A stretch of 27,011 nucleotides of DNA, from IMG/VR virus record IMGVR_UViG_3300028025_004310, positions 1-27,011 of that record; one strand, written 5' to 3'. A program made the position numbers and the translations under genes. Positions within the stretch are counted from its first letter, which is position 1, and the number at the start of each line of letters is the position of its first letter. The notes below the pieces were generated by a model. That model did no database searches. It was not told the origin of the DNA and worked only from the letters and a program-made list of their open reading frames with translations. The stretch is from a virus. Shown piece by piece: positions 1 through 27,011 of the stretch.

Positions 1-2
1 CT

Positions 3-290
3 CTTATAACTTTAGCAAGCACTAATTATTCTTACGATCCAACTGGTAATAAAGTAATTTTACCTAATGGCACTCCGCAAGATATAAATATGAATGTGAC
101 ATCGCCTATTGTTATTGAATATACAATCAATCCTAATTTTTTACAGGCTTATCCTGTTATTAAACAAGCGGCTTTATTATTACTAACTCATCTTTATAAC
201 AACCGATCAGAAACAACATTAAGCAAGCTACAAAACATTCCATACGGAGTGGATGCTCTTTTAAGACCATATAAACCGTTGGTGATGTAA
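3..290 (+). CDS. Head-tail connector protein, gp6-like (5' truncated)
   Basis: The reading frame is open from the window edge, so the start lies upstream and only the last 95 codons are present. The visible tail of the protein reads ITLASTNYSYDPTG, then PVIKQAALLLLTHLYNNRSE, and ends PYGVDALLRPYKPLVM. The helix with LLLLTHLYNNR followed by a P-x-G-V-x-x-LL-x-P-Y/W-R/K ending is the hallmark of the gp6-like connector family of HK97-type phages. This protein forms a ring under the portal. Its stop overlaps the ATG of the next gene by one base (TAATGG), as expected in a tightly packed neck operon. An internal ATG at position 90 is not the true start, because family similarity continues upstream of it. 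Confidence 0.75.
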   Translation, partial: LITLASTNYSYDPTGNKVILPNGTPQDINMNVTSPIVIEYTINPNFLQAYPVIKQAALLLLTHLYNNRSETTLSKLQNIPYGVDALLRPYKPLVM

Positions 291-634
291 TGGCCATTAA
301 ACGCTACGAAAATGTAGATGTAAATGACCTAACATTTGGCACTGATGAATATGGTGAATATACAACTACAATAACAAAGAAATTTACAACAAGGCCATTG
401 GTCTCTGATGTAAAGAATTCGCTTGCTATTACCGAAAGATATCGAGTCTATCAAGATTTGATTCAATTTACTTTTAATTACACACCTAATTTAAAAGATA
501 TTGTAGATAATCAAAACTTATATTCGATTACTTGGAGAAACCATGAGTGGCGTATTACTGACGCTATAGAAGCTAACGACAGAATGTCTGTAACCTTAAT
601 GTGCTATAGATCAGACCCAACCACAAAGGTTTAA
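290..634 (+). CDS. Head closure / head-tail adaptor protein
   Basis: This 114-residue protein lies directly after the connector and before the tail terminator, the usual place of the head-closure (stopper) protein of siphophages. The sequence is mostly beta-prone, with the element LYSITWRNHEWRITDAIEANDRMSV. The W-R-I-x-x-x near the C-terminus followed by short strands is typical of the small beta-barrel Phage_H_T_join type. No catalytic motif is seen. The start codon overlaps the upstream stop, which suggests translational coupling. The assignment rests on gene order, size and fold impression, so the exact family is uncertain. Confidence 0.6.
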   Translation: MAIKRYENVDVNDLTFGTDEYGEYTTTITKKFTTRPLVSDVKNSLAITERYRVYQDLIQFTFNYTPNLKDIVDNQNLYSITWRNHEWRITDAIEANDRMSVTLMCYRSDPTTKV

Positions 635-635
635 A

Positions 636-1058
636 ATGGCTATTCAACAAAATGTAAATGATTACGCAAAAGCAATACAATGGCAGTTAAGTGATATAAT
701 ATCCCCAACGCCTGTATATGCTAATTTTAATAGAAATTTTGCTACAGAGCCTGCGTTTGTAACTTGGCAACTCCGTAATGTGCATCAAGAAGTCTTTACT
801 GGAATTTACCAAAACAATAAAGGCATAGATACACCAATATTTCAGATAAGCGTATTTTCATCTGATATGGCAACTGGATTTCAATTAGCAAACGATATTT
901 TGCAAGCTCTGCATGGATATAGCGGCATATTTGGAAACCCTAGTGGAGTTTATATTCCAATATCAAAGGCAGATGTAAATTGGCTTTATAATGGATACGA
1001 CAATGAGATCAATCTATTTAATATTTATATGGATTGCACCTTATACATACCAACATAA
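636..1058 (+). CDS. Tail terminator / tail completion protein
   Basis: A 140-residue protein beginning one base after the previous stop codon. It contains PVYANFNRNFATEPAFVTW, then a strand-rich core with TPIFQISVFSSD, an amphipathic helix ATGFQLANDILQALHG, and a C-terminal strand FNIYMDCTLYIPT. The order strand, strand, helix, strand matches tail terminator (gpU-like, DUF3168-type) proteins, which cap the tail tube and join it to the head. The position immediately upstream of the tube gene supports this. The motif is weak at sequence level, so the call is mainly contextual. Confidence 0.55.
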   Translation: MAIQQNVNDYAKAIQWQLSDIISPTPVYANFNRNFATEPAFVTWQLRNVHQEVFTGIYQNNKGIDTPIFQISVFSSDMATGFQLANDILQALHGYSGIFGNPSGVYIPISKADVNWLYNGYDNEINLFNIYMDCTLYIPT

Positions 1059-1091
1059 GATTTTTTAATTTTTTAATGTGAGGAAATAATT

Positions 1092-1589
1092 ATGGCACTT
1101 CCAAATCGAGTTTTACCTGGGTTTAGCGCAACCCTTTATGCGCAACCAGGCGCAAACCCAACTGTATTAGACAACACAGAGTTAGCAACATGGGCTGATG
1201 TTAATGCTATTGCAATTTCATCTAATGTTTTACCTGTAGAAGCTATCCCAGCATTCGGTCAAGATGATGCAGTAGCAAACTTCAATGTAGCTGGCGCTCG
1301 TCAATCTGACAAGATTCCAACTCAAGCTGCTCCTACATCAATGACAATCACTGCTGCTTGGAACCCTGCGGACACACAACTGCTACAAATGCGTGACGAT
1401 GCTTACAATGGAACAATTGACCGCACATTTGTTATTTTAGCTACTGATGGACTAGGTGACTTTGTTGCTTATGCTTTCAATGGTCGCGTAGGTCAATTTA
1501 GTGTTGACTCAAACCCTTCTGCTGAAGCTAAATGCACATTTACAGTGCATCCACGCGGCAATCAATACGGTTGGTCTAACAATACTTAA
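1092..1589 (+). CDS. Major tail tube protein
   Basis: A 165-residue protein preceded by a clear ribosome binding site (GAGGAAA) and a 33-base gap, in keeping with a highly expressed gene. Its composition is Ala-, Asn- and Thr-rich with few charges. The core SMTITAAWNPADTQLLQMRDDAYNGT, followed by DRTFVILATDGLGDFVAYAFNGRV, resembles tail tube proteins: a central beta-sandwich with a helix and a conserved strand near F-x-V-x-P at the C-terminus. Location after the terminator and before the chaperones is the standard siphophage order. It would polymerise as rings around the tape measure protein. Confidence 0.7.
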   Translation: MALPNRVLPGFSATLYAQPGANPTVLDNTELATWADVNAIAISSNVLPVEAIPAFGQDDAVANFNVAGARQSDKIPTQAAPTSMTITAAWNPADTQLLQMRDDAYNGTIDRTFVILATDGLGDFVAYAFNGRVGQFSVDSNPSAEAKCTFTVHPRGNQYGWSNNT

Positions 1590-1603
1590 TTAAAGGAAAA
1601 GAG

Positions 1604-1831
1604 ATGACAGCACAAGTTAAAACAACTGATGATTTATTAAGTTATTTGGTATCCCAAGCTAGTTCTGGACAAAAGAACTGGTTTGGGTTTGCCCAACAAC
1701 GATTGACAGGAATTAATTTAGCTCATGAGATTGCAAAAAATCATGCAGATAAACTAACACCTGAAGAAGCTGTTGATTATGCTATTAAACTAAATAACGC
1801 TATCTATCATAAAATAATTAAGGCAGATTAA
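1604..1831 (+). CDS. Hypothetical small tail-region protein
   Basis: A 75-residue mainly helical, soluble protein that I do not recognise. It contains SSGQKNWFGFAQQRLTGINL and LTPEEAVDYAIKLNNAIYHK, which suggests two or three helices. A good ribosome binding site (AAAGGAAAAGAG) precedes the ATG. The stop codon overlaps the ATG of the gp10-like gene (TAATGG), so it is co-translated with neck and tail proteins. A role in tail assembly is possible from position alone. Confidence 0.55.
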   Translation: MTAQVKTTDDLLSYLVSQASSGQKNWFGFAQQRLTGINLAHEIAKNHADKLTPEEAVDYAIKLNNAIYHKIIKAD

Positions 1832-2382
1832 TGGATGCAAAATTTGAAGTATCAGGGCTAAAAGAAACCCTAGAGGCATTTACTCGACTTCAAAATGAAA
1901 TAGGCGATAAAGACGCTAAAAGTAAAGTATTAATCCCATCCGTGCGGGATGCTATGAAACCAGTCTTGGCTATGGCAAAAGCAATGGCACCAAAAGATAC
2001 AGGATTATTGGAAAGATCGCTTTATGTTACTGCAAGGCGGCCAAGTAAAAAAGATATGAAATCACGATATATCAGTCCAAAAGATTCTGTTATATCCCTT
2101 GTATCTACTCGACCTATTCCTCGCAAATTAAAGAAACAATTCCAATCTACCCACGGCCATTTAAAAGGCAAAGCATATACAAACGAAAGGCGTAAATTTT
2201 ATGCCGAACAAGGCTACGCGTATGACGCGAGAGCTATAGCAAACGAGTTTGGCACAGGCAAAATGTCAGCTAAACCATTTCTGCGCTCATCTTTGGAAAG
2301 CCAGGCGCAAAGTGTTAGTGCATTATTAGGTCAAATTTTAAAATTAAGAATTGAAAGCTATAAACCAAAACAAAAAATTTAA
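1831..2382 (+). CDS. HK97 gp10-like neck/tail protein
   Basis: A 183-residue protein with the signature of the HK97 gp10 family. The N-terminal part has FEVSGLKETLEAFTRLQNEI. This is followed by a basic helix and AKAMAPKDTGLLERSLYV, corresponding to the A-P-x-x-T-G-x-L-x-x-S motif. Near the C-terminus are ANEFGTGKMSAKPFLRSSLE (the E-F-G-T then P-x-x-F/L-R motif). The family belongs to the head-tail or tail completion complex. It usually lies before the tail tube gene; here it follows it, a rearranged but known variant. The middle region (about residues 70-125) is unusually Lys/Arg-rich. Confidence 0.75.
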   Translation: MDAKFEVSGLKETLEAFTRLQNEIGDKDAKSKVLIPSVRDAMKPVLAMAKAMAPKDTGLLERSLYVTARRPSKKDMKSRYISPKDSVISLVSTRPIPRKLKKQFQSTHGHLKGKAYTNERRKFYAEQGYAYDARAIANEFGTGKMSAKPFLRSSLESQAQSVSALLGQILKLRIESYKPKQKI

Positions 2383-2400
2383 CATAAAGGAAAATAAGAC

Positions 2401-2865
2401 ATGAGCAAATTAGGATCAGCATTAGGTAAGAAATACGAAGAAAATAGATTAGCCGTTTTAACGCGATCATTTGAATTAGGAGGCCATACTTTTAAAGTTA
2501 AGGTTCCTAGCGTATCTGAAATAGAGGCAATTTATAATTATGCTAAAAATCCTGATTTTGAAGCTATAGAAAAAGCTTATCAGACCTTAACTGAAGACAT
2601 TAGAAAAGTAGAAGGTATAGAGGAAAAAAATAACGACATTATTATTGACGGCCGATCCATGAAAGAAACAGCCACCAATAAACATATATTGCAATATAGA
2701 ATTACCGCATATATTAAATTTTTAATAGGCGAAAATGGTGAAACATTAGATCAAATAACCTATGAGGATATTGAGGCTGAATTTCCACTAGCAATCCAGC
2801 TGACATTGATCGAAAAAATCAATGAAGTTATAAGTCCTGAATATAAGGAAGTCCGCTCAAAGTAA
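2401..2865 (+). CDS. Tail assembly chaperone, gpG-like first frame
   Basis: A 154-residue, charged, mainly helical protein with ribosome binding site AAAGGAAAATAAG. It lies between the tube/neck genes and the tape measure gene, the place of lambda gpG-like chaperones. The segment FELGGHTFKVKVPSVSEIEAIYNYAKNP is typical of tail assembly chaperones, which bind the tape measure protein and recruit tube subunits. The next gene is in the -1 frame and is open from position 2847, upstream of this stop codon. The pair therefore fits the conserved G/GT frameshift arrangement. Confidence 0.65.
   Translation: MSKLGSALGKKYEENRLAVLTRSFELGGHTFKVKVPSVSEIEAIYNYAKNPDFEAIEKAYQTLTEDIRKVEGIEEKNNDIIIDGRSMKETATNKHILQYRITAYIKFLIGENGETLDQITYEDIEAEFPLAIQLTLIEKINEVISPEYKEVRSK
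2847..2865 (+). other. Candidate -1 programmed frameshift window
   Basis: The frame of the downstream chaperone half is open from 2847, while the upstream frame stops at 2863-2865, so slippage would have to occur in these few codons. The last sense codon is AAG preceded by A (A AAG TAA). A lysine tRNA could slip back one base from AAG (2860-2862) to AAA (2859-2861) with the stop codon in the A site. A fused protein of 268 residues would result. The site is not a classical XXXYYYZ heptamer, so the exact slip site is uncertain. Confidence 0.4.
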
Positions 2866-2897
2866 CTGGCTCATTAAGAACTCAAGTCCGAGCGGCT

Positions 2898-3206
2898 ATG
2901 ATTTTTAATGGGCATACAATACAAGACATTGACGCATTAGATGAGGCTACAATGAACGAAATTATGGTCATGTATGCTGACGGTGCCTTGGGAAATAAAA
3001 GTGCGATAGTGGGGCTAGGAACCCTCACGGCGGGCGTCTTTAACTATTTAAAGGCAAATAATAGCCAACCATACACACTTAAAAGTATATTAGGGAATGT
3101 GTATCCCTATTATTACGATGAACCTAAAGAGTCTGCCAGTGAATCATTATTGACATTTATGAGCCAAGCTAAAGGATTTGATATAAATAAATTTAAAGGT
3201 AAGTAA
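2898..3206 (+). CDS. Tail assembly chaperone, T-like second frame
   Basis: A 102-codon reading frame from an internal ATG. The frame itself is open from 2847 in the -1 frame relative to the gene before it. No convincing ribosome binding site precedes the ATG at 2898, which favours production as a frameshifted extension of the upstream protein, as for lambda gpGT. The protein begins with MIFNGHTIQDIDALDEATM and includes a glycine-rich helical stretch GLGTLTAGVFNYL. It ends three bases before the tape measure gene. Independent initiation cannot be excluded. Confidence 0.6.
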   Translation: MIFNGHTIQDIDALDEATMNEIMVMYADGALGNKSAIVGLGTLTAGVFNYLKANNSQPYTLKSILGNVYPYYYDEPKESASESLLTFMSQAKGFDINKFKGK

Positions 3207-3208
3207 CC

Positions 3209-4957
3209 ATGGCAATTATTTCAAGATTAGCGGTTTTACTAGGGCTTGATGCAGGCGAGTTTAATCAAAACCTAGGCATGGCCAAAGACAAGGTTGAAGG
3301 CTTTAGTGCAGGCGCTAAAATAAGTCTTGCAGCCGTTGGCACTGCATTTCTGGCAGCTTCAAAAGAAGCCATACAGTTTGCCGACCAAATCAATGATGTA
3401 GCTAAAGCCAATGAGGTAGCGGTAGAAAGTGTTTTGGAGCTATCTCAAGCGCTTGCTCTTAATGGCGGAAATATAAATGACAACTCAAAAATATTTGCAT
3501 CATTTACAAATAAAGTAGACGAAGCAGTTCAGGGCTCTGACAAACTTCGAAAATCATTTAAAGATTTAGGCATAACAACTAAAGACCTAGGCAATTTAAC
3601 AGAGCAGGAACTATTAGAAAAAACTCTAAAAGGTTTAAGCAGTATTGAAGACCCAATTAGACGAAATGCCCTAGCATTTGACTTATTAGGTAAGGCAGTT
3701 AAAGGCGTTGATGTTAAAGGCTTGTATGCAGATTACGAAAAAGCTAAAGGTTCATTTGCAGGATCAGATGAAGTCTATAAACGCATAGGTGTAGCGATTG
3801 ATTCCATGGATGTAAGATGGCTTCACTTTAAAGACAATCTAGCCAAGAATGTATTGCCAGTATTAGAAGCTATTGCAAAAGCGATGGAGGCCATACATAG
3901 AGCCAATCAAAAGCTAGACCCTTACTTTGAAAAGATAGACAAATTTTTTGGCATGGGACCAAAAGGAGCTCAAGGAAGCTCAACATATAGCCCTACGGAT
4001 TATTCAGGTGCGGCGGGGCCTAACTTTACTGCCGATAGATCAGGCATAGAAGCCAGGCGCAAAATAGAACAATCAGAATCAGAAAAAAAACTTGCTGAAG
4101 CATTAAAAAAGCAAGAAGAATTTTATAGAAAAGAAATAATGATTTCTGAAGCTAAAAGACAAAGAAGCAAATATGAATCTGAATTAGTATTTTTATCTGA
4201 AAATGAAAGAAAACTTCAATTAGAGTTATTTGACATTGAACAAAAGCGTAAACAATTAACTTTAGGCGATCAATTTGGCCGTAAGATGTCAAAAGAACAA
4301 GCTAACGAGTGGGCGCAAACTGAAATTAATAGAGCAAAAGAGGAATATGCTATTGCGCAATCACAAAGAAATTTTGAGTTTGGATGGAAAAAAGCTTTTG
4401 CAAGTTATACTGAAAACGCTACAAATGCAGCTAAATTAGGTGAGCAAGCATTTGTATCTATTACTAATACAATGGAATCTGCGCTTGATGAATTTGTAAG
4501 AACAGGTAAATTAAACTTTAGCAGTCTTGCTCAAAGCATTATTTCTGATTTAATTAAAATACAATTAAAAGCACAAGCCACATCTATATTTAGCAAGATA
4601 GATATAGGCGGTTTGTTTGGTGGTTTATTTGGAGGTGGCGGTGGATATACGCCAGGCTATTCATCATTAGCAAGCGCGCCATATCCTAAATTTGCTGATG
4701 GTGGTGATATTACAGGCCCTTCTATTGTAGGCGAAAGAGGCCCTGAATTATTTATACCAAAAACTCCAGGAACGATTATTCCAAATAACCAATTAGGATC
4801 GCGTAATAATCAACCTCAAGTAGTGTATAATGGCCCTTACATTGCTAATATGAGCGCTATTGACACACAAAGCGCAACACAATTCTTGGCAGCAAATAAA
4901 CAAGCGGTATGGTCAGCTAACCAATCCGCACAAAGAGGCCTTCCACAAAGTAGATAA
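3209..4957 (+). CDS. Tail tape measure protein
   Basis: A 582-residue protein that sets tail length and is threaded inside the tail tube. The N-terminus has the typical LLGLDAGEFNQNLGMAKDKV segment. A long charged coiled-coil region lies at about residues 290-400. The C-terminus carries the lambda-type ending: FSSLAQSIISDLIKIQLKAQ, then a glycine-rich turn LFGGLFGGGGGYTPG, then FADGGDITGPSIVGERGPEL followed by FIPKTPGTIIPNN. At roughly 0.15 nm per residue this length would predict a tail near 85-90 nm, a short siphovirus tail (family rule applied as inference). No peptidase or muralytic motif was recognised in it. Confidence 0.88.
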   Translation: MAIISRLAVLLGLDAGEFNQNLGMAKDKVEGFSAGAKISLAAVGTAFLAASKEAIQFADQINDVAKANEVAVESVLELSQALALNGGNINDNSKIFASFTNKVDEAVQGSDKLRKSFKDLGITTKDLGNLTEQELLEKTLKGLSSIEDPIRRNALAFDLLGKAVKGVDVKGLYADYEKAKGSFAGSDEVYKRIGVAIDSMDVRWLHFKDNLAKNVLPVLEAIAKAMEAIHRANQKLDPYFEKIDKFFGMGPKGAQGSSTYSPTDYSGAAGPNFTADRSGIEARRKIEQSESEKKLAEALKKQEEFYRKEIMISEAKRQRSKYESELVFLSENERKLQLELFDIEQKRKQLTLGDQFGRKMSKEQANEWAQTEINRAKEEYAIAQSQRNFEFGWKKAFASYTENATNAAKLGEQAFVSITNTMESALDEFVRTGKLNFSSLAQSIISDLIKIQLKAQATSIFSKIDIGGLFGGLFGGGGGYTPGYSSLASAPYPKFADGGDITGPSIVGERGPELFIPKTPGTIIPNNQLGSRNNQPQVVYNGPYIANMSAIDTQSATQFLAANKQAVWSANQSAQRGLPQSR

Positions 4958-4959
4958 TT

Positions 4960-5643
4960 ATGGCAACCTTAAACACTATATTAGCAATAGCTGAATCAGT
5001 TACCATAAACGATCAAAGGTTTGTGGGTCAAGTATTAAGTCGCAATCAGCGGATCTCAACTTCAGAAATTATTGGTGTTCAACCATTTTCTTTTGAAATG
5101 AAGCCAATGAATTATTTGCTTTATTCTCAAAACAGACAATTACTATCTGCATTAAGAACGGCAGATCGTGAATTTGAACAGTATCTTAATTTTGGTGTAA
5201 CAGGTTGGGCTAATTATATTTACTATCAAGGTGATATGACTTCAGCAGAAATTAGTGCTTGCCAATATCAAACATCTTCAGTTAATAAAACTATTGTATT
5301 AGGTTCACTACCTACAATGGGCGCTACAGAATATATTGTAAAGACAGGCGACTTCTTACAGATTGATAGATATTCTTATATAGCAACTGCTGATGTTCAA
5401 AGAGGTAGTGGTTCTACAGTTAATATTCCTGTTCACAGAACTATTATGACTACACTTGCAAGCCCTATGTTTGCAGTTATAGGTCAATATGGCACTACAC
5501 AATCAATAGGTGGAAACACTTATATAGGAATAACCTTTCCTGTAATCCTTCAGCAATACCCAAACTACACACTTATCCCTATGACTGATGATTCATTTAT
5601 TGGATGGACAGGAACATTTAAAGCAATAGAAGCGGTCTTATAA
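4960..5643 (+). CDS. Distal tail / minor tail protein
   Basis: A 227-residue beta-rich protein immediately after the tape measure gene (2-base gap), where siphophages encode the distal tail or first minor tail protein. Features include MKPMNYLLYSQNRQLLSALRT and a C-terminal part ending in GWTGTFKAIEAVL, which looks like a strand that would pack into a hub ring. Few lysines and many Ser/Thr/Tyr residues are typical of tail-tip proteins. I do not recognise a named family, so the role rests on order and composition. The stop codon overlaps the next ATG by one base. Confidence 0.55.
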   Translation: MATLNTILAIAESVTINDQRFVGQVLSRNQRISTSEIIGVQPFSFEMKPMNYLLYSQNRQLLSALRTADREFEQYLNFGVTGWANYIYYQGDMTSAEISACQYQTSSVNKTIVLGSLPTMGATEYIVKTGDFLQIDRYSYIATADVQRGSGSTVNIPVHRTIMTTLASPMFAVIGQYGTTQSIGGNTYIGITFPVILQQYPNYTLIPMTDDSFIGWTGTFKAIEAVL

Positions 5644-6257
5644 TGGATGTGATAACTCCCATAGTAGGAACAAATAATATAAGAATGGCTGACTTTGTAA
5701 GGGTCACCACTCCTTCAGCTACTTATCGATTTGCAACCACTCCAAATATATTAACAATTCCTGCCGTTGATAGCGAGCCTTTTGATGCACTTGGCGCTTT
5801 AGTTCGTGTCGGCGATGTGCAAAGAGATATTAAATCAACTGCTAATGAAACAAATATAACTTTAGTGGGAATTGATACCGCATTATTAGGCTGGGTATTA
5901 GGTCAAGAAATTAAAGGCTCATTAATTGAAATGTGGCATGGATTTTTTGATGTTAATAATGAGCTTATAACTACAGGTGGCACAGGCGGTCTTTATAAAT
6001 TTTTTACAGGCTATATAAATTCTTTCACCATATCAGAACAATGGATGGAAGAAATAAGAATGTATGTAGGCATTATTGGTGTATCAGCATCTAGCACACA
6101 AATCATTCTTCAAAACAGAACTGCTGGCAGATTTACTAATGACAATGCGTGGCAATTTTTTAATCCAGGCGACACATCAATGGATCGCGTAGCATTTATT
6201 CAAGGTGTTAATTATTTCTTTGGAAAGAGTTTGGACCCATCAGTTTATAAGACATGA
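5643..6257 (+). CDS. Minor tail protein (DUF2163-like)
   Basis: A 204-residue beta-rich protein. It contains FVRVTTPSATYRFATTPNIL and YVGIIGVSASSTQIILQNRT, followed by RFTNDNAWQFFNPGDTSMDR. Asn/Trp-containing turns like this and the ending FIQGVNYFFGKS resemble minor tail proteins between the tape measure and the central tip protein. A similar order (two minor tail proteins, then a small protein, then the hub) is common in rhodobacterial gene transfer agent-like and related phages, where DUF2163 proteins sit here. The family assignment is tentative. The TGA stop overlaps the next start (ATGA). Confidence 0.5.
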   Translation: MDVITPIVGTNNIRMADFVRVTTPSATYRFATTPNILTIPAVDSEPFDALGALVRVGDVQRDIKSTANETNITLVGIDTALLGWVLGQEIKGSLIEMWHGFFDVNNELITTGGTGGLYKFFTGYINSFTISEQWMEEIRMYVGIIGVSASSTQIILQNRTAGRFTNDNAWQFFNPGDTSMDRVAFIQGVNYFFGKSLDPSVYKT

Positions 6258-6679
6258 TTCGATTTGCTAATAAATACGATAACGATAAGATAATAGAACT
6301 ACTAAAAGACTTTGCAATTAAATCGGATAATCCATTAACAAAGAATCCGTTAAGCTGGTCAAAGACTTATGTTGAATCTATTTTAAATACTTTGTATGCA
6401 GGTCATGGATTTGTATTAGTCGATGATAAGATAACAGGATTCCTAGTGGCTTATAAAAGCCAATCTTTTTGGAATAAAGATATTTACCAATTACAAGAAG
6501 TTATGTTGCATGGTCAAACCAAAATTGTAATTGCAAGATTGATTAAAGAATATATTAAAATAGGAAAAGATATGACAGATAAACATGAGATAAATCAAGC
6601 AGTTATGTCAAGCTATCCTCATGTTGATTTAAGTAAGTTTGGATTAAAATTATTAGAACATCATTGGGAAATTAAGTAA
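6254..6679 (+). CDS. GNAT-like acetyltransferase in tail operon
   Basis: A 141-residue protein with the beginning expected of a Gcn5-related N-acetyltransferase: MIRFANKYDNDKIIELLKDF (strand then helix). This is followed by a strand pair GHGFVLVDDKITGFLVAYKS and then a YQLQEVMLHGQTK region corresponding to the acceptor side. The canonical acetyl-CoA loop (Q/R-x-x-G-x-G/A) is not clear, so it may be a degenerate or structural relative. It is translationally coupled to both neighbours (ATGA overlap upstream, one-base overlap downstream). Its position between a minor tail protein and the tip protein suggests a role linked to the tail or its target. Confidence 0.45.
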   Translation: MIRFANKYDNDKIIELLKDFAIKSDNPLTKNPLSWSKTYVESILNTLYAGHGFVLVDDKITGFLVAYKSQSFWNKDIYQLQEVMLHGQTKIVIARLIKEYIKIGKDMTDKHEINQAVMSSYPHVDLSKFGLKLLEHHWEIK

Positions 6680-9600
6680 TGGGTGGATTTATTGTAAGTT
6701 CTGCTTTTGGAGCTGCGTTTGCTGCCACACTTGGCGGGCAAATATTAGCATTTGCAATAAATATGGTTATATCGTCTGTTATATCCTCTGTGTTTGCACC
6801 TGACGCACCTAATCAAGGCGCGCAACAATCTCAACCCAATCCAGGCAATAGACAACAAGCCCCGCCCGCAGGCGACAATAAACTTCCTATAGTTTACGGA
6901 ACTGCTTATGTCGGCGGCATTATTGTTGATATGTCAATTAGCTCTGACAATCAAGATATTTATTGGGTGTTTGCTTTATCTGAAGTTACTAATACTGAAA
7001 CAGGTGGCACGCCTGATACATTTAGTTTTGGTCAAATTTATTGGGGTGGTAAAAGAGTAGTATTTAGCACAACTGCTGGTGAGCTATACAAAGTTTTAGG
7101 ATTGCTAGATGAATCCACAGGCGAAACTCAAGATATTACAGGATATATGGATATATATCTTTATAGAAATGGATCAAATAATCCTGTAAATACTACGCAA
7201 TCTGCTATTCAAGTTATGAATACAAGTGGACTTGTATATACTTGGAGCGGTTCTAAATTAATGAGCAATACAGTATTTGCTATTGTTCACATGAAATATA
7301 GTCAATCAAGAAACCTTGTATCTTTAAATCAAACTCGTTTTCAAATTACAAATTCAAGAACGCTACCAGGCGATTGCTTTTTAGATTATTTATCATCAAC
7401 TAGATATGGTGCGGCAATTCCTGTAGCTCAAATTGATACTATTAGCCTTACAGACTTAAACACTTATTCAAGCACTACAATTCCATATACAACTTACACA
7501 GGCGGATCAGCCACAGTATCTAAATTTGCATTTAATGGCACTTTATTAACAACTCAAAAAATAATGCAAAACATTCAAAACATGGCTAATTGTTGCGATT
7601 GTTTGGTTAGATATAATGAAATTACAAGTCAATGGGGTGTTATTGTTCAAAAGACTACTTACACAGTAGCTATGGCAATTGACAATACAAATACGATTGG
7701 CGGAATAACAGTAAGCCCAATTGATATATCTAATTCATTTAATGTTATTGAAACTAAATTTCCTGATGGATCAGAAAAAGACAGTTTTTCATCTGCTACT
7801 TTTGATCTAGCACAAATTGATCCAAGTCTTTTATTTCCTAATGAGCCTGTTAATAAACAATCAGTTAATCTTTATTTAACTAATAACAATGTAACCGCTC
7901 AATATCTTGCCAATAGAATGTTAAAAGCGGCAAGGGAAGATTTACAAATTCAAGTAGAAATTAATTTTACAGGGCTTCAATTAGACGCTGGCGATATAGT
8001 AACAGTTACTAATGCCAATTATGGATGGAATGCTAAACTATTTAGAATTACAAAAGTAACTCAAAAATTTAGTGATACAGGCACTATTACTGCTCAACTT
8101 TTCTTATCAGAATTTAATCCAGCAGTATTTGACGATATGCCAATTACTGAATTTACTCCAAGTCCAAATACAGGCATTGGAAGCCCTACAACTTTTGGCA
8201 CAGTTTATGCGCCTGTAATTACTGCACAATATCCATCTATTACTAACCCTGCATTTACAATAAGAATACAAACTTCAAGTGCGGGTATTTCTGAATATGC
8301 AGAAATTTATTATTCAGCTTATCAATACCCTACAGACGATCAACTTATATTTGCAGGAACGACTGAAGTGCAACCAGGCGGAAGTCCTTATGTAGTTAAT
8401 ACTTATATGCCTGATGTGCAATTATTTAATATACCCGCAGGCGATTGGTATTTCTTTACTCGCATGGTTAATAATTTAGCTAATAGTAATTATTCATTGG
8501 CTTCAGCTAAACTTACATGGCGACCTACAACATTCCAATATACAGAAAAATTCCTTTCTGTAGCTTATGCAGATACTATTGACGGATTAACTAATTTTAG
8601 TTTAAACCCTACAGGTAGGCTTTATTATGGTCTTTATAATAATGCTTCCACAAGCCCATCAACTACACCTTCAGACTATAAATGGTATCTAGCTGATCCT
8701 GCTTTTGGCACTAATAAATTTTTATGCTTTATTAATAGAACAGGTCGCAAGTTTAGTTTTGACACAGACTTTGCTGATTACGCTTCAGGCACAGGACAAT
8801 TTGTGCCAACAACTATTGCAGACTTTGATCCTAGATTATGGTCAGCTTTGCCTGACGGATTAAATGTTATTGATCTTGATAATAAGACAGGTCAATTAAT
8901 TACTACAGGAACAACTACTACAGGCACAGGGCAAGTTAAAGTATCTAATACAGGCGATGGTCAATTAATAGCTTCTTTAGATCAATTCCTAGACTTTGGT
9001 GGACCTGCTACTTTTACAGGATCAGCCGCTACAATTACAGTTGATATTTATGGTCGAGTGGTAGGATTTACAACACCTGATAACTTCTATATGACTATAG
9101 ATTATTTTGATGCAACTGCTTCTCAAACAGTCTTTTCAGTTACTCGTGCTGCAACTTATATTCAAGGTCAATGCCTAGTATTTATAAATGGTCTTTTATT
9201 ATCTGATACAGAATACACAGATACGGGTGGGGCTACAGGCACAGTTACTTTAAGCACAGGCGCGACATTAAACGATGTAGTAACTATTTATTCAATGAGA
9301 GCTATATCAAGTGGCAATTTTTATGACAATACCCATCTTAATGTTGCAAGCGTAGCGGGTGCTAATGTTACTTGGAATATTGCTGAAATGCCATTTCAAT
9401 TAATTAATGCTGGCGATATTATGACTTTTAGTAATACTGGCACGCCAACTCAATATACAGTATCTAGTGTTAATTACGGAACGGCAACTATTACATTTAC
9501 CACTTCACCTACAGGATTAACGGCTGGCGATCCTATATATACTTATAGAGCTTCAGGATCAAGCTATCCTGTATTTAGCAGATTTGAAGCTACATTAACT

Positions 9601-10005
9601 TCAGCTTCATCTTATACACCTACAACATGGTTTTTTAATTCAGGTTACGAACTTCCTTTTTATAACGGAACTATTGTGCCTGATTCTGATTATGATATTG
9701 TAGGAAATACTTATACTAATATTCCAGCCGTATCCGATGGTCTTTTAACTATTATTCAATTTAGCGGAAACAATACAACAACTCCTACAGGCACTCCACA
9801 AAATGTGATTACATTTACTACTATTGGGCAAATTTTTTATTCATTTAATTTTACAAATGGGGCTTTAGGAATTTATGCAAATGGTGTATTATATGAAGGC
9901 GGTGTGGATTATACGACTTCTACTAATAGCTATACATTAACTAATAGCCCTACAGAATCATTTATAATTCAACAACAAACATTCGCTCGCGCAGGTGCGG
10001 CATAA
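6679..10005 (+). CDS. Tail tip / central hub protein with fibre-like C-terminus
   Basis: A 1108-residue protein. The N-terminal 45 residues are hydrophobic and Ala/Gly-rich (FGAAFAATLGGQILAFAINM). They are followed by a Pro/Gln-rich linker and KLPIVYGTAYVGG, the conserved start of lambda gpJ-like hub proteins. The hub core continues to about residue 480 (for example LQLDAGDIVTVTN and FRITKVTQKF). A fibronectin-like stretch follows at about 510-620. The C-terminal third has adhesin-like beta modules: one around residues 805-875 (ASQTVFSV, VFINGLLLSDTEYTD) and one around 1020-1108 (YANGVLYEGGVDYTT). A similar module ends the collagen-like fibre at 13446-16082. The protein likely forms the tail hub and contacts the host receptor. 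Confidence 0.8.
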   Translation: MGGFIVSSAFGAAFAATLGGQILAFAINMVISSVISSVFAPDAPNQGAQQSQPNPGNRQQAPPAGDNKLPIVYGTAYVGGIIVDMSISSDNQDIYWVFALSEVTNTETGGTPDTFSFGQIYWGGKRVVFSTTAGELYKVLGLLDESTGETQDITGYMDIYLYRNGSNNPVNTTQSAIQVMNTSGLVYTWSGSKLMSNTVFAIVHMKYSQSRNLVSLNQTRFQITNSRTLPGDCFLDYLSSTRYGAAIPVAQIDTISLTDLNTYSSTTIPYTTYTGGSATVSKFAFNGTLLTTQKIMQNIQNMANCCDCLVRYNEITSQWGVIVQKTTYTVAMAIDNTNTIGGITVSPIDISNSFNVIETKFPDGSEKDSFSSATFDLAQIDPSLLFPNEPVNKQSVNLYLTNNNVTAQYLANRMLKAAREDLQIQVEINFTGLQLDAGDIVTVTNANYGWNAKLFRITKVTQKFSDTGTITAQLFLSEFNPAVFDDMPITEFTPSPNTGIGSPTTFGTVYAPVITAQYPSITNPAFTIRIQTSSAGISEYAEIYYSAYQYPTDDQLIFAGTTEVQPGGSPYVVNTYMPDVQLFNIPAGDWYFFTRMVNNLANSNYSLASAKLTWRPTTFQYTEKFLSVAYADTIDGLTNFSLNPTGRLYYGLYNNASTSPSTTPSDYKWYLADPAFGTNKFLCFINRTGRKFSFDTDFADYASGTGQFVPTTIADFDPRLWSALPDGLNVIDLDNKTGQLITTGTTTTGTGQVKVSNTGDGQLIASLDQFLDFGGPATFTGSAATITVDIYGRVVGFTTPDNFYMTIDYFDATASQTVFSVTRAATYIQGQCLVFINGLLLSDTEYTDTGGATGTVTLSTGATLNDVVTIYSMRAISSGNFYDNTHLNVASVAGANVTWNIAEMPFQLINAGDIMTFSNTGTPTQYTVSSVNYGTATITFTTSPTGLTAGDPIYTYRASGSSYPVFSRFEATLTSASSYTPTTWFFNSGYELPFYNGTIVPDSDYDIVGNTYTNIPAVSDGLLTIIQFSGNNTTTPTGTPQNVITFTTIGQIFYSFNFTNGALGIYANGVLYEGGVDYTTSTNSYTLTNSPTESFIIQQQTFARAGAA

Positions 10006-10014
10006 GGGGAAAAG

Positions 10015-10818
10015 ATGACACAAGCATTTAATTTAAGTCAATTTGCCAATAAGGTAAATACTTCAGGACAGGCTAGTTTAACGACTGCCGTTACAGGAAC
10101 GCTTCCAACTGCCAATGGCGGAACAGGCGTTACAACTGCATCTAATGGTCAACTTCTTATTGGGAACGGATCAGGATTTACTGCGGCTACTATTACACAA
10201 GGGTCAGGGATTACAGTAACAAACGGATCAGGCTCAATTACAATTGCGGCGGCATCTAGCGGCGGTCAATTACAAACTGAAGTATTTACAAGCCCTGGCA
10301 CTTGGACAAAACCTGCATCGGCTACACGAGTAAAGGTATCTTTGGTTGGTGGTGGTGGCGGCGGTTCAGGGGCAGGCACTACACCTGGCGGATCTGGAGG
10401 TCGCGGTGGTTATGCAAGTGCAAATGTCCCAGTTTCTGCTCCAGTTGCAATTACAGTAGGTTCAGCAGGTAGTGGTGGTAATTCAGGTGGTGGTGCTGGT
10501 AGCCCTGGCGGAACTTCATCTTTTGGACCAGCCGTATCAGCAACTGGCGGAGCGGGAGCAGCCGCTCCAGGAGCAGCTAGTCCTGGATCAGGAACTGTAT
10601 CTGTTGGAACGGCAATAAATATAACTAGCGCTACTTCTGACCCAAATTTAGGAGGAGATGGTAACGCTAATACTTCCCAAGGTGCAGTTGCTTATAGTAT
10701 TCCAGCACAAAATCGTGGTGGTCAAGGTGGTCCAAGTGGGCTTGCACCTACCGCTCCTGGGCAGGGTTTTGGTAGAGGTGGTATAGGCGGAGTAGTTGTA
10801 GTAGAATATGTAGGGTAA
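10015..10818 (+). CDS. Glycine-rich tail fibre / receptor-binding protein
   Basis: A 267-residue secreted-style structural protein with ribosome binding site AGGGGAAAAG. Residues 29-56 hold the fibre motif TLPTANGGTGVTTASNGQLL, found in many phage tail fibres and spikes. Residues 90-110 (VFTSPGTWTKPASATRVKVS) lead into a glycine-rich domain (111-267) with runs such as VGGGGGGSG and GQGGPSG. It ends in GGIGGVVVVEYVG. This architecture matches the glycine-rich domain of phage adhesins, where stacked polyglycine helices form a sandwich and variable loops bind the receptor. It is the best candidate for host-range determinant next to the tip protein. There are no charged clusters in the Gly domain. 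Confidence 0.75.
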   Translation: MTQAFNLSQFANKVNTSGQASLTTAVTGTLPTANGGTGVTTASNGQLLIGNGSGFTAATITQGSGITVTNGSGSITIAAASSGGQLQTEVFTSPGTWTKPASATRVKVSLVGGGGGGSGAGTTPGGSGGRGGYASANVPVSAPVAITVGSAGSGGNSGGGAGSPGGTSSFGPAVSATGGAGAAAPGAASPGSGTVSVGTAINITSATSDPNLGGDGNANTSQGAVAYSIPAQNRGGQGGPSGLAPTAPGQGFGRGGIGGVVVVEYVG

Positions 10819-10833
10819 AAAAGGAAAATATAT

Positions 10834-11094
10834 ATGAAAAATGCATTAATTAGTCCTAATGAAAGTCCAATTAAATATATTTCAGGATGGACAACAGACA
10901 CACCGCCTGAACCTATTTATACTCAAATTGAAAATTCATGTAGAGTAGCTGAAGTTGAAACTAAAACTTTTGAAGTATCTTTACCATTATTTTGGACACC
11001 ATGCGATGACGATGTGGTAGCAGATCAATGGTATTATAATACAGGCGATAAAGAAATTTATCCCGTTCCGCCCCCAGCCCCATATCCAGGTTAA
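10834..11094 (+). CDS. Hypothetical small fibre-associated protein
   Basis: An 86-residue acidic protein with ribosome binding site AAAAGGAAAA, directly after the glycine-rich fibre gene. It contains EVSLPLFWTPCDDDVVADQW and YYNTGDKEIYPVPPPAPYPG, so it ends in a proline-rich tail. I do not recognise a named family. The position suggests a fibre attachment or assembly protein, or another virion decoration. Two cysteines are present, with no obvious metal-binding pattern. Confidence 0.5.
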   Translation: MKNALISPNESPIKYISGWTTDTPPEPIYTQIENSCRVAEVETKTFEVSLPLFWTPCDDDVVADQWYYNTGDKEIYPVPPPAPYPG

Positions 11095-11105
11095 AAAAAT
11101 AATAT

Positions 11106-12242
11106 ATGACAATACAAGAGTTTAAAGAAAATAAATATGTTCATTTAAAAAATGTATTAGATGAACAATCATGCAAAAATTTAACTGAATATTTAAAAGA
11201 TTTAGTTAAACAACAACAAACAGTCAATGATGAGCAATGCCCAAAATCTCAAGCGGTGCATGGTGCTGAACAATTTGATTTGCTTCTTGAATCATTAACG
11301 CCTTATTTTGAAGAAAAATCAGGTTTAAAACTTTACCCTACTTATTCTTATGCTCGCCTTTATAATCAACAAGGTGAAGAATTAAAAAACCATCGAGATA
11401 GACCAGCTTGCGAAATATCAGCTACTATTACATTAGGCTTTGAAGGCAATGTTTGGTCAATTTATATGGGTGATCATGAAGATAAAACTAATGGCACAAA
11501 AATTGATATGGAAATTGGCGATGCCGTTATGTATCGTGGTTGCGATAAATGGCATTGGCGCGAGCCTTATTTTGAAGGTCAATGGCAAGCTCAAGTATTT
11601 CTTCATTATGTTGATGCTAATGGTCCTCATGCCGAATGGAAGTATGATAAACGCGAATCTTTAGGTTTAAGCAAAACAATTCAAAATCAAAATTTTGATG
11701 ATTGTTATCAAGTATCTAATGCAATTTCTGAAGGGTTTTGTAAAAAACTTATAGAAGAATATGCAAAGCCTGAAGTAGTAAAAGAACTTCCTTTTATTGG
11801 TGAAGGTCAAAATTTAGAAAAAAATATTAATCTTAATATTCGTAATGTTCAAAGGCTTCAATTACCTTTATTTGCAGGCATTGGCGCTACATTAACTTCA
11901 ATTGGATTACAAGTTAATCATGAAGTATGGCAATTTAATATTACGCATTCTAATCAATCAGAATTTTTAATGTATGATGTAAATGGTAAATATGAAACTC
12001 ATGTTGATACTTTTCATCAAAGATCAAATGAAACTAGAAAATTAACTGTATTAGCATTTTTAAATGATGATTTTGAAGGTGGAAAGTTTTATATACAAAA
12101 TAGCCATGAAAGACTTTATCCGCAACAAACGCCTGGCACAGTTTTAGTATTCCCTTCATTTATGCCACATGGTGTTGAGCCTGTAACAAAAGGAATAAGA
12201 TATTCGGTAGTTACTTGGATGGTTGGTAATTATTTTAAATGA
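11106..12242 (+). CDS. Tandem Fe(II)/2-oxoglutarate dioxygenase (two domains)
   Basis: A 378-residue protein made of two double-stranded beta-helix oxygenase domains. Domain 1 (about 1-185) has the facial triad H96-R-D98 in ELKNHRDRPA and distal H150 in CDKWHWREP, after the turn MEIGDAVMYRG. Domain 2 (about 195-378) has H299-V-D301 in YETHVDTFH and H355 in FMPHGVEPV, with R365 (GIRYSVVTW) positioned to bind 2-oxoglutarate. Such enzymes hydroxylate proteins, nucleic acids or small molecules using Fe(II), O2 and 2-oxoglutarate. The second domain looks like prolyl-hydroxylase (PKHD) types. The gene lies between fibre genes and overlaps the next oxygenase gene by ATGA. The substrate is unknown; virion proteins are possible. 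Confidence 0.85.
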   Translation: MTIQEFKENKYVHLKNVLDEQSCKNLTEYLKDLVKQQQTVNDEQCPKSQAVHGAEQFDLLLESLTPYFEEKSGLKLYPTYSYARLYNQQGEELKNHRDRPACEISATITLGFEGNVWSIYMGDHEDKTNGTKIDMEIGDAVMYRGCDKWHWREPYFEGQWQAQVFLHYVDANGPHAEWKYDKRESLGLSKTIQNQNFDDCYQVSNAISEGFCKKLIEEYAKPEVVKELPFIGEGQNLEKNINLNIRNVQRLQLPLFAGIGATLTSIGLQVNHEVWQFNITHSNQSEFLMYDVNGKYETHVDTFHQRSNETRKLTVLAFLNDDFEGGKFYIQNSHERLYPQQTPGTVLVFPSFMPHGVEPVTKGIRYSVVTWMVGNYFK

Positions 12243-12865
12243 TAAATTTAATGCAATTTAAAAATTTTGGATATTTATTAACAGATTTATCTGAAAATCA
12301 ATTAAATCCAATTAAAGAAGAAATTAATTATATTAAAAATAATTCTTTAAAAGCAATTTCATTTAACAAAAATTTAGTTGGCAATTTAGAACATGAATAT
12401 GAATTAATTGAATCTAAAGATTATATTAATTCATTATTAATTCCTTATATTAATGAATATGAAAAATATTATAATTATATAAAAAACATTAATATATTAA
12501 ATAGAGATTTAGAATTAAAAATAGAAAAATTATGGGTTAATTTTCAAAAAAAATATGAATTTAATCCTTTGCATATACATGCAGGCGTTTTTAGTTTTGT
12601 AATTTGGATTGACATTCCTTATAATATAAAAGATGAAATGGAAAATAAATCAAGTAAAAATTCACTTGATAATATTCCAGGTCATTTTCAATTTGTAGCT
12701 ATTAATTCAATGGGGGAATTAATTAAAGAGAATATTCCTGCTGATAAAACATATAATGGAAAATTATGCATATTTCCATCTAAAATGAATCATTGTGTAT
12801 ATCCATTTTATACATCAGATGAATATAGAATAACAGTTTCAGGAAATTTTAAGTTTGAAATATAA
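12239..12865 (+). CDS. Putative 2-oxoglutarate-Fe(II) oxygenase
   Basis: A 208-residue protein coupled to the preceding dioxygenase by a 4-base overlap. The N-terminal half is helical and very rich in Asn, Lys and Ile. The C-terminal half has LWVNFQKKYEFNPLHIHAG with H112 and H114, a strand FSFVIWIDIPYN, and then IFPSKMNHCVYPF with distal H185, followed by R197 in EYRITVSGNF. The FPS-x-x-x-H-x-V-x-P and R-I-T/S-x-S-G-N/F pattern resembles the 2OG-FeII_Oxy_5 family common in aquatic phages. The usual H-x-D is replaced by H-x-H or shifted, so activity is less certain. The coding sequence is strikingly AT-rich compared with neighbouring tail genes, suggesting separate acquisition. Confidence 0.6.
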   Translation: MINLMQFKNFGYLLTDLSENQLNPIKEEINYIKNNSLKAISFNKNLVGNLEHEYELIESKDYINSLLIPYINEYEKYYNYIKNINILNRDLELKIEKLWVNFQKKYEFNPLHIHAGVFSFVIWIDIPYNIKDEMENKSSKNSLDNIPGHFQFVAINSMGELIKENIPADKTYNGKLCIFPSKMNHCVYPFYTSDEYRITVSGNFKFEI

Positions 12866-12881
12866 TTATTTATAATAAATA

Positions 12882-12890
12882 TGGTAAAAT
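12882..12890 (+). promoter_or_regulatory. Candidate extended -10 promoter before fibre genes
   Basis: The gap 12866-12963 is the largest in the plus-strand structural block. It contains TGG-TAAAAT, an extended -10-like element, without a good -35 at standard spacing. A small hairpin follows at once (TATCT, loop AATA, AGATA; 12895-12908). A strong ribosome binding site TGAGGAAAAC then precedes the ATG at 12964. The combination would suit an extra start point for the BppU-like and collagen-like genes, but the evidence is weak. Confidence 0.3.
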
Positions 12891-12963
12891 AACCTATCTA
12901 ATAAGATAAGACCATTCGCCTTCTGTAAGCATATAGGGGCGTTAATTACCTAGTGAGGAAAAC

Positions 12964-13443
12964 ATGGCTATCTTTAATAAAAATACACTTGCTCAAGTAA
13001 GTGGTTTCGACAACCCAATTATTGCTGGTGAGTTAGTTTACAATCAGCAAACTTATTGGAATCTTGTATTTGCTTCCAATGATCTTCCTGTTGATTTAAC
13101 AGGCGCTACAATTTCAGCTTCTATTATTCGCCGTCAATTATCTAACATTAAAGACAGTCGCTATGGTTTAACCTTTGACATAGCTGATTACTCACCGCCA
13201 CCTTCCGCAGTCAATCTTACTATTACTAACAGAGTTGATGCCGCAGGCACATTTACACTTGTGATTGATGAAGGCGCATGGGGCGTTATAGCAAGTGATC
13301 CTCAATTGGATATTAACGCTGAAAATTGTGTAGGCTTTTCAGGTCGTATTAAAATTTCATTTCCAGCAGTAGGCACTACACCTGCACAAGATTCTATTAT
13401 TTTCTTATTATTCTTGGTTCGTTCTGATGGCGTGATTAATTAA
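12964..13443 (+). CDS. BppU-like N-terminal / baseplate-fibre anchor protein
   Basis: A 159-residue beta-rich protein with a strong ribosome binding site. The segment NQQTYWNLVFASNDLPVDLT followed by GATISASIIRRQ resembles the BppU N-terminal and related Ig-like domains, in which a D-L-T-G-A-x-I stretch leads to strands with charged ends. The rest is further beta sandwich (AAGTFTLVIDEGAWGVI, CVGFSGRIKISFPAVG). Such domains attach fibres to the tail tip. Two bases separate its stop from the collagen-like fibre gene, which suggests the two products act together. No enzymatic motif is present. Confidence 0.55.
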   Translation: MAIFNKNTLAQVSGFDNPIIAGELVYNQQTYWNLVFASNDLPVDLTGATISASIIRRQLSNIKDSRYGLTFDIADYSPPPSAVNLTITNRVDAAGTFTLVIDEGAWGVIASDPQLDINAENCVGFSGRIKISFPAVGTTPAQDSIIFLLFLVRSDGVIN

Positions 13444-13445
13444 TC

Positions 13446-16082
13446 ATGGCTACATTATCGATTACACCTGCACCCGCTAATGATATATCGGTATCGGTTA
13501 ATGCAACCGATGTAACCTTATCTCAAGGCACTACTCTTAATGTTGAAGTAACACCTACACCTGCTACGATTGTCGTTGTTGATCGCGGTGTCACAGGTGC
13601 TTCAGGTCTATCAGGCTATTCAGGCTTTTCAGGGTATAGCGGATATAGCGGTATTGATGGCGGATCAGGAACTTCAGGTGCGTCAGGCATATCAGGCTTT
13701 TCAGGTTATTCAGGTTATTCAGGAATTTCAGGTTATTCAGGTATAAGTGGTTTTTCAGGTTATAGCGGTATTTCAGGTTTTAGTGGCGATAGCGGCATTA
13801 GTGGCTGGAGCGGTGATTCAGGTATATCAGGTTGGTCAGGCTTTAGTGGCATTAATGGTTTAAGTGGCTATAGCGGTATAAATGGCTTTAGCGGTATATC
13901 AGGCTGGTCAGGTGAATCAGGTTATAGTGGCTATTCAGGCTTTAGTGGCATAAGTGGCTACAGTGGCGACAGTGGTATTAGCGGATATAGCGGCTATAGC
14001 GGTATTAGCGGATTTAGTGGTCATTCAGGCATAAGTGGCTTTAGCGGTTATTCAGGCATTAGTGGCTGGAGTGGTGAATCAGGTGCTTCAGGTTTTTCAG
14101 GCTTTAGCGGTATCAATGGCGAATCAGGTTATTCAGGTCAAAATGGCGCATCAGGTGAATCAGGCTATAGTGGCTGGAGCGGTGAAATTGGCTTATCAGG
14201 TATTTCAGGCTTTAGTGGTTATAGTGGTTTTAGTGGTCAAATTGGCGCTAGTGGTATAAGTGGCTTTAGTGGTTATTCAGGTCAAGTAGGTGCTTCAGGT
14301 GATTCGGGCTTTAGCGGTTGGTCGGGCGAGGTTGGCTTTTCAGGCATATCAGGTTTTAGCGGATATAGCGGCATATCAGGATTTAGCGGTCAAGTAGGCA
14401 CTTCAGGCTTTAGTGGCTATAGTGGTTTTTCAGGTGAAGTCGGTGCTTCAGGTGATTCAGGATTTAGTGGATGGTCAGGTGAAGTAGGTGCAAGCGGCAT
14501 AAGCGGCTTTAGTGGTTATAGCGGCATAAGTGGATATAGCGGTGATAGTGGCTTTAGCGGTGATAGTGGCATATCGGGCTATAGCGGTTATTCAGGCGCA
14601 ACTGGCGCTCAAGGTCAATCATCAAGTTTCTTTGAGTATAATGCTAACACAGGTGCAACTTCAGGCTATCCAGGTGATGGTTATGTTATTTGGAACAATG
14701 CAACTCAAATTAGTGCAACTCAAATTAATGTTAGTCATCTTACTGACAATAATGTTGATATTGATATTTTCTTATCTAGTTTGCAACCAAGTGAAACTTT
14801 TGTTCTTCAAGATAGAACCGCAAGTGGAAATAATCAATATTGGTTAATTACAGGTGCTACAACAAATATTAATGGTGGAACTTCTACTAGCTATTGGACT
14901 ATTCCTGTAAGTTTAATTTCTTCAGAGGGAACAGGCACTACAAATTTTGCAAACAACCATAATTTATTTTTAGCAATTGTTAATGGTGTATCAGGCTATT
15001 CAGGTTTTAGTGGATATAGTGGTTATAGCGGTGCTTCAGGCACTTCAGGTTATAGCGGTTATTCAGGCTATAGCGGTGAAATAGGAAGTCCAGGCATTAG
15101 TGGATATTCAGGTTATAGTGGCTATTCAGGTTTAGTTGGTGATTCAGGTTATAGTGGTCATAGCGGCATATCAGGTTATAGCGGTTGGTCAGGTGAAGTT
15201 GGTCAATCAGGTTTTTCAGGATATAGCGGTGAAGTGGGTGCGCCTGGTCTTTCAGGGTATAGCGGATATAGTGGCTATTCAGGTTTGGTAGGAGATTCAG
15301 GCTATTCGGGTATTAGTGGCTTTTCAGGCTTTAGTGGCGAAAAAGGTGATTCAGGCTTTAGTGGCTATAGTGGCGAACAAGGCACTCCAGGACTTTCAGG
15401 CTATAGCGGATATTCAGGCGCGCAAGGCGCTGAAGGACATTCAGGTTATTCAGGAATTAATGGTGCATCGGGCATTAGCGGTTTTAGTGGGGCTACAGGC
15501 GCATCAGGGTTTAGCGGTTTTAGTGGCGCGCAAGGTGAATCGGGTTATAGCGGTATAAACGGAACTAATGGTGCAAGTGGCATTAGTGGTTATAGCGGAT
15601 ATTCAGGTATAGACGGAACTAATGGCGCATCAGGTTTTAGTGGCTATTCGGGCGCTGAAGGTGCTAGTGGTATAAGTGGCTTTAGCGGATATTCGGGCGC
15701 ACAAGGTTTATCAGGCTATAGTGGTATAAATGGATTTTCAGGTATTAGCGGATTTAGCGGAGCTAACGGCGCTTCAGGATTTAGCGGTTATAGTGGCTAT
15801 TCAGGATCGGGCATTAGTGGTTTTTCAGGATTTTCAGGGTATAGTGGCGTTCAAGCAAGTGTAGTAAGTAATATGATTTTTGATACTTTTACGGCTTCAG
15901 CTTCACAAACTACATTTACAACTTCACAGACTTACACTTCAGGCAAAGTAATGGTATTTTGTAATGGTGTAGAAATGGTTGCAGGTGTAGGAAATGATAT
16001 AACTATTACAAGCGGAACAACAATTGTATTTGCAACGGCATTAACGGCAGGAACTAGAGTAGAAGCAGTATATCCAATTTAA
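13446..16082 (+). CDS. Collagen-like tail fibre protein
   Basis: An 878-residue protein. The N-terminal 47 residues are a beta-like anchor domain. Residues 48-391 are collagen-like Gly-X-Y triplets in which Y is almost always Ser and X is often Tyr, Phe, Ile or Trp (GYSGFSG, GISGFSG, GWSGE). Residues 392-513 are a globular insert (FFEYNANTGATSGYPGDGYV, then TQISATQINVSHL). Residues 514-801 are a second collagen-like block with one phase break (Gly-Ser-Gly at 787-789). Residues 802-878 form a beta adhesin-like tip (TFTASASQTTFTTSQTYTSG, VFCNGVEMVAG). Proline is nearly absent: the few Pro triplets include GSPG, GAPG and GTPG. It is probably a long trimeric virion fibre. Stability without hydroxyproline is an open question. 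Confidence 0.85.
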   Translation: MATLSITPAPANDISVSVNATDVTLSQGTTLNVEVTPTPATIVVVDRGVTGASGLSGYSGFSGYSGYSGIDGGSGTSGASGISGFSGYSGYSGISGYSGISGFSGYSGISGFSGDSGISGWSGDSGISGWSGFSGINGLSGYSGINGFSGISGWSGESGYSGYSGFSGISGYSGDSGISGYSGYSGISGFSGHSGISGFSGYSGISGWSGESGASGFSGFSGINGESGYSGQNGASGESGYSGWSGEIGLSGISGFSGYSGFSGQIGASGISGFSGYSGQVGASGDSGFSGWSGEVGFSGISGFSGYSGISGFSGQVGTSGFSGYSGFSGEVGASGDSGFSGWSGEVGASGISGFSGYSGISGYSGDSGFSGDSGISGYSGYSGATGAQGQSSSFFEYNANTGATSGYPGDGYVIWNNATQISATQINVSHLTDNNVDIDIFLSSLQPSETFVLQDRTASGNNQYWLITGATTNINGGTSTSYWTIPVSLISSEGTGTTNFANNHNLFLAIVNGVSGYSGFSGYSGYSGASGTSGYSGYSGYSGEIGSPGISGYSGYSGYSGLVGDSGYSGHSGISGYSGWSGEVGQSGFSGYSGEVGAPGLSGYSGYSGYSGLVGDSGYSGISGFSGFSGEKGDSGFSGYSGEQGTPGLSGYSGYSGAQGAEGHSGYSGINGASGISGFSGATGASGFSGFSGAQGESGYSGINGTNGASGISGYSGYSGIDGTNGASGFSGYSGAEGASGISGFSGYSGAQGLSGYSGINGFSGISGFSGANGASGFSGYSGYSGSGISGFSGFSGYSGVQASVVSNMIFDTFTASASQTTFTTSQTYTSGKVMVFCNGVEMVAGVGNDITITSGTTIVFATALTAGTRVEAVYPI
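13587..14618 (+). repeat. Collagen-like Gly-X-Ser coding repeat, block 1
   Basis: About 114 nine-base units encode Gly-X-Ser or similar triplets. Serine codons switch freely between TCA and AGT/AGC and glycine codons between GGT, GGC and GGA. The protein pattern is thus kept while exact DNA repetition is reduced. Longer internal duplications occur, for example the order GDSGFSGWSGEVG followed by SGISGFSGYSGISG appears at least twice. Alternative frames across this block remain open by chance because of the repeat. Confidence 0.9.
14985..15848 (+). repeat. Collagen-like Gly-X-Ser coding repeat, block 2
   Basis: About 96 triplet units follow the globular insert. This block has more charged and Asn/Gln-containing triplets than block 1 (GEKGDSG, GAQGAEG, GINGTNG) and the few proline triplets (GSPGISG, GAPGLSG, GTPGLSG). 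A single-residue deletion (Gly-Ser-Gly at residues 787-789) breaks the triplet phase close to the C-terminal tip, which in collagens creates a kink or flexible point. Confidence 0.9.
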
Positions 16083-16094
16083 AAAGGACAAGAT

Positions 16095-16724
16095 ATGGAC
16101 AAGATAACACAAGATGCTTTGGCATACTTTAAAAAGCATGATCCAAACCATTACAGATTTTTACTTACAAATAATTATGAGCGAGCGGTTTTTCTCAAAG
16201 GCGATCCCGTCTATCCTAGAGAAGCCACTCGTTATCTTTGGGCTAACCGCAATCTATTAGGCAAGAATATTTTTGAAATAGGTTGCTCTACAGGTTATGG
16301 CTATCAATTCCTTCCAAATAATTCAAACTATATAGGATTAGATTATGATCCTGTTATTATAGAGGTCGCACGCGAACAGGAATGGGGCTTAAACACTTCT
16401 TTTTCTTTAGCTGATATTAACACCTATCCTTTAGCTCAATACGACACCATAATTGCTTTTGAGTTAATTGAGCATCTTGATAACGGATTAGAGATAGCTC
16501 AAATGTTAAAAAATCATTGTAGAAGGCTTCTTTTAACCACTCCGCATAATGAGCCTGTAGGATTTTGGGGCGAACATCATAAGCTTCATGGCTTAAATGA
16601 ATCACACTTTACTGATTTCCAATTTAATTATATTAATGAGCATGGTTATATTTCAGAAACTTTACCTGAAATTAATAATGCTAATAAATTTAATCTTATG
16701 ATCATGCGGTGGGATCGTGGATAA
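16095..16724 (+). CDS. SAM-dependent methyltransferase (class I)
   Basis: A 209-residue protein with ribosome binding site AAAGGACAAGAT. It carries motif I FEIGCSTGYGYQF (residues 60-72), the acidic loop GLDYDP at 81-86, motif IV FELIEHLDN at 122-130, and a following LLLTTPHNEPVGFWGEHHK. This is the Methyltransf_11/23 pattern used on small molecules, sugars or lipids rather than a DNA methylase (there is no DPPY or PC motif). It overlaps the next glycosyltransferase gene by 8 bases, so a shared role in making or modifying a glycan is likely. The substrate cannot be read from the sequence. Confidence 0.85.
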   Translation: MDKITQDALAYFKKHDPNHYRFLLTNNYERAVFLKGDPVYPREATRYLWANRNLLGKNIFEIGCSTGYGYQFLPNNSNYIGLDYDPVIIEVAREQEWGLNTSFSLADINTYPLAQYDTIIAFELIEHLDNGLEIAQMLKNHCRRLLLTTPHNEPVGFWGEHHKLHGLNESHFTDFQFNYINEHGYISETLPEINNANKFNLMIMRWDRG

Positions 16725-17685
16725 GGTTCTTTGCTCGGTAGCAACAAGAGGTCGTTATCAAACTACTTTACCTTTAACGCTTAACGCTATAATTAATCAG
16801 ACAAAAAAAGTTGATAAGCTCATTATTTTTGATGACAATGATGAGCCACAAGATATGCGAAATGAATTAGTGTATAGCTACTTTTTCCAAATGCTAGATA
16901 TTAAAGGCATTCAATGGGAATGGTTATATGCTCAAAAAAAAGGTCAGCATCATATTCATCAAATGGCTAACACTATGGGCTTTGATTGGGTATGGCGAGT
17001 TGATGATGATGCAATACCCGAACCCAATGTCTTACAAACTTTATTTAATTACACAAGCAAAAAAGTAGGTGCAGTAGGTGGATCAATATTAACTCCGCCA
17101 TTACGATTTGAAAGCTTTAAACCTACAGGCAAAATAGAAAATATAGATACAGAGCCTAACATTCAATGGTCATTTATTCACAAGGTAAAAGAAGTTGAGC
17201 ATCTTCATTGCTCTTTTCTTTATCGCGCTGGGGTGCATGATTACAACACAGGACTTTCAAGGGTAGCGCATAGAGAAGAAACTTTATTTACTTATGGTTT
17301 ATACCTAAAAGGGTATAAAATTCTTGCAGTTCCTAATGCGGTTAGTTGGCATCTTAAAAATCCTAATGGTGGTATTAGATCAGAAACAAATCAAAAGTTA
17401 TATGAGCAAGATGAATTAGTATTCAGAAACACACTTAATTATAAAGACAAAAAGATTGTAGTGCTTAACTGTGGCATGGGCGATCATATTGTATTTAGTC
17501 ATGTAATGCCTGACATTACAAATGCGGAAGTTTTTACTTGCTATCCTGACATAGTGCCAGGCAGATCAATTGCTGAAGCTAAAGCTTTATTTGGTGATAT
17601 AGATCAATGGAGTATTTATAGAAAAATGGCGCAATGGAAATGGACAGGCAGTTTAGAAGATGCTTATAGAAAGCTATATTTATGA
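16717..17685 (+). CDS. GT2-type glycosyltransferase fused to N-terminal half of a GT9-like domain
   Basis: A 322-residue protein. Residues 1-240 form a GT-A fold glycosyltransferase: VLCSVATRGRYQTTLPLTL at the start, the nucleotide-sugar metal site WVWRVDDDAIPEPN (DDD at 96-98), an acidic AHREETLF at 185-191, and WH at 211-212. Residues 245-322 read KKIVVLNCGMGDHIVFSHVM, the start of a heptosyltransferase (GT9)-like Rossmann domain, with the G-M-G-D-H loop. The C-terminal half of that domain type is in the next gene, which starts inside this stop codon (ATGA). The two genes together resemble one GT2-GT9 bifunctional enzyme split in two. Donor and acceptor are unknown. Confidence 0.8.
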   Translation: MDKVLCSVATRGRYQTTLPLTLNAIINQTKKVDKLIIFDDNDEPQDMRNELVYSYFFQMLDIKGIQWEWLYAQKKGQHHIHQMANTMGFDWVWRVDDDAIPEPNVLQTLFNYTSKKVGAVGGSILTPPLRFESFKPTGKIENIDTEPNIQWSFIHKVKEVEHLHCSFLYRAGVHDYNTGLSRVAHREETLFTYGLYLKGYKILAVPNAVSWHLKNPNGGIRSETNQKLYEQDELVFRNTLNYKDKKIVVLNCGMGDHIVFSHVMPDITNAEVFTCYPDIVPGRSIAEAKALFGDIDQWSIYRKMAQWKWTGSLEDAYRKLYL

Positions 17686-18125
17686 TTATTATTAGTCCTT
17701 ATTCTAAAGCTTTAAGAAGCGGTAAAACTAACCCCAAGAATTATCCTTATTGGAAGGAACTTATTAGGCTAATTAAAGAACCAATAGTTCAAGTAGGCAT
17801 AGAAGGTGAAGAACAATTAGTTGATGACTTTAGAAAAAACTTATCATTAAAAGAACTTGAAAGCCTTGTCAATGATTGCAGAACATGGATAAGTTGCGAT
17901 TCTTTTTTTCAGCATTTTGCTTGGGATAAGAAAAAATATGGTATAGTGCTATGGTCTGTTTCTGATCCTATAATATTTGGACATCTTGAAAATATTAATC
18001 TTTTAAAGGATCGAAACAATTTGGTTCAAAACCAATTCTTATGGTGGGAACAAACTGAATATGATGCAAATAAATTTGTAAGTCCTGAAATAGTGATAGA
18101 AAGTTTAAATGCAAAGTTCCCATGA
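17682..18125 (+). CDS. GT9-like C-terminal (donor-binding) domain as separate protein
   Basis: A 147-residue protein that begins MIIISPYSKALRSGKTNPKN and continues with YPYWKELIRLI. This is the sequence that opens the second, nucleotide-sugar-binding half of ADP-heptosyltransferase-like GT9 enzymes. VQVGIEGEEQLV, a region of the L-x-E-L-x-x-L-V type, and WISCDSFFQHFAWDKKKYGI follow, matching the conserved D-S-F-x-x-H-x-A site of the family. It lacks an N-terminal Rossmann half; that half is found fused to the GT2 protein just upstream. A 4-base overlap suggests coupled translation and assembly into one active unit. Confidence 0.7.
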   Translation: MIIISPYSKALRSGKTNPKNYPYWKELIRLIKEPIVQVGIEGEEQLVDDFRKNLSLKELESLVNDCRTWISCDSFFQHFAWDKKKYGIVLWSVSDPIIFGHLENINLLKDRNNLVQNQFLWWEQTEYDANKFVSPEIVIESLNAKFP

Positions 18126-18297
18126 AACCATTGATGACATATTCGATTTTCTACAAAATAAAACAATCAAAGATATTGGCTCTGATTACTACGATGGTAA
18201 AAATTATTTGGTTATTTTACTATCTGATGGTTCTCTCTGTTATATATCTTCTAGCGGCGATTTGTTTATGGCTCTCGAGCGCCATCTCATTAATTAG
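18109..18297 (+). CDS. Hypothetical small soluble protein
   Basis: A 62-residue protein overlapping the end of the previous gene by 17 bases. It begins MQSSHETIDDIFDFLQNKTI and contains DYYDGKNYLVILLSDGSLCY, a plausible globular mix of helix and strand. A different frame (start at 18122, stop at 18310) also lies here and would encode a very hydrophobic protein. The soluble frame is preferred because its residue pattern is protein-like with charged turns. Function unknown; next to the holin-like gene. Confidence 0.5.
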   Translation: MQSSHETIDDIFDFLQNKTIKDIGSDYYDGKNYLVILLSDGSLCYISSSGDLFMALERHLIN

Positions 18298-18311
18298 TAG
18301 AAAGAAATAAT

Positions 18312-18473
18312 ATGGATATGCAAGAACATACAAAACATGTATTAGATACAGTTTCGGGAGTTACAGTTTTAGGAACTGTTATGAAATTTTTACCAGCTAT
18401 TGCGGCAATGTTATCAATAGTTTGGTATTGTATAAGGATTTATGAGTGGGCGCGTTCTAAAGTTAAAAAATAG
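18312..18473 (+). CDS. Holin-like small membrane protein
   Basis: A 53-residue protein with one or two membrane segments. The N-terminus MDMQEHTKHVLDTVSGVTVL is amphipathic. It is followed by GTVMKFLPAIAAMLSIVWYC and a basic C-terminus RIYEWARSKVKK. The layout D-x-x-S-x-x-T-x-x-G-T-x-x-x-x-LP-A-I-A-A and I-V-W-x-x-I-R-I-Y-E is the pattern of short class II holins in T7-like and other marine and freshwater phages. Holins open the inner membrane at a set time so the lysin can reach peptidoglycan. A purine-rich stretch (AGAAAGAAATAAT) precedes the start. The lysin is encoded far away at 23788. Confidence 0.75.
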   Translation: MDMQEHTKHVLDTVSGVTVLGTVMKFLPAIAAMLSIVWYCIRIYEWARSKVKK

Positions 18474-18476
18474 ATT

Positions 18477-18836
18477 ATGCCTTTAAAAGATAAGAGCAAA
18501 ACAAAAGATTATTTAAGGGCTTGGAAAGACAAGAACCGAGAAAAAAATCTTTTTCAATTAGCTCGACATCGTGCCTTAAAAAAAGGCATTGAATTCAATA
18601 TAGAAATTTCCGATATAGTCATTCCTGAAATATGTCCTATTCTTGGACTTCCTATTAAAAAATTAATTGATGGTAATAGAGATTTAAGTCCTAGCCTTGA
18701 TCGCATAGATAATGACAAAGGTTACATTAAAGGCAATATTCAGGTAATATCTTTTAAAGCTAATGCTATGAAGCTTACTGCTGACAAATCAGAATTAATT
18801 AACTTTGCTAATTGGGTGAGAAAAAATTATGAGTAA
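18477..18836 (+). CDS. HNH / endonuclease VII-like protein
   Basis: A 119-residue basic protein. The N-terminus is a Lys/Arg-rich helix (KTKDYLRAWKDKNREKN, then ARHRALKKGIEFNI). The C-terminal half contains CPILGLPIKKL and then LSPSLDRIDNDKGYIKGNIQ followed by VISFKANAMK. The S-P-S-L-D-R-I-D-x-x-K-G-Y-x-x-G-N-x-x-x-I-S-x-x-A-N pattern is that of phage His-Me finger endonucleases near endonuclease VII and HNH homing proteins. The Asp-Arg before the turn and the final Asn are likely active-site residues, but the usual paired zinc cysteines are not all present. It could be a free-standing homing-type nuclease or act in DNA processing. Confidence 0.65.
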   Translation: MPLKDKSKTKDYLRAWKDKNREKNLFQLARHRALKKGIEFNIEISDIVIPEICPILGLPIKKLIDGNRDLSPSLDRIDNDKGYIKGNIQVISFKANAMKLTADKSELINFANWVRKNYE

Positions 18837-19041
18837 ATATTCGGAAGCTGGAAAAGGATCAACTAATAAACTTAAACAAAAAAGTTTGTATGATGAGAAC
18901 TATGAAAAGATTTGGGGTAGTAAAAAGAATAAGCTTTATGAAGAACGCTATTATGATTCCGATGAAACAACTTCATGGGATCAAGATAAGGCTGATATGA
19001 TTGGCCTTAATAATAACACAGGCGATCACTATATTAAATGA
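18829..19041 (+). CDS. Hypothetical small charged protein
   Basis: A 70-residue hydrophilic protein overlapping the previous gene by 8 bases. It begins MSKYSEAGKGSTNKLKQKSL and continues YDENYEKIWGSKKNK, then has an acidic Tyr-rich part RYYDSDETTSWDQDKAD. The front half (K-G-x-x-x-x-x-x-x-x-x-Y/F-D-x-N-Y/F-D/E-x-I-W/F-G) resembles a short protein family often seen in tailed phages without known function. It is the last plus-strand gene before the convergent intergenic region. Confidence 0.55.
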   Translation: MSKYSEAGKGSTNKLKQKSLYDENYEKIWGSKKNKLYEERYYDSDETTSWDQDKADMIGLNNNTGDHYIK

Positions 19042-19048
19042 TCTCATA

Positions 19049-19088
19049 ATTGATACTATATCGTATCAATGTAAAGCATACTTTACAT
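19049..19088. repeat. Two adjoining perfect inverted repeats
   Basis: ATTGATAC-(6)-GTATCAAT at 19049-19070 is followed directly by ATGTAAAG-(4)-CTTTACAT at 19069-19088. Both have perfect 8-base arms and share two bases. A third palindrome AAATCA-T-TGATTT lies at 19101-19113. They start 8 bases after the last plus-strand stop codon. They could form 3'-end hairpins protecting the late transcript, or be protein-binding operators. No run of T follows, so a standard intrinsic terminator is not supported. Tandem ATACACAC copies lie a little further on at 19155-19171. Confidence 0.7.
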
Positions 19089-19170
19089 CCGTTTTCATTC
19101 AAATCATTGATTTATATAAAAAAAGTGAAAACAATTTGCATGAAACTTTAAATAATACACACTATACACA

Positions 19171-19200
19171 CAATAAAAAAGGGGCATTTTAAGCCCCTTA
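19171..19200 (-). terminator. Intrinsic terminator downstream of pqqA
   Basis: The stem AAGGGGC / GCCCCTT (19179-19185 and 19193-19199, loop of seven bases) is followed on the minus strand by TTTTTTATTG, a good rho-independent terminator. It lies 29 bases after the pqqA stop and would end the leftward early transcript. On the plus strand the hairpin is followed only by AATTTAAT, so it may work there weakly as well. Confidence 0.8.
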
Positions 19201-19228
19201 ATTTAATAGCAATCTGTAACGATAATCA

Positions 19229-19300
19229 TTACTTGTTCATTATATACATCGTCACTTCAAAGCCAAAACGCATTTCTGTAGCTGCTGGAGTTGTCCACAT
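19229..19300 (-). CDS. pqqA: PqqA-like precursor peptide of PQQ
   Basis: A 23-codon gene with ribosome binding site AAAGGGGG a few bases before the ATG. The peptide begins MWTTPAATEMRFG and continues FEVTMYIMNK. It has the PqqA pattern M-W-x-x-P, then G-x-E-V-T-x-Y. E15 and Y19 stand exactly where the crosslinked Glu and Tyr of the family lie, and the length equals that of the 23-residue Klebsiella-type PqqA. In bacteria PqqE links these two residues with PqqD's help, proteases release them, and later enzymes make pyrroloquinoline quinone, the cofactor of methanol and other dehydrogenases. No pqqB-E gene is in this window, so the host must supply the pathway. It is followed by a terminator and preceded by a structured 207-base gap. 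Confidence 0.88.
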   Translation of the reverse strand: MWTTPAATEMRFGFEVTMYIMNK

Positions 19301-19385
19301 AGTATCCCCCTTTGATTAATAAATGTTGCAAGTTAATTATGGGCTTATTTATAAACAAATCCATCAGTAAAATCATTAAAATGGC

Positions 19386-19452
19386 GTGGGCTATAAGTGC
19401 ATGAATCCGACGCACATTATTAATCTTAATTCATGCCCCCACACAGCATGAA
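19386..19452 (-). promoter_or_regulatory. Switch-like RNA structure upstream of pqqA
   Basis: Read on the minus strand this stretch has three matching segments: TTCATGC (19452-19446), GCATGAAT (19436-19429) and ATTCATGC (19406-19399). The middle segment can pair with either outer one, not both. The second pairing is extended by GTGGG (19442-19438) with CCCAC (19390-19386), and GTGGG is the loop of the first hairpin. After the longer hairpin comes GCCATTTTAATGATTTT, a poor T-rich tract. This mutually exclusive layout is the logic of attenuators and riboswitches. The pqqA start lies about 85 bases further on. Ligand and function are unknown, and no known riboswitch class was recognised. Confidence 0.45.
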
Positions 19453-19456
19453 AGCA

Positions 19457-19500
19457 CCTTATCAACTCCGACCACAATCAAGATAAGGATTGATTTGTGG
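19457..19500 (-). other. Possible H-type pseudoknot after the SSB-like gene
   Basis: On the minus strand CCACAAATCAA (19500-19490) can pair with TTGATTGTGG (19481-19472), with one bulged base. Its loop contains CCTTATC (19488-19482), which is a perfect complement of GATAAGG at 19463-19457 downstream. This is the topology of an H-type pseudoknot. It begins seven bases after the TAA of the SSB-like gene. It may be a transcript-end or leader structure. Confidence 0.45.
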
Positions 19501-19507
19501 AAGTTCT

Positions 19508-19735
19508 TTAAAATGGTAAGTCAGTTTTATCCTCTGATCCACCAGCTTGTTTAGGTTGAGGTTCTCTCATTGTTACCCAGCCGTCAAAATTGACAGGGAT
19601 TGATTCAATAAGAAGTGAAGTGCCACCTTGTTTGTTGCTCATAGCAACGCCTACTTTTTGCCATCTAGCTTTTGTTTCGCCAGCCGCATTAGTGTATTCG
19701 CCTGTTTTAGCGATTAAATCGTGTGTGATAGCCAT
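19508..19735 (-). CDS. SSB-like small single-strand DNA-binding protein
   Basis: A 75-residue protein. The first 55 residues contain HDLIAKTGEYTNAAGETKAR followed by WQKVGVAMSNKQGG, which looks like the start of an OB-type strand set (K-x-R/W-x-K-V-G motif). The tail is acidic and ends DKTDLPF, the classic C-terminal tip of SSB proteins that recruits recombination and replication partners. It is far shorter than cellular SSB (about 170 residues). It overlaps the upstream exonuclease gene by one base, and the exonuclease/ERF neighbours support a role in single-strand annealing recombination. It is the last protein gene before the structured gap and pqqA. Confidence 0.65.
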   Translation of the reverse strand: MAITHDLIAKTGEYTNAAGETKARWQKVGVAMSNKQGGTSLLIESIPVNFDGWVTMREPQPKQAGGSEDKTDLPF

Positions 19736-20376
19736 TATTTTATTTCCTTTAAGTTATTTACGATAGTTTCTATTTCAGACAAAAAGGCGATCACCGCATT
19801 CTGCATGTTATTAATATATTCATCATCTCGATAAATACGCTTTACGAATCCTTGTAAATGATCGGGCATTTCAGGATCATAAGATACAAGGTCGCAAAAT
19901 TCTTTTTCAGGCATACAAGCTAATTGCCATTGCACTTGGTCATAATACTGTTCTAATTGTTTACCACCTGTTAGGATGTTATCCAAATGGTTTTCAGGGT
20001 TAGGTATTTTTATCTCAATTAAGGAATTAGTGGCTTCTACTAATCCGTCAGGGCTACATTGAGCGCCATTAATTGTAGGGTGTAAAACGATTGCTACCTG
20101 ATCCACAAAAGTATTATATTTAACTTCATACCATGCCCTAGCCATAGGTTCTAAATCGATTCCTCGTTGCATTGCAGGCGTTTTATAGGTATCTAATTTC
20201 TTACCCGTCAATCTTTCTCTAATCAATTCATTCTTATACTTTTTACGAGTTAAAGATTCAGAGCCACCTCGACCTTCAGTTAAAACATCAGCAACCCTTG
20301 AGCCGCCAATCTTACCTATTCTTAAAGCCATCCATTCAGGACTGCCTTGTTCTATACCTTTTATTATTCTATCCAT
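19735..20376 (-). CDS. YqaJ / lambda Exo-type recombination exonuclease
   Basis: A 213-residue PD-(D/E)xK nuclease. It starts with GIEQGSPEWMALRIGKIGGS, the E-W-x-x-x-R-x-G-x-x-G-G-S motif. RGIDLEPMARAWYE gives the helix Glu (E76). CSPDGLVEATNSLIEIKIPN gives D110, E121 and K123, and YYDQVQWQLAC has the conserved Gln (Q147). All expected catalytic residues are present. It would degrade 5' strands of double-stranded ends to make single strands for the ERF protein encoded two genes upstream. Length is normal for the family. It overlaps the upstream gene by 8 bases. Confidence 0.9.
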   Translation of the reverse strand: MDRIIKGIEQGSPEWMALRIGKIGGSRVADVLTEGRGGSESLTRKKYKNELIRERLTGKKLDTYKTPAMQRGIDLEPMARAWYEVKYNTFVDQVAIVLHPTINGAQCSPDGLVEATNSLIEIKIPNPENHLDNILTGGKQLEQYYDQVQWQLACMPEKEFCDLVSYDPEMPDHLQGFVKRIYRDDEYINNMQNAVIAFLSEIETIVNNLKEIK

Positions 20377-20806
20377 TTAAATTTAAGTTCCTATAAGTTA
20401 CGCCATCGTGCCATTGTTGATCGGTTGATTTTTCATAAAGACCTATTACTTTATCGGGATGAAGAAGCAAAGGTTTCTGATCCTTGAAACAAAAAGCATA
20501 AAGCAAAGGGCATTTTTCAGAGCTATACCATTCCATAAACATTGGAAGCATTTTAATTTCTGAAGCTTTAATGTTGGCAGTTCCCTTAACCATTATTAAG
20601 CCAGCTTTACCATTATTGTTAATATAAAAATCAGGCATATTTCTAATAAAAGTATTGAGATCATAAAAGTTAGGAATCGGATCATTCTTCTCATCAAAAC
20701 CTAATCTTCTATAAAAATATCCTTTAGATTGGCAATATGATTCAAATAATACTTCCGCTATATTGACTACATTATTTCTTTCTTTATAAGAAAATGCGCC
20801 ATTCAT
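20369..20806 (-). CDS. Nuclease-like protein with altered PD-(D/E)xK site
   Basis: A 145-residue protein. FESYCQSKGYFYRRLGFDEK leads to RNMPDFYINNNGKAGLIMVK, then GTANIKASEI. This is the layout of a compact PD-(D/E)xK nuclease: P58-D59, a turn, then x-V-K-G-T with K74. The acidic residue expected two places before the lysine is methionine (M72), so the site may be inactive or use another residue. The later part is hydrophobic and aromatic (MFMEWYSSEKCPLLYAFCF). It lies in the recombination operon and overlaps both neighbours. It may be a structural partner or a divergent DNA-end enzyme. Confidence 0.5.
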   Translation of the reverse strand: MNGAFSYKERNNVVNIAEVLFESYCQSKGYFYRRLGFDEKNDPIPNFYDLNTFIRNMPDFYINNNGKAGLIMVKGTANIKASEIKMLPMFMEWYSSEKCPLLYAFCFKDQKPLLLHPDKVIGLYEKSTDQQWHDGVTYRNLNLNG

Positions 20807-20976
20807 AGTTTAGGGCTTTGAATTCTGCCATATAAAGGGGCTAATAGGTATTTATCACCCAGCTCTCTTTTAATAGCTTCTATTCTTGTTTTACGGGCTT
20901 CTATAGCCATTAATTCTTGCGCGGAATAGGGTAGCGTCACTCCGTAAAAATTACTGTTTCTTAATCCTTCCATCAT
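20803..20976 (-). CDS. Hypothetical small protein between ERF and nuclease genes
   Basis: A 57-residue protein linked to both neighbours by ATGA overlaps: its ATG overlaps the ERF stop and its TGA overlaps the next ATG. The peptide starts MMEGLRNSNFYGVTLPYSAQ and has a charged helix ELMAIEARKTRIEAIKRELG, then a conserved-looking end LLAPLYGRIQSP. No family recognised. The exact start may be the second ATG at 20973. The tight overlaps and coding-like residue pattern make it a real gene. Confidence 0.7.
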   Translation of the reverse strand: MMEGLRNSNFYGVTLPYSAQELMAIEARKTRIEAIKRELGDKYLLAPLYGRIQSPKL

Positions 20977-21515
20977 AGTTCCGCCTTTCTTTTATCTTTA
21001 GCTTCAATAACCATTTTAGATAAGGTGCGATCATTCTTAACTTCGCCCATAACAAAATTATAATTAGCCTGGAGTTCTTCTAATGATTGTGATTGGGTAA
21101 TTCTTTGAAGATAATCTGCGGCATTAAGCGCGGCTGATTGGCCATCATCGTCATCGGCATAAACGGCACACATGGCTGATAAACTATAACGGCGGATATA
21201 ACTAATGGCGCTTCCAAGTCCTTGCGGGTCCTGTTTTTGTATAGGGCAGACGGCAGTATCCTCAATCCATTCCCCCGAACTATGGATTAAACGAGTTGTT
21301 AAATGGAGTTTATTGTCGTCTGATGGGCTTAATGATTGAATTAAAGCTATGCCATTATTATTAAGTGGCGCTTTAACGGCATCAATAACTGAATTGATAT
21401 TGGCATACTTGGATTTGTAATGAGGATTAGTTGAATCTTTAACGGCAAATCTAATTTCTTTTTGCGCCGATACTAAAGCTTCAGCAATCTGTTTGATGCT
21501 TTCGGATGTTTTCAT
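20973..21515 (-). CDS. erf: ERF-family single-strand annealing recombinase
   Basis: A 180-residue protein with ERF superfamily features. The N-terminal helix IAEALVSAQKEIRFAVKDST is followed by NPHYKSKYANINSVIDAVKA, then PLNNNGIALIQSLSPSDDN, and the typical G-L-G-S-A-I-S-Y-I-R-R-Y-S-L-S-A segment at about 101-116. After this comes the acidic CAVYADDDDGQSA. ERF proteins form rings that bind and anneal complementary single strands, often for genome circularisation or repair. The C-terminal 50 residues are helical and charged. Ribosome binding site AAGGACA lies before the ATG. With the exonuclease and SSB-like genes it forms a complete annealing module. Confidence 0.9.
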   Translation of the reverse strand: MKTSESIKQIAEALVSAQKEIRFAVKDSTNPHYKSKYANINSVIDAVKAPLNNNGIALIQSLSPSDDNKLHLTTRLIHSSGEWIEDTAVCPIQKQDPQGLGSAISYIRRYSLSAMCAVYADDDDGQSAALNAADYLQRITQSQSLEELQANYNFVMGEVKNDRTLSKMVIEAKDKRKAEL

Positions 21516-21540
21516 CTTATCTTGTCCTTAAAAAGTTTCG

Positions 21541-21945
21541 TTATATTACATGCGATATTGTATCATTATATGCCCATTTTGCGAAACTATCTCTTTCATA
21601 GTTTTCAGCTATGAATTTTGCTAGCCTTTTAATTTCCGCATCATAAACATCTTTAATGCGACCTAGCTTATCATCTTTAGAATCATAGAGAATATTCTTT
21701 ACTTGATTTTGAACTTCAACTTCATCATAAAAATCAGAAAAGACATCCACATTAAAAGCAATATGATATTCAATTAATTCTTGCAAAGATATATGAGGTT
21801 CTAAATCTAGGAAATCAGGATCAGGATTCATCATTGTTTGAATATGAATCTTGTGTTGCATCTCTCGTTGCTGGTCAGACATATTTGCCCCCGTAACTTG
21901 TTGATTCTTGTGCATTTTAACCTTATCTTCTTGATTTGGCAACAT
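21541..21945 (-). CDS. Hypothetical early protein
   Basis: A 134-residue acidic and helical protein not recognised. The N-terminus is hydrophilic and Gln/Lys-rich (MLPNQEDKVKMHKNQQ). The core has LEPHISLQELIEYHIAFNVD and a C-terminal charged helix DAEIKRLAKFIAENYERDSF. A shorter start at an internal Met (residue 22 or later) is possible, since the first part has low complexity. It lies two bases after the next upstream gene in the same early operon. Confidence 0.55.
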   Translation of the reverse strand: MLPNQEDKVKMHKNQQVTGANMSDQQREMQHKIHIQTMMNPDPDFLDLEPHISLQELIEYHIAFNVDVFSDFYDEVEVQNQVKNILYDSKDDKLGRIKDVYDAEIKRLAKFIAENYERDSFAKWAYNDTISHVI

Positions 21946-21947
21946 TT

Positions 21948-22289
21948 TTATTCGCCTTTAAATTTTTTAGTGATTGGTGTCCAATCAGAATCTAATGCTT
22001 GCTCAAAAGCATAATCATCTAATTGAGCGTTATCATAAAATTCATCAGAACCAGTTTCGTTTAAAAGTTCGCCATCATCATCAGCATGCCAAGCTTTATA
22101 AAGATCATCCGAAATAAGAGGGGCTGATTCATTTTTCCAAATAAGACCACCATATTTAAGGTTAATAAATTCACATTCATAAGGATTTGTGGACTGATCA
22201 ACTAACCAAAACAATTCACCAAGTTCCCTATAAGCAAACATTCCTACTATTTGTTTATCTTCAATCATACGAACTAATGCGGTAGCCAT
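21948..22289 (-). CDS. Hypothetical acidic early protein
   Basis: A 113-residue protein, strongly acidic in its second half (HADDDGELLNETGSDEFYDN). The first half reads like a small beta-sheet domain: VRMIEDKQIVGMFAYRELGE, then LFWLVDQSTNPYECEFINLK. No motif known. Very acidic small early phage proteins often bind host enzymes or mimic DNA, but that is only a possibility here. It starts two bases after the stop of the small membrane protein gene. Confidence 0.55.
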   Translation of the reverse strand: MATALVRMIEDKQIVGMFAYRELGELFWLVDQSTNPYECEFINLKYGGLIWKNESAPLISDDLYKAWHADDDGELLNETGSDEFYDNAQLDDYAFEQALDSDWTPITKKFKGE

Positions 22290-22290
22290 A

Positions 22291-22401
22291 TTATTTACCC
22301 AACCATTCTATTGCTATTGGAGTTAAGACATATAGCCATAAAGCAAAGTAAGCCCAAAATGCAATTGCAAAAATAATAAGTTGTTTTGTTTGTCTTGTCA
22401 T
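22291..22401 (-). CDS. Small single-pass membrane protein
   Basis: A 36-residue gene with a basic N-terminus MTRQTKQ, one membrane helix LIIFAIAFWAYFALWLYVLT, and a short outer end PIAIEWLGK. It fits exactly between the stop of the secreted repeat protein (1-base gap) and the next ATG, with the end of the preceding gene giving a purine-rich site (GGGGAATAAC). The positive-inside rule puts the N-terminus in the cytoplasm. Function unknown. Confidence 0.65.
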   Translation of the reverse strand: MTRQTKQLIIFAIAFWAYFALWLYVLTPIAIEWLGK

Positions 22402-22402
22402 G

Positions 22403-22657
22403 TTATTCCCCTATTTCAGATTTGTAAGGATCAATTTGTGTTTGAACATACTCGTAATTACCACTTTGCGAATTATGCTTGAGTTTTGAATTAGGTGCAA
22501 CAAATTCGTATTTGTCGGCAGTCCAATTATATTTAAGCTTGGCTGATGCTGGAGCGTAGTTATATTTATTTTCAACCCAATTATAACGAAGCTTTGGTGA
22601 TTCGCCTGCGAATGAAGCGATTGGTAGTGCTATTAATAGTGCGGTTAGTAGTTTCAT
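22403..22657 (-). CDS. Secreted protein with three 18-residue repeats
   Basis: An 84-residue protein, first gene of the leftward early operon. Residues 1-17 are a signal peptide (MKLLTALLIALPIASFA, likely cut before GES). The mature part has three repeats starting at residues 22, 40 and 58 (KLRYNW, KLKYNW, KLKHN), each ending in K/N-Y-N/E-Y/F and separated by a P-x-S type turn. It would be periplasmic. Similar Tyr/Trp-rich short repeats occur in other phage and bacterial small exported proteins of unknown role. Being first behind a strong promoter it may alter the envelope early, for example in superinfection exclusion. Ribosome binding site AAAAGGAAAC. Confidence 0.75.
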   Translation of the reverse strand: MKLLTALLIALPIASFAGESPKLRYNWVENKYNYAPASAKLKYNWTADKYEFVAPNSKLKHNSQSGNYEYVQTQIDPYKSEIGE

Positions 22658-22687
22658 ATCGTTTCCTTTTTAGTTGTTACAAGTGCT

Positions 22688-22715
22688 AATATACCCTTTT
22701 CAATATTTGTGTCAA
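22688..22715 (-). promoter_or_regulatory. Sigma70-type promoter for the leftward early operon
   Basis: On the minus strand TTGACA (22715-22710, a perfect -35) is followed after 16 bases by TATATT (22693-22688, a good -10). Transcription would start near 22680, about 20-25 bases before the ATG of the secreted repeat protein. It is the best promoter seen in the window. It lies in the divergent 67-base gap, so it may also influence the rightward genes. Confidence 0.75.
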
Positions 22716-22724
22716 ATTTTTTTT

Positions 22725-23081
22725 ATGAAGAATAACGAACACCTGGCACAGTCTTTGCTTATTAAATGGTTTAGGCTGCAATATCCATTAATGGCTAAAT
22801 GTCTATGGGCTATCCCAAATGGGGGCGCTAGGCATATCGGAACGGCCATTAAATTAAAACAAGAGGGGGTAACCGCAGGGGTGGCCGATTTGTTTCTTAT
22901 GATTCCAGCAAATGGCCTTCATGGGCTATTTATAGAGATGAAAAAGGATCGAAGTGCAAAATTACAACAAAACCAAGAACAGTTCCTTACTTTAGCAGAA
23001 TCAATGGGTTATGGTGCGGAAGTGGCTTATGGATTTGAGGAAGCTCAAAAAATAATACAAAAATACTTGCGCGAATCATAA
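22725..23081 (+). CDS. VRR-NUC domain nuclease
   Basis: A 118-residue protein from the ATG at 22725. It contains the VRR-NUC pattern: AIPNGGARHIGTAIKLKQEG at 29-48, VTAGVADLFLMIPANGLHG with D55, then LFIEMKKDRSAKL with E71 and K73, and a C-terminal Q-x-x-F-L-T-L-A helix and a basic end. The domain is a PD-(D/E)xK nuclease that cuts DNA junctions or ends in phage replication and recombination. The frame is open further up to a TTG at 22674, but that part (IYPFQYLCQIFF) does not belong to the domain and overlaps the opposite promoter, so the ATG is preferred. No clear ribosome binding site precedes it. Confidence 0.85.
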   Translation: MKNNEHLAQSLLIKWFRLQYPLMAKCLWAIPNGGARHIGTAIKLKQEGVTAGVADLFLMIPANGLHGLFIEMKKDRSAKLQQNQEQFLTLAESMGYGAEVAYGFEEAQKIIQKYLRES

Positions 23082-23128
23082 AAACTGGTTAATAATAAAA
23101 AAGAACAAGATAAGAGAAAGGAAACTAA

Positions 23129-23779
23129 TTGCATTATTATCAACATAACATATCAGATTATAGGGCTGATACAGGCCACCTAACCCTATTGGAGCATGGT
23201 TGTTACCATCAACTGCTCGATCAATATTATCTTAATGAAGAACCGCTTCCATTAGATATAGATAAAATATTCCGATTACTTTCAGCGAGGACACAAGATG
23301 AAAAGGATGCTATTAAAAATGTGCTTAAAGATTTCTTTATTGAAACTGAAGCTGGTTTTATTCAAAGACGGGCTGATGATGAGATTAAATTTTATCATGA
23401 TAGGGTAGATCAAGCTGCAAAGGCAGGCCGTATAAGTGCCGAGAAACGGGCGAATTCCAACGAGCGTTCAACGGGCGTTCAACGGATGTTCAACCAACTA
23501 ATAACTAATAACCAACAACCAATAACTAATAACCATAAAGATATATTGTCCGATTTTGATATATTTTGGCAAGAGTATCCAAAAAAGGTCGGCAAAGAAG
23601 CAGCAAGAAAATCTTGGAATAAGATAAGACCTAATTTACAAGATGTTCTTCAAACCCTAGCTTGGCAGAAAACTAGCAAGCAATGGTTTGAGAAGGGTGG
23701 ACAGTTTATTCCAAATGCTAGCACTTATTTAAATCAGCATAGATTCTTGGATGAGCCGTCTGTATCAGTAACATTTTAG
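23129..23779 (+). CDS. Replication initiator-like protein with DUF1376 (YdaU-like) domain
   Basis: A 216-residue protein starting with TTG; a strong site AGAAAGGAAA supports it. Residues 1-95 are the DUF1376/YdaU-type domain: YYQHNISDYRADTGHLTLLE, HGCYHQLLDQYYLNEEPLPL, then a winged-helix-like region ending FYHDRVDQAAKAGRISAEKR. A short Asn/Gln linker (about 120-135) leads to a C-terminal segment FDIFWQEYPKKVGKEAARKS, then WNKIRPNLQDVL and WFEKGGQFIPNASTYLNQHR. That C-terminal layout is found in phage replication proteins that help load the helicase. It is likely the O-like origin-binding initiator, acting with the product at 25384. Confidence 0.75.
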   Translation: MHYYQHNISDYRADTGHLTLLEHGCYHQLLDQYYLNEEPLPLDIDKIFRLLSARTQDEKDAIKNVLKDFFIETEAGFIQRRADDEIKFYHDRVDQAAKAGRISAEKRANSNERSTGVQRMFNQLITNNQQPITNNHKDILSDFDIFWQEYPKKVGKEAARKSWNKIRPNLQDVLQTLAWQKTSKQWFEKGGQFIPNASTYLNQHRFLDEPSVSVTF

Positions 23780-23787
23780 GAAAGAAG

Positions 23788-24141
23788 ATGATCAATGAAG
23801 TCTTATGTTTATCAGCTCTTATGTGGGGCGAAGCAAGGGGTGAAGGCAATATTGGTATGGTTGCAGCAGCTTATACTGCAATTAACCGCAAAGCCGATCC
23901 AAATTATCCGAAAACTATTTGTGAAATAATTAGGCAGCCGAAGCAATACCAATTTTTGGATTATGGTATGCCAACAAAAACACAAATAGCACATTTAGAA
24001 CCGCTTGCAAAAGCGATTTTAGAAAAAAGGATAAGCGATCCAACAAGGGGCGCAAAATGGTTTCATACAAAAAATATAAAACCATATTGGGCTAAAGATA
24101 AAACGATTAAACTATCTCATAATAATCATATTTTTTATTAA
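23788..24141 (+). CDS. SleB-type cell wall hydrolase (endolysin)
   Basis: A 117-residue protein with the Hydrolase_2 (SleB) pattern: LMWGEARGEGNIGMVAAAYT with catalytic Glu15, AINRKADPNYPKTICEIIRQ, PKQYQFLD, then SDPTRGAKWFHTKNIKPYW and a final HNNHIFY. SleB-type enzymes are lytic transglycosylases that open peptidoglycan. No signal peptide or membrane anchor is seen, so a holin is needed for access; one candidate is at 18312. The gene lies in the replication region rather than next to the holin, a dispersed lysis arrangement. Ribosome binding site TTAGGAAAGAAG. Confidence 0.85.
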   Translation: MINEVLCLSALMWGEARGEGNIGMVAAAYTAINRKADPNYPKTICEIIRQPKQYQFLDYGMPTKTQIAHLEPLAKAILEKRISDPTRGAKWFHTKNIKPYWAKDKTIKLSHNNHIFY

Positions 24142-24158
24142 TAAGAAAAGGACAAGAA

Positions 24159-24428
24159 ATGACACAAGATACAACAATGGGTAATTTAGAAACTTGGGTT
24201 CGTCAATTAAATGGCGAACTCAATGTTCAAGATATAGCAAAAACTAGACCAGCACCAATAGAAGATGTAGTAGCTCCCTATTCGGTATTTTTAAGACATT
24301 ATGATAAAGTTGGACTTTGTGCGGCCACAAATAAAAGACGCGCTAGTCGATGTAATGTAGAATTTGTATTTGATGGCAATACCCGTAAACTTAAAAATGT
24401 AAGAATGATTAATCAAGATGAAGAATAA
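24159..24428 (+). CDS. Hypothetical early protein
   Basis: An 89-residue protein with ribosome binding site AAAAGGACAAGAA. It begins MTQDTTMGNLETWVRQLNGE and contains PYSVFLRHYDKVGLCAATNK followed by RRASRCNVEFVFDGNTRKLK. A small mixed alpha/beta fold is plausible, with a basic patch that could bind nucleic acid, but I do not recognise a family. It overlaps the next gene by 11 bases. Confidence 0.5.
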   Translation: MTQDTTMGNLETWVRQLNGELNVQDIAKTRPAPIEDVVAPYSVFLRHYDKVGLCAATNKRRASRCNVEFVFDGNTRKLKNVRMINQDEE

Positions 24429-24636
24429 AGAACCTGATACCAAAGAATGGCTTTTAAAAGTCCATAGACAAACTCAAACTGATCTTGAGTATAGAAAAGA
24501 ACTTGCTAGAGATGTTAATGAGCTTGTAGAAGCTTTAGATTGGATGGTAGAAGGTTTAACTCAAGGCGATCCTCGATATGACGCTATACCTTGTGTTAGA
24601 AATGCAAAGGTTATATTAGAAAAACTTAAAGGATAA
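24418..24636 (+). CDS. Hypothetical small helical protein
   Basis: A 72-residue charged protein predicted to be almost all helix: KEWLLKVHRQTQTDLEYRKE, then LARDVNELVEALDWMVEGLT. Its end (DPRYDAIPCVRNAKVILEKL) is another amphipathic helix. It could be a coiled-coil or regulator of a partner protein. No family recognised. Start overlaps the previous gene, and the next gene begins four bases after its stop. Confidence 0.5.
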   Translation: MKNKEPDTKEWLLKVHRQTQTDLEYRKELARDVNELVEALDWMVEGLTQGDPRYDAIPCVRNAKVILEKLKG

Positions 24637-24639
24637 GAC

Positions 24640-24861
24640 ATGGAAACTATAAAAGCCTGGATGGTAGAAGAATTTGACAATAACAATAATCTTGTATGGA
24701 AAATGATTTCATTCTTTCCGCCCGACACTTTAGAATGGATGCGAGATATTCGCGGTAAGAAGCACAATTTAGTTATATCAGAATTAGGAGTTATAAATTC
24801 TAAAAAAATTAATGACATTGAGAAAAAATATGATTCTAGCAAATTTGTGGTTGGCCTTTAA
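24640..24861 (+). CDS. Hypothetical early protein
   Basis: A 73-residue protein with ribosome binding site AAAGGATAAGAC. It starts METIKAWMVEEFDNNNNLVW, a strand-turn-strand piece, then has ISFFPPDTLEWMRDIRGKKH and a C-terminal charged helix DIEKKYDSSKFVVGL. Not recognised. Its last 32 bases overlap the start of the small membrane protein at 24830. Confidence 0.5.
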   Translation: METIKAWMVEEFDNNNNLVWKMISFFPPDTLEWMRDIRGKKHNLVISELGVINSKKINDIEKKYDSSKFVVGL

Positions 24862-24946
24862 AATTGTTAGTTTTGCTTTGTGGGCGGTTATATTCTTGGT
24901 TATTTCATTCGTCTTATTTTTGTTATGGCAAGAATTTAATGACTAA
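24830..24946 (+). CDS. Small membrane protein (38 residues)
   Basis: It begins MILANLWLAFKIVSFALWAV and continues as one long hydrophobic helix IFLVISFVLFLLWQEFND. The ATG sits inside the end of the previous gene after a purine-rich stretch (GAGAAAAAAT). Its end overlaps the next small gene by 8 bases. The chain of overlapping short hydrophobic frames on one strand supports it as real. Function unknown; small early membrane proteins may alter the host membrane. Confidence 0.5.
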   Translation: MILANLWLAFKIVSFALWAVIFLVISFVLFLLWQEFND

Positions 24947-25043
24947 ATCTATAGATTTTGCAATAAAAATATTAATTTTTGGTGGAATTTTTGGATTGGT
25001 ATGTGGCATTGACTTGGTGCTACAATTAATATTTATCCGATGA
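24939..25043 (+). CDS. Small membrane protein (34 residues)
   Basis: It begins MTKSIDFAIKILIFGGIFGL and ends VCGIDLVLQLIFIR, a Gly-containing hydrophobic helix with a positive start and end. The ATG overlaps the previous stop and its TGA overlaps the next ATG (ATGA), the same coupling seen elsewhere in this genome. No family recognised. Confidence 0.5.
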   Translation: MTKSIDFAIKILIFGGIFGLVCGIDLVLQLIFIR

Positions 25044-25231
25044 GTAATTGTATGGAAGTTTTATTTCGCTATATTGTATTTGATGATTTTGGCGAGCCAA
25101 TCATACGCTTTAGAACAAAGCATGAAGCTGAATGTTATGTATTGCACAGACCTAACCATAAAATTCAACGCTTACCACCTCAACCAAAAGAAAATGTATT
25201 TGATTTAATAAAAGACGAGCCACCATTTTGA
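25040..25231 (+). CDS. Hypothetical small soluble protein
   Basis: A 63-residue protein with EVLFRYIVFDDFGEPIIRFR, then TKHEAECYVLHRPNHKIQRL and a proline-rich acidic end (PPQPKENVFDLIKDEPPF). The first part looks like a small sheet followed by a helix, as in short phage proteins that have a D-x-x-G-x-P-I-x-x-F-x-T-K-x-E-A motif. Function unknown. Coupled to both neighbours by overlapping start and stop codons. Confidence 0.55.
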   Translation: MSNCMEVLFRYIVFDDFGEPIIRFRTKHEAECYVLHRPNHKIQRLPPQPKENVFDLIKDEPPF

Positions 25232-25371
25232 GCCATATATTAATTATTATTACAGGCGCTATTTATAGCTATATAAGTTTTGAACAGTTTTATCTTGGCA
25301 ACAATGGAATGGGTATTTGTTATTTTGGTTATGCGCTAGGTAATGTTGGTTTGTATATGATGGCTAAATAA
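25228..25371 (+). CDS. Small membrane protein (TTG start)
   Basis: A 47-residue frame starting with TTG overlapping the previous stop (TTGA). It has two hydrophobic parts: SHILIIITGAIYSYISFEQF and, after LGNNGMG, a second ICYFGYALGNVGLYMMAK. The glycine-rich small-residue packing suggests a helical hairpin in the membrane. The non-ATG start and small size make it less certain, but the frame fills the gap exactly to the ribosome binding site of the next gene. Confidence 0.45.
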   Translation: MSHILIIITGAIYSYISFEQFYLGNNGMGICYFGYALGNVGLYMMAK

Positions 25372-25383
25372 AAAGGATAAGTA

Positions 25384-25812
25384 ATGACACTAAACGATAA
25401 GATAGGTTTTAAACAAATGATGGACACAGTAACAACGCTCTATCAAAAACAACCACTAGATTTAGATACAATCCGAGTTTGGTTTCATAAGCTTGAAAGA
25501 TTTGAATTTAGTATAGTTACTAAAGCTTTTGATAAGCATATTGATAATAGTAAATTCTTTCCCAGTATCTTTGACATATTGCAATTGTGCAGGGAAAAGC
25601 CAATTGAATTTGCCAGGCTAGAAGCACCTAAATTATCTAAAGAAACTAATGCGGTCTATGCAGCTAATGTAAATAAATTTGTGCAGGACATTAAGAGTGA
25701 AGATAAGAAGTTAAAAGATATGAGGGCTTGGGCGCATCGTATTATTGCTAACCCCAAGAATTATCCAGCAATCTCACTTGAATTCGCAAAGGAAGCTATA
25801 AATGCAAAATAA
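25384..25812 (+). CDS. Candidate helicase loader / replication protein
   Basis: A 142-residue mainly helical protein with ribosome binding site AAAAAGGATAAG. The part VTTLYQKQPLDLDTIRVWFH, KLERFEFSIVTKAFDKHID and KFFPSIFDILQLCREKP (about 15-75) matches small phage replication proteins of the G39P/lambda P-like loader type, in which a W-x-x-x-L-x-x-x-x-x-x-x-x-x-x-A-x-x-x-x-I segment precedes F-P-x-I-x-x-I/L. The C-terminal half is charged helix, ending in ANPKNYPAISLEFAKEAI. It would load the host replicative helicase, working with the initiator-like protein at 23129. Family assignment by pattern only. Confidence 0.55.
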   Translation: MTLNDKIGFKQMMDTVTTLYQKQPLDLDTIRVWFHKLERFEFSIVTKAFDKHIDNSKFFPSIFDILQLCREKPIEFARLEAPKLSKETNAVYAANVNKFVQDIKSEDKKLKDMRAWAHRIIANPKNYPAISLEFAKEAINAK

Positions 25813-26071
25813 ATGGAGCAAGGTTAGTAAATATTGCATTGAGCGCAATAATTTTTATATATCTCGATACATGCTTGCGGATGGCGCAAATAGATTTGTA
25901 TTATGGGATGGCACAAAGATGATTAAAATACACGATGACGCAAAGGCGCTAAAAGATGAAGCAGAAAGAATGGATAGTGACGCTACAAAATATCAATCAA
26001 CTACAGATTTATTTGGAAGGTCTTATCAAAGAAGGCAAAACACCACAAGTTACGATCAAAGAAAAGGTTAG
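25802..26071 (+). CDS. Hypothetical protein with long out-of-frame overlap
   Basis: An 89-residue frame starting 11 bases before the end of the previous gene. The first 55 residues (IERNNFYISRYMLADGANRF, VLWDGTKMIKIHDDAKALKD) read like a genuine small sheet-plus-helix protein. The final 35 residues lie in the overlap with the NinB-like gene (25956-26071, 116 bases) and are low-complexity, Gln/Arg/Ser-rich. Either the overlap is real, or the gene formerly ended earlier. Confidence 0.5.
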   Translation: MQNKWSKVSKYCIERNNFYISRYMLADGANRFVLWDGTKMIKIHDDAKALKDEAERMDSDATKYQSTTDLFGRSYQRRQNTTSYDQRKG

Positions 26072-26327
26072 CGGTGATAAGAGGTCGATTGAAGCAAATA
26101 AGTTCCTGTGGGGTAAGTTATATAAAAGCATTAGTAACTTTACAGGTTACTTACCTATGGAAGTGCATCTTCTATGCGGGCATCTTTTCCTATCTGAACA
26201 GAAAACTATTAATGGAGTTCAAGTTCCTTATGTTCGCTCAACAACTGATCTTACAGTCGAGGAGTTTACATCTTACATACAGAATATTGAGAGTTATTTT
26301 GCCCAGCTAGGATGGTCAAGTGACTAA
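25956..26327 (+). CDS. ninB: NinB-like recombination protein
   Basis: A 123-residue protein. KEWIVTLQNINQLQIYLEGL is followed by a strand (TPQVTIKEKVSGDKRSIEAN), then KFLWGKLYKSISNFTGYLPM. The R-S-x-E-x-N-x-x-x-W motif is the hallmark of NinB, and the end part VRSTTDLTVEEFTSYIQNIE matches the conserved S-T-x-x-x-x-V-x-E-F segment. In lambda, NinB (Orf) is a recombination mediator replacing RecFOR. The start codon lies inside the preceding frame, but the N-terminal strand begins right after it, which favours this start. Confidence 0.7.
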   Translation: MKQKEWIVTLQNINQLQIYLEGLIKEGKTPQVTIKEKVSGDKRSIEANKFLWGKLYKSISNFTGYLPMEVHLLCGHLFLSEQKTINGVQVPYVRSTTDLTVEEFTSYIQNIESYFAQLGWSSD

Positions 26328-26610
26328 AGACGAAAAAAAGCACTACGATCAATTGTCACAATTGGGATGTATAGTGTGTAGGCGAGAAGGATGGGGTTAT
26401 AGTCCACCTCATATTCATCATATTAGACATGGTGCAGGGTTATCCCAACGCAGTCATTGGTCGCTCGCCATACCCTTATGCCCTAATCATCATCAAAATG
26501 GCGGTTATGGGATAGCTTTACATGCAGGACAAAAAGAATTTGAAAGAAAGTTTGGATCGGAAGTTGAGCTTTTGCAAGAAACAATCAAGTTAATGAGGTC
26601 TAAATTATGA
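26320..26610 (+). CDS. Ref-like (RecA-dependent) HNH nuclease
   Basis: A 96-residue protein beginning with GTG, overlapping the previous gene by 8 bases. It contains YDQLSQLGCIVCRREGWGYS with a C-x-x-C pair, then PHIHHIRHGAGLSQRSHWSL, then AIPLCPNHHQNGGYGIALHA. The Cys/His pattern (CxxC, HHxRxG-G, PLCPxHH, LH) is that of the phage P1 Ref and lambda NinG/Rap-type nuclease neighbourhood, in which a zinc-bound His-Me core cuts DNA bound by RecA. It probably takes part in recombination with NinB. Size is smaller than P1 Ref (186 residues), as in other lambdoid relatives. Confidence 0.75.
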   Translation: MTKDEKKHYDQLSQLGCIVCRREGWGYSPPHIHHIRHGAGLSQRSHWSLAIPLCPNHHQNGGYGIALHAGQKEFERKFGSEVELLQETIKLMRSKL

Positions 26611-26669
26611 TAGAATTATTATTCGGCGTTATTATTATGATTATCGCCATTTATTTTATGAATAGGTAA
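26607..26669 (+). CDS. Very small membrane peptide (20 residues)
   Basis: A 20-codon frame overlapping the preceding stop by ATGA. It reads MIELLFGVIIMIIAIYFMNR, a single hydrophobic segment with a basic end. The next gene starts four bases later. The coupling and the series of similar miniature membrane frames nearby support it, but its size makes chance possible. Confidence 0.4.
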   Translation: MIELLFGVIIMIIAIYFMNR

Positions 26670-26673
26670 TCTT

Positions 26674-27011
26674 ATGAAAAAAGTATATTCAATCCATGAA
26701 GCTGAAGTAGTATTGCCAAGCGTGACTATTGGCGAATTCTTATTAAAGCTACTCCATGCAGCAACCAATGGTCATATCTTACATTTACAAACCAAATCAT
26801 ACGCAGAACACAAAGCGCTTCAAGGTTACTATGAAAAGCTACCTGATGCAGTTGATACAATCATTGAACAATGGCAAGGCGCATATCAAACGATTATTGA
26901 ATATCCATCAGGCTATGAAGCACCTAAAGCTGATGCGCTTCAGGAAGTAACTTACATTAGAGATTTTATTGTGGCTAATAGAGCAGTTGTTGGCGATTAC
27001 ACAAGCATACA
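26674..27011 (+). CDS. Ferritin-like / Dps-like phage protein (3' truncated by window)
   Basis: The first 112 codons are present and the frame is open at the window edge. The helix LPSVTIGEFLLKLLHAATNG is followed by HILHLQTKSYAEHKALQGYY and EKLPDAVDTIIEQWQGAYQT, then ADALQEVTYIRDFIV. His- and Glu-containing helices spaced like H-x-x-H-L-Q-T-x-S-x-x-E-H-x-x-L-x-x-Y-Y resemble the DUF5856-type ferritin-like proteins of phages and Dps. These are thought to bind iron or other metals. The role in the phage is unknown. The call is from pattern and length only. Confidence 0.5.
   Translation, partial: MKKVYSIHEAEVVLPSVTIGEFLLKLLHAATNGHILHLQTKSYAEHKALQGYYEKLPDAVDTIIEQWQGAYQTIIEYPSGYEAPKADALQEVTYIRDFIVANRAVVGDYTSI

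Follow-up and report, generated by a model that had tools for sequence, protein, structure and literature searches.

The window (the whole stretch of DNA analysed here, 27,011 nucleotides of IMG/VR record IMGVR_UViG_3300028025_004310) encodes a 23-residue peptide, MWTTPAATEMRFGFEVTMYIMNK, in the last gene of a leftward phage recombination operon (Table 1). The peptide matches the Pfam PqqA profile (PF08042) over model positions 1–19 of 19, with 40.3 bits against a cut-off of 21.1 (E = 3e-10), and the NCBIfam equivalog TIGR02107 over positions 1–21 of 21, with 38.8 bits against a cut-off of 20 (E = 5.6e-10). It also has the E-x-x-x-Y spacing of the PqqE crosslink pair, here Glu15 and Tyr19; these residues are the counterparts of Glu16 and Tyr20 in M. 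extorquens PqqA, the pair joined by PqqE (PMC10906245). At the level of sequence, MWTTPAATEMRFGFEVTMYIMNK is confirmed as a true, full-length PqqA. A preliminary description of this DNA had proposed a 23-codon minus-strand pqqA with both crosslink residues in their classic positions and a ribosome binding site, and had named the PF08042 search as a check. The open reading frame, the alignment with the M. extorquens peptide, the Shine-Dalgarno sequence and the strong profile match bear this out.

Table 1. Features at and around pqqA, in window coordinates.
Feature	Position	Strand	Remarks
pqqA	19229–19300	minus	23-aa PQQ precursor MWTTPAATEMRFGFEVTMYIMNK, 23 codons; ATG at 19300, stop at 19231–19229; profile matches, and same place in 62 of 65 relatives
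Shine-Dalgarno AAAGGGGG	19306–19313	minus	upstream of pqqA; from sequence
CATAAT, possible -10 element	19336–19341	minus	~35 bp before the pqqA start codon; promoter activity not demonstrated
Intrinsic terminator AAGGGGCTTAAAATGCCCCTT-TTTTATT	19172–19199	minus	strong; end of the leftward operon; predicted at 19199–19179
75-aa protein	19508–19735	minus	function not known; directly upstream of pqqA; neighbour in P19250A too
YqaJ/RecE-like recombination exonuclease	19735–20376	minus	PF09588, phrog_149; same operon as pqqA
Erf-like single-strand annealing protein	20973–21515	minus	PF04404, phrog_2324; same leftward operon
~123-bp stretch	19385–19507		between the 75-aa gene and pqqA
9-bp direct repeat CCATTTTAA	19376–19384 and 19508–19516		flanks the ~123-bp stretch

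In the operon, pqqA follows the YqaJ exonuclease and a 75-aa protein whose equivalent position in ctXG6705 is annotated as ssDNA-binding. As the preliminary description had it, no pqqB-E lies nearby: none was found among the window genes scanned with Pfam. Rfam detected no RNA element in the window, and ARAGORN no tRNA. The terminator downstream had been described as pqqA's own. However, in two relatives without pqqA (L326 and L367) the stop codon of the 75-aa gene is followed at once by the same terminator; it therefore belongs to the whole leftward operon, and in the family of Methylophilaceae phage P19250A pqqA sits between the operon's last gene and this terminator. Across viral pqqA copies with enough sequence, 92 of 186 have a terminator within ~110 bp, versus 75 of 1,735 other ORFs.

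A Shine-Dalgarno core lies 5′ of 97–99% of viral and host pqqA genes. Within 25–80 bp upstream, [TC]ATAATT is present in 43% of P19250A-type copies versus 7% in shuffles, and TATAAT in 32.5% of viral copies, against 11% in shuffles and 0.8% for host pqqA. These figures are pattern statistics and not mapped promoters, and a sigma-70 promoter scan around pqqA remained at chance level. In 57 of 165 viral cases the gene is oriented against both neighbours, and there it should therefore have a promoter of its own.

The ~123-bp stretch that separates pqqA from the 75-aa gene is absent from the relatives compared, and a 33-base probe from it has no exact copy in viral contigs. Its predicted RNA fold is unremarkable (z -1.0), and the stretch has the look of a small insertion made recently.

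Viral setting and predicted host

The window shares 81% DNA identity with P19250A over 72% of the 25 kb queried. P19250A has the same gene order and, in the same gap, a pqqA at 28085–28153 without annotation. The YqaJ exonuclease and Erf genes flank pqqA, and tail genes are found in the same contig. These flanks, the kinship with P19250A and the occurrence in isolates (see next section) satisfy the requirement that pqqA lie in a genuine viral genome and not in host contamination. The P19250A kinship and the peptide make a freshwater Methylophilaceae methylotroph the probable host. A methylotroph host, with Methylophilales as candidates, had been guessed at the outset, along with a comparison against candidate-host pqqA; the P19250A kinship agrees with the guess, and the commonest host peptide, MWTTPAATEMRFGFEVTMYVMNK, differs from the window peptide only at V20I.

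Two further observations concern these genomes. The P19250A gene at 28452–29108 (KX815270), annotated as a diguanylate cyclase/phosphodiesterase, is the positional counterpart of the YqaJ-type exonuclease of the window, and its annotation looks wrong. At 12771–12826 of the window, under a 2OG-Fe(II) oxygenase annotation, a 56-bp stretch matches Prochlorococcus phage P-SSM7 at 91% identity, which may be a relic of exchange between cyanophages and methylophages.

Occurrence, selection and mobility among viruses

With the exonuclease as bait we fetched 80 relatives and counted the 65 that had at least 900 bp downstream. Sixty-two of these carry pqqA in the same place and on the same strand; three lack it at the site. 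Among 40 distinct syntenic pqqA sequences, dN/dS is ~0.074 at a dS of ~0.66, and W2, P5, E9, R11, G13, E15, T17 and Y19 are invariant. An independent viral scan used the PqqA pattern with codons 15 and 19 left free. Glu15 and Tyr19 are present in 120 of 120 of the viral matches listed, with Tyr19 encoded by TAC in 65 and by TAT in 55. Conservation of this kind meets the expectation for purifying selection at the protein level. Loss of E15 or Y19 in related phages had been set down in advance as grounds for refutation, and same-place copies in related phages as a check; both residues are kept in the matches listed, and the copies are there.

A tblastn search for pqqA over 50,697 phage records matched P19250A, Venkman, MEP301, MEP401, MEP402 and four Melnitz strains, as well as one Manatee Spring podovirus of unknown host and two Acinetobacter-labelled contigs. 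Apart from the latter, which are of bacterial type, no phage of another named host in these records gave a match. Unannotated pqqA is present in all nine cultured methylophage genomes of the collection, which represent unrelated lineages; this count leaves out the isolates MEP431-434, HIM624-A, Venkman EXVC038S, MG-MtP1 and RSA-MfP1, which have taxonomy entries but did not appear in the phage collection. By terminase search, P19250A, Venkman, MEP301 and MEP401 fall into distinct groups, and Melnitz belongs to the Kyanoviridae. Single-linkage clustering merged lineages of viral loci by chaining and was left out of the lineage counts; searches of contig G112 for T4 portal and prohead protease found nothing, without a positive control. 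Pelagiphage terminases rank among the closest to those of Venkman and MEP301; pelagiphages had no pqqA match by tblastn. Nor did MW202697, a relative of MEP401 (74% TerL) with unknown host, so the gene is not universal among methylophage relatives.

One of the Acinetobacter-labelled contigs was checked (CAKLQF020000010.1, 'Acinetobacter phage MD-2021a', L008). It carries pqqA followed by pqqBCDE, polyphosphate kinase and other chromosomal-type genes; it was rejected as a pqqA phage and is probably a mislabelled bacterial contig.

At least 120 IMG/VR contigs match the PqqA pattern, each of those listed having a start codon, a stop codon and a Shine-Dalgarno-like stretch. With a second pattern (GME type) 29 contigs matched, of which 25 had not appeared before; almost all are PqqA-like, some of alphaproteobacterial type, and one (L404) looks like a chance match. 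Four contigs with alphaproteobacterial-type PqqA (L389, L401, L386 and L396; e.g. WSAPIVQEVCVGMEVTSYDSAEIDTFN) have no pqqB-E in their flanks, an indication that pqqA is also carried by phages or prophages of other PQQ producers. Within the available flanks, pqqB-E is absent from the 120 viral pqqA loci listed and from the GME-type loci. Each of 20 long viral contigs (32–356 kb) holds exactly one pqqA, and none has a PqqE over cut-off. The dependence on host PqqBCDE put forward in the preliminary description fits these absences.

The position and strand of pqqA vary between methylophage lineages; the notion that it always lies beside recombination genes was discarded, as MEP401 and Melnitz contradict it. 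Melnitz-type relatives with almost the same sequence beside the site differ by a clean ~135-bp insert, which contains pqqA and its ribosome binding site and lies between the stop codon of a gene and a tRNA-Leu. The gene occupies this position in 7 of 21 close relatives of Melnitz and in 0 of 25 more distant ones, and it is found in all three close relatives of MEP301. Empty sites in P19250A-type and Melnitz-type relatives fit gain as a clean cassette. pqqA therefore behaves as a moron that is nearly fixed in some lineages and polymorphic in others.

Host genes and the proposed role of phage pqqA

In GTDB, the matches listed for the phage-type motif fall only under Methylophilaceae, their genera, Methylophilales and unresolved proteobacterial names. 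All 100 Methylophilaceae genomes searched contain pqqA, in 1–12 copies (median 4; 3 in genomes up to 1.4 Mb). PqqE scored over cut-off in six of the seven hosts tested, usually as one copy; the seventh is the 0.9 Mb OM43 assembly AG-390-L14. Methylotroph genomes have been described with 3–12 pqqA per single pqqBCDE (PMC4109929). A homologue of a host metabolic gene, with the rest of the pathway in the host, is one criterion for an auxiliary metabolic gene (AMG), and phage pqqA meets it.

We consider it probable that the phage pqqA, derived from Methylophilaceae, raises PQQ precursor supply for the host methanol dehydrogenase during infection. The gene would have been acquired from Methylophilaceae, kept as a moron and, as far as its position alone can indicate, transcribed as the last gene in a P19250A-like siphophage's recombination operon. 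Host PqqD and PqqE would crosslink Glu15 to Tyr19 of the phage peptide, after which a host protease, PqqB and PqqC would finish PQQ; these normal-substrate steps are inferred from the near-identity with the host peptide and from established PQQ biochemistry. Because one PqqA is consumed per PQQ and one pqqBCDE set serves multiple pqqA, an extra, well-translated pqqA would give more precursor during infection. PQQ might thereby be sustained for methanol dehydrogenase, which in these hosts is of the XoxF type, as host gene expression declines, and electrons and C1 carbon might become available for phage replication. The PQQ rise, the crosslinking, the expression and the benefit to infection are all inferred, with no such measurements behind them. 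In this best explanation, phage pqqA is an AMG that gives a consumable substrate and no enzyme.

PqqA availability is described as rate-determining in Methylovorus MP688 (Ge 2015, cited in PMC11317620). The role also fits one viral pqqA contig (L411) that encodes both an XoxF-type methanol dehydrogenase and a formate dehydrogenase-like protein. Other observations count against it. The gene is not obligatory (3 of 65 P19250A relatives are without it, and only 7 of 21 close Melnitz relatives have it at the Melnitz position), and methanol dehydrogenase is absent from 19 of the 20 long pqqA contigs. The hosts own several pqqA, and one more copy may make little difference if the phage does not express it strongly. 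The OM43 strain H5P1 was grown with added PQQ, and PQQ may therefore be partly taken up (PMC9004378). According to Toyama and Lidstrom (1998, cited in PMC11317620), M. extorquens can make PQQ without its pqqA, though orphan pqqA copies were left out of account there.

The contig L411 (IMGVR_UViG_3300025120_009955, 72 kb) is of interest in itself. Its XoxF gene (TPHDEWDYDG) and, directly after it, the gene for a 946-aa formate dehydrogenase-like molybdopterin oxidoreductase lie in the region 5990–10784, near csgF/csgG and pqqA (~13888). This phage may run methanol and formate oxidation together.

The peptide might instead be conserved for some other role in the infected cell, such as lanthanide uptake, signalling or regulation. 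Two orphan pqqA copies are regulated by neodymium form, and PqqA has been suggested to act in a lanthanide uptake route (PMC11317620). We regard this as unlikely, since the conserved positions are those of a PqqE substrate, both crosslinked residues included, and the literature examined shows no separate PqqA function. Competition is also conceivable: a 1:1:1 PqqA-PqqD-PqqE complex is required (PMC10906245), so excess phage peptide could occupy PqqD/PqqE as a decoy or flood the pathway, lowering PQQ or stopping methanol oxidation. A non-productive peptide would be expected to lose or change its crosslink residues, whereas the phage peptides are identical or near-identical to host PqqA and retain Glu15 and Tyr19 in every copy. 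An XoxF gene is also present in one pqqA phage, and a decoy seems to us quite improbable.

Small host genes often serve as phage attachment sites. The several pqqA copies in the hosts and the clean presence or absence between close phages would likewise suit a neutral host fragment, or a DNA-level element such as an integration or recombination site, that is not kept for its product. We give this very little credence. A DNA-sequence match would forbid the many synonymous changes seen at a dN/dS of ~0.07, and it was because of this synonymous divergence that the attachment-site idea was dropped. Moreover, every viral copy examined retains its start, Shine-Dalgarno and stop, P19250A has no annotated integrase, and the upstream sequences are unlike those of host copies. 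A chance match to a 23-residue motif, for which only the shortness of the peptide speaks, is already refuted, with the pattern found in 0 of 100 shuffles of the window, ~8e-7 occurrences per window expected from composition, and the gene kept in place in relatives.

Beyond the supply of PQQ precursor in this one phage, we lean, though not strongly, towards a broader conjecture: methylophages as a rule furnish a peptide precursor that is consumed, a strategy dictated by the host, in which unrelated lineages each hold one pqqA as a small cassette that is gained and lost. The conjecture rests on PqqA running short as host expression falls while PQQ is still needed. If true, pqqA would be an AMG whose contribution is a ribosomally made cofactor substrate and not an enzyme, and it would come close to being a signature of the host group. 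Methylotrophs of the marine OM43 and freshwater LD28 groups are abundant. It is suggested that PQQ supply limits infection of methanol oxidisers, and a direct test of the role of pqqA is possible with phages and hosts already cultured. The gene was overlooked in every cultured methylophage genome checked and in more than 100 environmental viral contigs; very short metabolic genes escape routine phage annotation. The gene is also a short marker by which viral contigs can be linked to these hosts.

Relation to known systems

Viral pqqA as a kind is already known from single reports. The T4-like population VP_266 of Lake Baikal encodes PqqA and a viral methanol dehydrogenase, with a predicted Methylophilaceae host, and its authors proposed that the viral PqqA supports the methanol dehydrogenase (Coutinho et al. 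2020, PMC7678222). A 2026 reservoir study includes pqqA among virus-encoded genes (PMC13188868). The preliminary description is supported overall and needs amending in two respects: the terminator belongs to the operon, and viral PqqA had already been reported (PMC7678222). The searched literature contained no account of pqqA as a regular, nearly fixed methylophage gene. Papers on isolated OM43/LD28 phages report no methanol oxidation or PQQ genes, pqqA goes unmentioned in those on Venkman, MEP301, MEP401/402 and Melnitz, and PMC7678222 states that P19250A encodes none of these genes. The genome of P19250A does contain an unannotated pqqA, which corrects that statement. The pqqA genes of P19250A, Venkman, MEP301, MEP401/402 and Melnitz are 77–96% identical to that of the window; in five of the six isolates no annotated feature covers the gene, and in Melnitz it lies under a wrong-strand ORF.

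Like VP_266, the window virus encodes PqqA and has a predicted Methylophilaceae host. However, VP_266 is one T4-like metagenomic population, whereas the window belongs to a small P19250A-like phage with pqqA in nearly all family members; and, unlike in VP_266, no methanol dehydrogenase is seen in the 27 kb fragment. With host Methylophilaceae PqqA (PF08042/TIGR02107) the window peptide shares a full-length match above the cut-offs and near-identity to the commonest form, V20I apart. Its gene differs from host pqqA in lying in a phage recombination operon without pqqB-E and in having upstream sequences unlike those of the host. The orphan pqqA genes of methylotrophs, stand-alone copies away from pqqBCDE (PMC4109929, PMC9851590), resemble the window gene in standing alone, but they are chromosomal, whereas the copy described here is delivered by a phage.
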